A model generated the notes under the pieces. The model was not told the DNA's origin and ran no database searches. It was given only the letters and a program-made list of their open reading frames with translations. This document shows positions 1-52,960 of a stretch of 52,960 nt of DNA, piece by piece. The stretch's first letter is position 1. Every line of letters starts with the position of its first letter. The DNA comes from Betaproteobacteria bacterium (GTDB taxonomy: Bacteria > Pseudomonadota > Gammaproteobacteria > Burkholderiales > Burkholderiaceae_C), in contig JAGWOZ010000005.1 in the NCBI GenBank assembly GCA_028870715.1, forward strand, positions 1-52,960, given 5' to 3'. The position numbers and the translations under genes are program-made.

Positions 1-602
1 TTGCTCAGCGGCGCCTTGATGTCGCCGACGATCGTGCCCCCGTCCCCGGTGAAGGATTTCGTGAACTGGGTGGCGGCGTCAAAGCCGGGGCCGTAATCGG
101 CCACGAGCACGAACACCTTCTTGATCCCGTTCTTTGCGGCCCAGTCGGCGATAACCTTGGACCCCTGCGGCAGCGTCATCGACACGCGCACGATGTCGGG
201 CGACTTGGTCGTGATCGACGAGGTCGCCGCGTTCATCACCACCATCGGCATCTTGGCCTGGGTGGCCAGCGGCGCCACAGCAAAGGCCGAGGGCGTGAGC
301 GCGAAGCCGGCCAGGATGTCCACCTTGTCCTTGATCACCAGCTCCTGCGCCAGTCGCTTGTCCACGTCGCCCGAAGTGCCGGGCGCGTCGTTCTTGAGCA
401 CGACGTCGACCTTGCGGCCCGCAATGGTGCCGCCGTGCTCATTGAGCCACAATTGCACACCGTGGCTGATCTGCTTGCCGTAGGCAGCAAAAGGACCCGA
501 CATGGGCAGGATGAGGCCGATTTTCAGCGGCTCGGCACCCACGGCAGCGCTGAGCGTGCCTGCCGCGACGGATAAGCCAATAAACGCTTGCTTCCAGTTC
601 AT
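1..602 (-). CDS. ABC transporter periplasmic substrate-binding protein (partial)
   Basis: Type I periplasmic binding protein of the Leu/Ile/Val (Peripla_BP_6) family, which delivers small acids to an inner-membrane importer. The start is the ATG at 602; the reading frame is open to the window edge (200 codons), so the C-terminal half is missing. The N-terminus is a signal peptide (MNWKQAFIGLSVAAG, cleavage near AAVGAEP), followed by the family start KIGLILPMSGPFAAYGKQ and a GGTIAGRKV segment. It lies 117 bp after the marR gene on the same strand and may feed the importer encoded at 1.6-5.2 kb or be a separate acquisition. The ligand cannot be read from the sequence; aromatic acids are likely given the context. 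Confidence 0.9.
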   Translation of the reverse strand, partial: MNWKQAFIGLSVAAGTLSAAVGAEPLKIGLILPMSGPFAAYGKQISHGVQLWLNEHGGTIAGRKVDVVLKNDAPGTSGDVDKRLAQELVIKDKVDILAGFALTPSAFAVAPLATQAKMPMVVMNAATSSITTKSPDIVRVSMTLPQGSKVIADWAAKNGIKKVFVLVADYGPGFDAATQFTKSFTGDGGTIVGDIKAPLS

Positions 603-637
603 GAGACGTCTCCAAGGGTCATGGCCAGAGGCCGATC

Positions 638-651
638 ATTTGTATACAGAT
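638..651. promoter_or_regulatory. Candidate operator palindrome upstream of the binding-protein gene
   Basis: The sequence ATTTGTATACAGAT is a dyad around TGTATACA, 36 bp upstream of the start at 602 and inside the only non-coding gap before that gene. It looks like a site for a MarR or GntR repressor; the adjacent MarR gene is the obvious candidate, but the regulator is inferred. Confidence 0.35.
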
Positions 652-718
652 CATCAGTATCGTGATAACTTCTGCAAATTGCCATGCGGGTCTACCCTGA
701 GTTCGTCCCCGAGATCGG

Positions 719-1198
719 TCAGTTGCCGCTCGGTGCGCGGCTGAGTTCGTTGTTCGCCAGCACCAGTTGACCCAGCATGCGCATGAATTCGGCACGGTCC
801 TTCACCGCCAGGGGTTCGAGAATGCGTTCCTGGGCGTGCAGGACTGCAGGCAAGGCCGCGTCCAACAGCGCGATGCCCGCCTGCGTCACCTCAAGCAGCC
901 GCACGCGCCGATCGGAGGACGAGGCGTTGCGGCGCATCAGCCCCCGGGCCTCCAGGCGGTCGATAACGCCGGCGGTCGTCGACGTGTCCAAGCCGATGGT
1001 GCGCGCCAGCGTGCGCTGATCCAGCCCCGGGGTGTTGCGCACCCCCTGCAGCGCCGCGTACTGCACCGGCGTCAAGCCATACGGCTGGTTCTCTTGCAGG
1101 AAGATCGCCACCGCGATCTGATGCAGGCGCCGGATATGGTGCCCGACCAGGGATTCGAGATCGACATTGGGTGGGGGAAGGGAAGATTTGGCCAGCAT
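719..1198 (-). CDS. MarR family transcriptional regulator
   Basis: A 159-residue winged-helix repressor of the MarR family, which typically senses phenolic or CoA-linked ligands. The core is visible: helices around LTPVQYAALQGVRNTPGLDQ, the recognition region RTIGLDTSTTAGVIDRL, and the wing EARGLMRRNASSSDRRVRLL with the conserved DxRxR-type motif. Length is normal. It is transcribed in the same direction as the aromatic-acid operon upstream and the binding-protein gene downstream. A 12-bp palindrome 45 bp upstream of its start suggests autoregulation. The ligand is unknown; MarR proteins beside hydroxycinnamate genes often respond to the CoA thioester, which would fit here. Confidence 0.92.
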   Translation of the reverse strand: MLAKSSLPPPNVDLESLVGHHIRRLHQIAVAIFLQENQPYGLTPVQYAALQGVRNTPGLDQRTLARTIGLDTSTTAGVIDRLEARGLMRRNASSSDRRVRLLEVTQAGIALLDAALPAVLHAQERILEPLAVKDRAEFMRMLGQLVLANNELSRAPSGN

Positions 1199-1593
1199 AT
1201 GCGTTCCGGTCGTGATGGCGGGGCACGGCGATTTCGTGGCCCCCTGATATCAGGATTGTGACTGCTCTCATCATCAGCATGCAACCAAATTCTCCTCGAT
1301 GCTCGGCCCGCGCCACGGCGGCGCCGGCCCGAACGTGGCGTTCGCCCATGCCGCGAGGGCATCGCGTCGCCCCAGGCGTACACGCCTCGGTCTCGACCCG
1401 CCGCTTCGATCGCGGCGTTGGGGCGCTGGGGCTGCGCGAACCGACTTGGTGGAAGACCGCGCCGGCGTGCGAGCCCGAAACGGGCTCGGCGCGACACGTC
1501 ACGGGCGATCCCGCCGAGGGATGCGCACGTCGAGCGCTGTCCGGCCGGCCACAGCCCCGCTCATGGTCCCGGGCGATTGCCCGCGCGGTGCAA
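1199..1593. other. Intergenic region between livF and marR
   Basis: No convincing gene in 395 bp. Several frames are open because of the high GC content, but none has recognisable protein similarity or a ribosome-binding site. The only structured part seen is the palindrome at 1,243-1,254. Confidence 0.6.
1243..1254. promoter_or_regulatory. Candidate MarR operator
   Basis: Perfect 12-bp palindrome CCTGATATCAGG, 45 bp upstream of the marR start at 1,198. Position and symmetry fit an autoregulatory MarR site; binding is inferred. Confidence 0.4.
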
Positions 1594-2319
1594 TCAGGCG
1601 CTCAACATGCCCAGATAGGTTGCCTCGACCTTGGGGTCGTGCAGCACGCGCTTGGCAGGGCCGTCGAGCACCACCTGTCCCAGTTCAAGCACGTAGGCGT
1701 GGTCGGCCACCTGTAAGGCGGCTCGGGCGTTTTGCTCGATGAGCAGGATGCTCATGCCGCGGTCGCGCAGCGCAGCAATGCGATGCAGGATGTCGCGCAC
1801 GATGCGCGGCGCCAGCCCCAGACTGGGCTCGTCGAGCATCAGAAGGCGGGGCGCGCCCATGAGCGCACGCCCCAGGGCCAGCATTTGCCGCTCGCCACCC
1901 GAAAGGGTCTGGGCTGCCTGCGCGCGCCGCTCGGCCAGGCGCGGGAACATGTCGAACACGTCCTCGAGCGCGCGGCGCCGCGCCGCCGCCCCCTGGCGCC
2001 GGTGGCGGAAGGCGCCGAGCACCAGGTTGTCCTCCACGCTCATGCTGCCGAACAGGTCGCGCTTCTCCGTCACCAGAGCAAGACCCAGCTCCACCAGATC
2101 CTGGGTGTCCGCGCGCGCGAGGTGTCGGCCATCGAAACACACCGAGCCCTGTGCCGGCAGCAGACCCATGACGGCGTTGAGCAGCGTCGTCTTTCCCGCA
2201 CCATTGGCGCCGATGACCGTGACGATGGTCCCGGCCTGCACCCGCAGGCTCACGCCGTGCAGCGCCTGCACCTTGCCGTAGGCCACCCGCAGGTCGCTGA
2301 CTTCCAGCAGGGCCTTCAT
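1594..2319 (-). CDS. livF: Branched-chain-type ABC transporter ATP-binding protein LivF
   Basis: A 241-residue ATPase of the high-affinity branched-chain amino acid (HAAT) importer family, cytoplasmic partner of LivG. Walker A is GANGAGKTT near residue 37, the signature TLSGGERQMLALGRAL near 135, Walker B LLMLDEPSLGLAP near 157, and the switch His in LLIEQNAR. The length is typical for LivF. Its start overlaps the stop of the livM-livG fusion by 4 bp, so it is translationally coupled and is the last gene of the operon. In this context the importer probably brings in the aromatic acid processed by the upstream enzymes; that substrate is inferred from the neighbours. Confidence 0.95.
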   Translation of the reverse strand: MKALLEVSDLRVAYGKVQALHGVSLRVQAGTIVTVIGANGAGKTTLLNAVMGLLPAQGSVCFDGRHLARADTQDLVELGLALVTEKRDLFGSMSVEDNLVLGAFRHRRQGAAARRRALEDVFDMFPRLAERRAQAAQTLSGGERQMLALGRALMGAPRLLMLDEPSLGLAPRIVRDILHRIAALRDRGMSILLIEQNARAALQVADHAYVLELGQVVLDGPAKRVLHDPKVEATYLGMLSA

Positions 2320-4124
2320 GCCTTCACTCCTTCGCCTTGCGCGTCGCCTGCATCGTCCACACCGCCAAGATAGGCCTCGATCACTGCTGGGTTGCGGCGG
2401 ACCTCGGCTGGTGTGCCCTCGGCAATCTTCTCGCCGAAATCCATCACCACCACTCGGTCGGCGAGCCCCATGATGAAGTCCAGATCGTGTTCGACCAAGA
2501 GGATGGCCAGCCCCTCATCGCGCAAGCGCTCAAGCAGATCGGCCAGTTCGCGCTTTTCCAGGTAACGCAGGCCCGCTGCGGGCTCGTCAAGCAGCAAAAG
2601 GCAAGGGTCGGCTGCCAGCGCCCGGGCAATCTCCACCACCCGTTGCGAACCCAACGGCAGGCTGCCTGCGGGCACGTGCTCCAGTGCGCACAAGCCGCAG
2701 CGTTCCAGGGCATTGCGCGCCGTAGCCCGGATGCGCAGTTCCTGTGCCCGGTCCAGCCGCCAGGCCGAGGCGACGAAACTGTGCTTGCCCCGCAGGTGTG
2801 CGCCCAGCGCTACGTTGTCGGCCACGCTCATGCGCGGCAGCAGCCGCACATGCTGGAAGGTGCGGCTCATCCCCATCTGCGCCACGCGGCGCGAATCACA
2901 GTGTTCCACGGGCTTGCCGAGGAAGCGGATGCTTCCTGCGCTGGGCGGATTCACTGCCGAGATGCAGTTGAACAGCGTGCTCTTGCCAGCCCCGTTGGGG
3001 CCGATCAGCGCCAGCACCTCGCCTGCGCGCACCTCGAAGGAGATGGCGTTGTTGGCCACGAGACCGCCAAAGCGCTTGGTCACGGCGTCAAGCGCAAGGA
3101 TGGCATCGCCCTTGTTCGGCTTGGGCCGTGCCTCCAGTGCCGCCACTCCAACGCTCGCGTTCGTGCCAGGCGCGAACGCACGGCGCTGGCATACGCGGCA
3201 CAGGTGCGGCCAAAGCCCTTCAGGCGCGCGCTGCAGGATCACGATCATCAGCACCCCGAACACGACGCCCTCGAAGCTGCCGCTGCGCCCCAGAAGTGCC
3301 GGCAGGTGGCTATGCAACCATTCCCGCGGCAGGGCGTAGAGAAAGCTGCCGGCCACTCCGCCCCACAGCTCGCCAATGCCGCCCACCACGCCCATGAACA
3401 GGTACTCGATGCCCTGCTGCAGCGAGAACGGAGTCGGGTTCACGAAGCGCTGCATGCACGCGTAGATCCAGCCCGCCACGCAGGCGTACTGCGCGGCCAG
3501 TACAAACAATATGGTCTTGAATCGTGTGGTGTTCACGCCCATGGCCTCCGCCATGAGCGCCCCGCCCTTGAGCGCGCGCATGGCCCGCCCCTCACGCGAG
3601 TCGAGCATGTTGTGCACCGTCCAGATGATCGCCAGCACCACGCCCCAGATCAGAATGTGGAACTGCCACGACGCCGTGAGCTTCCAGCCCAGCAGGTTCA
3701 GAGGCGCGATGTCGGTGATACCGGTCTGCCCTCCCAGGGTCTCGCTGTTGCCGAACAGCAAGTAGATGGCAATGCCCCAGGCCAGCGTGGTCAGAGGCAG
3801 GTAGTGCCCGCTCATGCGCAGGGTCACCCAGCCGAGCAGCAGCGCCACCACGGTGGTGAGCACCAGCCCGGCGAGCAGGCTGGCCCATGGGCTCCAGTGC
3901 ATGGCCGTGGTCAGCCAGGCCGCCGAGTAGGCGCCCATGCCGACGAAGGCCGCCTGCCCGAAGCTGGTCAACCCCCCCACTCCGGTCAGCAGGACCAGAC
4001 CGAGCACCACGATGACGCTCAGGCCCACGTAGTTGAGCATCAGCAGTGAATAGCCCTGCAAGACGAACGGCGCCGCACAAAGCGCTGCAACAAAGGCGAT
4101 CAAGAAAAGCCGAGGTAACCTCAC
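2316..4124 (-). CDS. Fused LivM permease - LivG ATPase
   Basis: A 602-residue fusion of two HAAT importer subunits that are usually separate. Residues about 1-310 are a LivM permease with many hydrophobic helices and the conserved [20 protein letters not shown] segment. After a linker, residues about 340-590 form a LivG ATPase: Walker [12 protein letters not shown], the LivG-type signature [15 protein letters not shown], Walker [12 protein letters not shown] and the switch region [17 protein letters not shown]. The reading frame is continuous with no hint of a frameshift at the join. It overlaps livH upstream and livF downstream by 4 bp each. Such fusions occur in other betaproteobacterial importers; here the stoichiometry of permease and ATPase is fixed by the fusion. 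Confidence 0.93.
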
Positions 4125-5161
4125 AACTCGTCCTCTTCATGATGGGCGCTGGCCAATGAACGCCACAGCAGCACGGGGATGATGAGCAGGAACACGATCA
4201 CGTCCTTGTAGGGGCTGGCCCAAAAGGAGGCAAAGGACTCGGTGAGTCCCACGGTCAGCGCACCAATGGCTGCCAGCGGATAGCTCGACAGGCCGCCGAT
4301 GATGGCGGCAACGAAACCCTTGAGGCCGATGACAAAGCCGGCGTCGTAGTCGATCACCGTGGTTGTGGCCACGAGGATGCCTGACCACGCGCCGATCGTC
4401 GCAGCCAGCAGGAAAGCCGCCCGGCCCGCGAAGGCCGGCGAGATCCCCATGAGCTGGGCTCCGGTGCGGCTCACCGCAGTGGCGCGCAGGGCCTTGCCAT
4501 ACAACGTGTAGCGAAAGAAGAGAAACAGGGCCAGCAAAAGCACAAGGCTGGTACCCACGATCCACAGGCTCTGCAGCCCCACGGGCATGCCGCCGAGCTG
4601 GAAGCTGCCATCGGTGAAGGCCGGCAGCTGAGAGCCCTCGGGTCCGAACAACAGCAGGCCCAGTCCACTGAGGGCCATGTGCAGCGCCACCGAAAGCAGC
4701 AGCAGCGTGAGCACCGAGGCGTGCGCCGCCGGTGCGTACACCACGCGGTAGAGCAGCGGCCCGAAGGCCGCGCTCATCAGCAGGGTCAGGACGATCTGCA
4801 CCGGATAGGACAGCGTGGCCAGCGGCAGGGTGTACACCCCCACCAGCACCAAGCCCGCGGGAAGCAGGTTGACCGCGGCCACCCGCACCAGGCGGTGCGC
4901 CTGCCCGGCACGCACCGCCGTGATGCCATCCAGCGCAAAGGCAACCGCGCCGAGGCCGACCAACAGCCAGGCCAGCAGTGGCGGCTGCCCATTGCGGATG
5001 GCCACCAGGCTCAGCGCGGCAAAGGTCATGATCTCGCCTTGCGGAATGAAGATCACGCGCGTTACGGCAAACACCAGCACCAGGGCGAAGCCCAGCAGCG
5101 CGTAGATCGCGGCCAGCGTCACCCCGTTCTGGCCAAGGTACAGCGCAATGTCAAAAGTCAT
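4121..5161 (-). CDS. livH: Branched-chain-type ABC transporter permease LivH
   Basis: A 346-residue inner-membrane permease of the HAAT family with the typical N-terminus (LGQNGVTLAAIYALLGFALVL) and an EIMTF segment. The conserved C-terminal region includes GILVATTTVIDYDAG and GLKGFVAAIIGGLSSYP. It is about 50 residues longer than usual, with an extra hydrophobic stretch after residue 50 (LLAWLLVGLGAVAF) before the next helices. It follows the binding-protein gene after a 63-bp gap holding a strong hairpin and overlaps the livM-livG fusion by 4 bp. It forms the transmembrane pore with the LivM half of the fusion. Confidence 0.93.
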   Translation of the reverse strand: MTFDIALYLGQNGVTLAAIYALLGFALVLVFAVTRVIFIPQGEIMTFAALSLVAIRNGQPPLLAWLLVGLGAVAFALDGITAVRAGQAHRLVRVAAVNLLPAGLVLVGVYTLPLATLSYPVQIVLTLLMSAAFGPLLYRVVYAPAAHASVLTLLLLSVALHMALSGLGLLLFGPEGSQLPAFTDGSFQLGGMPVGLQSLWIVGTSLVLLLALFLFFRYTLYGKALRATAVSRTGAQLMGISPAFAGRAAFLLAATIGAWSGILVATTTVIDYDAGFVIGLKGFVAAIIGGLSSYPLAAIGALTVGLTESFASFWASPYKDVIVFLLIIPVLLWRSLASAHHEEDEL

Positions 5162-5178
5162 GGGAGCAGTGGTCGAGA

Positions 5179-5215
5179 GGTATCGCGGCGACCGCCTGCA
5201 GGTGGCCGCGATACC
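5179..5215 (-). terminator. Intra-operon hairpin between the binding-protein gene and livH
   Basis: Perfect 10-bp stem GGTATCGCGG / CCGCGATACC with a 17-nt loop, between the stop of the binding-protein gene and the start of livH. No T-tract follows. Hairpins here commonly protect the upstream message and lower downstream expression, giving excess binding protein; this role is inferred. Confidence 0.5.
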
Positions 5216-5224
5216 TTGGAGTGA

Positions 5225-6364
5225 TTACTTGACGAGCTTCCAGGCCCCATTCTCGATGCGAACCATCACGACGGCGCGGGCATCCAGGCCGTTGTGGTCG
5301 GTCGCAGACATGGTGTAGACGCCATCAGCCCCGGGAACGTCCTTCAGCCCTTCAAGCGCGTCACGCAGCGCAGCACGAAAGGCCGTCTTGTCCCCCGGCT
5401 TGGCCACTTTCAGCGCAACAGGCAGCGCGTGCTCCAACAGCACCCCGCTATCCCAGGCGTTGACGGTAAATTGCGAGACGGTGTTGCCGTAGGCCTTCTG
5501 GAAAATCTGGTCCATCCGCACCGCAGCCGACTTGAAAGGCGTGGACTCCGGCAACTGCGAAGCCACCAGTCCCGGCGCCACTGGCAACAGCGTGCCGTTG
5601 CAGTCCGCACCGCACACCCGCAGGAAATCGGGATTGGCCACGCCGTGCGTCTGATAGATCTGCCCGCTGTAGCCGACCTGCTTGAGCGCGCGGGCCGGCA
5701 GCGCGGCGGGCGTACCGGACGCGGCGACGAGAACCGCCTGTGGCTTGGCACCGATGATGTGCAGGGCCTGCCCGGTCACGGAAGTGGCCGTGCGGGCGTA
5801 GCTCTCCTTGTCGACGACCGTGATGCCGTTAGCCTTGGCATCGGCCGAAAAAGCCTTCCACCACCCTTCCCCGTAGGCATCGCTGAAGCCAATGAAGGCG
5901 ACCTTCGTGTAGTGGTGCTTGAGCATGCTTTCCACCACGGCGTGGGCCATCAACGCATTGCTCTGCGGCGCGCTGAACACCCACCGGGTCTTGTCGGTCA
6001 CCGGATTGGAGATGCTCGGCACGATAGCGATGTCGGGCACTTTTTTCTCCGCGACCACGTCGATGATCGCCAGGCCATTGGGCGTGATGCTCGGCCCCAG
6101 AATCACATCGACCTGATCCTGCTCGATGAGCTGACGGGCGTCCTTGACCGCAGTCGTCGGATCGGAGCCGTCATCAAGAATGGTGTATTTGATCGCCTCG
6201 CCATCGATCGTCTTGGGGAACAGCTCAATGGTCTTTTTCTCGGGAATACCCAGCGAGGCGGCCGGTCCCGTCAGCGAAAGAATGACGCCAACGTGGACCT
6301 CAGCCATCGCCGGAGCGGTGGCGAGCAGCGCAGCGGCGAGTACGCCGGTCTTCAATGCCTTCAT
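5225..6364 (-). CDS. ABC transporter periplasmic substrate-binding protein
   Basis: A 379-residue Peripla_BP_6 binding protein with a clear signal peptide (MKALKTGVLAAALLATAPAMA, cleavage before EVHVG). The mature N-terminus HVGVILSLTGPAASLGIPEK matches binding proteins of aromatic-acid importers. The central GFSDAYGEGWW segment and the C-terminal NAWDSGVLLEHALPVAL are family features. It precedes livH in the operon and follows the acyl-CoA dehydrogenase gene, so it is the dedicated receptor of this transporter. The ligand is probably an aryl or phenylpropenoid acid; this rests on context only. Confidence 0.94.
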   Translation of the reverse strand: MKALKTGVLAAALLATAPAMAEVHVGVILSLTGPAASLGIPEKKTIELFPKTIDGEAIKYTILDDGSDPTTAVKDARQLIEQDQVDVILGPSITPNGLAIIDVVAEKKVPDIAIVPSISNPVTDKTRWVFSAPQSNALMAHAVVESMLKHHYTKVAFIGFSDAYGEGWWKAFSADAKANGITVVDKESYARTATSVTGQALHIIGAKPQAVLVAASGTPAALPARALKQVGYSGQIYQTHGVANPDFLRVCGADCNGTLLPVAPGLVASQLPESTPFKSAAVRMDQIFQKAYGNTVSQFTVNAWDSGVLLEHALPVALKVAKPGDKTAFRAALRDALEGLKDVPGADGVYTMSATDHNGLDARAVVMVRIENGAWKLVK

Positions 6365-6402
6365 GCAGTTGTCTCCTTGTCTTCGAACGCAAACGCGGCG
6401 CC

Positions 6403-8175
6403 TCAGCGCGCCGACTCCAATTCGGGCAGGTTACGGTCGCTGCCCAAGATCCGATGCCAATGTAGCGCGGCCTGCGGCAGCAGCCACTCCACGCCGTAGC
6501 GCATGCGCGCCAGCTTCGCGTCGGCCCATGCGGCATCGCGAGAGCGCACCCGTAGAGCCGCCCGAGCGCTCACAGCGAAAGCCCAGGCGTTGAGCAGCCA
6601 CCAAAGCGCGTCCATCGCATCCTGCGCCAGGCTCAACACAGCCTCGGCGTCCTTGCGCTGCAGCAGCGCGGCCACGCCGCGAGCGGCCGCGTCACATTGC
6701 TCGGCAAGTGCCGATGCAAAGGCTTGCAGCTCAGGCGTTGGGTCGCAGAGCTGCACCTCGGCGCGACATTCATCCAGCAGTGCCTCGAATGCTGCGCCAC
6801 GGTCGCCTAGCAGCTTGCGCTGCACAAGATCAATGGCCTGTATCTCGTTCGTCCCCTCGTAGATCATTGCGATGCGCGCATCGCGCAGGCTCTGCTCGAT
6901 GCCGTATTCGTGCACATAGCCGTAGCCGCCGAATACCTGAAGCGCCGAACTCGCCCCTTCGAAGCCCAGTCGGGTGAGCTGCGCCTTGAGCAGCGGAGTC
7001 AGCAGACCCGCCCGTGCGTTCGCCGCCTTGCGGGTGTCGGCGTCGGGATGGTGCGCGGCCAGATCCAGGGCCAGGGCCGTGCGCCCGGCGATCACGCGCC
7101 CCGCCTCGACCTGCGCCTGCAGGCGCAGCAGCACATGTCGCATGGCCGGATGCAGGGCGATGGGATCGGCCCCCGTCGTGGCGCCTTCGGGGCGCCGCGG
7201 CGCGCGCAGTTGGTGCCGCTCCTGCGCATAACGCAGCGCGTTCTGCGCAGCCATCTCGGCATGGCCAAGCCCCTGCAGGGCCACATGCAGGCGCGCCGAG
7301 TTCATCATCACGAACATGGCCGCCAGCCCCCTGCCCGGCTCGCCCACCAGCCAGCCCGTGGCGCCGTCGTAGCGCATTGCGCAGGTGGCGCTGCCCTTGA
7401 TGCCCATCTTCCTTTCGATGCCGTCGCAATGCATGGCGTTGCGGCTGCCATCTGGAAGCACCTGCGGCACCAGCGCCAGCGACAGCCCCCGTGTGCCCGG
7501 TGCCGCGTGGGGTAAGCGGCACAGCACGAGATGGACGATGTTGGGCGTGAGGTCGTGCGCGCCGCCAGAGATGAAGATCTTGTTGCCGCTCACGCGCACG
7601 CTGCCGTCAGCCTTCACCTCGGCGCGGGTGCGCACCAGGCCGAGATCACTGCCGGCCTGCGGCTCGGTCAGTGCCATCGCCGCCAGCCACTCGCCGCTGA
7701 CGAGTTTGGGCACGTAGCGCTGCTGCAACTCGGCACTGCCGTGTGCAGCGATAGTTTCCACCGCGCCGTGCAACAAGTCGGGGTACATGGTCCAGGCATG
7801 GTTGCAGGCGTCGAGCATCTCGCGCATGGCGCCGTCCACCAGCAGCGGCAGGCCCTGGCCGCCCCACTGCGGCGCCGCCGCCAGCGCAGGCCAGCCGGCC
7901 TCGACAAAGGCCTGATAGGCCGCAGCGAAACCTGGCGGCGTGCTCACGCGGCCATCGGCATCCAGCCTGCAGCCGGCCAAGTCGCCGGGACCATTCAGAG
8001 GCAGCAGCCGCTCGCTGGCGAAACGGGCACCCTGCTCCAGGACGGTGGAGGCGGTCTCGATGTCCAGATCGGCGTGCGCGGGGCAACCAGCCCACGCCGC
8101 AGGAGCGTCCAGCACATCGCCCATGACAAAACGCATTTCGCGCAAGGGTGCCTGGTAGGACCAGCTCATGTTCAT
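6403..8175 (-). CDS. Acyl-CoA dehydrogenase (long form)
   Basis: A 590-residue FAD-dependent acyl-CoA dehydrogenase, longer than the classic 380-residue enzymes and of the group with an extra C-terminal domain (Acyl-CoA_dh_C). Visible landmarks are ALTEPQAGSDLG (FAD-binding), KIFISGGAHDL, the ALQVFGGYGYVHEYGIEQ region and MIYEGTNEIQAIDLV, whose Glu is the usual catalytic base. It overlaps the SDR gene by 4 bp. A second Met lies two codons downstream. In the cluster it would introduce the alpha-beta double bond of a saturated side chain, or act on a related acyl-CoA, before hydration by the crotonase. The exact acyl chain is not readable from the sequence. Confidence 0.94.
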   Translation of the reverse strand: MNMSWSYQAPLREMRFVMGDVLDAPAAWAGCPAHADLDIETASTVLEQGARFASERLLPLNGPGDLAGCRLDADGRVSTPPGFAAAYQAFVEAGWPALAAAPQWGGQGLPLLVDGAMREMLDACNHAWTMYPDLLHGAVETIAAHGSAELQQRYVPKLVSGEWLAAMALTEPQAGSDLGLVRTRAEVKADGSVRVSGNKIFISGGAHDLTPNIVHLVLCRLPHAAPGTRGLSLALVPQVLPDGSRNAMHCDGIERKMGIKGSATCAMRYDGATGWLVGEPGRGLAAMFVMMNSARLHVALQGLGHAEMAAQNALRYAQERHQLRAPRRPEGATTGADPIALHPAMRHVLLRLQAQVEAGRVIAGRTALALDLAAHHPDADTRKAANARAGLLTPLLKAQLTRLGFEGASSALQVFGGYGYVHEYGIEQSLRDARIAMIYEGTNEIQAIDLVQRKLLGDRGAAFEALLDECRAEVQLCDPTPELQAFASALAEQCDAAARGVAALLQRKDAEAVLSLAQDAMDALWWLLNAWAFAVSARAALRVRSRDAAWADAKLARMRYGVEWLLPQAALHWHRILGSDRNLPELESAR

Positions 8176-8936
8176 CGCGGTGCCATGCGCAGGGAGCCGT
8201 CGAGCCGCACGGTCTCGCCATTGAGATAGGCGTTGCGCACCATGTGCAGCGCCAGTTCGGCGAATTCTGCGGGTTGCCCCAAGCGCTGCGGAAACGGCAC
8301 CGAGGCGCCCAGTGCCTGTTGCACAGGCTCGGGCAGGGTCTGCATCAGGGGCGTGTCAAAAAGACCGGGTGCGATGGTCGCGACGCGGATGCCGTGAGTG
8401 GCCAAATCGCGCGCAAGCGGCAGAGTCATGGACACGACCCCGCCCTTGGATGCGGCATAAGCCTCCTGACCGACCTGCCCGTCGAAGGCAGCGACCGACG
8501 CTGTCATCACCAGCACGCCACGCTCGCCGCTGGACAGCGGCGCCAGCGCGGCCATGCGCACCGCCGCCAGGCGTGCGACGTTGTAGCTGCCGATCAGGTT
8601 GACACGCACGATGCGCTCGAAAACCTCCAGCGGCGCCGGGCTGCCGTCCTTGGCAATCAACCGCTGCGCCCCGCCGATACCGGCCACGTGCAACACGATG
8701 CGTGGGGTGCCGTGCGCCTGCTCGGCCGCGTCCAGGGCTGCGGTGAACGCCGCGCTGTCGGTGACATCAGCCCCCAGGCCGACCCCGCCAATGGCCGCCG
8801 CGACGTCGTGGGCCTTGTCGGCATCGCGATCCACAATGGCCACACGGGCGCCGTGTGCGGCCAGCGCCCGCGCCGCGGCTTCGCCCAAGCCTGAGGCGCC
8901 GCCAGTCACCAGCGCGGATTGTCCTTCGATCTGCAT
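8172..8936 (-). CDS. Short-chain dehydrogenase, 3-hydroxyacyl-CoA type
   Basis: A 254-residue Rossmann-fold SDR resembling type II 3-hydroxyacyl-CoA dehydrogenase (HSD17B10-like). It has the cofactor motif TGGASGLG near residue 12, the acidic residue of IVDRDAD that favours NAD, and the active-site YAASK near residue 163. The chosen start (MQIEGQSALVTGG) leaves a 19-bp gap after the thioesterase stop; an earlier in-frame start would run into the thioesterase gene and adds no homology. The next gene overlaps by 4 bp. It fits the third step of beta-oxidation, making the 3-ketoacyl-CoA that the thiolase cleaves. Confidence 0.93.
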   Translation of the reverse strand: MQIEGQSALVTGGASGLGEAAARALAAHGARVAIVDRDADKAHDVAAAIGGVGLGADVTDSAAFTAALDAAEQAHGTPRIVLHVAGIGGAQRLIAKDGSPAPLEVFERIVRVNLIGSYNVARLAAVRMAALAPLSSGERGVLVMTASVAAFDGQVGQEAYAASKGGVVSMTLPLARDLATHGIRVATIAPGLFDTPLMQTLPEPVQQALGASVPFPQRLGQPAEFAELALHMVRNAYLNGETVRLDGSLRMAPR

Positions 8937-8955
8937 CGTCGTGGTCTTTGTCAAG

Positions 8956-9390
8956 TCAGGAACACATCGCTCGGATGTCTTCGGGAATGGGAATGGCGCG
9001 AATGCGCTCCGGGTCATTCGGGACGCGCATCACGAAGGCGCGAGTTTCGGTACCTTCGCACAGGGTGACCCCGCCGCGGCGGATCACGTGGCGGTGGCGG
9101 AAGGCCTTGGCCGCCCAGTGCTCGATGGTGGTTTCAATCTCCAGCGTTTCGCCGTAGGTGGCCGATTTCAAGAAGCGCGTGTGGATTTCCAGAAGCGGCG
9201 TGCCAACGATGCCGCGGGTGCGCTCCAGCACCCGCCAAGGCGGCAGGCCGCAAGCCCTGAAGTAGGCCAACGAGGCCTGATCCATCCAGCGCAGGAAATT
9301 GGGGAAGAACACGATTCCTGCGGGATCGCAGTCGCCGAACTGCACGTCCACCCGGTACAAGCGCGGCGTGCCGGTTGTGTGTTCGCTCAC
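8956..9390 (-). CDS. Acyl-CoA thioesterase, 4-hydroxybenzoyl-CoA type
   Basis: A 144-residue hotdog-fold thioesterase. The N-terminal VQFGDCDPAGIVFFPNFLRWMDQAS contains the Asp of the 4-hydroxybenzoyl-CoA thioesterase family, and HTRFLKSATYGETLEIET is the expected central strand. Length is typical. It sits between the thiolase and SDR genes with a 4-bp overlap to the thiolase. This suggests it releases the aromatic acid from its CoA thioester after side-chain shortening, for example hydroxybenzoate for the gentisate branch. The substrate is an inference from the family and neighbours. Confidence 0.9.
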   Translation of the reverse strand: MSEHTTGTPRLYRVDVQFGDCDPAGIVFFPNFLRWMDQASLAYFRACGLPPWRVLERTRGIVGTPLLEIHTRFLKSATYGETLEIETTIEHWAAKAFRHRHVIRRGGVTLCEGTETRAFVMRVPNDPERIRAIPIPEDIRAMCS

Positions 9391-10631
9391 GCCCCGGCCT
9401 CCATGTTCTCGACGAGCAGCGCGATGCCCTGCCCGCCGCCGATGCAGGCCGAGGCGATGCCCCAGCGCGCACCGATGTGGCGCAGTTGTCGCGCGACGGT
9501 CAGGGTCAGCCGCACCCCTGTGGCGGCCAGCGGGTGGCCCAGGGCGATGGCGCCTCCGTGCACGTTCAGCCGCTCGATGTCCAGGCCCAGATCCTTGGCC
9601 ACGGCCAGGGTTTGCGCACCCTGCGCCTCGTTGATCTCGAAGCGGGAGATGGCGTCGAGCGGCAACCCCGTGCGCTGCAGCAGCAGGCGAATGGCCGGCG
9701 CCGGACCGATGCCCATGATCTCCGGAGGCACGCCGGCCACCGCCGCACCGGCGATGCGCGCCAGCGGTGGCCGCCCGTAGCGCTTGAGTGCTGCGCCATT
9801 GCCCACCAGCGCCGCAGCGGCCGCATCGGTCAACGCCGAACTGTTGCCCCCCGTCTGCACCCCGCCGGGATACACGCTGCGCAGTCCCGCAAGCACCTCC
9901 GCAGACGTCGGGCGCGGATGGGTGTCGCGCTCAGCCACCTTCAGCTTGCCGCTGAGGCGGATGCCGCGCGGCTTGTAGCCGTCCAGTTCGAAGGTCTCGC
10001 TGTGCACCGGCACGATCTCGTCATCAAACCAGCCGTCGGCCTGGGCCTGCACCGCACGGGTAAAGGAACGCGCGGCGAAGGCATCGACCTCTTCGCGAGT
10101 GATGCCGTAGCGCTGGGCGAGGTTCTCGGCGGTCTGAATCATGGATATGCCCGGCGCAGCATCGGTGAGCGCCTCCCACATGTAGTCCTTGAACCCGACG
10201 GGCGCGCCGAGGCGGAATCCCCCCCGGTGGTCAAAGGCGGCGATGGGGTTGCGGGTCATCGACTCGGTGCCGACCACCAGCACCAGATCGCGCCCGCCAC
10301 CCAGTTCCATGCCAGCCTGGCGGAATAGCTCGAATCCGGTGCCGCAAATGCGCTGCACCATCATCGCCGGGCGGTCGACGGGCACGCCCGCGTACAGCCC
10401 AATGTGCCGCGGCACATAGAACTGGTCGAAGCCGCCCGGGGCCATGTTGCCCGCCAGGGTCGTGTCCACCGACTCGGGCGACACGCCCGTGCGGGCGAAT
10501 AAGGCGCGCGCAGCCTTGATGCCCAGGTCGATCGGGTTGGCATCGGCAAAGGCGCCCATGTAGTCCACCTGTGGCGTGCGCAGGCCGTCAAGCACATACA
10601 CGTCGTCGAACGCGTTGAACAGTCCGCTCAT
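9387..10631 (-). CDS. Thiolase (acetyl-CoA acyltransferase)
   Basis: A 414-residue thiolase. The nucleophilic Cys lies in QRICGTGFE near residue 93, the catalytic His in GGAIALGHPLAATG, and the second Cys in ASACIGGGQGIALL near the C-terminus. It lacks obvious insertions apart from a slightly longer N-terminus. Start and stop overlap the crotonase and thioesterase genes by 4 bp each. In the pathway it would cleave a 3-ketoacyl-CoA to acetyl-CoA and an acyl-CoA shortened by two carbons, probably aroyl-CoA here. Confidence 0.94.
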   Translation of the reverse strand: MSGLFNAFDDVYVLDGLRTPQVDYMGAFADANPIDLGIKAARALFARTGVSPESVDTTLAGNMAPGGFDQFYVPRHIGLYAGVPVDRPAMMVQRICGTGFELFRQAGMELGGGRDLVLVVGTESMTRNPIAAFDHRGGFRLGAPVGFKDYMWEALTDAAPGISMIQTAENLAQRYGITREEVDAFAARSFTRAVQAQADGWFDDEIVPVHSETFELDGYKPRGIRLSGKLKVAERDTHPRPTSAEVLAGLRSVYPGGVQTGGNSSALTDAAAAALVGNGAALKRYGRPPLARIAGAAVAGVPPEIMGIGPAPAIRLLLQRTGLPLDAISRFEINEAQGAQTLAVAKDLGLDIERLNVHGGAIALGHPLAATGVRLTLTVARQLRHIGARWGIASACIGGGQGIALLVENMEAGA

Positions 10632-11449
10632 TGTGATTTCCCCACCTTGGCCGCGCGCTTGTCCAGAAACGCGCGCACGCGCTCCTTCGCCCCGTCGTCA
10701 CCCTGCGCAATGGACGAGATCAGCGACTCCATGAACAGTCCTTCGGTCGGTGGCAGCCCGGCGATGCGCGGCAATGCCTGCGTGACCGCATAGTTCGACA
10801 GCGGCGCATTGCCCGCGATGCGCTCGGCCAGCTCCACCGCCTTGGCCAGTCCTGCGCCCTCGTCCACCAGGTAGTTGGACAAGCCGCAGGACTGCCCTTC
10901 CTCCGCGTCGAACACCCGGCCCGTGAGCATCATGTCGGTCATGCGCGACACGCCGATCAGGCGCGGGATGCGCACCGATCCCCCGCCGCCGACGAAAATG
11001 CCACGCTGGCCTTCGGGCAGCGCATAGAAGGCGCTGCGCTCGGCGATGCGCAGGTGCGTGGCAGCGGCCAGTTCCAGACCACCGCCCACCACCGCGCCAT
11101 GCAGAACCGACAACACCGGCACAGGACCGAACTGGATGGCGTCGAACGCTGCGTGCCAGGAGCGCGAATGCTGCATGCCCTCCACCACGTTGCGCTCGGT
11201 GACCTCCGACAGGTCAAGCCCCGCGCAGAAATGTCCGCCCTCGCCGCTGATCACGGCCACGCGCACGTCCGATGGCAGATTGACAAACACGGTATGCAAC
11301 TGAGCGAGCAAGGCATCGCTCACCGAATTGCGCTTGGCCGGGCGGTTCAGCCGTACGTGCAAAAGCGCCCCGCGGCGCTCCACCCGTAGCAGGTCCAGAG
11401 CGGCGAACACGCCACCTGCGGGTTGAAAGTCTTTGAACATCGTCATCAT
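10628..11449 (-). CDS. Enoyl-CoA hydratase/isomerase (crotonase family)
   Basis: A 273-residue crotonase. The oxyanion-hole region is GGHFCAGLDLSE, the first catalytic Glu lies in GAVVGGGLELAAATHLRIA, and the second in ALPEGQRGIFVGGGGSVRI. The last block differs somewhat from the usual GLIPGxGGT motif. It follows the CoA-ligase gene with a 4-bp overlap. With feruloyl-CoA-synthetase-like ligases the crotonase can be a hydratase/aldolase (Ech) or a plain hydratase. The presence of a dehydrogenase and thiolase downstream favours a plain hydratase in a beta-oxidation route, though this cannot be settled from sequence. Confidence 0.92.
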   Translation of the reverse strand: MMTMFKDFQPAGGVFAALDLLRVERRGALLHVRLNRPAKRNSVSDALLAQLHTVFVNLPSDVRVAVISGEGGHFCAGLDLSEVTERNVVEGMQHSRSWHAAFDAIQFGPVPVLSVLHGAVVGGGLELAAATHLRIAERSAFYALPEGQRGIFVGGGGSVRIPRLIGVSRMTDMMLTGRVFDAEEGQSCGLSNYLVDEGAGLAKAVELAERIAGNAPLSNYAVTQALPRIAGLPPTEGLFMESLISSIAQGDDGAKERVRAFLDKRAAKVGKSQ

Positions 11450-13248
11450 TCCGGAAAGATGGTTTCGGCACAGCCGGCATAGAGCGCATCGACCAGGGCG
11501 CCCCGCACCCTGAGCACGGCGCCCTGGTTGATGTAGCCCTTGTCGGTGATTTCACCAGCGGCAATGTTGGGTGGCTCCTCGAGCACGAGGGCGCGCGTGG
11601 GTGTTTGCGACGATCCTCCACCCTGCTCCTGAAGGCAGCGCAGGACCGAGCCCACCTTGGCGCGCAGCTGGCCCGGGGGCAGCGCCGCGGCCTGTGCTGA
11701 GGGGAAAATGAGGAGCCCGACCTCACTGCGGTCGTGGCCGGTGACCACCACGTCCTGCGCCCAGGGTGCCAGCGCCGAGATCAGCCGCACGCGCAAGGTA
11801 CCCACCGACACCCAGGTGCCGGAGTTGAGCTTGAAATCTTCGGCGACCCGGCCATCGAACACGATGCCCTGCTCGGGATGCTCCGGGTCGGCCAGATAGC
11901 CCGCGTCACCGATGCAGTAGTAGCCCTCGGCGTCGAAGGCCTGGGCGGTGAGCTGCGGCGCATCGCGGTAGCCGGGAAAGATGTTGACGCCGCGCACGCG
12001 CATTTCCAGTTTTTCGCCGTTGGGCACGAACTTCACTTCCACCCCAGGCATGGGCAGGCCGATGTTTCCGGCCTTCTCCAGCCACCAGTGCGCGCTGGTA
12101 ATGGCCGGCGACGTCTCGGTGGAACCCCAGGAGGTGGTAAGCCAGATGGGCTCGCCACGAACGCGCAGGGCCAATGCCTGGAGCTGCTCCCAGGTGGATT
12201 GCGGGATGCCCGCTCCGGCATAGAACACGCCGCGCAGGCGGGAGAAAAAGGCTTGCGCCAGCGCGTCATCACCCTCCAGAAACGGCAGCAACATGTCCAA
12301 CCCGCGGGGCCCGTTGAAGTGAATGGTCGGGCGCACCTCGCAAAGATTGCGCACCGAGCGCTCAATCTGCTCCGGCAGCGGGCGCCCGTCGTCGATCGCG
12401 AGAAAGCCGCCGTTGCGCAGCACCATGTTCAGATTGTTGTTCGCACCGAAGGTGTGGCTCCAAGGCAACCAGTCAGCCAGCACCGGTTTCTCCGCGTCGA
12501 GGAAGCGCCAGACCTGCGCGATCATCTGCTGGTTGGCGCAGAGCATGCGATGGGTGTTGATCACGACCTTGGGGTGGCCCGTGGAGCCGGAGGTCAGCAA
12601 ATACTTCGCGTGTGTGTCGGGGGTGATCGCGTGGAACGCATCCATCACGGCCGGACCCTCTGCAGTCTGCACGAGGCTTTCAAAGCGCAGCGCGCCGGGG
12701 TAGGAATCCGCCCCTTGGCTGAACACTACCACCGCGTGCTGCCCCGAACTGGCGAGGGCTGGGCCGTAGACCGCAGCGTCCGAGGCATAGATCAGCGCCG
12801 CCCCCAGAGTGTTGAGGATGCCGTGAATCTTGGAGTAGTTTCCATCCTTGACCAAGCGGCAGTACGCGCTCGACACGGTGCACACGGCGCGGCCGATGTG
12901 CATGCCGGCCAACAACAGCAGCAGGTGGTCCAGCGCGTTGTCGGACAGCACCACGATCGGCGCCTGCGGCGTGAGCTTGAGGCCAAGCAGGCTCTGTGCA
13001 ATGCGGCCGACGCGTTCGCGCGTCTGCACCCAGGTCAGGCTGCGCCAGCCGCCGTCCGGTGCACGTTCGGCGAAGGCCGGCGCGTCGGGCGTGTCGCGCG
13101 CCCAGGTTTCGAGCCACTCGCCGATGCAGCGGGCATAGGGCCGCAGCGGCTCGGGCGAGCGCAACACGAAGCTGCCATCATCGAATTGCACCCGCACCAC
13201 GCGCTGCGGCGCCAGCCCGAGGCGGCTGGCTTGGGCCATCGCGTCCAT
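11446..13248 (-). CDS. Feruloyl-CoA synthetase-like acid:CoA ligase
   Basis: A 600-residue ANL-superfamily ligase of the feruloyl-CoA synthetase type. The phosphate-binding motif is LLTSGSTGHPKVV, the adenine-binding motif LTTSWGSTETSP, and the ATP-ribose Asp lies in YCIGDAGYLADP. The frame is open further upstream, but the ATG at 13,248 has a good Shine-Dalgarno (GGAGGG, 4 nt before ATG) while more upstream starts would put the operator palindrome inside the gene. It is the first gene of the catabolic operon. It activates a phenylpropenoic or related aromatic acid with ATP and CoA; the true substrate is unproven. Confidence 0.92.
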   Translation of the reverse strand: MDAMAQASRLGLAPQRVVRVQFDDGSFVLRSPEPLRPYARCIGEWLETWARDTPDAPAFAERAPDGGWRSLTWVQTRERVGRIAQSLLGLKLTPQAPIVVLSDNALDHLLLLLAGMHIGRAVCTVSSAYCRLVKDGNYSKIHGILNTLGAALIYASDAAVYGPALASSGQHAVVVFSQGADSYPGALRFESLVQTAEGPAVMDAFHAITPDTHAKYLLTSGSTGHPKVVINTHRMLCANQQMIAQVWRFLDAEKPVLADWLPWSHTFGANNNLNMVLRNGGFLAIDDGRPLPEQIERSVRNLCEVRPTIHFNGPRGLDMLLPFLEGDDALAQAFFSRLRGVFYAGAGIPQSTWEQLQALALRVRGEPIWLTTSWGSTETSPAITSAHWWLEKAGNIGLPMPGVEVKFVPNGEKLEMRVRGVNIFPGYRDAPQLTAQAFDAEGYYCIGDAGYLADPEHPEQGIVFDGRVAEDFKLNSGTWVSVGTLRVRLISALAPWAQDVVVTGHDRSEVGLLIFPSAQAAALPPGQLRAKVGSVLRCLQEQGGGSSQTPTRALVLEEPPNIAAGEITDKGYINQGAVLRVRGALVDALYAGCAETIFPE

Positions 13249-13265
13249 TCGTCCCTCCATGTACT

Positions 13266-13295
13266 CAACCATACACATGTGTATGTGTATGGTTG
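13266..13295. promoter_or_regulatory. Operator palindrome between ligase operon and tetR
   Basis: Perfect inverted repeat with 13-bp arms CAACCATACACAT and ATGTGTATGGTTG around a 4-bp centre. It lies 17 bp upstream of the chosen ligase start and 78 bp upstream of tetR, in the divergent control region. Size and symmetry are typical of a TetR-family dimer site, so it probably lets the adjacent TetR protein control the operon and itself. Confidence 0.75.
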
Positions 13296-13373
13296 AATCG
13301 TAACCCTACAATTGCGCTCTAAAATCAGTGCAAACCCGGGTGCCAGACCACAGGCCCACCGCGCGCACACCGC

Positions 13374-14018
13374 ATGCCAGCCGCCACCACGACCCGCCAG
13401 CCTCCCACTCCGCGCTCCAGCAAGGACACGGCCCGCCGCGACACGCTGACGCCCCAGCGATGGATCGAGGCGGCCACCGAAGTGCTGGTCGATCGCGGCA
13501 TCGACAATGTGCGCGTGGATGTGCTGGCCACCGAACTGTCGGTGACACGCGGCAGTTTCTACTGGCATTTCCGCGACCGCGAGGACCTGCTGCGCCAGGT
13601 GCTGCAAAGCTGGCGCGGCAGCGCGACCGTGCAACTGACCGCGCGTTTGCAACAAACGAGCCGCGACCCCAAGGCCCAGCTGCGCGACGTGCTCTCCCTG
13701 CCCTTTCGTGGCCGCGCTGCGGTCCGCGCCGCGCGCATCGAACTCGCCCTGCGTGCCTGGGCACGGCATGATGTGATTGCCCGCCAGGCGGTGGACGAGG
13801 CGGATGCCAGCCGCATCGACTACATCAGCCACTTGATCGAGTCGATCGGTTTCGCGCAACCCGAGGCGCGGCAGCGCGCCTTCCTGCTCTACAGCTACCT
13901 CATCGCCGAATCGCAGCTTGGCCCGGTGGGTACTGCTGCCGAACGGGCGGCACGGCGGCGCTTTGTCGAATGCCTGCTTCAGGCGCCGCTGCCGCCAGCC
14001 GCCAGTCAGCCCACGTAG
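13374..14018 (+). CDS. TetR family transcriptional regulator
   Basis: A 214-residue TetR-type repressor. The N-terminal helix-turn-helix is seen as RWIEAATEVLVDRGIDNVRV followed by LSVTRGSFYWHFRDREDLL, the diagnostic recognition helix. The C-terminal ligand domain has no close signature. It is divergent from the ligase operon and shares a 125-bp control region with a 30-bp palindrome. It probably senses the acid or its CoA ester and represses the operon. Its 3' end overlaps the convergent isomerase gene by 13 bp. Confidence 0.93.
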   Translation: MPAATTTRQPPTPRSSKDTARRDTLTPQRWIEAATEVLVDRGIDNVRVDVLATELSVTRGSFYWHFRDREDLLRQVLQSWRGSATVQLTARLQQTSRDPKAQLRDVLSLPFRGRAAVRAARIELALRAWARHDVIARQAVDEADASRIDYISHLIESIGFAQPEARQRAFLLYSYLIAESQLGPVGTAAERAARRRFVECLLQAPLPPAASQPT

Positions 14019-14647
14019 TCGGGCTGCCGTGCTGGCGCGGCAGCCTGAAATGCCTCGTGCATGCTGCAGTTCGCCGCGACCGCGCGCAGCTTCGGGTAGG
14101 GTTGCAGATCGCACTTCATCCGCTCGGCGTTCGCCACTTGCGGCACCAGGCAAATGTCTGCCAGGGTTGGGGCGTCGCCGAAGCAGTAGGGACCGCTACC
14201 ATGACGTTCGAGCTGCGCCTCGGCAGCGCGCAGCCCCTCGGCGATCCAGTGCGCATACCAGCGGTTCCTGGCCGCCTCGTCCGCACCCAGCTCCTCCTGC
14301 AGGTAGCGCAGCACCCGCATGTTGTTGATGGGGTGAATGTCGCAGGCGATGCCATGGGCAAATTCCAGCACGCGGGCGCGGGTCTTCGCATCAGCCGGGA
14401 TCAGCCGGGGCTGCGGGTGGGTCTGGTCCAGATAATCGATGATCGCTAGCGACTGGCTCAGCTCGAACCCATCATCGTCGCGCAGCAGCGGCACGCCGGC
14501 GGAGGGGTTGAGCGCCATGTAGGCCGCGCTGCGCTGCTCACGCCCGCGCAGGTTGACCGGCAGCACTTCGACGGCCAGGCCCTTGAGCGCCAGCGCAATG
14601 CGTACCCGATAGGAGGTCGAGCTGTTGAAAAAACTGTAGAGCTGCAA
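14006..14647 (-). CDS. maiA: Zeta-class glutathione S-transferase: maleylacetoacetate/maleylpyruvate isomerase
   Basis: A 213-residue zeta GST. The N-terminus YSFFNSSTSYRVRIALALKG carries the SSxSxRVRIAL motif diagnostic for the family, and NPSAGVPLLRDDDGFELSQSLAIIDYL is the glutathione-binding region. It catalyses glutathione-dependent cis-trans isomerisation of maleylacetoacetate or maleylpyruvate. It lies 4 bp after the fumarylpyruvate-hydrolase-type gene and is co-transcribed with it. With hydroxybenzoate-forming genes next door, the maleylpyruvate reaction of the gentisate pathway (NagL-like) is more likely than homogentisate degradation, but the two cannot be told apart here. Confidence 0.9.
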   Translation of the reverse strand: MQLYSFFNSSTSYRVRIALALKGLAVEVLPVNLRGREQRSAAYMALNPSAGVPLLRDDDGFELSQSLAIIDYLDQTHPQPRLIPADAKTRARVLEFAHGIACDIHPINNMRVLRYLQEELGADEAARNRWYAHWIAEGLRAAEAQLERHGSGPYCFGDAPTLADICLVPQVANAERMKCDLQPYPKLRAVAANCSMHEAFQAAAPARQPDYVG

Positions 14648-14651
14648 CGCA

Positions 14652-15362
14652 TCACTCCTTCGCCGTGATGCGAACCTTCAGGCTGCCCAGGGTGTCGATG
14701 CGGCCCTCCATCAGGTCGCCCGGCACCACGGCACCAACGCCCTCGGGCGTGCCCGTGAAGATCAGGTCGCCCGGGCGCAGTTCAAAGTAGCGTGACAGAT
14801 AAGCGATGGTCTCCGGCACTGACCAGATCAGCTGGGCGATGCTGCTGTCCTGCCGGGTTTCGCCGTTGACCGTAAGGACAATGCGTGCCTGCGCCAGGGC
14901 GCCCATGTTCGCACCCGACGGATGGATCGACCCCATCGGCGCACTTCCGTCATAGGCCTTTCCAATCTCCCAGGGGCGGCCGGCCTTTCGCATCTCGAGC
15001 TGCAGGTCGCGCCGGGTCATGTCCAGACCAACGGCATAGCCGAACACATGCTCCAGCGCCTTCTCCGCGGGGATATCGCGCCCGCCTTTGCCGATCGCTG
15101 CAACCAGCTCGATCTCGTGATGCAGGTTCTGGGTCATTGCCGGATACGGGGAATCGAGCGTTTGCCCCTGCGCAACTGGCACCACCGCGTCGGCCGGTTT
15201 GCAGAAGAAAAACGGCGGCTCGCGGTCAGGATCGAACCCCATCTCGCGCGCGTGGGCAGCGTAGTTGCGCCCCACGCAATAGACGCGGTGCACCGGGAAT
15301 TGCGCATCACGGCCGACGACAGGCACGCCCACCGGCGGCGGGGGGGCAAAGACGAAATCCAT
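14652..15362 (-). CDS. Fumarylacetoacetate hydrolase family protein, probable fumarylpyruvate hydrolase
   Basis: A 236-residue FAH-fold hydrolase. [34 protein letters not shown], the metal-binding [14 protein letters not shown] and [16 protein letters not shown] are the family blocks. The start at 15,362 has a Shine-Dalgarno AAGGAG; an upstream in-frame start adds 12 residues without homology. The length and FKP-type motifs fit fumarylpyruvate hydrolase (NagK-like), which yields fumarate and pyruvate. It forms a two-gene unit with the isomerase and is divergent from a LysR gene. No gentisate dioxygenase is present in the window, so the ring-cleavage step must be encoded elsewhere. Confidence 0.9.
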
Positions 15363-15495
15363 GAAGCTCTCCTTAGGGTGTGCGGAATGCGGCATCACTT
15401 GCGGCGTGCCAACTGGGCGGATTATCCGCCTGCATTCATTTCAATAACAATAAAATCTTTGCATCATCCATATCCATTTGAATATACCTTTAACG

Positions 15496-16407
15496 ATGAA
15501 CTGGACCGAACGCCTGCGGCCACGACAACTTCGCCTGCTCGACGTGCTAGCCCAAACGCACAATCTGAGCCACGCGGCCGACCGCCTTCACACCACGCAG
15601 CCCGCGCTGTCGAAGCAACTCAAGGAACTTGAGGACGCTGTGGGTCTGCCGCTGTTCGCCCGCCATGCCCGGGGGCTGCGACCGACCGCCTACGGCGAGG
15701 CGTTGCTGGTGCATGCGCGACACATCCTGGCGCAGATCGACCGGGCCGGCGCCGACATGGCCGCCCTGCGTGCGGGCAGTGCCGGACGGGTCGTGCTGGG
15801 CGCCTCTGGCGCAGCCGTATCGGACACCGCGCCGCGTGCGATGCTTGCGCTACTCGCGTGCATGCCACAGGCTCAGGTGCGATTGGTGGAGGGCACGATG
15901 GACCAGCTGGTTGGCCAGTTGCTGCAAGGCACCCTGGACGTAGTCGTCGGCCGCTCAGCACCGGAATTGCACGAGCCTGGGCTGCAGACCGAGACGCTAT
16001 ATAGCGAACCGCTGCGCCTTGTTGCGAGGCCAGGTCACCCGCTGTTTGAAGGCGAACCCGACTGGCACGACGTGCTCGCCTGCCGCTGGATCGTGTGGCC
16101 TCGCGGCACGCCCATCCGCGAAACGCTGGAGGCTGCATTGGCCGCCGCTGGCCAGCGATTGCCCGAGAATTGCGTGGAGTCCAATTCCCTCAGCGCCAAC
16201 CTCGCCCTGCTGGCCGACAGCGACATGATCGGCACCGCTTCGCACCGCGCTGCACGGCGCTTTGAGCAGGCGGGTGCGCTGCGCATGCTGCCGCTGACGC
16301 TGCACAGTGCGGGCTCGGTGGCCATGATGTGGCGGCAGGACGTAGGACAGCCACGGGCCCTTCAAAACATGTTGAGCTGCCTGCGCGAGGTGGCCGCCAC
16401 GAGATGA
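15496..16407 (+). CDS. LysR family transcriptional regulator
   Basis: A 303-residue LysR-type regulator. The N-terminal winged helix is RQLRLLDVLAQTHNLSHAAD with TTQPALSKQLKELEDAVG, and the effector domain starts near residue 90 (AGRVVLGASGA). The ATG at 15,496 is preferred over the upstream TTG at 15,478. A TTGCAT...TATACC pair (15,459 and 15,483, 18-bp spacing) could be its promoter. It is divergent from the isomerase/hydrolase pair and likely activates it with a ring-cleavage or aromatic inducer. The AT-rich 133-bp gap between the genes should hold the binding site. Confidence 0.92.
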   Translation: MNWTERLRPRQLRLLDVLAQTHNLSHAADRLHTTQPALSKQLKELEDAVGLPLFARHARGLRPTAYGEALLVHARHILAQIDRAGADMAALRAGSAGRVVLGASGAAVSDTAPRAMLALLACMPQAQVRLVEGTMDQLVGQLLQGTLDVVVGRSAPELHEPGLQTETLYSEPLRLVARPGHPLFEGEPDWHDVLACRWIVWPRGTPIRETLEAALAAAGQRLPENCVESNSLSANLALLADSDMIGTASHRAARRFEQAGALRMLPLTLHSAGSVAMMWRQDVGQPRALQNMLSCLREVAATR

Positions 16408-16555
16408 ACCCCGCGGCTTCACGTGCCTTTGCTGGGCCTGGGCGGCCAGTCGCTGCCAGGCGTTGTGTCGGGCAATGAACATGTGCCCGCGCTTTCCCAT
16501 TCCGCGCCCGGCCTGACGCACAGCGTCACATGGGCGAAACCGTCCGGGCAGGAGG

Positions 16556-16891
16556 GGGTCAAGCGAGCGACTTTCGCTTGTTGCTTCTCTCTCGGCTGGA
16601 TCAAATCACGGCAATGTAGAGCCGCAAAGTCACGTTCAAGGTCGACCCGAATGCCGCGCAGTTGGCGCAGCTTGAGGCGTGGACGCGACTGCACTGAGAG
16701 CTGTACAACGCGGCGCTCGAAGGGCGTATCGGCGCGCATGCAGCGCAACAAATCCCTCCACTGGACACGCCTGGGAAGGGGGTGGAGGCGAGACCCAAAC
16801 CTCTGCCACGGCAACGTGGCAAGTCCAGGTCATTGACCCGCGAAACCCCCACTACAGCGGCGTTAGGCGCTTAGTGGCCGGAGAGTTCATG
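16556..16891 (+). mobile_element. Deletion derivative of an IS200/IS605-type (TnpB) element
   Basis: A short, non-autonomous relic. The left part has a hairpin CAAGCGA / TCGCTTG (16,560-16,580), as expected for a subterminal palindrome. The body joins the first ~45 codons of a tnpB gene directly to its last ~35 codons. The right end AGTGGCCGGAGAGTTCATG closely matches the right end of the TnpB element at 22.5 kb (AGTGGCGGGAGAGTTTATG), which fixes the boundary near 16,891. The right flank is a copA gene fragment, so the element inserted there. Confidence 0.72.
16614..16874 (+). pseudogene. tnpB: tnpB remnant with large internal deletion
   Basis: In one frame the sequence reads a TnpB N-terminus (KVTFKVDPNAAQLAQLEAW) with stop codons at codons 2 and 28. 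It runs directly into a TnpB C-terminus containing ARPKPLPRQRGKS and TRETPTT, ending at TAG. The C-terminal part matches the tail of the TnpB gene at 22,495 almost residue for residue. Everything in between, including the RuvC catalytic residues and zinc finger, is missing. It cannot make an active nuclease, but its right end could still give rise to a guide-RNA-like transcript. Confidence 0.8.
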
Positions 16892-17096
16892 TGTTCACCG
16901 GGGTCTCGGCCACCACCAGCTCGAATTCGGTGCCGCGCAGCGCGCAGGCTGTCCCGGTACGCGTGCCTGGGGACGGACGCTGGGCGCGCGCGGCAAGCGC
17001 CGGCCCGAGCAGCACGCCACCGGCGGCCAACCTCTGCATGAAGCGGTGTCGCGCCACGCCGTGCGGAACAAGTAAGTCTGGGGAGGTGTGTCGCAT
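16892..17096 (-). pseudogene. copA: 5' fragment of a copA-type multicopper oxidase gene
   Basis: The first ~68 codons of a CopA-like copper-resistance oxidase: a Tat-like leader (RHRFMQRLAAGGVLLGPALAARAQ) followed by LRGTEFELVVAETPVN, the conserved N-terminal strand. It stops exactly at the right end of the deleted IS605-type element. In intact proteins the next residues are usually FTG; here the frame runs into the element and ends after one more residue. The rest of copA is not found on the other side of the element, so a deletion followed or accompanied the insertion. Confidence 0.65.
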
Positions 17097-17594
17097 GGGT
17101 TCGTTTTGCCTTCCTGGAATTGGCGGCGCAACCCGGACGGGTTGCGCGCACGTCGCGGAATGGGGCGTCCGATCACAAGCAACGCATGCTAGAAATGGCA
17201 CGCTCGGAAGATCACGCAGGCCGCCACGCGCACCGCCTAGCAGAACAGGATGTTCCTGCATCCAGCGTGCCAGCCCATTTTTTTCCTGGCAGGTCGTGCC
17301 GGCTCAGCCCCAGCGCCACGCTGGACCACGGGCAGGAGCCCGGCGCACCTCCGTCGGCCTGCGAGGGCATGGGCCAGACCCATTCGGCGTGTTTGGCTGC
17401 AGCCAACGTGAGAACCCAGGAGCCATGCAGCAATTCGGGCAGTAGCCCGAGATGCAGCATGGCCAAAGATGACGGAGCCCTGCTCTAAAAACCAATTTCA
17501 TGATTTGCGTCAAACACGTCCCCCGCCAACCCTCGACATTCAGATACATAAAGCATATGTTAGTTACAAATTGAAGTGACCACCGGGGATTGAA
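17097..17594. other. Region between copA fragment and lipoprotein gene
   Basis: About 500 bp with no firm gene. A minus-strand frame at 17,212-17,466 (84 codons) has a hydrophobic, His-rich start and could be a decayed small protein of the copper locus. It has no ribosome-binding site I can see and is not called. The last 100 bp before 17,595 are AT-rich and should hold the promoter of the lipoprotein gene. Confidence 0.4.
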
Positions 17595-18884
17595 ATGAAA
17601 ACCGCATTGAAAGCAGTACGCCAGTGGCAGCGGATGCTGCCGATCACGGGCGCCTTCTTAGTCGCCGCGTTTATTGGTCTGGCGTTGACGGCATGCGGGG
17701 GCGGCGGTGGGACAACCACCTCGCTGACTGCACTGCCCGCTGCACCAACAAGTCTGACGGTCGTCGGCACAACCGGACAGACGTTGTCGGCAACGGTGAC
17801 CTGGTCACCACCAACCAGCGGCGGGGAGCCAACCAGTTACGAGGTCTATCGCAGCACCAGCGCAGGAGCTACGTTCTCTTCCGACTACCACGTCATCTCG
17901 ATACCGGTGGTTGCGGGGCAAACGAGCTATACGTTCATCGACAACGCCGGGTTGACCGCGGTTGACACCTATTGGGTCGTCAGCGCCAAGAATGCCGGTG
18001 GTGAAACGCCCAGCGCAGAAATCATGTACACCCCGATTGGTCCGTCCAGTGGTGGGGGAAGCGGTGGTGATACCGGGTTTGGGAATAATCTGGCGGCAGC
18101 ACTCATCTTCGCCGATGGTTACGGCATCACCGGGTTGCCCCTCACCGGCACTTGGACGTCCGATGTGGCGGCGATCGACTTCAACACCGGGGTGCGTCCA
18201 GCCGCTGGCATATTGCCGTCGACTGTCACCACGCTGCCATATTTTGACTCCGCGGATACCTATTCACTTGATGGCGCAACGTATTACAAAAATGGCACGG
18301 CGAGCACTTGGCAGGGCCAGTGGGCCAACGGCGCGGGCACCCTACAGCATGTCACGGCTGCTTGGGGCGACAACCTGCTGAGCCAAAAGTTCACCACAAA
18401 CTCCACAATCAGGATCGAGATGGTGCTCTCCGAGGCGCTTACGACGCCGATGAAGGCCTACACGATGAAGTCTCTGTATGGGACCAACCTTGATGAGGTG
18501 TTCGGCACGGACACGACAACCTACGATAGCTACACGGCGCTTGTGTTCGCAGCGAATGCCCACTTGGCGATTCAGAAGGTGGATTCGACCGGTAAAGTCC
18601 TGTATACCGCCTATGACGGAACCCTCTGGCAAGGTGATGGGCCAGGCAACTTCGGCGCCGAGATCAACGTCGGAGGGAATTTCACATACGGCTATGTCTG
18701 GCAGCCCAAGAACATGATTCTTCCATCCGGTGTCACGGCAGATGGCACGTGGCGCATCACGTTCTCACTTGATAGTAAGTCGCCTGTGGAAACGGCCAAC
18801 AACACGTCCATCGATACCACGACCAATGGGGTCCTCGATTCCAGCACCCAGGTCCATGTGGATATCAACGTTGCCCCTAAATAA
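17595..18884 (+). CDS. Secreted lipoprotein with fibronectin type III-like domain
   Basis: A 429-residue exported protein. A long signal peptide ends in a lipobox (LALTAC, Cys at residue 35) followed by a Gly-rich spacer, so it should be lipidated. Residues about 48-150 resemble one fibronectin type III domain (PTSLTVVGTTGQTLSATVTW, SYEVYRSTSAGATF, YWVVSAKNAGGETP). A Ser/Gly linker then leads to a ~270-residue Thr/Asp-rich C-terminal part that I do not recognise. The gene stands alone and has lower GC than the catabolic operon. It ends just before a strong hairpin. A role in surface binding or sugar handling is possible but not shown. Confidence 0.85.
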   Translation: MKTALKAVRQWQRMLPITGAFLVAAFIGLALTACGGGGGTTTSLTALPAAPTSLTVVGTTGQTLSATVTWSPPTSGGEPTSYEVYRSTSAGATFSSDYHVISIPVVAGQTSYTFIDNAGLTAVDTYWVVSAKNAGGETPSAEIMYTPIGPSSGGGSGGDTGFGNNLAAALIFADGYGITGLPLTGTWTSDVAAIDFNTGVRPAAGILPSTVTTLPYFDSADTYSLDGATYYKNGTASTWQGQWANGAGTLQHVTAAWGDNLLSQKFTTNSTIRIEMVLSEALTTPMKAYTMKSLYGTNLDEVFGTDTTTYDSYTALVFAANAHLAIQKVDSTGKVLYTAYDGTLWQGDGPGNFGAEINVGGNFTYGYVWQPKNMILPSGVTADGTWRITFSLDSKSPVETANNTSIDTTTNGVLDSSTQVHVDINVAPK

Positions 18885-18901
18885 ATAGAAGGCATGGCTT
18901 G

Positions 18902-18938
18902 AGCAAGGGTGATCTCTGGATCGGAGATCACCCTTGCT
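18902..18938 (+). terminator. Strong hairpin after the lipoprotein gene
   Basis: Perfect 15-bp stem (18,902-18,916 with 18,924-18,938) with a 7-nt loop, 18 bp after the stop codon. No long T-run follows, so it is either a terminator of the weak-tail type or a processing signal. Confidence 0.6.
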
Positions 18939-19074
18939 GCTTGATTGGGCCAGGCGACACACTTCGGATAGTTGCCAAGCAGCGGCGCATCGTCAGCGCG
19001 CCCGGTCGTCGGCGAGGTGTTCGTGCAGAGCCGCGGCGATTCGGCGCGAGACCGATCGTGCATCAAGTTGAGAT

Positions 19075-19683
19075 CACACGCCGTTTGACGGCATTGTTTC
19101 CAGATCGATGCGTCGCTCGTGTACCTGCCTGGCCCGCGCCACGCCGAAGCAGACCAACGCGCGACGTGGCCAAACAGGGCTGCAAGTGGCGCGGGCTTCC
19201 CCATTGGTTCGGCAACTGGGACACGATCTAAACGCGCATGTGGCGCTGGGCGAAGGCGGGCGTGCTGGACAAGCTGTTCGAAGAGCTGCAGCGCCAGAAG
19301 CTGGTGCGCATCAAGATTGAGGCGGTCTCTCTGGACAGCACCAGCATCAAGGTGCATCCTGACGGCACTGACGCCCTGAGAAAAACGGACCGCAATCGAT
19401 CGGCAAATCCCGCGGGGGATGGAGCATCAAGACTCATCTTGTTGCCGCGGTTGCTCGAACGGCCGTAACGTTTAGCCTGTCTGCCGAGCAGGCGCACGAT
19501 GCGCCCGAGGGCAGGAAGTTGCCTGAAAGCCTGGGCCCAATGAGCCGGCCGATTCGCCTGCTGACGGACCGCGCTTACGAAGGCAACGAGACTCGCCAAC
19601 CGGCTCTGAACCTGGGCTTCATCCCATTGGTGCCGCCGATAAAGACGCGCATTGAGCCATGGGAGTACGACCGAGAGATGGTC
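19075..19683 (+). pseudogene. IS5-family transposase remnant
   Basis: Fragments of an IS5-type DDE transposase in two frames. The first frame reads CKWRGLPHWFGNWDTI, then a stop (19,232), then TRMWRWAKAGVLDKLFEELQ and SLDSTSIKVHPDGT, which has the first catalytic Asp. Near 19,385 the frame shifts and continues as LVAAVARTAVTFSLSAEQAHDA and LLTDRAYEGNETR, which has the second Asp. The C-terminal part with the catalytic Glu is gone; the sequence breaks into a Z-gene remnant at about 19,684. At least one stop, one frameshift and one truncation make it dead. Confidence 0.85.
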
Positions 19684-20015
19684 AGGACGTTGATGTCCCC
19701 TGTCAGCGGTCGCACCCTCACCGGCGGGATACCGAGATGCTGCGAGGCCCTGTTAATAAGCCCGGTCAAGCAACAACTCCGATGCCTCACCGCGGTCAAG
19801 ATACTGCATTTCGATGTTGCTCACACCGAGCTCTTGCGCGACCTGCACGGCGTTTTGTTTCCTGAGCGTGGCATCGTCGAGCAGCCACGCCAAGAGCGGT
19901 TCCGCCGGGTGCTCGTAAAGCCGCTGCAAGCGCTGTGCCGCAATCTCCGCATGCCCTTCCTCAAGGAACGGCCGGCAAAATCGTGTCTGCGGACGCTGGT
20001 TCTGTGTCGTCGTAA
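19684..20015 (-). pseudogene. Truncated third copy of island gene Z
   Basis: Similar to the intact Z gene at 32,380-33,018: LLAWLLDDATLRKQNAVQVAQELGVSNIE and LGIPPVRVRPLTGDI are shared landmarks. The start codon is lost (TTA in place of ATG at 20,013-20,015), a stop interrupts the middle, and the 3' half is cut off at the IS5-like remnant. The GTGCACG...CGTGCATC leader hairpin upstream is still recognisable. It is the most decayed of three copies in the window. Confidence 0.75.
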
Positions 20016-20313
20016 ATGCCCTCGAAGGTGCACGCAAATCCGTGCATCTCGCGTCGCGGCACCCCTTCCGCGGCGCGTCGTCAAGGGACGCACTCGAAAC
20101 GGCCCCTTGGGCGCAAAGAGCCGTGGCCGTGGCTGCGCGAACCTGACGCTAATGCCTGGCGCCGAAACAACGCAGCCTTCCCAGCGACACAAATACACCG
20201 AGGATTGGTGCAGCGCCACAATTTCACAGGTTAGCGTCCGCGTCAGCAATCCAAGGCGATAGCCCCATCCAGATGCTGGGATTGCTGCATAGCATCACCG
20301 TCATTGTGGATTC

Positions 20314-20353
20314 TTGAATCTTGGTGAGAAACCGCTAGATTAGGGTTAACCCT
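20314..20353 (+). promoter_or_regulatory. Promoter and operator palindrome of DUF3563 gene (copy 1)
   Basis: TTGAAT (20,314) and TAGATT (20,336) with 16-bp spacing look like a sigma-70 promoter. Immediately downstream is the palindrome AGGGTTAACCCT (20,342-20,353). The same arrangement is conserved in copy 2 at 33,313-33,353 although the surrounding DNA has diverged, which supports function as a repressor site. Confidence 0.55.
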
Positions 20354-20389
20354 TATTTGTAGAGAGACTCCTCGCCAGGGAGGTAGATC

Positions 20390-20596
20390 ATGAACTCCTT
20401 CACACAGTTTCTGCACAAGGTTTTTCCAGGCCTCGAATCGCAAGAGGAACTCAACGAGGATTACCTTGCACAGTCAGTCGATACGGCAGACCTTGAGCGC
20501 CGCATGCACGACCTCGAATACAGCGGTATCGAGCGCGAGCCTGTCCCCTTGAGCACGTCCGTGCCCGGCGCTTCGGCCTGGAGACCTATGTGGTAA
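20390..20596 (+). CDS. DUF3563 family protein (copy 1)
   Basis: A 68-residue protein of the DUF3563 family: an amphipathic start (FTQFLHKVFPGLESQEELNE) followed by YLAQSVDTADLERRMHDLEY, the family core. Function is unknown. It is nearly identical to the copy at 33,390, with changes confined to a few positions, and has a good Shine-Dalgarno (GGGAGG). Its stop overlaps the start of gene P by 7 bp, indicating coupled translation. The upstream promoter and palindrome are conserved with the second copy. Confidence 0.85.
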   Translation: MNSFTQFLHKVFPGLESQEELNEDYLAQSVDTADLERRMHDLEYSGIEREPVPLSTSVPGASAWRPMW

Positions 20597-20853
20597 CCAG
20601 CCGCACCCTTCACGGCGCTTCCGCTTTCGGCGCGAAGCGGTGGTCAGGCGTGGCGGACACTTGCGACCCGGCACCCGTCTTTTCTGCCGCCAAGACGCTG
20701 CTGCGCGTGCCGTTTGATGCGATGCGGGAGCACTATGCGAGCGCGGTTAGAGCGGGGCTCATCGAGCGCTCCCAGATTGCCTCAGCCAGTTTTGAGCACA
20801 AGCTGGTCGCCTTGGAGCGGGCCACGCTGGGGCCTTGGGCACGGCGGGTTTGA
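20590..20853 (+). CDS. Hypothetical protein P (copy 1)
   Basis: An 87-residue protein with no family I recognise. The GTG start overlaps the DUF3563 stop. The C-terminal half (AAKTLLRVPFDAMREHYASAVRAGLIERSQIASASFE...ERATLGPWARRV) is almost identical to the copy at 33,590. The N-terminal part varies and differs by exactly one codon in length. Preservation of frame through that indel is the main reason to believe the gene is real. The start codon is uncertain. Confidence 0.65.
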   Translation: MVTSRTLHGASAFGAKRWSGVADTCDPAPVFSAAKTLLRVPFDAMREHYASAVRAGLIERSQIASASFEHKLVALERATLGPWARRV

Positions 20854-21263
20854 GCTTCACCATGCGCTGCTTTAACGGGCGCGGCGTTTGACGAATCATC
20901 GATCTTGCTGGGCGCTGAAGCTTCCTTCGAAGGTGGGGCTGCGGGTTGCCACGGCTCGCCTCGTTGCGTTGAACGCTTCCGGAAATCCGTGTCCCTGCAG
21001 GTCAATGAGAGCCGGCCCGTTTCCGCAGGGTCATACAGCTCGCGTGCGAACGCACCAACCTCCTGACCGGCGGCACTTCCCCCTGCGCTCAGCATGAAGT
21101 GGCCGCTCCCGCCATTGGTGCCGCGGTATTGCACCAGCCCGTCGTCATCATATTCGACCAGAATCTCACGATCGGTGATCTTGATCACACAGGGGTCGCT
21201 CTCCGAAGCGCTGTCATCGGCGTAGTAGACAGTGGACATCTTGCTGTTGTTCCAGATGGTCAT
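20733..21263 (-). pseudogene. Truncated island protein gene with run-on 3' end
   Basis: The first ~55 codons (MTIWNNSKMSTVYYADD, CVIKITDREILVEYDDDGLVQYRGTNGGSGHF) look like the N-terminus of a small family of island-encoded proteins of about 80-90 residues. After GGSGHFML the reading frame continues through sequence with no such similarity and then antisense across gene P, so the true 3' end appears lost. The start at 21,263 is chosen because homology-like sequence begins there. Function unknown. Confidence 0.5.
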
Positions 21264-21493
21264 GATGGCAGACTCTCTGAGGTCGTTGAATGTGAATAGA
21301 TACGTCGCCTCATGGCGACCGGGCCCCATGACGGAAGGGTTCTCACTCGCCATGGGGTTGGAAACATGGCGCGAGATCATTGCGACAACATGCGTCGTAA
21401 CCGCAAAGATTACCGATATGGATCAGCCCTGATTCATCCCCATCCGGATGCCTGTGTGGTGTCGCCAACGACAGCGGCCGCTATGACGACGAC

Positions 21494-22053
21494 CTACGTC
21501 AAGAGCCGTTCAATCCGGCGATCTGGCACCAGCCACATCAAGGCTACGGCAAGATAGATTGATTGCGCCAGCGGCTCGTCAAAATGGCGAGAAGGTACAG
21601 CACGGGCGAGAGCTTTCCCTTCCAATCTTGGCCAATCGCACGCTTGAGCACCGAATCGCCGGCGCCTGCGGCAATGAGTGTCTTTTGCAGCACCCAGTAA
21701 GCCAGCGCCGCCAACAGCAGCACCACGCCATACACAGCGGCGGGCAGCGCGGCAAAGTGGTTCTCTCCCATCCAACCAGTGACAAACGGGAACAACGACA
21801 GCCAGAAAAGCAGATGCAGGTTCGCCCACAGTACCGCGCCCGTCACCTTGTGACTCGCCTGGAACAGGTGGTGATGGTTGTTCCAATAAATGCCCACATA
21901 GATGAAACTAAGCACATAGCTCAGAAATACCGGCAGCAATGGCAGCAGGGCGTCCAGATGTTCACCATGCGGGACTTTTAGATCCAACACCATGATGGTG
22001 ATGAGGATGGCGAACACGCCATCACTGAAGGCCTCCACCCGACCTTTTCCCAT
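21494..22053 (-). pseudogene. TMEM175-type potassium channel gene with a 3' frameshift
   Basis: A bacterial TMEM175 (DUF1211) homologue. GKGRVEAFSDGVFAILITI holds the signature RxxxFSDGVFAI motif, and LSFIYVGIYWNNHHHLFQ is the conserved second helix; several more transmembrane segments follow. Near 21,590 the frame breaks: the original frame ends shortly at 21,544, whereas AQSIYLAVALMWLVPDRRIERLL, the expected last helix and tail, is in another frame ending at 21,494. An intact protein would be about 185 residues. The channel may be non-functional or act without its last helix. Confidence 0.72.
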
Positions 22054-22477
22054 GTCATCAGGCTCCCGTCTGATGACCGAAGGGTACTCCCACCATCGGC
22101 GTGGAGCCTCACCGGGCCTCCCTTGCGCATCGACAAGGTACGGCGGGCCCGACGACTTGCCTCGACAGCCAGCGCGACGGCGCGAGCAACCGCCACCGGA
22201 TCGCCCCCACTGTCCACGGTGGTTTGGCCAACAAGGCGTCATTGCCCACCCCGTTTCATGACCTGCCCCGGACGATGTGGTACGCCGATCCTGCGGATGC
22301 TTACCAGCAGCCCTTATGGAACGGGCACATGGCACGCACCGAGCCTGGGAAGGCTGCCGCAGAGGAGCTCGCTTTGCGCGAATACCTGTGCTGCTCTGTG
22401 TTGCTTGTTTTTTGTCTTTGAGTGCCCCACCAGTGCCCCAGAAGGCAAAAAGCTGAGCGGTGAGAGCGTGCTTAGTG
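22054..22477. other. Region between TMEM175 gene and TnpB right end
   Basis: No gene supported. The last ~20 bp (22,458-22,477) directly flank the TnpB element's right end and would be the guide segment of its right-end RNA. Confidence 0.4.
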
Positions 22478-22511
22478 CATAAACTCTCCCGCCACTAAAC
22501 CGCTTGCGCGG
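22478..22511 (-). ncRNA. Right end of TnpB element, probable omegaRNA 3' scaffold
   Basis: On the minus strand the end of tnpB contains a hairpin CCGC-GCAA-GCGG, followed by TTTAGTGGCGGGAGAGTTTATG. This tail closely matches the right end of the relic at 16.87 kb, so it is a conserved element end. In this family the right-end transcript (omegaRNA/reRNA) binds TnpB and the adjacent ~16-20 nt act as guide. Transcription here is not shown. Confidence 0.55.
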
Positions 22512-23361
22512 TTGTCGTGGGGGTTTCGCGGGTCACAGACTTGGACTTGCCACGTTGCCGTGGCAGAGGTTTGGGTCTCGCCGCCACGCCCGTCCCAGGC
22601 GTGTTTGCATCGATGAGCACCACCAACGCACTGTTCTGGTCGCGTTGCATGACGTGACCGCAATGCGGACATCCATGCACACGCTGCGCCAACGTCTTGG
22701 GCACGATCTCCCAACACGCCGCGCAGCGTTGCGACGGTTTGATCTGGCGCGTGTTGCTCAGGTGCAGTCGCGTACCAGCTTCTTCCGCTTTGTACGCGAG
22801 CATCTGATGCGCCATGCCGAACCCCGCCGAGAGGATTTCTCGGTTGAGCCCGGCCTTCTGCCGCACGCGGCGGCCCGGTGCTTCCACCGTGCCTTTCGCA
22901 CTGCGGCTCATATTCTTCGGGGCCAATTGCTCCGTCGCCAGCACTGCGCATTGCTGCACCATCCTGGTCGTTTCCTTGTGCACGAAGTCCCGGCGCAGAT
23001 TGCCAATGCGCTCGTGCAGCTTGGCAATTCGACGCCCGAGCCTCTTGAAGCGCAGCGATCCTTGGCGCTTTCTGGCGCGTTCGCGCTGCAAGGCGGCAAG
23101 GCGCGGCAGTTCCTCGCGCACCCAGCGTGGGTTCGGGATGGTCTGTCCATCGTCGAACGTGGCCCAGTCGGTGACGCCGAAGTCCACGCCCCGGCGCTGA
23201 TCATCGGTGCGCTGGCGCGCACAGGCTGCGTCCGGCACGCGCAGCGTCACCGACACGAGCCACTGGCCGTTGCGGCGCGTGAGCGTGATGTCGTTGGGTT
23301 TGGCATCCGGCCCGAAGCGGTGGCGCTGGACGTCCCCGGCCCAAGCCGCGAACCTTCGCCC
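22495..23361 (-). pseudogene. tnpB: TnpB (IS200/IS605 OrfB-like RNA-guided nuclease), 5'-truncated
   Basis: The C-terminal ~285 codons of a TnpB. The RuvC residues are present: Asp in RRGVDFGVTDWATF, Glu in CAVLATEQLAPKNMS, and Asp in MQRDQNSALV. The zinc finger C-C...C-C (CAACWEI, CPHCGHV) is intact. A stop codon (near 23,362) interrupts the frame, and the N-terminal REC/WED part expected in a ~380-residue protein is missing. A GTG at 23,256 could start a 253-residue product beginning just before RuvC-I. No tnpA is present. The truncation abuts the Phd/PIN module. Confidence 0.8.
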
Positions 23362-23441
23362 CTAGGTGCCGCGACAGGACATCACAAACCTAGCTAAGCT
23401 AGATTAGAATGGTGCCCGATTTCAAAGTTCAAGCGACCACC

Positions 23442-23690
23442 ATGCACACAGTGAACATGTTTGATGCCAAGTCCTCGCTGTCGCGCCTGGTCGAAGCCAT
23501 CGAGCAGGGACGTGAACGGGAGATCGTGATTGCCCGCAACGGGCGCCCTGCGGCGAAGCTGGTTGCGGTGGGAGGGCCTGCGCCGGAAATGCGCCTGGGC
23601 ATCGCCAAGGGCCGCTTCGAAGTGCCCGAGGACATCGACGCTCACAACGCTGAGGTGGCTCGACTGTTCGGCGTGGCGTCGGCGCCATGA
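23442..23690 (+). CDS. Phd/YefM-type antitoxin
   Basis: An 82-residue antitoxin. MFDAKSSLSRLVEAIEQGREREIVIARNGRPAAKLV is the Phd/YefM DNA-binding N-terminus, and the C-terminal KGRFEVPEDIDAHNAEVARLFG is the toxin-wrapping tail typical of partners of PIN toxins. The ATG at 23,442 is preferred over an upstream start because homology begins there. Its stop overlaps the toxin start by 4 bp. It should neutralise the PIN toxin and autorepress the pair. Confidence 0.92.
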   Translation: MHTVNMFDAKSSLSRLVEAIEQGREREIVIARNGRPAAKLVAVGGPAPEMRLGIAKGRFEVPEDIDAHNAEVARLFGVASAP

Positions 23691-24073
23691 ATCTGCTGCT
23701 TGATACTCATGTGGCCCTGTGGGCCATCACCGACAGTCCCAGGCTGACAACTCGCGCGCGCGAACTGATCAGTTCGCCTCGTGCGACCATCTGGATCAGC
23801 GCGGCGACGATCTGGGAGATCACGATCAAGCATGGACTCCATCGCGGCGACATGCCGGTGCCTGGCCATGATGCCCTACGCTACTTCCGCGAGTCGGGCT
23901 ATCGGCTGCTTGCCATCGAGCCCGAGCATGCCGCCGCAGTCGCCGATCTGCCACCACACCATCAGGACCCGTTCGATCGCATGCTGGTCGCGCAGGCGCT
24001 GACCGAGCCGATGCGACTGGTCACACACGATGACTTGATGGCTCGCTACAGCGACTTGATCATCGCCGTCTGA
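23687..24073 (+). CDS. PIN-domain toxin (VapC type)
   Basis: A 128-residue PIN-domain ribonuclease. Acidic metal-binding residues are visible in LLLDTHVALWA (Asp 6), TIWEITIKHGL (Glu about 44), HHQDPFDRMLVAQA (Asp about 95) and LVTHDD (Asp about 115). The gene is complete and overlaps the antitoxin by 4 bp. Such toxins cleave structured RNA, often tRNA. The pair sits directly outside the first tRNA-Asn attachment copy, where addiction modules often stabilise integrated DNA. Confidence 0.93.
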   Translation: MNLLLDTHVALWAITDSPRLTTRARELISSPRATIWISAATIWEITIKHGLHRGDMPVPGHDALRYFRESGYRLLAIEPEHAAAVADLPPHHQDPFDRMLVAQALTEPMRLVTHDDLMARYSDLIIAV

Positions 24074-24110
24074 TGACAACTGGCGCGCCCGCGCCGCGGG
24101 CACAAAAAAG

Positions 24111-24131
24111 CCCCAGGCTTGTGACCTGGGG
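24111..24131 (-). terminator. Rho-independent terminator next to the tRNA-Asn 3' fragment
   Basis: Stem CCCCAGG / CCTGGGG with a 7-nt loop; on the minus strand it is followed by CTTTTTTG. It lies 10 bp downstream of the tRNA-Asn 3' end (minus strand), the position of a native tRNA terminator. This marks this copy as the original chromosomal side of the integration site. Confidence 0.75.
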
Positions 24132-24140
24132 TGTGGATCG

Positions 24141-24185
24141 TGGCTCCCCGACTTGGGCTCGAACTAGGACGCTGCAGATTAACAG
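24141..24185 (-). repeat. Attachment site: 3' end of tRNA-Asn (copy 1)
   Basis: 45 bp matching, with six differences, the 45-bp copy at 30,444-30,488, which on the minus strand reads the anticodon arm (CTGTTAATC), variable, T arm and CCA end of tRNA-Asn(GTT). The 5' half of the tRNA is absent. A native-like terminator follows. It is the scar of integration into tRNA-Asn; mutations show it is an old, unused end. Confidence 0.8.
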
Positions 24186-24353
24186 AGGCCGTATCAGGAC
24201 CAACCCGCAGCATCGTACGCCGATCGCCCCAAACAAAATCAACGACTTAGCCGACACCAAACGTAACAACACGTCACAGCGCGACCACCTCCGACAGGCC
24301 CGGCACTGACAAAAGCACTGACACCGCGCCTGCGCACTCCATCGTAGAGAATA
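24141..24353. repeat. Direct repeat: att core plus island arm (copy 1)
   Basis: This 213-bp stretch is repeated at 30,444-30,654 in the same orientation, with roughly one difference per ten bases. Beyond the tRNA-derived 45 bp it contains AGGCCGTATCAG and CGTAACAACACGTCACAGCG in both copies. The shared arm shows that two related integrative elements inserted next to each other. Confidence 0.85.
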
Positions 24354-24504
24354 CCCGCGAGAGCACAAGCCAGAAGCCGGTGCCAGCGCTTGACACCCCA
24401 CCTCCGCCCGGGCCGCGTTGGTTGGGCTTGAAAAACGGGCGACCCATCGGGTCGCCCAAAACCAACCAGTGCCCGCATCCCACGCGCCATCGCCCACGGC
24501 GTGC

Positions 24505-25072
24505 TCAGTGCAGCGCAGCCGCCGTCCTGCCGCGTGCCGCCGGGATCCGCCCGGCACGAGCGATTCGGGGTCCCCCTCCACCAGCCCCACGACCTCAAGG
24601 ATGTCCATGACCTCTGCAGACGGGTCACGGCGGTCCGCAGAGGGACAGGCCCGCTCGCGCATGACTGCCCATGACCGGCCCGCCATGTTGTGCGCGGCGT
24701 CTTGCACCCGCATCACGACGAACTGCCTGCGCTCGTCGATATTGACGGCGATTTGGAAACACCTCTTTTCGACAGACTTGACAAGCCACGCCCTCGCTTC
24801 GTCGTCCGCCAGAGGCACGATGCAAGCGATTTGGGTCGCGCCCGCCTGCACGCGCACCACCGCGGCGGGTCGCGCCTTGCCTTGCACCGTGGCCACTTCC
24901 TGGCCCCGGGGCACAAGCGGGATCTCAAAGAGGCGCACAACCGCCTCAGACAGGCTCACGTACAACGCGCAGCCGTCGTCCTGTGGACGACGTTGCTTCA
25001 ACTGGCAAGCTCGGTCGCAAATTTCACGGGGCCGAGCACCACGCCAAAGCCGTGGTGGCTTTCAATCATCAT
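24505..25072 (-). pseudogene. Decayed copy of island gene X
   Basis: Relative of the intact X gene at 30,792-31,439. The start (AGGAGG Shine-Dalgarno, MMIESHHGFGVVLGPVKFATELAS) matches X but then meets a stop at about 25,000. Homology continues in the next frame (EIPLVPRGQEVATVQ, VQAGATQIACIVPLADDEARAW, INIDERRQFVV-like) to about 24,551, and the last codons (ALH plus stop at 24,505) are in a third frame. At least two frameshifts, so non-functional. It keeps the CTACAC motif upstream (25,108-25,123). Confidence 0.75.
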
Positions 25073-25197
25073 GAGGATTCCTCCTGAAAGCAGTTGACCT
25101 GGTCCCCTGTGTAGAGACCACGCCCCACGAAAAAAATGCGGGCCCGAAGGCCCGCGGAGAAGGAAAAAAGTGTTGCCAAGTCAAAGCGTCAGCACGC

Positions 25198-25798
25198 TAT
25201 GAGTCTGCTTGCGCCGCCTCGCCTTCGTTGCCGTCATGCACGATAGCCTCGCGTTGCAGCCACCGGCGAATTTCCGGTAAGCGAGGCAAGCCGGGCCAGT
25301 CGAGCTGGCTGTGCTGGCCGTGGATATCGAGCAGGGAGCGCTTGTAGTCCAAGGTCAACTCGCATCGTCGTGCGCGACAAGGGCTCGCAATTGGCGATCG
25401 GCCATAAACTTTGTGAACGTCCGCTCAATAGCCACGTGCTCGGGCTCGACGGGAGGCAAAGTCCCGGACGCTGATGTCCCCCGTCAGCAACCGAGCCGTT
25501 ATCGGTGAGATACCGAGATACTGCGAGGCCCTGCTGATAAATGCCCAGTCAAGCAACAACTCCGATGCCTCGCCGCATTCAAGAAACTGCCTTCGACGTT
25601 GCTCACTCCGAGCTCTTGAGCGAGCTTCACGGCGTAATGTCTGCTGAGCTTCGCGTCGTCAAGCAGCCACGCAATCAATGGTCCTTCCGGGTATTTGTAC
25701 AAGCGCCGCAGGCGCTGCGCTGCGGTCTCCGAATGTCCTCCTTCCTCAAGAAGCGCACGGCCGAATCATGTCTGCGAGCGCTGGTTCTGTGTCGTCAT
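25198..25798 (-). pseudogene. Decayed copy of island gene Z
   Basis: Second copy of Z (compare 32,380-33,018). The ATG at 25,798, the leader hairpin upstream and IAWLLDDAKLSRHYAVKLAQELGVSN are preserved. After that the frame is broken several times, but DNA similarity continues to the 3' end (LQREAIVHDGNEGEAAQ-like tail). No intact product is possible. Confidence 0.75.
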
Positions 25799-26049
25799 AG
25801 GCGTCCTCGAGGATGCACGCAAATCCGTGCATCTCGTGTAGCGACGGCAGACCCAGCCTGGTTGCCACTGCGTCGTCGCGTGCGGCCCGCTCGTCGGGGA
25901 GGCCCTTTGGCGAGGCCGCCAAAGTTGTATCCTCGGGTTACGGCTGCATTGCCCGTCGGCTCATTCCTCGTCGGCTGCGCCAAAATGGGCACGCCTTCGG
26001 CTACGCGGGCAGCATGGTCGCCCACACCAATGACGTTTGCGCAAACACC

Positions 26050-28065
26050 ATGCCCTTGCGACGCCTCACCCTGACGGAACGTCCCCTTCGGACACGATTT
26101 GGGGTGGCAACCGGAATCTATGCCGCCGCCCTCGCGCTTCGCTTTGCGCTGCTCCCGGTCGATGCCAGAGCGGGATTTTTCACGTTCTACCCCGCCGTGG
26201 TGCTGGTGTTCTACCTCTGCGGAACCGGCCCCGGATTGTGGGTGCTCGCGCTCAGTGCCCTGAGCGGGCTCTACATCTTCTCCCCGCCGTTCTGGTCCTG
26301 GACCATCGCGCCCGCCTCCGCCTTCACGACCGTCTCGTTCGTCGTCTCATCGCTGGTCATCGGATGGGTGATACGCACGCTGCAGAGGACAAACACGAGC
26401 CTGGCCCAAGCGCTGGCGCACGAGGAACTGAGCGATGCCCGGTGGAAAGCCCTGGTCACGGACCAAACGGACGTCATCGCGCGATTTGACGCGCAAGGGG
26501 TCGTCCTTTTCGCCAATGACGTCGCCCAGCGTCTGTTCGGTCCGGCCGCCCGCCCCGGCACAGAGGGGGGCTGGAAGCAGGCCGTGCATCCCGAAGACCT
26601 TCCCCGGGTCCTGGCGGGACTCGCGGCGATGACGCCGGCCAACCCGCAGGTCCGCTTTGACTGCCGGGTTGTCGACGTGGAGGGCGCCGTTCACTGGGTC
26701 GACTTCGTCGACCACGCGTTCTATGACGCGTCGGGCAAGCTGCTGGAGATGCAAAGCATCGGGCGCGAGGTGACCCAGCGCAAGATGCTGGAGGAGCACC
26801 TGACCAGGGCTGAGGCCGAACTGCGCGACCTGTACGACAACGCGCCCTACGGGTCCTACTCGCTGGACGCACAGGGCAAGTTCCTGCGTGTGAACAAGGC
26901 TGTGGAAGACCTGCTGGGGTGCCCCGCGGCGGCGATGCTGCATACACGCGGACCGCGCGATTTCGCCTCACCGGATAGTCAGCGCATCTTCGACAGCAAC
27001 TTCCGGCAGCTCGTCGACGAGAACCGCTCGCATCCGCACGAGCTGGACCTGCTCAGCAGCAACGGCGTCTTGCGTCATGTACGCATCCATGCCACGGCAA
27101 TACGCGATGCGAGCGGTGCGTTCGTACAAACACGCTCGGCCATGGTCGACATCAGCGAGCTGAGCGCGGCCCGCCAGGCGCTGGAGGCTGTCGTGCGTGA
27201 GCAGCATGCGATGCTGAACAACGACCTCGTCGGCATCGTCAAATTGCGCGGGCGCAACGCCATCTGGGTCAACCCGGCCCTCGAGCGCATGTTCGGCTAT
27301 GGGCCCGGCGAACTGCTCGGCAGTTCTTCGCGGATTCTCTACCCGGACGACGCGTCGTACGCGCAGCTGGGTCAACACGCTTACCCTCTGCTGCAGGTCA
27401 GGGGCACCTACCGTACGCAGACGCAACTGGTGAAGAAGACAGGAGAGTCCATTTGGGTCGATGTCAGCGGAGCCATGCTCTCGCCTGAGCACGAGGAATC
27501 GCTTTGGATGATGTTGGATATCACCCCAATGAAGATTCACGAGCAGCGAATCGAGGCCATGGCGTATCACGACGCGCTGACGGGATTGCCGAACCGAACG
27601 CTGCTCGTTCAGCTTCTGGAGCGGGAGCTCGCGGCCTGCAAGCGGCTGGACAACCTTCTGAGCGTGTGCTTCATCGACCTCGACGGATTCAAGCCCATCA
27701 ACGACACCCACGGCCACGAAGCTGGCGATGCCGTGCTGAAAGTGCTCGGAGAGCGCCTGCAGGAAAGCGTGCGCGGCAACGATATCGTGGCCCGCCTCGG
27801 GGGCGACGAGTTCGTTGTCGTGCTCACACACCTGCCGGCCGCAGTGGTCGTGCGCGCTACGCTGCAGCGCCTCCTGGAGCGGCTGCGGATGCCGATTGTG
27901 CTTCAGGGCGGCGCCGTGGTGAGCCTCTCAGCCAGCCTTGGAATCGCGCTGTGCCCGCAGGATGGGCAAAGCGTGCAAGGGCTTTTGCGGTGCGCGGACG
28001 CGGCCATGTATGAAGCGAAGGGGGCCGGCGGCAACAAGATGTGCTTCTATGCGGAGGTGGCTTGA
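26050..28065 (+). CDS. Membrane-bound PAS-GGDEF diguanylate cyclase
   Basis: A 671-residue sensor cyclase (start ATG 26,050; upstream in-frame codons belong to Z-copy DNA). Residues about 20-120 are four hydrophobic helices of the DUF4118/KdpD type (RFALLPVDARAGFFTFYPAVVL). Three PAS domains follow (near residues 140, 270 and 395), then a GGDEF domain with RLGGDEFVVVL near residue 584 and an RGND inhibitory site five residues before it. The active-site motif is intact, so it should make cyclic di-GMP. The C-terminus has no EAL domain. It is cargo between the two attachment copies and interrupts the X-Z-Q module. Confidence 0.93.
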   Translation: MPLRRLTLTERPLRTRFGVATGIYAAALALRFALLPVDARAGFFTFYPAVVLVFYLCGTGPGLWVLALSALSGLYIFSPPFWSWTIAPASAFTTVSFVVSSLVIGWVIRTLQRTNTSLAQALAHEELSDARWKALVTDQTDVIARFDAQGVVLFANDVAQRLFGPAARPGTEGGWKQAVHPEDLPRVLAGLAAMTPANPQVRFDCRVVDVEGAVHWVDFVDHAFYDASGKLLEMQSIGREVTQRKMLEEHLTRAEAELRDLYDNAPYGSYSLDAQGKFLRVNKAVEDLLGCPAAAMLHTRGPRDFASPDSQRIFDSNFRQLVDENRSHPHELDLLSSNGVLRHVRIHATAIRDASGAFVQTRSAMVDISELSAARQALEAVVREQHAMLNNDLVGIVKLRGRNAIWVNPALERMFGYGPGELLGSSSRILYPDDASYAQLGQHAYPLLQVRGTYRTQTQLVKKTGESIWVDVSGAMLSPEHEESLWMMLDITPMKIHEQRIEAMAYHDALTGLPNRTLLVQLLERELAACKRLDNLLSVCFIDLDGFKPINDTHGHEAGDAVLKVLGERLQESVRGNDIVARLGGDEFVVVLTHLPAAVVVRATLQRLLERLRMPIVLQGGAVVSLSASLGIALCPQDGQSVQGLLRCADAAMYEAKGAGGNKMCFYAEVA

Positions 28066-28137
28066 AAGGCGCCAGGCAAGTGCAATGACGGCGACTGACG
28101 AGGGCGCGACGGCGCGCGCATGCTCTGGAAAAGGCGC

Positions 28138-28385
28138 TCACTTACCTCGTCGCTTCACAAACCCGCGGTCTCGGAGGGCTCTCAGCAAGCTCGAGCCACT
28201 CTCTCCTTGTGGCGCATTCCCGTAACGGCCCGCGGCAACGGCCCGGGCCGCGCCTTCCACTGCAGCAAGGACGTCGGCCAGCGCGTCTTTTGTTCCAACC
28301 GTCTTCCCTGCCTGTGGATTCCCCGTAACGCGTAACCGCCCCACTGCGTCCATCAGGCGCACAGCGGTTCTCGGGCATCCCGGTG
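28138..28385 (-). pseudogene. 3' remnant of island gene Q
   Basis: Matches the second half of Q (33,875-34,504): RLMDAVGRLRVTGNPQ, AVANGRYG-like AVAAGRYGNAP and the end SLLRALRDRGFVKRRG. The N-terminal half is missing and similarity stops near 28,385. It lies downstream of the GGDEF gene, showing that the cyclase gene was inserted within, or recombined into, a decaying module. Confidence 0.75.
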
Positions 28386-28425
28386 AGCGTGCACAGCATC
28401 TATTAGGACCACAATTAGGCGCAAC

Positions 28426-29361
28426 CTAGGATACGCAGCTCCCCGCCTTACCTCCCGCTGGCGCTTGGTGTCCGGCGTTGTCCGCGGCGGCCGGGTCTAC
28501 TACGGGAATCCATTGCGCTGCTTCGTTAGCGCCAAGGCCAGTGGCAAGCGTGCTGGCTTGCGTGGCATTTTGCTGCAATCGACGCACGTTTTCGACGTCC
28601 GGCCGCCGGAGAAATATGCCGATTGCCTGCGTGGCCCGGTGCGCCTCCGTGTTCGACCACCCTTGTTGAGTGGCTGTAGACAGACGTTCCGCCAGCGCGA
28701 CTTCACGGCTTGCTCGCATCACGGAGCCCAGGTTCCAGGCTTGCAAAAGCATATGGTTGAACTGCTGCAAGGAGGTCCCCAGGACCTCCTTTTCCGCACG
28801 TGCCGGCGCGATGCCTGACTTCAGCGCGCGGTCCAGGCGCTCGGCATAAGCCGCGCCATAGCACCAAAAGGCCATCTCGCCGATGCTGGAGAGCAACGCT
28901 TCGACAAAGAGCTGCTCCGCATCTTCCCGGCGGGAACCGCTGAGAAGACCCATATCGCGGGCCTGCACGGCAGCGTGTAAGGCCCGACCCAGCGCAGCTT
29001 GGACGCGGTGCCGGAACGCGACAACCGTTGCCATGCTTTCCATCGCCATGGCCGAGATACACAGGGAACGGATGGTATTGATGCCAAGCACCACCACGGC
29101 ACGGCTTACCGTGACAACCTTGGTACTCCCCGAATGCCCCAAATAGGCCGCGTTAGCTGCGCGCAGCACGTGTGATGTGAGAGCGGGGTCGCGCAATATG
29201 ATTTCCGCAAGCGGCTGGCCCGCGACAACATCGTCGCGCGTGGCGTTCAGGACTTCTTGCAAGGTCGAGCCAAATGCCGGTAGGTTCTCACAGGCAATTT
29301 TGCGTGCGAGCTCCCGGAATGTGGTTGGCTCCAATTTGTCTTCAGGATGGTCAATTGGCAT
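28426..29361 (-). CDS. HDOD domain protein
   Basis: A protein of about 311 residues with an HDOD domain, which is related to HD phosphohydrolases but usually lacks the catalytic residues. QPLAEIILRDPALTSHVLRAANAAYLG and VSRAVVVLGINTIRSLCISAMAME are the conserved blocks; EALLSSIGEMAFWCYG follows. The ATG at 29,361 is a reasonable start, though the frame is open to 29,565. HDOD proteins often act in signalling linked to cyclic di-GMP or chemosensing, so pairing with the GGDEF gene may be meaningful. The last 40 residues are low-complexity and may be run-on. Confidence 0.82.
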   Translation of the reverse strand: MPIDHPEDKLEPTTFRELARKIACENLPAFGSTLQEVLNATRDDVVAGQPLAEIILRDPALTSHVLRAANAAYLGHSGSTKVVTVSRAVVVLGINTIRSLCISAMAMESMATVVAFRHRVQAALGRALHAAVQARDMGLLSGSRREDAEQLFVEALLSSIGEMAFWCYGAAYAERLDRALKSGIAPARAEKEVLGTSLQQFNHMLLQAWNLGSVMRASREVALAERLSTATQQGWSNTEAHRATQAIGIFLRRPDVENVRRLQQNATQASTLATGLGANEAAQWIPVVDPAAADNAGHQAPAGGKAGSCVS

Positions 29362-29689
29362 CGTGTCGTGGAATGGCTCACGTGGGCGAGTGTCATAAAG
29401 CGGCGCGCCGATTTCGATTCTTATGTGGCCGCGCCTCTCCCTATTTAGCGGCACAAGAGTGGCATTCTTGATAGGTAACGAGGGGCTAAGAGATTGGAAT
29501 CGAAAATGGGAAAGGGACGCAACAAGCTTGGTGACGACCCGAACTGCTCCGGGTAAATTCGACAAAGTTCAATGGAGAGGCGGATGACCCGTAGCGCTGG
29601 CTCCTGAATCCGAGGCATGTCGTGGTCGGTAGCTTCGTAAGATTTCCGCCAGTTACATCTGCGCCGCCGCCCGTAAACCGTGGTTGAAA

Positions 29690-30485
29690 TCTGGCTGCAC
29701 ACCGGCCTCGCCAACATCGCCCAAGCCCTGGCAGCGCCAGGCGTAAGAAGTACGAGGACAAGGCCCAGTTCCCTGCATAAATCAAGACCTCAAGAAACCG
29801 CTTTGGGCGGCTGCCGACAATTGCGCTCCTCGATGAACGCCGCCGAGTGCAAACCCCTCGTGCTCGGGCCAAGGCTTGCAGCACCCCGGCGGCGCCGATG
29901 AATAAGCTCGATGCCTTGGCGCTCACCGCCTGGCTAACAAGCTGCTCGCGCAAGAGCGCTTGGAGGTCATGCTGCAGGAGATGAAGCGACACCTCAACCA
30001 GGCCCAAGCGCAACAAAAAGATGACTTGCGCGTGCTGCAAAATGAATTGGATGAACTGGAAACAGCCACTAATCGCCTCTATGAAGCCGTCGAGAGGGGG
30101 GATGCCGCCGATGGATGGCATGCTGAGCGCCCGCGTGCAAAGGCTCAAGGCTCGGCGCGATGCGGCGATGCTGGAAATCGCGGTGGCGCGGCGGACCGAG
30201 GGCATCCCCTTGACGGCCCTCAGTTCGAGCCAGTTGGATGCCTTTGCTACTGCAATGCGGTGGCGTGCGCTGTATCGCGCCAGCGGCTCCTCGAAGCGCT
30301 CCCTGCGGCAGTTCGTCAGTGGAATCACCTTTGACGGCCAGAGCGTGCGCATGCGAGTGCAGGGCAAGAGGGCTGCGCTGCTTGCGGCTGCGATGGGCGA
30401 AAAAATGGGTACCGGCAATGCGGTGCCCATTTCTGGCATGAATTGGCTCCCCGACCTGGGCTCGAACCAGGGACCTGCGGATTAA
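29690..30485 (+). pseudogene. Large serine recombinase, C-terminal remnant
   Basis: The tail of a resolvase/recombinase-family integrase. LANKLLAQERLEVMLQEMKRHL-like sequence and LQNELDELETATNRLYEAVERG form the coiled coil. A frameshift in a G6 run (30,096-30,101) then moves to LSARVQRLKARRDAAMLEIA, GIPLTALSSSQLDAFATAMRWR, and the end GMNWLPDLGSNQGPAD. The last residues are encoded by the tRNA-Asn attachment sequence itself. The catalytic domain is missing and the zinc-ribbon part upstream is scrambled. The intact enzyme probably integrated the element into tRNA-Asn. Confidence 0.78.
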
Positions 30486-30488
30486 CAG
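30444..30488 (-). repeat. Attachment site: 3' end of tRNA-Asn (copy 2)
   Basis: 45-bp perfect-looking 3' end of tRNA-Asn(GTT) on the minus strand, including the anticodon loop CTGTTAATC, T arm GGTTCGAGCC and CCA. The 5' half of the tRNA is absent. The recombinase reading frame from the left ends inside it. It separates the decayed element (24.1-30.4 kb) from the intact module to the right. Confidence 0.88.
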
Positions 30489-30654
30489 AGGCCGTATCAG
30501 GGCCAACCCGGAGCGTCGTTCGCCGACTGCCCCCAACAAAATCAACAACTTGGCCGACACCAAACGTAACAACACGTCACAGCGCGACCACCTCCGACAG
30601 GCTCGGCACTGACAAAAGTACTGACAGCGCACCTGCGGACTCCATCGTAGAGAC
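30444..30654. repeat. Direct repeat: att core plus island arm (copy 2)
   Basis: Second copy of the repeat at 24,141-24,353, same orientation. The region from here to 30,791 holds no gene. Confidence 0.85.
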
Positions 30655-30791
30655 GACCGCGCCAAACCACAAGCCGGGCCTCGGCGCCCCACGCGCAACA
30701 GGGTCGGGCTTCGCCTGAAAAAAAGGGCGACCCAGCAGGCCGCCCAACAACGATTTTTACCGCTCCAGCGTGTCGTGCGCTGCCCTCTTTA

Positions 30792-31439
30792 TCAGTGCAG
30801 CGCCACCGCCCCCGCCCCCTTCCCTGCCCCAACCGGCGCCTGGACCGCATGCCCGTCCGTCTGGTAGGGCACGCAGACAAAAACCCAGCGCTCCGAGACC
30901 TCAAAGCCTGGCACGAATGACTGCGTGCTTTCCTCGGCGAGTCGCAGGACGTCCACCATATCGAGCACCTCGGCGGCCTGGTCGCCACCAGGCACATACC
31001 CGCGGAGATGGTCCCGCAGCGCCGTCCACGCCGGGCTGCTCACGTCGCGCACCGGTGCATCGCTCTGCACCAGAACCAGCTGGCGCCGCTCCGGCACGTT
31101 CACGGCGATGAACATGCGCCGCTGCCGCTCGACGGACTCGATGAACCAGTCGCGCGCCTCGCTGGTGGCAAGCGGCACGAGACACGTCAACTGCGTGCCT
31201 CCCGCCTGGACCGTCACCACAGCAACCGGCAACGCCGCCCCATCGGAGATGGCAACACCCTGCCCTTTGGGCACAAGCGGGCTCTCAAAAAGGCGCGTCA
31301 CCGCGTCCGGCAGCGTCACGGACAGCGCCCTGCCCTGGTACTGCGGCCGCTGCTTGAGCGAGGCGAGCTCCGCGGCAAATTGGACAGGGTCCAGGACGGC
31401 GCCGAAGGCGCGGTGTGTCGTGATATCTGAAATCATCAT
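30792..31439 (-). CDS. Hypothetical island protein X
   Basis: A 215-residue protein that I do not recognise. The central part (VAVVTVQAGGTQLTCLVPLATSEARDWFIESVERQRRMFIAVNV) resembles the matching part of protein Y next door (WVVPLARAQARRWLSRSLAAGRFVFGFA), so X and Y look like paralogues. The Shine-Dalgarno is GAGGAAAA. A decayed copy lies at 24,505-25,072 beside the other attachment site. A CTACACG motif lies 35 bp upstream of the start, as for Y, Z and Q. It is the first gene inside the attachment site of the newer element, suggesting a core rather than cargo role. Confidence 0.8.
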   Translation of the reverse strand: MMISDITTHRAFGAVLDPVQFAAELASLKQRPQYQGRALSVTLPDAVTRLFESPLVPKGQGVAISDGAALPVAVVTVQAGGTQLTCLVPLATSEARDWFIESVERQRRMFIAVNVPERRQLVLVQSDAPVRDVSSPAWTALRDHLRGYVPGGDQAAEVLDMVDVLRLAEESTQSFVPGFEVSERWVFVCVPYQTDGHAVQAPVGAGKGAGAVALH

Positions 31440-31624
31440 GTTTTCCTCACGTGAGTGGTTGACCTAGGTTCCACGTGTAGGTACTGCCCCGTCACACCTT
31501 CGCCTGTCGAGCAGCCAAGCAGCTGAGCGACCCTCTCCCTGACCCTGAAAGCCTGGCCGAATCATGAGAACGGCCCCGCGAGAGGGCCGCAAATCAATGC
31601 GATTGAAGAGTACGGATGCGCCAG

Positions 31625-32278
31625 TCAGTGCAACACACCTTCGGCTTCCGCCGCCCTCTTGCGCGTCTGCCCGGCGCCCTCAGGGTTGAGGTCTACGGCA
31701 ACTAGCCACCGCTCCTCGATACCCACGCCCGCCAGCTCGCGAGCAATGTGTGGCTTCTCACGCAGCTCGATGAGCAGTTCGACATACTCGAGCCCGGGGT
31801 CGCTGTCGCTAACTCCCCGCGCAGCATCTTCGAGCTCTTTGCGGTCGCCTTCAGACATCTCGGGATGCCACATAGAGCGCACACTGAAGCGCATTGCGTC
31901 CGGCGAAGCGAAGCCGAAAACGAACCGCCCTGCAGCGAGCGAACGACTCAGCCACCGGCGGGCCTGCGCCCGGGCCAGCGGGACGACCCATGCGACGTGG
32001 CGCTTGTTGGCATAGACGCTCAGATAGACGAACGTGCCGCCACGTGGCCCAGTCAACAGGCCGAAGCCGGGTTGATGGGGAACGCGCTCGTCGCCAAACA
32101 GTTCGAGCAGCTCCGCGGGCAAGGCGTTGACGATGCTGTAGCCAACCGCGGCAAGCGCCTGCGGAACCCCTTGCGCAGATAGCTCACGAAAATCCTCGTG
32201 AGTCTCTGCGGCGTCGAGCAGGCGGCCGTATGCGAGTTGATACTTGGGTTTGTTCTTCTTCACGTGAAGGTCCTTCAT
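31625..32278 (-). CDS. Hypothetical island protein Y
   Basis: A 217-residue protein with no recognised family. The start MKDLHVKKNKPKYQLAYG at 32,278 has an AGGA Shine-Dalgarno; upstream codons are leader DNA. It shares a short block with protein X (WVVPLARAQARRWL against CLVPLATSEARDWF), implying distant common origin. A GCGGTTGCTACACG motif lies 20 bp upstream. It sits between X and Z, all on the minus strand with 100-190 bp gaps, so each may have its own promoter. There is no copy in the older module. Confidence 0.78.
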   Translation of the reverse strand: MKDLHVKKNKPKYQLAYGRLLDAAETHEDFRELSAQGVPQALAAVGYSIVNALPAELLELFGDERVPHQPGFGLLTGPRGGTFVYLSVYANKRHVAWVVPLARAQARRWLSRSLAAGRFVFGFASPDAMRFSVRSMWHPEMSEGDRKELEDAARGVSDSDPGLEYVELLIELREKPHIARELAGVGIEERWLVAVDLNPEGAGQTRKRAAEAEGVLH

Positions 32279-32379
32279 AGGGTTGTCCTGGACTCTTCGT
32301 GTAGCAACCGCACCCCACGCAAAGAAAGACGGGCCCGAAGGCCCGTCGTCAATCAAGCAAGAGACGTCATCGACTCAGC

Positions 32380-33018
32380 TCACATCACCTCGCCGGTCGA
32401 GTCGCCATTCCCGCACCCACCTTCGCCCTCCGCGCGGCGGGCGGCGACTTCATTGGCGTTGTGCACAACCGCCGGGCGTTGCAGCCACCTCAGAATCTCG
32501 GGCAGTCGAGGAAGGTCAGGCCAGTCGAGTTCGCGATGGGTGGCATGGACGTCGAGCAAGAATCGCTTGTAGTCCAGGCTTGGCTCATCGCAGGCATCAG
32601 GGATGAGTGCACGCAGCTGCGGGTTGGCGCAGAAGCGAGCGAACTCTCTCTCGACGACCACGTCTTCTGGCTCCGCAATGGTCGCGAAGTCGCGGATAGT
32701 GATGTCGCCGGTCAGCAGTCGCGCGGTGATGGGTGGGATGCCGAGGTAGCGGGCCGCCTTCGCGATGAAGGTGCGGTCGAAGAGCAGTTCGGGAGCCTGG
32801 CAGTGCTCGAGCCAGCCAACCTCCTGAGTGCTCACACCGAGTTCCTCTGCGAGCTTCGCCGCGCTGTGAAGGCGAAGGCGCGCGTCATCAAGTAGCCAAG
32901 CGATGAGCGGGCCACCGGGGTGCCGGTAGAGCCTGAGCATGCGCACCGCTGGCGGCTCCGATTGCTCCGCTGCCTGGTCGAGTGCGGCCAACGCCGCATC
33001 TTCGTGGTCTGTCGTCAT
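32380..33018 (-). CDS. Hypothetical island protein Z, HTH-like
   Basis: A 212-residue protein; start MTTDHEDAALAAL at 33,018 behind AGGACAC. The segment AWLLDDARLRLHSAAKLAEELGVSTQEVGWLEHC resembles a helix-turn-helix, and a second block AKAARYLGIPPITARLLTGDITIRDFA looks like another DNA-binding or regulatory helix pair. A role as regulator is inferred only. Three copies exist in the window (this one intact). Its leader contains a perfect 9-bp hairpin and the CTACACG motif. A neighbouring role in controlling the module would fit. Confidence 0.78.
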   Translation of the reverse strand: MTTDHEDAALAALDQAAEQSEPPAVRMLRLYRHPGGPLIAWLLDDARLRLHSAAKLAEELGVSTQEVGWLEHCQAPELLFDRTFIAKAARYLGIPPITARLLTGDITIRDFATIAEPEDVVVEREFARFCANPQLRALIPDACDEPSLDYKRFLLDVHATHRELDWPDLPRLPEILRWLQRPAVVHNANEVAARRAEGEGGCGNGDSTGEVM

Positions 33019-33033
33019 AAGTGTCCTATGTGG

Positions 33034-33055
33034 GATGCACGAAAGGTCGTGCATC
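33034..33055 (-). promoter_or_regulatory. Leader hairpin upstream of Z
   Basis: Perfect stem GATGCACGA / TCGTGCATC with a 4-nt loop, 16 bp upstream of the Z start. Versions with a different loop and slightly different stem exist upstream of both decayed Z copies (about 25,812-25,833 and 20,027-20,048). It could act on the mRNA or as a protein-binding dyad. Confidence 0.5.
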
Positions 33056-33312
33056 TCGTGTAGCGACCGCTCTCCAGAGGTGGGTCATCATGGGACACCC
33101 TCAAAACCAAAATGTGGGCGAAGGGAACCGTGCACCTGGCTTGGCGAACGTGCTGTGGATGACGGCTGCGTTGTCTTGACAGCCGTCCCAAATACAGCGG
33201 GGAATGGTGCAGCGCCACAATTTGTGAGGCTAACGCTCGCACTGACATTCCAAGGCGATGGCGGCATCCCGATGCTGCAATTGCTGCATAGCAACACAAT
33301 CGATGTGGACTC

Positions 33313-33353
33313 TTGAATCCTGGCGAGAAGGTGGTAAATTAGGGTTAACCCTA
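33313..33353 (+). promoter_or_regulatory. Promoter and operator palindrome of DUF3563 gene (copy 2)
   Basis: TTGAAT (33,313) and TAAATT (33,335) spaced by 16 bp form a sigma-70-like promoter. The palindrome TAGGGTTAACCCTA (33,340-33,353) overlaps the -10 end and the expected start of transcription, as in copy 1. Confidence 0.6.
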
Positions 33354-33389
33354 GTTTCAACGAGAGACTCCTCACAAGGGAGACACATC

Positions 33390-33596
33390 ATGAGTACCTT
33401 CACACAATTTCTGCACAAGGTTTTTCCAGGCCTCGAGTCGCAAGAGGAGCTCAATGAGGATTACCTTGCACAGTCTGTCGACACGGCAGACCTTGAGCGC
33501 CGCATGCACGACCTCGAGTACAGCGGCATCGAGCGCGCCCCGTTTCCCCTGAGCACGTCAGTGCCCGGCGCGTCGGCCTGGAGGCCGATGTGGTAA
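33390..33596 (+). CDS. DUF3563 family protein (copy 2)
   Basis: A 68-residue DUF3563 protein differing from copy 1 (20,390) at only a handful of residues (STFTQ at the start, RAPF near residue 50). Shine-Dalgarno AAGGGAG. It is translated in overlap with gene P downstream. The strong protein conservation compared with the flanking DNA argues for selection. Function unknown; small proteins of this family are common in Burkholderiales and often duplicated. Confidence 0.88.
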   Translation: MSTFTQFLHKVFPGLESQEELNEDYLAQSVDTADLERRMHDLEYSGIERAPFPLSTSVPGASAWRPMW

Positions 33597-33856
33597 CCAG
33601 TAGCCGCACCCCTGACAATGCTTCAGCTTTCGGCGCGAAGCGGGGGTCCGGCGTAGCGAACACTTGCGACCCGGCCCCCGTCTTATCTGTAGCCAAGACG
33701 CTGTTGCGCGTGCCCTTTGATGCGATGCGTGAGCACTACGCCAGCGCGGTTCGCGCAGGGCTCATCGAGCGCTCCCAGATTGCCTCAGCCAGTTTTGAGC
33801 GCAAGCTGGTCGCCTTGGAGCGTGCAACGCTGGGGCCTTGGGCGCGGCGGGTTTGA
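33590..33856 (+). CDS. Hypothetical protein P (copy 2)
   Basis: An 88-residue protein, one codon longer than copy 1 (an extra Ser near residue 5). GTG start overlaps the DUF3563 stop. The conserved region is AKTLLRVPFDAMREHYASAVRAGLIERSQIASASFERKL. No known domain. Its 3' end faces the convergent Q gene 18 bp away. Confidence 0.68.
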   Translation: MVTSSRTPDNASAFGAKRGSGVANTCDPAPVLSVAKTLLRVPFDAMREHYASAVRAGLIERSQIASASFERKLVALERATLGPWARRV

Positions 33857-33874
33857 GCTGCACCATGCGCGGCC

Positions 33875-34504
33875 TTAACGGCCGCGGCGTTTGACGAATC
33901 CTCGGTCTTGCAAGGCCCTGAGCAAGCTGCCCTCGGTTTCGCCCTCCACGGCGGCCCAGAGGTCTGCCCAGAGTTTGTAAGTGCGTGTTGTCCGCACCTG
34001 CTCTGGCGGGGCTTTGCCGTAACGCCCATTCGCCACTGCCTGGGTGGCGCTACGAACCGCCGACAGCGCCTCGGCCAGCGGGTCGGATGTCATTGCCGGC
34101 TCAGCCGCCTGCGGATTTCCCGTAACGCGTAACCGCCCCACCGCATCCATCAGGCGCTCAGCGGTTACAGCGGTTACGGGTTGCGCGGCACTGCGCTCAG
34201 CAGCCTCCGCGACCAACCGCTGCGCTTCAACCAGGCGCCACCCAGGGTCGCGCTCCCGTCGCTCTTCCTCCATTCGCAGCCGTTCCGCCGCCGCCTTTGC
34301 CGGCGCGCAAATTCTGGCATCAATAAAGGCACATTCGTCATCTGACAGCCGCTCGCGCAGTGCGCTGGGAATGGCCTCGGCGGATGTTGGCATGCTGCCC
34401 ACGTAAGTCTGGCGTGAGAAGCCGTGGGTGTTGCCGGCAGAGGCCTTGGGGACCCAGGTAGACCGGTAGAGAAGCGCGCTACCGCGGCGGAATTTGAGGT
34501 GCAT
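33875..34504 (-). CDS. Hypothetical island protein Q
   Basis: A 209-residue protein with a conserved N-terminus (MHLKFRRGSALLYRSTWVPKASAGNTHGFSRQTYVGS). It continues with an Ala/Glu/Arg-rich predicted coiled coil (about residues 65-105) and a C-terminal SLLRALQDRGFVKRRGR. The N-terminal pattern recalls hypothetical proteins seen in integrative elements of betaproteobacteria; no function is known to me. The CTACACG motif lies 30 bp upstream. A 3' fragment of a second copy lies at 28,138-28,385. Confidence 0.78.
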   Translation of the reverse strand: MHLKFRRGSALLYRSTWVPKASAGNTHGFSRQTYVGSMPTSAEAIPSALRERLSDDECAFIDARICAPAKAAAERLRMEEERRERDPGWRLVEAQRLVAEAAERSAAQPVTAVTAERLMDAVGRLRVTGNPQAAEPAMTSDPLAEALSAVRSATQAVANGRYGKAPPEQVRTTRTYKLWADLWAAVEGETEGSLLRALQDRGFVKRRGR

Positions 34505-34633
34505 GGTGACGACTCTGGTTGTGCTGTGTGCATCGTGTAGTCACCACTGCTGCACCGGGGCCGGCGCCCGGTAAAGCCACTGAATAAACCGGCTGCCTAC
34601 ACATCGTCCCAACCACTTGGACAGGACGATGTC

Positions 34634-35443
34634 ATGACTCACCACACCCATCCCACCACCGCTGCCCCTCGGGCCGTTAGCCGCAACGCTTATGGCGGAC
34701 TTGAAATAGCCGCCTGCCTCGAGCAGGATGAGCGGCTTGCCGTAGGCGCACTGCTCGACCGCGCCGTCGAAGATGACCTGCTCCCCGAGCCCTACATCGA
34801 AAGCTCGAAGCGGGAAATCGAAAGCCTGAACCACCACGTTTACGACGCCTGGTCCGTCGATGGCACCGTCAGCGCCGTGGTTGTGCTCGTGCTCTGGTAC
34901 TGGAAGCACCTGCGCAAGGAGCGGACGCGTATGAGCAAAACTTACTACCTCGTGCGTCAAACCGGCGAGGCAGAGGTCACCGTAACCGAACTCGATGGCC
35001 GGACCTGCGCGAAGCGAGCAAAGAACGCGAATGCTCTCGGCCAGCTCACCCGCCACTATCTGGGACTCGAGCATGTCAAGTGCGCAACCCCGTACGTTGA
35101 GACTCGCACTGGCTACAAAGTCGTCGCCAAGACACCGGACGGCAGCCTGGTCAGCGCCTTCGACGGGTCTGCTTACAAGCCCGAGGTCTGGCGGTCAGAG
35201 GCGGCACAGGACGACCACGGCGGGGGCTTTTACTACTACGAGTCGCAAGACCTAGCCATCGAGACCACACGGCAGGGGCGCACCTTCGCACGTTGTGTGT
35301 CTGAAGGCAAGACGCTCGTCCTTTGCGCCGTCGAAGTCGCGGGCCGAGTCGTGGGGTACGACACCGGCAAGCGTGCTGCCTCGCGGCTTCGCGTCCTGCA
35401 CGAGATTGGCCCAGTCGCAATCGACGATGAAGAGGACGACTGA
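34634..35443 (+). CDS. Hypothetical island protein
   Basis: A 269-residue frame on the plus strand, divergent from Q. The C-terminal two thirds (MSKTYYLVRQTGEAEVTVTEL, then GYKVVAKTPDGSLVSAFDGS and AASRLRVLHEIGPVAI, ending EDD) look like a genuine soluble protein. The ATG at 34,931 has a good Shine-Dalgarno (AAGGAG), so a 170-residue product starting there is possible. The N-terminal part (residues 1-99) has a hydrophobic stretch VSAVVVLVLWYW and may be a separate or fused segment. No family recognised. The start is the main doubt. Confidence 0.65.
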   Translation: MTHHTHPTTAAPRAVSRNAYGGLEIAACLEQDERLAVGALLDRAVEDDLLPEPYIESSKREIESLNHHVYDAWSVDGTVSAVVVLVLWYWKHLRKERTRMSKTYYLVRQTGEAEVTVTELDGRTCAKRAKNANALGQLTRHYLGLEHVKCATPYVETRTGYKVVAKTPDGSLVSAFDGSAYKPEVWRSEAAQDDHGGGFYYYESQDLAIETTRQGRTFARCVSEGKTLVLCAVEVAGRVVGYDTGKRAASRLRVLHEIGPVAIDDEEDD

Positions 35444-35530
35444 CCGGATTGCTCGCCGCAGCCAGGCCACGGGGCGCGCTTCGAAGGCTCACCACGGCGC
35501 CCTAAAATTCGTTCCATGACCTGACACAAT

Positions 35531-35607
35531 GGGGGCGCAACGCCTCCAGACCTCAACTTGAAGCGCACGACACAGGGTCCGTGCGCCTACAAAAAGTTGA
35601 GGTCAAC
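35531..35607 (+). promoter_or_regulatory. Structured leader, copy 1
   Basis: Two adjacent stem-loops ending 3 nt before an ATG. Hairpin A is GGGGGCG-CAA-CGCCTCC (one G-U pair). Hairpin B has an outer stem GACCTCAACTT / AAGTTGAGGTC (11 bp, perfect) and an inner stem GCGCACG / CGTGCGC. Related copies occur at 38,571 and 42,511, each before a small ORF starting ATGCA. It may be a cis-acting RNA leader or part of a mobile cassette boundary. Confidence 0.65.
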
Positions 35608-35814
35608 ATGCAAAGTCAGTACGAAGCCGCGCGCAGACTCCTCGCCGCCGGTGCCTTCATCGAACAAGTCTCCGACGCGCCGCTCGCCTACCGCATCCGA
35701 CTCGGTAGTGATTCGGCCCCGTTGCCGGCCGGGCTCTTCCAGCAACTGCTTGCCCACAAGCTCATACGCCAAAGCTGCAGGGTGAGTGGGAGGATGCGGT
35801 TCGTGGGGGCGTAG
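35608..35814 (+). CDS. Small hypothetical protein behind structured leader
   Basis: A 68-residue protein starting at the ATG that follows the leader's AGGTCAAC. The sequence AAGAFIEQVSDAPLAYRIRLGSDSAPLPAGLFQQLLAHKLIRQSC is shared in outline with the decayed ORF at 42,592 (FIEQISYRPL, DSAPIAGGLAQQLL, IKQSCR), so this is a recurring small gene linked to the leader. The GAGG of the leader may serve as its Shine-Dalgarno, placing translation under control of the stem. Function unknown. Confidence 0.7.
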   Translation: MQSQYEAARRLLAAGAFIEQVSDAPLAYRIRLGSDSAPLPAGLFQQLLAHKLIRQSCRVSGRMRFVGA

Positions 35815-36187
35815 GAAAGCCTCGTCGAAACCTGTGGCCATTCGCGTGAATCGCCACAGACGTCAGATTGCGTCGCACTTCTCCTGCAGGGGGTTTCATA
35901 AGGGGAGATACCCCTCGCAGAGTATGAAATCGGCGCCCTCAAGGACATGCTCAATGTCGCCGATTAAGTGTGGGGGCGCAACTCATGTAGACACGTCTCC
36001 TCCAAGCCAGGCTTGGGTCCTTCGGACAATAAGACCTCGCAACTTCGTGCTGCTCGCGGCCCCCAAACTGGTTTGAATACCTTCAACATGAGGCGCAAAG
36101 CTGGCTATGCTGGCATGAATGTGTTTCTTGTCGAACACAGCACGACCTGCGGCGGTCTGCCGCGTGAGCGTAGAGAGGAGGCGAGCA
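35815..36187. other. Gap upstream of the AAA_13 gene
   Basis: No gene supported. A TGGGGGCGCAACTC stretch at about 35,972 resembles the first bases of the structured leader but lacks its stems. The promoter of the ATPase gene should lie here. Confidence 0.4.
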
Positions 36188-38443
36188 ATGCTCGAAAGAA
36201 TCACCGCTATTCGTGGACACAAGTGCTTTCGGGATTTCCGGTGGGAACAGTTGCCGCCGTTTGGACGGTACAACTTGATTTATGGCTGGAATGGTTCCGG
36301 GAAAACAACTCTATCGAAGTTGTTAGGCCACCTAGAGACCCGCCAGCCCATCACGACTGGCCAGGTAGCTTTCAGCGTATCGGGAACGGCCTTTCACGGT
36401 GCCACTCTGGGCCAACAGAGTCTCCCAACTGTGCGCGTGTTCAATAGGGACTATGTGGACGGGAGCGTCCTTCAGCGCAATCAGAACCTAGAGCACATCT
36501 TCTTTCTGGGGAAAAGGGCAGTCGAGAAAGAGAACGAGCGGGAACGGGTTGAACAAGAGCTGAAGAAGATTGGGGATGATTGGACGCTGGCTAACGGCAA
36601 GCAAGCATCCGCGCGGCAGGACTACGACAGGTTTCTCCGAGAGAGCGCATCCGCAATTAAGCAACGTCTTCGAGCGCCCGGCCAAAACAGATTCGCGAAC
36701 TATGACAAGAACGACTTTGAAACTCAGTGCATCAGGGCGGAGAAGGGAGAAATCCAGCCCTTAGAGCTTGATGACAACACACGCGACAGCCTTCAGAAGG
36801 CGCGTCAAGCAGATGCTCGCCCCAGCATTCAGCGCTCCGCCGCGCCCCTTGCCATTCAGGGAGTGCTCATCACACGAATCCGCTCCCTGCTAAAGTCAAC
36901 GCCGACAATTGCCCCCATCGAAGCCCTAAGGAGCGACAGCGCGCTTTCCGGTTGGCTGGGCAGCGGCCTTGGAATACACAGGGATAGGAACAGTGAGATA
37001 TGCCTGTTCTGCGAGCAGCATTTGCCCAAGGGTCGTCTAGAAAGACTAGAGGCGCACTTCAGCGACTCATACAGACAGTTCGCAAATGCGGTCGGCGTTT
37101 TGCGGTCTGAAGTCAGCGGCCTTCAATCTCAAGTGGCTGCGCTGCCCTTGGTGGAACCTGGGTTGGTCTATCCGCAGTTGGTGGCTCAAATACAGGAAGC
37201 CAACAGCGATATGAAAGATAGCAGGGACCGACTCCTCGCTATCTTGGCGGACATAGCGGATGCCATAAGAAAAAAGCTCGAACATGCCCTCCTCCAGGTC
37301 GAGGTGCCCGAGAGCTTGTCCAACTTGGCGGCGTCGGCCAGCGAATGGCAGACCAAGGCCCATGCAGTGCAGGCGGTCGTGGAACAACACAATCGAATCA
37401 CCCAAAACTTCAACGCCGAGGTCGCTTCCGCAGGCGCCCAGCTTGAGCTTGATGCCATCGCCAACGCGTTTGCAGAGTTCAAGAGCCGCAAGCGCGCCAT
37501 GGCTGAACAGGATGAGGAACTCAAGGCGCTGGGTTTGCAACGTGACGCGCTCGGGAAACGTGTCGACGAGCTAACGCGCGACCTCACGGAGACCATTGAG
37601 CCGGCCAATCAGCTGAATGATGACCTGGCTGCATATCTCGGGCACACCGAATTGACAATCACGCACCATGGAACTGGATACGCCATCACCCGCTCCGGTC
37701 AACCGGCCAATGACCTGAGCGAGGGGGAGCGAACTGGCATCGCACTGCTCTACTTTTTGAAGAGCTTGGAAGACCACCGGCGGCCGCTCAAAAACACAAT
37801 TGTTGTTGTGGACGACCCAGTCTCGAGTTTGGACGCCGGCGCGCTGTACGCGGCGTTTGGCTACATGCGGGCCCGCACGGAGGGGGCTAAGCAGCTGTTC
37901 ATCCTGACGCATGATTTCTCGCTTTTCCACCTCGTCAAAGGATGGTTCAAGCATATGAAGGCAACGACTGGGTTCTACCAAATACGCGCGCCATTCGCCG
38001 AGGGGACAAAGTGTTCGAAGTTGTTCGAGTTGGACCCGCTGCTGAAGGACTACGACACCGAGTACCAGTATCTGTTCAGCTTGGTCCTCAAAGCATCGAC
38101 CTCGCAAGACAATGGACTGGAGCAGTTTTACGGCATGCCAAACGTCGCCCGGAGAACATTCGAACACTTCTTGGCGTTTCGTTTCCCTGGCGGGAAGGCA
38201 TCAGACCATCTCCAGGAGCGCGTGAAGTCACTCAATCTTGAGCCTGGCACAGCTGCAGTCATCAATCGATTCCTGAATATCAACTCGCATGGGGACGGTG
38301 TTGCGCCACCTGAACACGACCTCCACCTACTTGCAGAGGCGCCGCGCGTCATGAAGGCCGTCATCGAGGTAATGCGCAAGGAAGACCCTAACCATGTCGA
38401 GCGCATGGAGGCCCTTGTGGCTTCCAATTGCGACCAACCGTAG
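36188..38443 (+). CDS. AAA_13-family ATPase with zinc hook, RloC/PrrC-like
   Basis: A 751-residue SMC/Rad50-like ATPase. The start at 36,188 has AGGAGG 7 nt upstream. Walker A is GWNGSGKT (residues 33-40), a CxxC zinc hook (ICLFCEQ, 272-275) sits in the coiled coil, and the ABC signature LSEGERTGIALLYF lies near 511, with Walker B TIVVVDDPVSSLD near 538. The C-terminal domain has RRTFEHF (R-x3-E, about 655) and INSHGDG (His about 702), reminiscent of the Arg-Glu-His anticodon-nuclease triad of PrrC/RloC. This family is mostly anti-phage. Nuclease activity is inferred; the spacing of the His differs from PrrC. Confidence 0.85.
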   Translation: MLERITAIRGHKCFRDFRWEQLPPFGRYNLIYGWNGSGKTTLSKLLGHLETRQPITTGQVAFSVSGTAFHGATLGQQSLPTVRVFNRDYVDGSVLQRNQNLEHIFFLGKRAVEKENERERVEQELKKIGDDWTLANGKQASARQDYDRFLRESASAIKQRLRAPGQNRFANYDKNDFETQCIRAEKGEIQPLELDDNTRDSLQKARQADARPSIQRSAAPLAIQGVLITRIRSLLKSTPTIAPIEALRSDSALSGWLGSGLGIHRDRNSEICLFCEQHLPKGRLERLEAHFSDSYRQFANAVGVLRSEVSGLQSQVAALPLVEPGLVYPQLVAQIQEANSDMKDSRDRLLAILADIADAIRKKLEHALLQVEVPESLSNLAASASEWQTKAHAVQAVVEQHNRITQNFNAEVASAGAQLELDAIANAFAEFKSRKRAMAEQDEELKALGLQRDALGKRVDELTRDLTETIEPANQLNDDLAAYLGHTELTITHHGTGYAITRSGQPANDLSEGERTGIALLYFLKSLEDHRRPLKNTIVVVDDPVSSLDAGALYAAFGYMRARTEGAKQLFILTHDFSLFHLVKGWFKHMKATTGFYQIRAPFAEGTKCSKLFELDPLLKDYDTEYQYLFSLVLKASTSQDNGLEQFYGMPNVARRTFEHFLAFRFPGGKASDHLQERVKSLNLEPGTAAVINRFLNINSHGDGVAPPEHDLHLLAEAPRVMKAVIEVMRKEDPNHVERMEALVASNCDQP

Positions 38444-38570
38444 CAGCCGCGTTGAAGACGCGGACAACAGGAGGCTCAGCCCCGTTGCTCGATATTGACG
38501 CTCAAGCGCCGCGCGCATTTCCGTGTATGAATGCGTCCTAGAGTTTCAAAAGTGAACTGACTCCAAAACC

Positions 38571-38647
38571 GCGGGCGCAACGCCCGCAGACCTCAACTTG
38601 GAACGTACGACATGGAGCTCGTGCGTTCGCGAAAAGCTGAGGTCAAC
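38571..38647 (+). promoter_or_regulatory. Structured leader, copy 2
   Basis: Hairpin A is GCGGGCG-CAA-CGCCCGC (7 bp, perfect). Hairpin B has GACCTCAACTT / AAGCTGAGGTC (one mismatch) and an inner stem AACGTACGA / TCGTGCGTT (9 bp with one G-U). Compared with copy 1 the stem sequences change on both sides while pairing is kept. Upstream, TGAACTGAC is shared with copy 3. Confidence 0.65.
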
Positions 38648-38899
38648 ATGCACATCAAGAAGCCGGCTTCCACCCCGGTTCACAATTGGGTCGGCACGGC
38701 GGGTCAAAATTGCATCGACGCTCACACTGCAACCTTGTTTGGTGGTCCACGCACCCAGGTAATCGTCAGCTCGCCTGACGCCACCCGACTGCGCAGTTGG
38801 CTGGGCCATTGGAGCAGCCATCGCAATCACCCGCGGCCCCGAACCCGAAGGTCTGCAATCAAGAACACCACCGCGACCTCCCGGTGCCCGGCGCGATAA
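38648..38899 (+). CDS. Small hypothetical protein behind leader copy 2
   Basis: An 83-residue frame from the ATG after leader copy 2. It begins MHIKKPASTPVHNWVGTAG and shows no similarity to the small protein of copy 1, so the leader is combined with different ORFs. The last 24 codons overlap the 3' end of the convergent 1,208-residue gene, so the ORF may be truncated or run on into it. Reality of the protein is uncertain. Confidence 0.4.
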   Translation: MHIKKPASTPVHNWVGTAGQNCIDAHTATLFGGPRTQVIVSSPDATRLRSWLGHWSSHRNHPRPRTRRSAIKNTTATSRCPAR

Positions 38900-41800
38900 G
38901 TCGCGACATACCCGCTTGTCTCGCAATCGGGTCCAAGGGATGCGCAACTGATGTATGTGAGGCCGGACGGAACCTCGTGTTCGAGCATTTTCCTGGCGTA
39001 GTCGAGGAGAGGTTCAAGGGCCTTCGCGTAGGAGTAGGTGACGAGGAAATAGATTTCACAGTGGCCGTATGAGAAAAGCTTGTCGAAATGCGCCTTCGTT
39101 TTAGTCCGTTCGAGACCCGAGCAGACGAGCGCCTCATAGATGCATATCTCCTGACCAAAAGCCTCAATGACAGCATCCCGTCTCCCTGGGTTTCCGTTAT
39201 CAGTTGCTCCGCCAGGCGATTGGTCAGCCACGTTCCACTTAGCCACGGCAAGTGAAGCCCCCAACACTTTTCGCACGGCGGTGTTGAGGTCATCTTCGAA
39301 CCTTGCCTCATCCTCCGGATTTTTCTTGTCGCGTAGCATTGCCGACATTTGCTGGAGCGCGGCAACAGCACGCGAAATCTGCCGCACGAGATAGCCTTGT
39401 AACCCACCACCGGGAGGGCCAAGAACGTCGCCGACTTGGGAAACCGGAAGCTCAGTCAACTGCTGCAGTGCGGCCCTGATGGATGAAATAGTGTCAACGG
39501 CAACCGATGCTGAAGCGACGCTGGACGCGGCGACACCAGCTTGCAGGTCCTCCTTGGCCGCGACGAGCCGCTCGTCAGGGCCAAACTCTGTGATGGCCGC
39601 GTCTAGTATCGCCATCGCGTCGCCCCGAGACCCCATTTCAGTCTTTGCAAGCACGGCGACAAGCTCAAGCTCCAGGCTTGGCATCTCACGACGACGCGCA
39701 GCCATGCTTTCCAAGGCTTCATCTGGTCTTTGCAATGCCAGCAACAGCAGTGCACGGTTGGCGAGCAAGCTGCTGCTAGCTAGCTTCTCGTCTGCATCGA
39801 CCGCAGCATTGATTTCACCAAGCAGGCTCTCGCCGGTCACCTTGTCCTCACCAGTTAGCGGATGAAGGGTGGGCCCCAGAAGCTGTTGGATGGCAATCGC
39901 AAAGACGTTCTCCTTGTACGCAGAAGCGGCGCCAGGTCGCGCTGCTAGTCCTTGGAGCACGGTCCGCGCGCCTGCCAAATTGCCGTTCGGGCGTAGCAGT
40001 TGGGACGTAGCCGTGTAGAAGTCCAGTTGGTCCTGCGCTTGCCTCGTCGTCGACACATCCAGGGTCGACGGAACGGTCGCGCCATCGAGGGCAGCCCAGT
40101 TCTTCTCCTTCAGAAGCAGTTGCAGCCCCAGACCAAAAAGCCCAAGTCGGAACTGCGGTGGCGCGCGTTCCAAATCCTGCGCAGTTTCATCCAGGTGCTC
40201 GCGGGCAAGCCCGTATTCGCCGGCGGCCAACAGGCACTCGATGCGGTGCTGCAGCTCGGGCCAGGTCCAAAGCGTTGAAGCCTCTCCTGGCTTCAGCTGC
40301 CGCAACCTCGCTTGGATGCCGGTCTTCGCCGCAGCAGGCAAGTACTGGCAAAGCTCGGCAAGTAGCACCGGGTCATCGGACTGGGCAAGCGCCTGCAACA
40401 TCGCATCCTGGTGAGTGCCATCTAGCCCTCGCCATGCAGCTGCGAGGTCTTGTGCCGGCGAGCCCTCCTCACGTGCGAGAAAGCGGTTTGGGCTGTACCT
40501 GTCCGTGAGCGCTCCGACGCGCCCTTTCTCAGCGTGCTCAATGGCGCTGCGCGAAACGAGCGCTTGGAATGCGTCGGCCAGCTCCGTAGGTACGGCCCCG
40601 TCTGGCCAACCGGCCACGGCGCGTGCGAGCAAGCGCACATGCTCTCTCAAAGTGTGAGCAATGGTGGAGCGCAGGGACAGCTCTTCTTCCTCCGGCGCCT
40701 GTCGCAGCAGCTCTGCGCTATCGAGTGGGATTAGCAGCGCATCTCGCTCGGGCGCGGCTTGTACGAACGCGGTCGCGATGAGTCGCGCGGCCAGTTCGGC
40801 GGACAAGCTGCTTGCATCAGTCCAGTCCAAGTGCAGGTCGCGCGCAAACTTGGTATAGAGAGCGACGATTGCGAAAGCGTTCGTACGCCGCGCGCTCGGA
40901 AGGCATCCCAGTCCGTCAAGCACTCCCGCAAATTGCGCTCGGGGCACGTTGTTCTCATAGGCTGCCTGGTCAACTAGGTGCTGCAGAACCGCAGTCTGAA
41001 CTTCTTCCTTTTCCCCGGCGACCATCCCGAGAATCTGCCGCCCAATGGGCCTCCTGGCATCGGCGGCCGCCCTCCCGCGGCCAGAGTCGTCGCCATAGCA
41101 CCAAGTCACCAACGCCGCGCACTCTTCGAGGTCAAGCGTGTTCTTATTCAGGTGGTATGCGAGGAGTGATAGCGCGTCTTGGACCGCAAATGCCTTGGTC
41201 TGAGCTTCGCGGCTCAAAATGCGGTCGTTGCCTCGCTCCCCTTCCTGGTGCCACTCGATGACCAACCTGGCGGCCAGGCAGGCGATGAGCGGGTGCAACA
41301 GCATGTCCACCAAAAGAGCTGGCACGGCTTTGACCCGGAACAGAATCTGTTGCAACGCCATTGGATGGGCGGCTGCAAACGATAGAACCGTCTCTGCCTC
41401 GGCCGAGACCCGCGGACCGATGCCCGTCGTATCCAGCTCGGAACAAAGCAGGTTCAATGCAAAGCTCACGGTGCTCGGGCTAATTAGCCGTTCCATCATG
41501 AGGTGCTCGACCTCAAGGCTTGCCAGCCAGTCCACTCCAGAAACAAGTGTCCGTGGTGGCGCGGTCCTCGGAATCCTGGAAAACCGCAGTCGGTCCGGTG
41601 GAATAGCGAATGTCTTTTCGAGCACGTCCGCGTAGCTCGCGGCATCGTTATCCCAGTTACCCCACAGTGCCTGGCGTTCCAAGACACGATGGGCGGCCTC
41701 ACGGCAGTACTGCATTTGAGTGGGGCCCCAGCCAATGTCCCACCTGCCAGCGCAGCCGACGGCGTTACACCACGCAGACCATTCGAGAAAGGCTCTGTCG

Positions 41801-42453
41801 ACATCCCGCTCATGAGCCTCTAGTGCCTGCGGCAAGACCCTGGCACCACCTTCGGCTGCTGCTACCTCGGTCCTGTTGCTGCCGTCGCCGGCTCCTACCA
41901 GAGGTTGGGGGCACAACCGCTCCCATAGTCGGCCCGCAACCCACTCGGGGTTTCTGGTAGGAATGTGCTCGTCGAGCCACTCTTCAGGCGCAATCCTGGC
42001 TGCAAGCGCCCGGGTACTGGGTGGCGGTGTATCCTCTTTCGCCACGAGCCGTACCTTGCTGAGCTCCTCCAGAAACGTCTTCGTGCTCGGGCTTGGAAAG
42101 GTGATGTGCGCGGAGGTGCCTATAGGCGCACTCTGCATAATCCAGCGGCCGCCGTCGAAAAACACCCATCCCATGCGGACGAGGTCATCGAACGTCGGAC
42201 CGCCTTCTGCAATGCGTTGCTCCGACTCGTCCCAGGTCTTGGCAATGTCCTCAGCGCTGCCCGGATACTCCAATCGGTAGTGCTTGCAAAGGTCGAGGAG
42301 ACCCAGCTCGTCGACCATGCCATCCGAACCCACGATGAGCCGTGGATGACGCGACCGCGACAACCAGCGCTCGAATAGTTGCCTCAGTTCGTGACGCACC
42401 TTCAGCGGCGCCCCCATGCCTTCGAGCGGCCGCACCTGTTTGTATCCCGACAC
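38827..42453 (-). CDS. Very large hypothetical protein, candidate defence effector/sensor
   Basis: A 1,208-residue cytoplasmic protein. The GTG at 42,453 has a strong Shine-Dalgarno (AAGGAGGGG), better than the upstream in-frame ATG. I recognise no catalytic motif. The N-terminal ~130 residues look like a small folded domain (LIVGSDGMVDELGLLDLCKHYRLEYPG). Most of residues 200-1,020 is Ala/Leu-rich helical sequence of the TPR/alpha-solenoid kind (SSLLANRALLLLALQRPDEALESM). The last ~110 residues form a distinct alpha/beta domain (YEALVCSGLERTKTKAHFDK, FLVTYSYAKALEPLLDYARK). It is convergent with the AAA_13 ATPase and bracketed by leader copies 2 and 3. Large solenoid proteins of this kind are common in defence islands; the function is unknown. 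Confidence 0.85.
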   Translation of the reverse strand: MSGYKQVRPLEGMGAPLKVRHELRQLFERWLSRSRHPRLIVGSDGMVDELGLLDLCKHYRLEYPGSAEDIAKTWDESEQRIAEGGPTFDDLVRMGWVFFDGGRWIMQSAPIGTSAHITFPSPSTKTFLEELSKVRLVAKEDTPPPSTRALAARIAPEEWLDEHIPTRNPEWVAGRLWERLCPQPLVGAGDGSNRTEVAAAEGGARVLPQALEAHERDVDRAFLEWSAWCNAVGCAGRWDIGWGPTQMQYCREAAHRVLERQALWGNWDNDAASYADVLEKTFAIPPDRLRFSRIPRTAPPRTLVSGVDWLASLEVEHLMMERLISPSTVSFALNLLCSELDTTGIGPRVSAEAETVLSFAAAHPMALQQILFRVKAVPALLVDMLLHPLIACLAARLVIEWHQEGERGNDRILSREAQTKAFAVQDALSLLAYHLNKNTLDLEECAALVTWCYGDDSGRGRAAADARRPIGRQILGMVAGEKEEVQTAVLQHLVDQAAYENNVPRAQFAGVLDGLGCLPSARRTNAFAIVALYTKFARDLHLDWTDASSLSAELAARLIATAFVQAAPERDALLIPLDSAELLRQAPEEEELSLRSTIAHTLREHVRLLARAVAGWPDGAVPTELADAFQALVSRSAIEHAEKGRVGALTDRYSPNRFLAREEGSPAQDLAAAWRGLDGTHQDAMLQALAQSDDPVLLAELCQYLPAAAKTGIQARLRQLKPGEASTLWTWPELQHRIECLLAAGEYGLAREHLDETAQDLERAPPQFRLGLFGLGLQLLLKEKNWAALDGATVPSTLDVSTTRQAQDQLDFYTATSQLLRPNGNLAGARTVLQGLAARPGAASAYKENVFAIAIQQLLGPTLHPLTGEDKVTGESLLGEINAAVDADEKLASSSLLANRALLLLALQRPDEALESMAARRREMPSLELELVAVLAKTEMGSRGDAMAILDAAITEFGPDERLVAAKEDLQAGVAASSVASASVAVDTISSIRAALQQLTELPVSQVGDVLGPPGGGLQGYLVRQISRAVAALQQMSAMLRDKKNPEDEARFEDDLNTAVRKVLGASLAVAKWNVADQSPGGATDNGNPGRRDAVIEAFGQEICIYEALVCSGLERTKTKAHFDKLFSYGHCEIYFLVTYSYAKALEPLLDYARKMLEHEVPSGLTYISCASLGPDCETSGYVATYRAGHREVAVVFLIADLRVRGRG

Positions 42454-42510
42454 GAAATCCCCTCCTTGATACCGCTCCCTGCATGCTAAGCGGTACTGAA
42501 CTGACCCCAC

Positions 42511-42591
42511 TCATGCGGGCGCCACGGACGCGGCCCCCAACTTGAAATGCACGATATGGGATTCGTGCGCCTGAACTTGATTGAGGCCAAC
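42511..42591 (+). promoter_or_regulatory. Structured leader, copy 3 (degenerate)
   Basis: Same layout as copies 1 and 2 with weaker pairing: inner stem TGCACGA / TCGTGCG (one G-U) with an 8-nt loop containing ATGG as in copy 2, and GGCC arms at the base of the outer stem. It again ends AAC-ATGCA. TGAACTGAC upstream is shared with copy 2. Confidence 0.5.
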
Positions 42592-42780
42592 ATGCACGGC
42601 AGCACCAATTAGTTCGCCATCGCCGTCCAATTGCTCGCAAAACGCGCCTTCATCGAGCAAATTTCCTATCGTCCGCTCAGCTGCCATCTCTACCATATGC
42701 GCGACTCAGCTCCAATTGCTGGAGGGCTCGCCCAGCAATTGCTGAAAAGCAGGGCCATCAAGCAGAGCTGCCGCGCGTGA
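42592..42780 (+). pseudogene. Decayed paralogue of the small leader-linked protein
   Basis: 63 codons starting at the ATG after leader copy 3, with a stop at codon 7. The remainder reads VQLLAKRAFIEQISYRPL, DSAPIAGGLAQQLLKS and IKQSCRA, matching the protein at 35,608. Loss of reading frame integrity shows it is no longer translated in full. Confidence 0.65.
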
Positions 42781-42963
42781 ACGGGCGGATGAGCGATGCG
42801 ACGGCCTGAGCGCATTTCAGCCTCCCTGCGCATGCGCAGAGAGGTTCCGGACCCATAGGCGGCAGCCTTCCTTCGCCATCTGCGCCCCGAGCAGGGTGCC
42901 GCGTCGCTCCCAGCCGTGCCACGCAAGCGTCGCTCAAAACGCCATGGGTGCGCGCCGAGCCCA

Positions 42964-43674
42964 CTAGCGAGTGGCATGCTGCGCGCACGCTTGGACAAAT
43001 GCCGTGGCTAGGGGCACGGGTGCACCTCTCAAAGCAGCCCGCTCAGGCTGAAAGAGAGTTGCCACGAAAAACGGATGTGCATCCAACTCAATGGCACGAA
43101 CATCCCCGTTGGCGTCCTGCGCACTGGCGCGCAGCGGACCGTTGAGCAGCGCCTCGCGGAACTGGGCATTGAGCCCGTACCGGCAGCGATAACCTTCGGT
43201 CATGCTGTCTGTGCCATAGGCGGCAGCAATGCGCGTGCCCTGGAGCAGGCGCACCGAGTCCTCGACCTCTACCAGGGCGCATTCGAGCGCAGAAATCACT
43301 GCACGTTGTGCATCCGGGGCGGTCTCCGCATGCTCGGCATCTTTCCACCCCAGAACATGGCGCGCATACTCAACGACGGCGTGTTGGAACCCGCCGCAAG
43401 TCCCCAAGAATGGGATGACGTTTCGTCGCGCGTGCTCTATGGCCAGCAGGGCGCCTTCCGTATTGCGGTAAGGACTCGCGGGGATGCACCAAAGCCCATC
43501 AAAGTCCGCAACGCTGCTCTCGTCCGTGATGTCCTCGGTCGGGACCCACTTGGAGACAACGTCCATCTTCAAGGCAAGGCCTGCGTTCCGAAGCGCAAGG
43601 GGAATGGCCTGATGGGCAGGAACTTCGGCGTCATAGTCGCCGACAAGCCCAATGACCGGGACGGGTCGTTGCAC
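42964..43674 (-). CDS. CTP synthase C-terminal region-related (glutamine amidotransferase-like) protein
   Basis: A 236-residue stand-alone class I amidotransferase-like protein related to the C-terminal half of CTP synthase. IGLVGDYDAEVPAHQAIPLAL is the start; the nucleophile Cys is in PFLGTCGGFQHAVVEYAR near residue 93. The usual catalytic His motif FHPE is LFQPE here, so the His is replaced by Gln, although the following Glu stays. The GTG at 43,674 has an AAGGAG Shine-Dalgarno. Members of this group are known as CTP synthase C-terminal region-related (seleno)proteins; some carry Sec at the Cys. Its substrate is not known to me. Confidence 0.85.
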   Translation of the reverse strand: MQRPVPVIGLVGDYDAEVPAHQAIPLALRNAGLALKMDVVSKWVPTEDITDESSVADFDGLWCIPASPYRNTEGALLAIEHARRNVIPFLGTCGGFQHAVVEYARHVLGWKDAEHAETAPDAQRAVISALECALVEVEDSVRLLQGTRIAAAYGTDSMTEGYRCRYGLNAQFREALLNGPLRASAQDANGDVRAIELDAHPFFVATLFQPERAALRGAPVPLATAFVQACAQHATR

Positions 43675-43886
43675 GAGAAGGACTCCTTGTTGGAGGGGCA
43701 GGTGAGCGCAGTATGCCCAATACGCCGTCAAGAAGCTGTTACGCCCGGTGTCGCACGTGACAGGACTGTCCTTCGCCGTCCTCGAGTGCGGGCCCATACT
43801 TACCCGGCTGAACGATGCAGGTGGTAACCCCCTGCCCCAACTGCGGGCCACGACGCCGCGCAGATGGACCCAGGGACACGCACATT

Positions 43887-44042
43887 GGCATCACGTGACG
43901 CGGCGAGCTGCATCGCTGTCTCACCGCGCCCGGCAACCTGGTGGCACCCTCACCGTTGTCCGGGACGTTATCCACCAGGCCCGCCCCGAAGGAACCACAC
44001 GGCTGCTCTCGATGGACCCAGCGGGCGGACGGCTCGGCGTCC
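43887..44042. repeat. Imperfect direct repeat flanking the phosphoesterase gene (copy 1)
   Basis: About 155 bp resembling 44,923-45,085 in the same orientation; strongest at the ends (GGCATCAC, GTGGCACCCTC and CAGCGGGCGGACGGCTCGG). The two copies flank the metallophosphoesterase gene. The 43,675-44,070 stretch otherwise holds no supported gene. Confidence 0.6.
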
Positions 44043-44070
44043 TCCAGCGTGCGCCTACCCACCGGGCTCG

Positions 44071-44862
44071 TTACACATCAAGCAGGCACGCCCACTGAAA
44101 CGCCGGGTTCTCAAATTCGAGCTGCCGTACGTTGTCCACGCTCCGCCGATTCATCGGATATCCCCGAGGATTCGCGACCACTCGACACCCGCCCACGGCA
44201 TAGTCGAACGAGTCGTGGACGTGCCCGTGAAGCCAAAGGTCCGCCTTCTCTACAAGGCCGTCGAGTTCGCTGACGAACGCCGCGTTAACTGGTTCGCCCA
44301 GGAACCGGGGATGTATCGAGCGCGCACTTGGGGCATGGTGCGTGACGACTACAGTCCTCCCCGCAAAGGGCAAGGCAAGCTGCTCTTCCAGCCATCGCCG
44401 CGACTGTTCGTGGTCGCTCAGCGCCATCGCGGGCGTGAACGCCTCGGCACCCGCCCGAATCACCGAGTGGTCGCGAAGCCGTGAGCCTGCCACATCCATG
44501 AGCTGACGCTGTGTGCGGTTCGCACGCAGCCGGTAGTCTGTCCACAACGTTGCGCCAAGAAATCGCACGCCCTTGTACTCCCACGTGCCGTTGTCGAGCA
44601 CGGTCACCGATGTTCCACGCGCAGCGCGCTGGAGCTGCTCGCGTATCTTGGGCCAGTCCGTGCCGTAGTACTCGTGATTGCCCGGCACGTAGATGACCGG
44701 AACCGGCCAGTGCGCAAATAGGTTGACGCCGAGCAAGTCATTGCCGATGTCGCCAGCGAGCACCAGAACGTCCGCACCGACGGCTGGCGCAATCAGGGTC
44801 TCGTTGGGAAATTGGCGAGCGAGAAACTCGAGATGGAGGTCGGAGGCGAGCTGGATTTTCAT
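44071..44862 (-). CDS. Calcineurin-like metallophosphoesterase
   Basis: A 263-residue metal-dependent phosphoesterase. All signature blocks are present: ASDLHLE near residue 6, VLAGDIGND near 33, VPGNHEYYG near 60, VVTHHAPSA near 172 and LWLHGHVHDSFDY near 209. The frame is open far upstream, but the ATG at 44,862 starts exactly at MKIQLASDLH, the family N-terminus. Substrate unknown (nucleic acid, nucleotide or protein phosphate are all possible). It is flanked by direct repeats and may move as a unit. Confidence 0.92.
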   Translation of the reverse strand: MKIQLASDLHLEFLARQFPNETLIAPAVGADVLVLAGDIGNDLLGVNLFAHWPVPVIYVPGNHEYYGTDWPKIREQLQRAARGTSVTVLDNGTWEYKGVRFLGATLWTDYRLRANRTQRQLMDVAGSRLRDHSVIRAGAEAFTPAMALSDHEQSRRWLEEQLALPFAGRTVVVTHHAPSARSIHPRFLGEPVNAAFVSELDGLVEKADLWLHGHVHDSFDYAVGGCRVVANPRGYPMNRRSVDNVRQLEFENPAFQWACLLDV

Positions 44863-44922
44863 GACGCTCTCATAACGTGCAAGCAAGCGAGCAGGTGCAC
44901 CGTGGACACAGTGATAGCACAG

Positions 44923-45085
44923 GGCATCACCAGGTGACACATGTGCTCGTAGCGCTGCTGGCATGAGTGACGAGACACCTGTGGGCACCCTCGCCATTGC
45001 CAAGCACGCCATCCAAGTACTCCAGGCCCGACGGCACCAAAGGTCTACACCTGGATGGGCCCAGCGGGCGGACGGCTCGGCGTCC
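44923..45085. repeat. Imperfect direct repeat flanking the phosphoesterase gene (copy 2)
   Basis: Partner of 43,887-44,042. Both end in GGCGGACGGCTCGGCGTCC. No gene is supported between 44,863 and 45,175. Confidence 0.6.
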
Positions 45086-45175
45086 AGCCGAGTCCCTGGG
45101 CAGCACGTCTGCGGCGTGCAGGGGTCACAGTGCTCTCGACGGCGGGTTAACGAGGGCAGAGTTGCTCGCGACCGG

Positions 45176-45506
45176 GCACGGCAAGGCGGTGCGAACCGCC
45201 GCCGTCCCAGCGCAGCACCCTCGAAGGGACTGGGCGAGCGCCGCCAGGCGCGCCGCTGCAAGCAGCTCGGGCCCCGGGCTTTCAACGACGGAACCACCCA
45301 GGGCTCGTTTGGCTGGGGCGGGGGCACCGTTTTCAACGTTGAAAGTCTCCGCCCCCGGGGGGCACCTTCGATGGCACGGCTGCTTGAAAGACCGGGCAAG
45401 CTGCGGAGGCACCGCTGCTGGCAGGACAGTTGGTGCCGACGTCGACAACACAGCGGCTTTGAAAGACGGTTAGGGACGGCGGCGGTTCGCACCGGCGCAG
45501 CCGTGC
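45176..45506. repeat. 331-bp element with terminal inverted repeats and central palindrome
   Basis: Terminal arms: GCACGGC (45,176) with GCCGTGC (45,500), and inside these a perfect 21-bp inverted repeat at 45,188-45,208 and 45,473-45,493. At the centre lies the palindrome TTTCAACGTTGAAA (45,332-45,345) inside GGGGGC / GCCCCC arms. CTTTCAA / TTGAAAG motifs recur between. No coding potential is convincing. It could be a MITE-like element or a replication/control region; 45,507-45,780 holds nothing else that I can name. Confidence 0.55.
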
Positions 45507-45788
45507 GGAACGTACGCAGGGCCTTGCAGGACGTCGCGACGGAAACATGAGCGACGCTCGCCCCAAGCGAGCGAGGCTGAATGCGGGGAGAGAACACATT
45601 GCCCCCTTCCCGCAGGCGGCCGTGCGTGAGGCCCCCGACCATACCAACGTCACCATTGCGGCGGCGTGGTGCGCTGGACGTTGGCCCTAGATGGCGCGGT
45701 AGGCGCTACACGATGTACACCGCCGCGGCCAGGAAGAACAACACGATGGACAGCGGCCGCGAAAACCACACCGAGGAGCCTATGCCCA

Positions 45789-47072
45789 ATGCCAACACAT
45801 TCGAAAAACCGCCCGAACGCAGCACGTGATACCGGGGCCGCCATCACGGCGACACTCCCACAGGCAACAGGTGGTGACACCACCTGCATCACTTCGAACA
45901 CACGTAACGGCGTAACTGCCGTAACGCGCAACAGCGACAAGTTGGGCCACGTACCGCCGGTTACGGCGTTACAGAGTTACGCGCACGGTGCAACGAAGTC
46001 GCCGCCGCCGCGCGGGCTCACCGCCAAGGCATCGAGCTTGCAATTGCGCGATGCCATCTACGAGAGGTCCCTGTTGCTCGCAAGCCGATTCAGGGTCATC
46101 CGCACCATCGACATCGCGGCGGCGTGCTTTCCCGAGCGCCCCTTCAAAGCGGCACTGACTGCAGCGCAACGCGCAGTCCGAGGGATAGTCAAAGCGGACC
46201 TGTTACGCCGGTACCGAACGGACCGATTCCAAACCGTGTACGGCCTCACCCAGCGCGGCGTTGACTGGCTGGCCGACCATGGCCACGACGCCGCCTCGTC
46301 GGTGCGCCGCGTCAGCGACATGACAAACCCGGAGCACAGGCTCTGGTCGCAGTTTCTCGTCATCTGCGCCTGGGCTCGTGGCTTGGACGCAGTCACAGAG
46401 GCCGAACTGCTGCAGCGCCTCTACGCCTCGACCAGTGCCGGCACCGCTAAGCCCACCCTGGGCAATGGTGGCGACAGCGTGCAGGGTTACATCACGGTGG
46501 ACGTGCACCGGCACAGCGGCACTGTGCGCAAGTGCCTCCGCCCTGACGCAGTCGCGTACGAAGACCGCGGCGGCGGAGTGGTGTGGCTTGAAGTCGACCG
46601 CAGCAAACGCGGGAGTGACCGCCAAGCTGACCTTGCCGCCCTCATAGGTGCAATTGGCAGCAAGACGAAGGACGGCAAGGTCTTGCGGCGGGTTGTCGTC
46701 ATGTGCAAGACCGAGCGCATCGAGCGTGACGCCCTGCGCATCGTCGAGCAGCTAGCCGCGGAGGCTAACGAGAGAGTCCTCACCGAAGGCCGGCAGCACA
46801 TCAGAAGGTACGACGTCGGCGTGTATGAGGTATGGACCGCTGTGCCGTTCAAGCGGGCGGATGGCCGCACGGTTCTTGTGGATGAGCGCATCGGGCACGT
46901 CATCGTGCAAATGCTGCCGACGTGGCTGCCCAGGGTGCGTATTGATGCCAGTAATCGGTGGAGCACGGATGGGTGGTTTGGAGACAACTATTTACCGTAT
47001 CGGAGGCCGCCCAGCACAGGGCGGTGGGAGATGCCGGAGTCGCCACTGCTGCCGGGTGAGCGCGATGAATGA
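45789..47072 (+). CDS. Replication-relaxation-type protein
   Basis: About 427 residues if started at 45,789. A winged-helix region near residues 80-165 (LRDAIYERSLLLASRFRVIRTIDIAAACFP, FQTVYGLTQRGVDWLADHG) is followed by a nuclease-like fold with GVVWLEVDRSKRG and KVLRRVVVMCKTERIE, resembling the replication-relaxation family of plasmids and integrative elements. The start is uncertain: a better Shine-Dalgarno (GAGGAG) fits an ATG at 45,782 in another frame giving a 15-residue peptide, and DNA repeats lie inside the first third. A later TTG start near 46,037 is possible. Confidence 0.7.
   Translation: MPTHSKNRPNAARDTGAAITATLPQATGGDTTCITSNTRNGVTAVTRNSDKLGHVPPVTALQSYAHGATKSPPPRGLTAKASSLQLRDAIYERSLLLASRFRVIRTIDIAAACFPERPFKAALTAAQRAVRGIVKADLLRRYRTDRFQTVYGLTQRGVDWLADHGHDAASSVRRVSDMTNPEHRLWSQFLVICAWARGLDAVTEAELLQRLYASTSAGTAKPTLGNGGDSVQGYITVDVHRHSGTVRKCLRPDAVAYEDRGGGVVWLEVDRSKRGSDRQADLAALIGAIGSKTKDGKVLRRVVVMCKTERIERDALRIVEQLAAEANERVLTEGRQHIRRYDVGVYEVWTAVPFKRADGRTVLVDERIGHVIVQMLPTWLPRVRIDASNRWSTDGWFGDNYLPYRRPPSTGRWEMPESPLLPGERDE
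45904..45984. repeat. Cluster of GTAAC/GTTAC repeats
   Basis: Left group GTAACGGCGTAAC then GTAACGCG (45,904-45,928); right group GGTTACGGCGTTAC then GTTACGCGC (45,959-45,984). The groups are related as inverted blocks around 45,943. The same kind of motif (GTAACGCGTAACCG) occurs inside gene Q and its remnant. It looks like an iteron or operator cluster at the start of the replication-relaxation gene. Confidence 0.5.
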
Positions 47073-47586
47073 CGGGTCCCTACACGCTGCTCGCGGCCGC
47101 CCGCTATCAGCGTGCACAGTTCTGGCTCGGCGAAGGCGCCAACGGAAAAGAGGTTCTGGGGCGCGCGTACGTGATGAAGGCAAAAAGCGTCACGTCCGCA
47201 ACGCTGCTGTTCCCGAGTATGCGCTTGAGCACTGACCGCGTTCTGAGTGGGCACCCGCACGGGCATCCATTTCCACGGCCAGGGATGGCAGCCGCGCGAG
47301 TACGACCTGGCCGAGACTCTGTGCCGGGTCGAATGGCAAAAGAATTCTGCATCTCAATCACTGGTTGCTGTAATTCTCGCGAAAGTCATGAAAGTAGCCC
47401 GACTCACTTGGAATTTGGTGTTTTTTCGCGCTAAAACGATAACTTATAGATGCTCCAAGTGCCTGACCGTGGAAAGCCGACCCGACACGACTGCGTTTCA
47501 AAAGGTGCAGCACACGCAGTACCGAGTGGCATTTGTATAAACACAAGCGCTACTCCTTGTATCACCACCTCTCTCCTCTTCGCACC
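47073..47586. other. Gap after the replication-relaxation gene
   Basis: About 500 bp without a supported gene. Several short frames exist, none with a ribosome-binding site or recognisable similarity. The last 150 bp are AT-rich and probably carry the promoter of the next gene. Confidence 0.4.
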
Positions 47587-48555
47587 ATGACAACCTCCCA
47601 GTTCCTTTTCCGCACCGAAACTTTGGTGGTCGACGCCAACGGCGACAACGACTTCATCTCCGAAAGGCAAGTTCCTCTCAACCACCAGGCGGCGATTGGC
47701 CGTTTTCTGAAGTACTGGCCTGAGGACGTTCTCGTTGCCAAGCGCGATGCGCTCTATTCGGCAACCGAGCGGGCTCTTGACGAGGACGGCCTGAAGGGCG
47801 TTTCCTTGTTACCGCTGGCGCAGGAGTGGCCGACACACGTCAGCGATGGGAGACACTGGCTAGCAACTCCTGGCCTGGAGAAACTCGTCATCACGGCGCC
47901 CGACCTGTACCCACGAATTTCCGATGTTCTGAGTCCGAGACAGCGAAAGGAAGTCCTGCAGTTTTTTTCTAGCGAACTGCCTGAAAAGAACGCTGGGTGG
48001 GAACTGCGGGGCGCGCTTGTTTGCCTCGGAGATTTCAGCGGCTTTAGGGACACTTACTTTCAAGTAGAGACATCCACTATTGAACAACTGGCGCGCGACC
48101 TGGGGCATGCTCCCGACGACTTGGCGCCCTTGACCCACAAGAACCTCGTCGAAGAGCGCTGGGCTAAGGTCGACCGTGCTGCTCCAGATGCCCGCGACTA
48201 CATGCACGTCGGTGTGTTCTCCAGCTTTCGACCCGCGCATGAGAACGCGCAAGCCGCCTGGGAGCTTTGCGGGCTTCTTCCGATTCAACGCCTTGGCTCC
48301 GACAAATCCATCGGCCGCAACGAGCACGACCCCATCATCAGCCACTTCCGTCAGCTCGATTCTGGCACTCAAGCTATCGGCATAGAGCAACAGGACAACG
48401 GCTCCTGGTCCGCGCACATCTACACAGATGTATGGCGGCACACCAACATCCAAAGCATCTCGGCTTCATCTATGGAAAAAGCCAAGGCCACGGCGTTCGC
48501 CGTGGCAGACTCATTGATTGGACTTCGTCCGCGGCCGGTTATCGAAAAAGATTAG
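47587..48555 (+). CDS. Hypothetical protein
   Basis: A 322-residue protein starting MTTSQFLFRTETLVVDANGDNDF at 47,587 (the frame is open 18 codons further up, but those codons lie in AT-rich leader DNA). No family recognised. The last 50 residues (GSWSAHIYTDVWRHTNIQSISASSMEKAKATAFAVADSLIG) look like a small alpha/beta unit. Composition is typical of soluble island proteins. It stands alone between long gaps. Confidence 0.75.
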   Translation: MTTSQFLFRTETLVVDANGDNDFISERQVPLNHQAAIGRFLKYWPEDVLVAKRDALYSATERALDEDGLKGVSLLPLAQEWPTHVSDGRHWLATPGLEKLVITAPDLYPRISDVLSPRQRKEVLQFFSSELPEKNAGWELRGALVCLGDFSGFRDTYFQVETSTIEQLARDLGHAPDDLAPLTHKNLVEERWAKVDRAAPDARDYMHVGVFSSFRPAHENAQAAWELCGLLPIQRLGSDKSIGRNEHDPIISHFRQLDSGTQAIGIEQQDNGSWSAHIYTDVWRHTNIQSISASSMEKAKATAFAVADSLIGLRPRPVIEKD

Positions 48556-49025
48556 GCGAAAGGAAGCGAATGATGGGCGCGAAGGCCTCCTACCTCAAAC
48601 CGTTCCAGTCTGCTTGTGAACGGCGTTCTATATCCGCGTATATCTGGCACCGAGAAGCGTTTCGACTGGGCCGGTGAGCAAAATCTGAATTGAGTCAAGG
48701 GCAGGCGCAGCGAACTTTTAACGCCTCGATGGGTTAGCACGCTGGGGCATAGAACGCCCGGGAACGGTACACGCCCCTGCGATGTGGGATTGCAGGAAGT
48801 CTGAGCTCGAACTCATTGCCACAGCTGGTTTTCTGCGGGCGCCGGTCGCCACCGTGGTCAATGTCCGTGTCGACTCAGGCGCCCTAGTGACCTGCCTTCA
48901 TGGACGCAAGGCTAGGAGCCAAATGACCGAATCAAAGTCCGCCTGACGAACGCTGCCTACCCTGGTAATCGGTTGCTATACGAATCGATGGCACTCAGCC
49001 ATCGTCATTCGAATGAGGACAACAA
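48556..49025. other. Gap before the SSB-like gene
   Basis: 470 bp with no supported gene. ATTCGAATGAGGACAAC just before 49,026 supplies the Shine-Dalgarno of the next gene. Confidence 0.4.
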
Positions 49026-49370
49026 ATGCAAGTTTTCGGAAATGTGGCCACGGAACCCGAACGCAAGGTCTCCAAGTCCAGTGGCAAGGGCTACTACGAA
49101 TTTCGCCTGTGCGAGAGCCAACGAGGCGTCGATACGTCACCGACCTGGTACACCGTGCGCATGATGAAAGACACGGACCCAGGATTGGCGAAGGGTGATT
49201 TCATCAAGACCACGGGCAAGCTGAAGGTCGACTATTACCTCTCTCGCGAGGGAAAGCCGACGGGCACCCTGCTCATCCTCGCATTTGAAGCCAGCAAGCT
49301 CGCTCGCCCGGCCAGTGCACTCGCCGCGGAGCAAGCCGCCGCAGCGTGGGAGGCTAACCAAGCCGACTGA
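49026..49370 (+). CDS. Single-stranded DNA-binding protein-like (OB fold)
   Basis: A 114-residue small SSB-like protein. MQVFGNVATEPERKVSKSSGKGYYEFRLCE and SPTWYTVRMMKDTDPGLAKGDFIKTTGKLKVDYYLSREG follow the OB-fold pattern of plasmid/ICE SSB relatives, but the acidic C-terminal tip of housekeeping SSB is absent. It probably covers single-stranded DNA during element replication or transfer. It has its own terminator at 49,388. It lies between the replication-relaxation and RepA/RepC genes, consistent with an element replication module. Confidence 0.85.
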   Translation: MQVFGNVATEPERKVSKSSGKGYYEFRLCESQRGVDTSPTWYTVRMMKDTDPGLAKGDFIKTTGKLKVDYYLSREGKPTGTLLILAFEASKLARPASALAAEQAAAAWEANQAD

Positions 49371-49387
49371 CTCTCCCTGATTTCATC

Positions 49388-49409
49388 GCCCCCGACCTCG
49401 GGGGCTTTT
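49388..49409 (+). terminator. Rho-independent terminator of the SSB-like gene
   Basis: Stem GCCCCCG / CGGGGGC with an ACCT loop followed by TTTT, 18 bp after the stop codon. Confidence 0.85.
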
Positions 49410-49431
49410 CTATGGGCGCAGAAGAAAAGAG

Positions 49432-49451
49432 GCCCGCCAAAATTGGCGGGC
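49432..49451 (-). terminator. Terminator of the XRE-type gene
   Basis: Palindrome GCCCGCCAA-AA-TTGGCGGGC; on the minus strand a T-rich stretch (CTCTTTTCTTCT) follows. It lies 11 bp after the stop of the convergent gene and may work in both directions. Confidence 0.75.
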
Positions 49452-49462
49452 AAAGAAGTTCA

Positions 49463-50098
49463 TCAAGCAGCCTGTTTCGCTGCCTCCAGAGCGCGGCGCT
49501 GGCGGGCCGTGTGCAGCTTCATGTCTTGGAGCTGTTCCCCGAATTTCCTCGGGTCGAGCTCGCCGTCGAGAAGTTTCCTTCCCGTCGCCGACTCATAGAG
49601 TTTGACGAGGCAAAATCGGCTTTCCGGCTTGGCCGTGCGGAGCTCTGCGGTAACCAGCGACCCCCACTGAGGGTCATCCTCGATGAATCGCATCGCTGCG
49701 TCGACGGCTTTGGCCTTGAACACGTGCGCTTCGAAGAAATCTTCGGCCTTCAGCCGTCCCGCCATCATCAAAACGGCGACCCTGGGCACCCGCAAATAAG
49801 CCGCGCACGCCTGCGCAAAATCATCGGACACCTGGTCGACACGTCGTAACCCGGACATCAGCAAATTGATATACGGATAGCTGTAACCAAGCGCTTCGGC
49901 GAGCTGTGAAATCGACTGCCCGCGCTCTGCGGCACACCGCACCAATGCTGCCATCAGCACGCCTCCGGGGCGTTTGAGCTGTTTCTCGTCGACTGTGCCG
50001 CTCCACGGGTCGACCATGATTGGCGTGGGGTTCGTCGCGTCACCAGGAATGCTCATACACGCCGCCGCTGCAGCTGTCTTGCTCATTTTCGTTGCCAT
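49463..50098 (-). CDS. XRE-like helix-turn-helix regulator
   Basis: A 211-residue protein; the ATG at 50,098 has AGGAGAG upstream. Residues about 50-115 contain a Cro/C1-type HTH (AAERGQSISQLAEALGYSYPYINLLMSGLRRVDQ). The C-terminal half (AVDAAMRFIEDDPQWGSLV, FCLVKLYESATGRKLL) has no known signature. It is divergent from the AlpA-RepA-RepC operon across a 239-bp region and is the natural candidate for its repressor. Confidence 0.82.
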   Translation of the reverse strand: MATKMSKTAAAAACMSIPGDATNPTPIMVDPWSGTVDEKQLKRPGGVLMAALVRCAAERGQSISQLAEALGYSYPYINLLMSGLRRVDQVSDDFAQACAAYLRVPRVAVLMMAGRLKAEDFFEAHVFKAKAVDAAMRFIEDDPQWGSLVTAELRTAKPESRFCLVKLYESATGRKLLDGELDPRKFGEQLQDMKLHTARQRRALEAAKQAA

Positions 50099-50337
50099 CT
50101 GCTCATCTCTCCTGTGTCCTTGTTGTTCATCTCCGCCTGAGGCGGCCCGTATTCCTTCTTCGTATAGAAAGCAGCGCTCCACGGTCGGAGTTGCGGGTGG
50201 ACATGCACGGGGACGCCGGCATTTGCATAAAGGAGATGGCTACACGTTCCAGCTGATGCCGAAATACGGCGCAGCCGGCACGTATAGGACGCAGTCGGTC
50301 GTCTCCGTGTCCTCACGAGACCGGCTGGAGAATCCCC

Positions 50338-50553
50338 ATGAATCCCGTGCAAAAACTGCTCGACTTGAGCGAGCTGTCAGAAGTTCTGGGCCGCAGCCCA
50401 GAGACACTCAAAAAGGACCTGCGCCGCAACCCAGATGCGGTACCGCCGCGACTGCAACTGCCAGGCACGCGCCTGCTGCGGTGGCGTGCCTCGGATGTCG
50501 ACGCGTGGCTTGCCGCGCATGTGCAAGGTCGAAGGGAGACAAACCATGAGTGA
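50338..50553 (+). CDS. AlpA/excisionase-like HTH protein
   Basis: A 71-residue MerR-like winged-helix protein (HTH_17 type): LLDLSELSEVLGRSPETLKKDLRRNPDAVPPRLQLPGTRLLRWRASDVDAWLA is the full domain, with the final RW..DVDAWL strand typical of excisionase/AlpA proteins. It overlaps the RepA start by 8 bp and leads the operon. It may control excision or replication-gene expression of the element. Confidence 0.88.
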   Translation: MNPVQKLLDLSELSEVLGRSPETLKKDLRRNPDAVPPRLQLPGTRLLRWRASDVDAWLAAHVQGRRETNHE

Positions 50554-51517
50554 GAAAGGCCAAACCACCATAAACTCCAAGGCGTCCCCGTTTGGCAAGC
50601 CCCTAGACATTCACGCACTCCTGACGGCGCCGCCTCCGCCTCTCCATCATGTTCTCCCGGGATTGCTGGCCGGAACGGTTGGCATGCTTGCCGGCCCAGG
50701 GGGTGTCGGCAAAACCATGCTGGAGCTCCAGATTGCCGTTGGTCTGGCCACCGGCACGCCCGTCTGCGGCGGCTTGTTCGAGTGCGCCGACGCGGCTCCA
50801 GTGGTGATGGTTGCCGCCGAGGAGGACGTCAATGTCCTGACCCATCGGCTGCACGCCATCGTGCACGCGCTGTATGCGCAGAGGGCGCGATTCGGGCTGC
50901 AAATCGAGAGCAAGCCGTTCCTTGTCCGCTTGCAGAACAACCTACGCCTGTTTGCGGGAACCACCGCTGGGCTCTTGCTGCTGGACCGCGATGGGCGGAG
51001 CACGGCAACCCTCAAGGCACTCGGCGACGCAGCCGAAAGTGCCCAGTTAGTCATCATCGACCCTCTGCGCCAGTTCCATGGCGGCGACGAAAACGATTCG
51101 GCGTCGATGAATAGGGTCGTCCTGGCCCTGCGCCAGGTTGCCCGCCAATCAGGTGCTGCGGTCGTCTTTGCCCACCACGCGAACAAAGCCGCCACGTTCT
51201 CCGGCCAGGGGGATGTGGCAGGTGCGGCGCGCGGCTCGTCGGCGCTGACGGATGGCGTGCGCTGGCAGCTGAATCTTTCCAAACCGACCAAGGAGCAGGC
51301 TCAGCAGCGTGGCATCGCTGAGGATGCCCGGGGGCGGTACTTGCTGCTTGACATTCCGAAGGCGAACTATTCACCACCTCGTGGCACCGTCACGCTCGAG
51401 CGCCTCCCTGGTGGCGTTCTGGCGGGCTGTAGTCCCCAGGGCCATGGCCGGGGCGCTCACGAGAGGGCTGGCAAATCGGAAGTCCAACAGCTCCAGCTGA
51501 CGGGAGATGAGCAATGA
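50546..51517 (+). CDS. repA: RepA-like hexameric helicase (AAA_25)
   Basis: A 323-residue RecA-fold ATPase like RepA of IncQ plasmids. Walker A is LAGPGGVGKTM near residue 50, Walker B AQLVIIDPLRQF near 170, and AAVVFAHHANK near 211 is the motif following Walker B. The start is the ATG at 50,546 (GGGAGAC upstream), overlapping the AlpA-like stop. It should unwind the origin together with RepC. The stop overlaps repC by 4 bp. Confidence 0.9.
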   Translation: MSEKGQTTINSKASPFGKPLDIHALLTAPPPPLHHVLPGLLAGTVGMLAGPGGVGKTMLELQIAVGLATGTPVCGGLFECADAAPVVMVAAEEDVNVLTHRLHAIVHALYAQRARFGLQIESKPFLVRLQNNLRLFAGTTAGLLLLDRDGRSTATLKALGDAAESAQLVIIDPLRQFHGGDENDSASMNRVVLALRQVARQSGAAVVFAHHANKAATFSGQGDVAGAARGSSALTDGVRWQLNLSKPTKEQAQQRGIAEDARGRYLLLDIPKANYSPPRGTVTLERLPGGVLAGCSPQGHGRGAHERAGKSEVQQLQLTGDEQ

Positions 51518-52614
51518 CTCATACGGCGTCCAAACCACCACGCTTTGTTCGCTGCGACCCGGCCACAGCGACCTGCCCGCTCTTCCGGGCCTTACCGAAA
51601 GTGCATGAACGCCCGCCGCTAGACGTGGCGTATCGAGGTAAAAGCGGTGGACCGTCGCTGCGATTCAGTGCACGCGAGGCGCTGGGCATGCCCGAACAGA
51701 CCGTCTTGCTTGTGTTACTTGAACTCGCGCAGGAGCAGTACCTGCACCGGCCCTCTGAACTGGTGGTCATCACGCCGTGGTCGTTCGGCATTGGGCAGCA
51801 CCTCTGGCGCGCACTGCACGATGGCCAACCGGTGCGTTCGGGGGAGACCCTCTACGTGCGAACTTCCTGGCATGAGCTCTGCGGCCGCTGTGGGAGTCGT
51901 GGTGGGCGGGCGCAGCGGCTGCGGCAAGAACAGCTTCGCCGGCTCTGCGAGGTCACGGTGTGGGAAGATGCAATGGATGCGCTGCATAGCTTCCGTCAGT
52001 CGCGCCTGGTGTCCGTTTGGCACGGCGATGACATCGGGCTTCACCTTGCTGTGAATGTGCGCCTCGCGCGCGCGGTCATGGGAGGGCATTATGTGGCCCT
52101 TTCATTGCGCGAGCGGCTTGCGTTGAGCACTGACACGGCGCAGGCGTTGCACGCCTTCCTTTCCGCAGTGATTCGCCTGGGCAGGCGCTGGCGCTTCGGG
52201 GTGGAGACGCTGATGAAGCGGCTTTGGCGAAAAGGGGACTCGGCCATTCCAGTCGGCACGGTCAGCAGCAGGCGAAAGGCGGTCCGAGATGGCCTGGAGC
52301 AAATCGGAGCCCTGAATGGGTGGGAGGTGACGTGGCCGAAGGTCGACGTGGCGTCGGTTTCGCGAAAGCCAGCCAAAGTTAACGGCCTCGCGAAGGGCGG
52401 GTCCCGTGTCCCCTCTGTGGAACTGACGTCGTCCTTGGACGGTCGCCGACGCGACGCGTCCGGGCCCATCGCAGAAACCTTCGATGTAAGCCGCCTTTTG
52501 GCCGGCGTTGCCGATAGTCCATTACCTGGGACTATCGCCCACGATGACATGGACTTTCGGCAACGTGGAGACGCTGAGGAGGCCAGTGTTTCCGCGGGGT
52601 GCAGCCTGCCATAG
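51514..52614 (+). CDS. repC: RepC-like replication initiator (IncQ type)
   Basis: A 366-residue protein with the outline of IncQ RepC: N-terminal RFVRCDPATATCPLFRALPK, the LHLAVNVRLARAVMGGHYVALSLRERLALSTDTAQALHAFL region and the second winged helix RRKAVRDGLEQIGALNGWEVTW. It is longer than RSF1010 RepC, with an extra ~70-residue acidic tail. The tail-coding DNA contains a perfect 9-bp inverted repeat CGATAGTCC / GGACTATCG (52,512-52,537). It should bind the origin iterons. No plasmid primase gene (repB) follows in the window. Confidence 0.85.
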   Translation: MTHTASKPPRFVRCDPATATCPLFRALPKVHERPPLDVAYRGKSGGPSLRFSAREALGMPEQTVLLVLLELAQEQYLHRPSELVVITPWSFGIGQHLWRALHDGQPVRSGETLYVRTSWHELCGRCGSRGGRAQRLRQEQLRRLCEVTVWEDAMDALHSFRQSRLVSVWHGDDIGLHLAVNVRLARAVMGGHYVALSLRERLALSTDTAQALHAFLSAVIRLGRRWRFGVETLMKRLWRKGDSAIPVGTVSSRRKAVRDGLEQIGALNGWEVTWPKVDVASVSRKPAKVNGLAKGGSRVPSVELTSSLDGRRRDASGPIAETFDVSRLLAGVADSPLPGTIAHDDMDFRQRGDAEEASVSAGCSLP

Positions 52615-52960
52615 CAGTGCGTACTAATTTCTACTAGGCGAAGCCAGGGCCTTGAGTGGCCCTGCTCGCCAGCCTTCACAGGGATGGTCCTAAAGGCCCG
52701 GCGCGCCTGCTGCCGCTTGAAACTGCGACCTGCGTGCCTGCCGAGCGGGCCTTGCGGCAAGGCCCTGTGGTCTTTGGATTGCCGCTTCAACGCTGTCCTC
52801 TTTGGTTCAGTTGGCGACGGCGTCCTGGTGAAGCCCCCGGTCCGTTTCCGATGTCGGACTGCCCAATTCTTGAAGAAGCGCATCTGCGTCAAGCCTGTCG
52901 GGGGCCAAACCTCTACCGCTCCAGTCCCAGTCCACACCCATCTTGAGGCGCGACACGGCG
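52615..52960. other. Right edge, no gene seen
   Basis: 346 bp downstream of repC. No supported gene and no clear direct iterons. The short palindromic run GGCCTTGCGGCAAGGCC (52,750-52,766) could form a hairpin and may terminate the operon. The element continues beyond the window. Confidence 0.4.

Follow-up and report, generated by a model that had tools for sequence, protein, structure and literature searches.

Organization of the locus

The window, that is, the whole 52,960-nucleotide stretch of DNA that was analyzed, carries three copies of a structured leader at 35,531, 38,571 and 42,511, where the first-pass annotation had placed them, each with a two-part stem-loop followed by AAC-ATGCA (Table 1). 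Hairpin A, which had been described with a CAA loop in every copy, is present as well, the loop being confirmed for copies 1 and 2. The two large genes accompanying the leaders had been regarded as defence-type; the AAA_13 protein, searched as 36119-38440, matches the candidate defence family PDC-S06, but the 1210-aa protein gives no match in Pfam, PADLOC or PDB sequences.

Table 1. Coordinates of the leader copies, small ORFs and neighbouring genes in the window.
Feature	Position	Strand	Basis or remark
Copy 1, -10-like hexamer TAAAAT (consensus TAGAAT)	35503..35508	+	Between-copy conservation starts here (alignment)
Copy 1, 5' element ATG ACC TGA	35516..35524	+	NTG NNN TGA pattern of sub1/sub2 leaders
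Copy 1, hairpin A	35530..35548	+	Fold and alignment
Copy 1, two-part stem-loop	35549..35604	+	Fold, pair counts
Copy 1, outer anti-SD/SD stem	35549-35559 paired to 35594-35604 (inner hairpin starts at 35563)	+	Fold
Copy 1, Shine-Dalgarno (SD) GAGG	35599..35602	+	Paired, P unpaired 0.000
Copy 1, small ORF, 68 codons, intact family member	35608..35814	+	dN/dS, AF2 model
AAA_13 ATPase, candidate defence gene (PADLOC PDC-S06)	36188..38443	+	PADLOC match; start by own gene call
Copy 2, leader from -10-like TAGAGT to the base before ATG	38539..38647	+	Hairpin A 38571-38587
Copy 2, stretch from ATG in place of small ORF	38648..38778	+	38652-38731 resemble IS21-family element end
1210-aa protein	38827..42459	-	Unit also follows leaders in L042 and, interrupted, in L041
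Copy 3, leader, degraded	42497..42591	+	Fold at chance level, z -0.5
Copy 3, small ORF, broken (stop at codon 7)	42592..42783	+	Related to the copy 1 ORF
RepA-like (AAA_25) and RepC replication genes, surrounding mobile element	50435..52614	+	-

The small ORF and its protein

The ORFs behind copies 1 and 3 had been considered related and that behind copy 2 a different gene. The former is correct, but copy 3 is interrupted by its early stop. The latter did not survive: bases 5-84 from the copy 2 ATG resemble the terminal part of the repeat found downstream of istB in IS21-family elements, and this ORF is thus an insertion remnant rather than a second gene class. Among 12 further loci with the copy 2 ORF sequence, two (L148, L156) carry istB on the inner side, at a distance of about 180 bases. 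Another six, which run to contig ends, have 288-304 bases in common with the part of L148 downstream of istB, and the last four share no more than 57-105 bases.

Proteins of the family are 68-71 aa long and rich in charged residues, and the AF2 model (pLDDT 93.6) predicts a folded domain of two helices and five strands. No match was found in Pfam, NCBIfam or PDB sequences, and PHROGs returned just two weak matches (E 0.034 and 0.28); the best Foldseek hits of the model (E 2.5e-3 among viral structures, 3.1e-2 in the PDB) were not taken to indicate a known family. In 19 of 20 pairs the dN/dS of the ORF is 0.13-0.54, the remaining pair being undefined, and to judge from these comparisons the small gene is under purifying selection. 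The ORF is lost behind four leaders (copy 2, referred to as W2, and 13b, 13c and 21) and broken behind another four (copy 3, or W3, and 00b, 09 and 14), so that leader and ORF are separable.

Distribution of the leader family

Further copies were found in other genomes: 33 leaders were read in Thiomonas and relatives, the three window copies among them. The Thiomonas delicata genome has several of the copies. Model R1, with 150 candidates scored per genome, gave 33 matches in 28 genomes, 14 of them at 79 bits or more and the other 19 at 28.6 bits or less; four of the low-scoring matches (L099, L100, L101, L113) were read as possible leaders before unrelated genes and rejected, having neither the layout nor the ORF. 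Model R2, trained exclusively on leaders of the third subfamily (sub3), picked up a leader ahead of a frameshifted homologue that lies outside its training set and is absent from the listing of the protein profile search. Weak protein matches in genus g190 (L069, L070) did not, on reading, look like family members. A weak protein match was also recorded in G891.

No relatives were found on plasmids (sub1 and sub3 protein and one DNA query), in phage records (sub3 protein) or on viral contigs (sub1 protein and one DNA pattern). Among the genomes searched, the leader family is limited to Thiomonas and a few relatives. Rfam gave no gathering-score match in the window, none up to E 1 at positions 35400-35900 of the window and none up to E 0.5 at three sub3 loci, a search confined to the window and those loci; a limited literature search found no such layout either, and the first-pass annotation had known of none.

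Predicted fold and pairing of the ribosome-binding site

Conservation runs from the -10-like TAGAAT through the leader to near the end of the ~68-codon ORF, in contexts that otherwise differ, and the unit thus looks like a promoter, a 5' leader and a small gene. Since no sigma-70 consensus pair was found on either strand of 35400-36250, the sole region scanned, we refer to this promoter as putative.

The predicted structure and its conservation were computed directly. Eight of ten leaders folded reach z <= -2.7, including copies 1 (z -6.9) and 2 (z -4.4), for which 0 of 200 shuffles were equally good; the folds of W3 and 347c are at chance level. The SD, whose spacing to the ATG of the selected ORF is fixed, has an unpaired probability of 0.000 in 12 of 16 sub1 leaders; in sub2 it is 0.001-0.006 in four of six leaders and 0.209 in two. 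These folds hence predict a paired ribosome-binding site for the majority of sub1 and sub2 leaders, and they leave GAGG paired in copies 1 and 2, where the outer stem had been proposed to hide it. A fully paired SD also occurs in two of the 14 remaining genes of the window that have an SD-like motif (unpaired range 0-0.85). Pairing is no better than in shuffles in seven sub3 leaders, where 11-39 of 100 shuffles lie at or below the observed value, nor in W3, 347c and 472 (29, 31 and 63 of 100); sequestration is accordingly not seen in the degraded copy 3. In part of the sub1 copies, the RNA 5' end is complementary to the start region or the first codons.

Compensatory changes in two of three subfamilies

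Subfamilies sub2 and sub3 of the same small protein are preceded by the leader layout of sub1 in largely different sequence, the outer stem of sub2 included. That three subfamilies share this architecture despite such divergence argues well for selection acting on SD sequestration.

In sub1, 96.5% of cells are paired (15 distinct leaders; slid controls 20-48%) and both sides have changed in 4 of 19 pairs, which 0 of 500 shuffles equalled. In sub3, 98.2% are paired (slid controls 30-39%) and both sides have changed in 4 of 24 pairs (11 of 500 shuffles as high), with a covariation score reached by 0 of 500 and additional pair types no more numerous than chance predicts (363 of 500); related sequences may, however, exceed such shuffles without any structure. 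No covariation was seen in the sub2 leaders, although their SD is paired. Many stem pairs are invariant, and independent changes are few because the family is restricted to few genomes. Sub1 thus combines an anti-SD paired with the SD and compensatory change; sub3 shows the compensatory changes, but its SD pairing does not exceed that of shuffles. As for the covariation claimed between the inner stems of copies 1 and 2, inspection confirms one G-C to A-U pair, but the other change is from C-G to a U-G wobble; the stronger evidence comes from leaders outside the window.

Mobile DNA and module junctions

At several places, the junction between modules lies within a leader-ORF unit or at its end. 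Leader-bounded units form arrays in the window, L041 and L042/L043; the 1210-aa unit stands behind three leaders in different settings; leader 13b resembles L050 upstream and W2 in its 3' half, and 13c has the cargo of W2 behind another leader. Some copies lie near integrase or RepA/RepC genes. All this could be expected of a DNA recombination site, attC-like or another folded single-strand site, that gathers cassettes, the RNA fold being a by-product of inverted repeats. We consider this unlikely, since the breakpoints vary (mid-leader, near the ATG, ORF end), unlike a fixed crossover, and the SD-ATG distance is fixed before a selected ORF. Moreover, attC boxes read RYYYAAC (R'') and GTTRRRY (R'), and the GTT core of R' is missing from copy 2 and L045-type leaders: inspection shows GTTGAGG replaced by GCTGAGG in copy 2 and by ACGAGG in the leaders of L045, L046 and L043, and an integron attC array was rejected, as the R boxes are not retained. 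The mosaicism fits ordinary homologous recombination together with IS insertion.

Defence genes, known or candidate, occur in five distinct sub1 neighbourhoods (raw count), one of the five being assigned by domain resemblance only. The proposal of a boundary that collects defence genes is therefore borne out as to the junctions and some defence neighbours, but no recombinase was identified that acts on the motif, and for many copies the genes searched include no defence neighbour. Cargo is found both on the strand of the small gene and on the opposite one, so that the two do not form an operon.

Discussion

All 22 sub1/sub2 leaders listed retain NTG NNN TGA at their 5' end (ATG in 19; GTG, TTG and CTG in one each), 89-96 bases upstream of the ORF and directly 3' of the -10-like box. 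This might be a two-codon leaderless start-stop ORF that, when translated, opens or closes the stem further downstream, a reading that we judge decidedly improbable: the pattern is absent from the sub3 leaders read, the same bases may be retained for pairing with the start region, and common descent alone could preserve it. A type I toxin-antitoxin mRNA, with a small toxin and a locked start region further silenced by antisense RNA, would suit a small ORF on mobile elements and the 5' end pairing of some copies, but is very unlikely, since type I toxins are short hydrophobic membrane peptides, whereas this product is predicted to be a folded, highly charged domain, the family libraries gave no toxin match and the promoter scan of 35400-36250 was negative on both strands.

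Our results rather favor, as a fairly probable explanation, that the motif forms a structured 5' leader to a mobile small-gene family in Thiomonas, in which the SD is sequestered and translation kept off. It reads as a cis-regulatory RNA not registered in Rfam, as the first-pass annotation had suggested, given the further copies, the compensatory changes in two subfamilies, the SD predicted to be paired and the single layout in three subfamilies; its position before a conserved ORF and the coding selection on that ORF were likewise computed directly. Transcription would start, probably, at or near the 5' NTGNNNTGA element, and the RNA would fold into hairpin A, an outer stem joining the upstream anti-SD with the SD, and an inner hairpin whose UCCGCA-like bulge is unpaired and lies largely on one side. 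In the closed state ribosomes could not load and the ~68-aa protein would not be made; a trans-acting factor, perhaps the small protein working on the leader of its own gene, would shift this balance. Repeated leader-ORF units may in turn offer passive homology for swapping neighbouring modules. It is also conceivable, if a long shot, that leader and protein form a self-contained translational switch, kept by mobile elements beside exchangeable defence modules. In its closed form the mRNA would have the 5' end paired with the start region as well as the anti-SD with the SD; infection, translation stress or a like signal would open it, and the protein would then act on its own leader or on the neighbouring cargo.

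Together, our findings add a family of uncharacterised small proteins and a candidate family of cis-regulatory RNAs, testable together by a simple reporter, and flag module junctions in Thiomonas mobile elements, including the 1210-aa protein, which has no known relatives and adjoins a candidate defence gene.

Among known systems, BrxR and CapW are regulators encoded beside defence systems, and the Thiomonas protein resembles them as a small, possibly nucleic-acid-binding protein (binding being a guess) adjoining defence genes; it differs in having no Pfam or NCBIfam match, no operon and, at many copies, no defence gene in the neighbourhood as searched. Integron attC cassette arrays likewise have repeated imperfect palindromes directly 5' of small ORFs that bound modules of differing content, but several leaders lack the R-box core, and the leaders show variable breakpoints and a conserved SD-start spacing. 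SD-sequestering 5' leaders include translational riboswitches and ribosomal-protein leaders. Although the Thiomonas leader differs from these in lacking an Rfam match, in being nearly confined to Thiomonas among the genomes searched and in preceding a gene on mobile elements, it shares with them the anti-SD/SD outer stem, the conserved inner hairpin with unpaired conserved bases, the compensatory changes and the position directly before one gene family.

Distribution and subfamilies of the leader

The sequence element described here is genuine. It is a structured leader, so far unregistered, carried by a family of small mobile genes, each unit comprising a -10-like box (consensus TAGAAT), the 5′ leader and a small ORF of about 68 codons. 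The three copies claimed in the window by the first-pass annotation, at 35,531, 38,571 and 42,511 (W1, W2 and W3, the last degraded and with a broken ORF), are indeed present there. A genome search added one further strong copy in the same assembly and, across 199 genomes, gave matches in 7 (own counted). A scan of GTDB species genomes yielded six loci, two of these in Thiomonas delicata DSM 16361. The 33 leaders read fall into subfamilies sub1 (19, the window's kind), sub2 (6) and sub3 (7), plus the divergent L166; among the sub1 leaders, those of loci L085 and L086 are identical to that of L044, and L051 equals L052. A model trained on sub3 leaders alone (R2) recovered from 229 genomes the six training loci contained there and one 35.9-bit match, L166, placed before a frameshifted homologue of the small ORF. 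Separately, the leader-ORF copy of L046 shares 98.5% identity across 1.2 kb with one in Thiomonas delicata, and the L046 MAG is assigned to another family, reflecting either recent transfer or a binning error.

Protein identity between subfamilies is 26-51% in the comparisons shown. The outer stems also differ in sequence among subfamily leaders (GACCTC..GAGGTC; TTTCCTTTCGTC..GACGAAAGGAA; TCCTGAA..TTCAGGA or TCCTGAC..GTCAGGA), with the Shine-Dalgarno sequence (SD) in the 3′ strand of each. The inner-hairpin stretch TTCGTGCGTCCGCAA is common to L044 (sub1) and L133 (sub3), despite sub1 and sub3 proteins being merely 26-30% identical. Pair counts back the sub1 stems and the sub3 stems, in the latter with certain measures at or near chance, and sub2 leaders are too uniform for such counts to decide. 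The fold z of ten leaders ranges from -6.9 to -0.2, near zero in W3 and 347c only.

Predicted SD sequestration and the 5′ end

SD pairing was computed for 29 leaders (16 sub1, 6 sub2 and seven sub3; two recomputed) and compared with shuffles. The SD is essentially closed in 12/16 sub1 and 4/6 sub2 leaders; the other two sub2 leaders give 0.209 unpaired, with 1 and 4 of 100 shuffles equally low. It is partly open in W3 (0.285) and leader 09 (0.066), not closed in 472 (0.363), and closed in 347c (0.012) yet not better than shuffles (31/100). The seven sub3 leaders show values of 0.14-0.24, not lower than shuffles, and 14 further genes of the window carrying an SD-like motif span 0 to 0.85 (0 in two). 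The leader probably acts by translational repression through SD sequestration.

NTG NNN TGA lies directly 3′ of the -10-like box in 22/22 sub1 and sub2 leaders listed. Complementarity between the 14 bases at the 5′ end and the start region or first codons exceeds chance (<=2/1000 shuffles) in 9/21 leaders, some near-identical and hence not independent; in one of these, 13b, a control segment farther along the ORF also pairs. The complementarity stands at 34-70 of 1000 shuffles in W1, 13c, 13d and 347c, and at 124-422 in W2, W3, 21 and five sub2 leaders. The conserved bases may represent either a minimal ORF or a pairing role, indistinguishable on these data.

Extent of the unit and the small ORF

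In an all-against-all comparison of 15 contexts, the stretch common to unrelated neighbourhoods reaches at most from about -13 to +293 relative to the leader start, corresponding to the -10-like box, leader and ORF; certain related pairs share longer stretches. Alignment revealed no sequence common to all contexts 5′ of the box.

Profile searches detected the ORF family in 9/28 genomes of the genus and 7/399 at family level (own counted in both; two of the 7 weak and unconvincing on reading), in 2/399 of the order (one the window's own) and in 2/321 of the class (one own, one weak). The protein had no matches in NCBIfam, Pfam or PDB sequences, and two in PHROGs (E 0.034 and 0.28). Its AF2 model (mean pLDDT 93.6) predicts the order helix, two strands, strand, helix, two strands, and Foldseek returned no matches at E <= 0.001 among PDB and viral models. 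dN/dS is 0.13-0.54 in 19/20 pairs and undefined in the remaining one.

Mobile-element setting and module junctions

A 1210-aa unit stands behind leaders W2, 13b and 13c; its protein, without match in Pfam, PADLOC or PDB, is a candidate for an unknown defence or mobile-element gene. Leader 13b is a mosaic, its 5′ part like L050 and its 3′ half like W2, 13c places another leader in front of W2's cargo, and 13a and 13d diverge at the ORF end. Such junctions fit homologous exchange between repeats, a dedicated recombinase not being needed.

The stretch following the ATG of W2 has three nearly identical occurrences (one to two differences per 43 codons), and its first 84 bases mostly resemble the terminal part of an IS21-family element. 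IS21-family elements (L047, L052) or a remnant (window) were seen in three separate places close 3′ of a leader or broken small ORF, hinting at a preferred insertion target.

The window's RepA/RepC pair is also present in L042. In L054, the sub2 locus tested, rpoC, tRNA-Met, a tyrosine integrase and an HD gene precede leader and ORF. By eye, tRNA 3′-end-like sequences about 6 kb apart were spotted in both the window and L050, possibly att sites of integrative elements; ARAGORN called no tRNA gene in either.

Coordinates of features in the window and at other loci
Locus	Position	Feature	Remark
Window	24142-24167 and 30445-30470 (-)	tRNA 3′-end-like sequences	
Window	38652-38731	IS21-family remnant	
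Window	38827-42459	1210-aa protein	
Window	50.4-52.6 kb	RepA and RepC genes	
L041	7123-11172	1349-aa protein with HTH, Mrr_cat nuclease and STAND NTPase domains	beside leader 13d
L050	8813-8835 and 14303-14325	tRNA 3′-end-like repeats	
L050	12119-13402	TnpB/Cas12f-like protein	between the two repeats
L051	9174-17151	Tn7-like TnsA, TnsB-like, TniB, TniQ genes and IetA/IetS pair	adjoin leader copy with broken ORF

Defence genes and other neighbours

The neighbour search covered part of the genes. No defence neighbour appeared among the genes searched around W3, 13a, 13e, 10b, 347c and the IS21-flanked L047 and L052. The L090 copy is located at a contig end, and cargo is found on either strand. 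In L050 the TnpB/Cas12f-like gene lies about 3 kb 3′ of the leader copy. The sub1 locus L051 has a Tn7-like transposon with IetAS about 5 kb on, and L052, from another assembly, carries its IS21 element on that side. W1 (sub1) adjoins a candidate defence ATPase (AAA_13), and L046 (sub1) neighbours a Fic protein matching SoFic and PDC-S04. Beside leader 13d (sub1), the L041 protein is defence-like by its domains, with only a weak PADLOC match, and resembles an Avs-type defence protein. The neighbours of L044 (sub1) include SngABC (Shango), and L085 has the same gene layout by coordinates alone.
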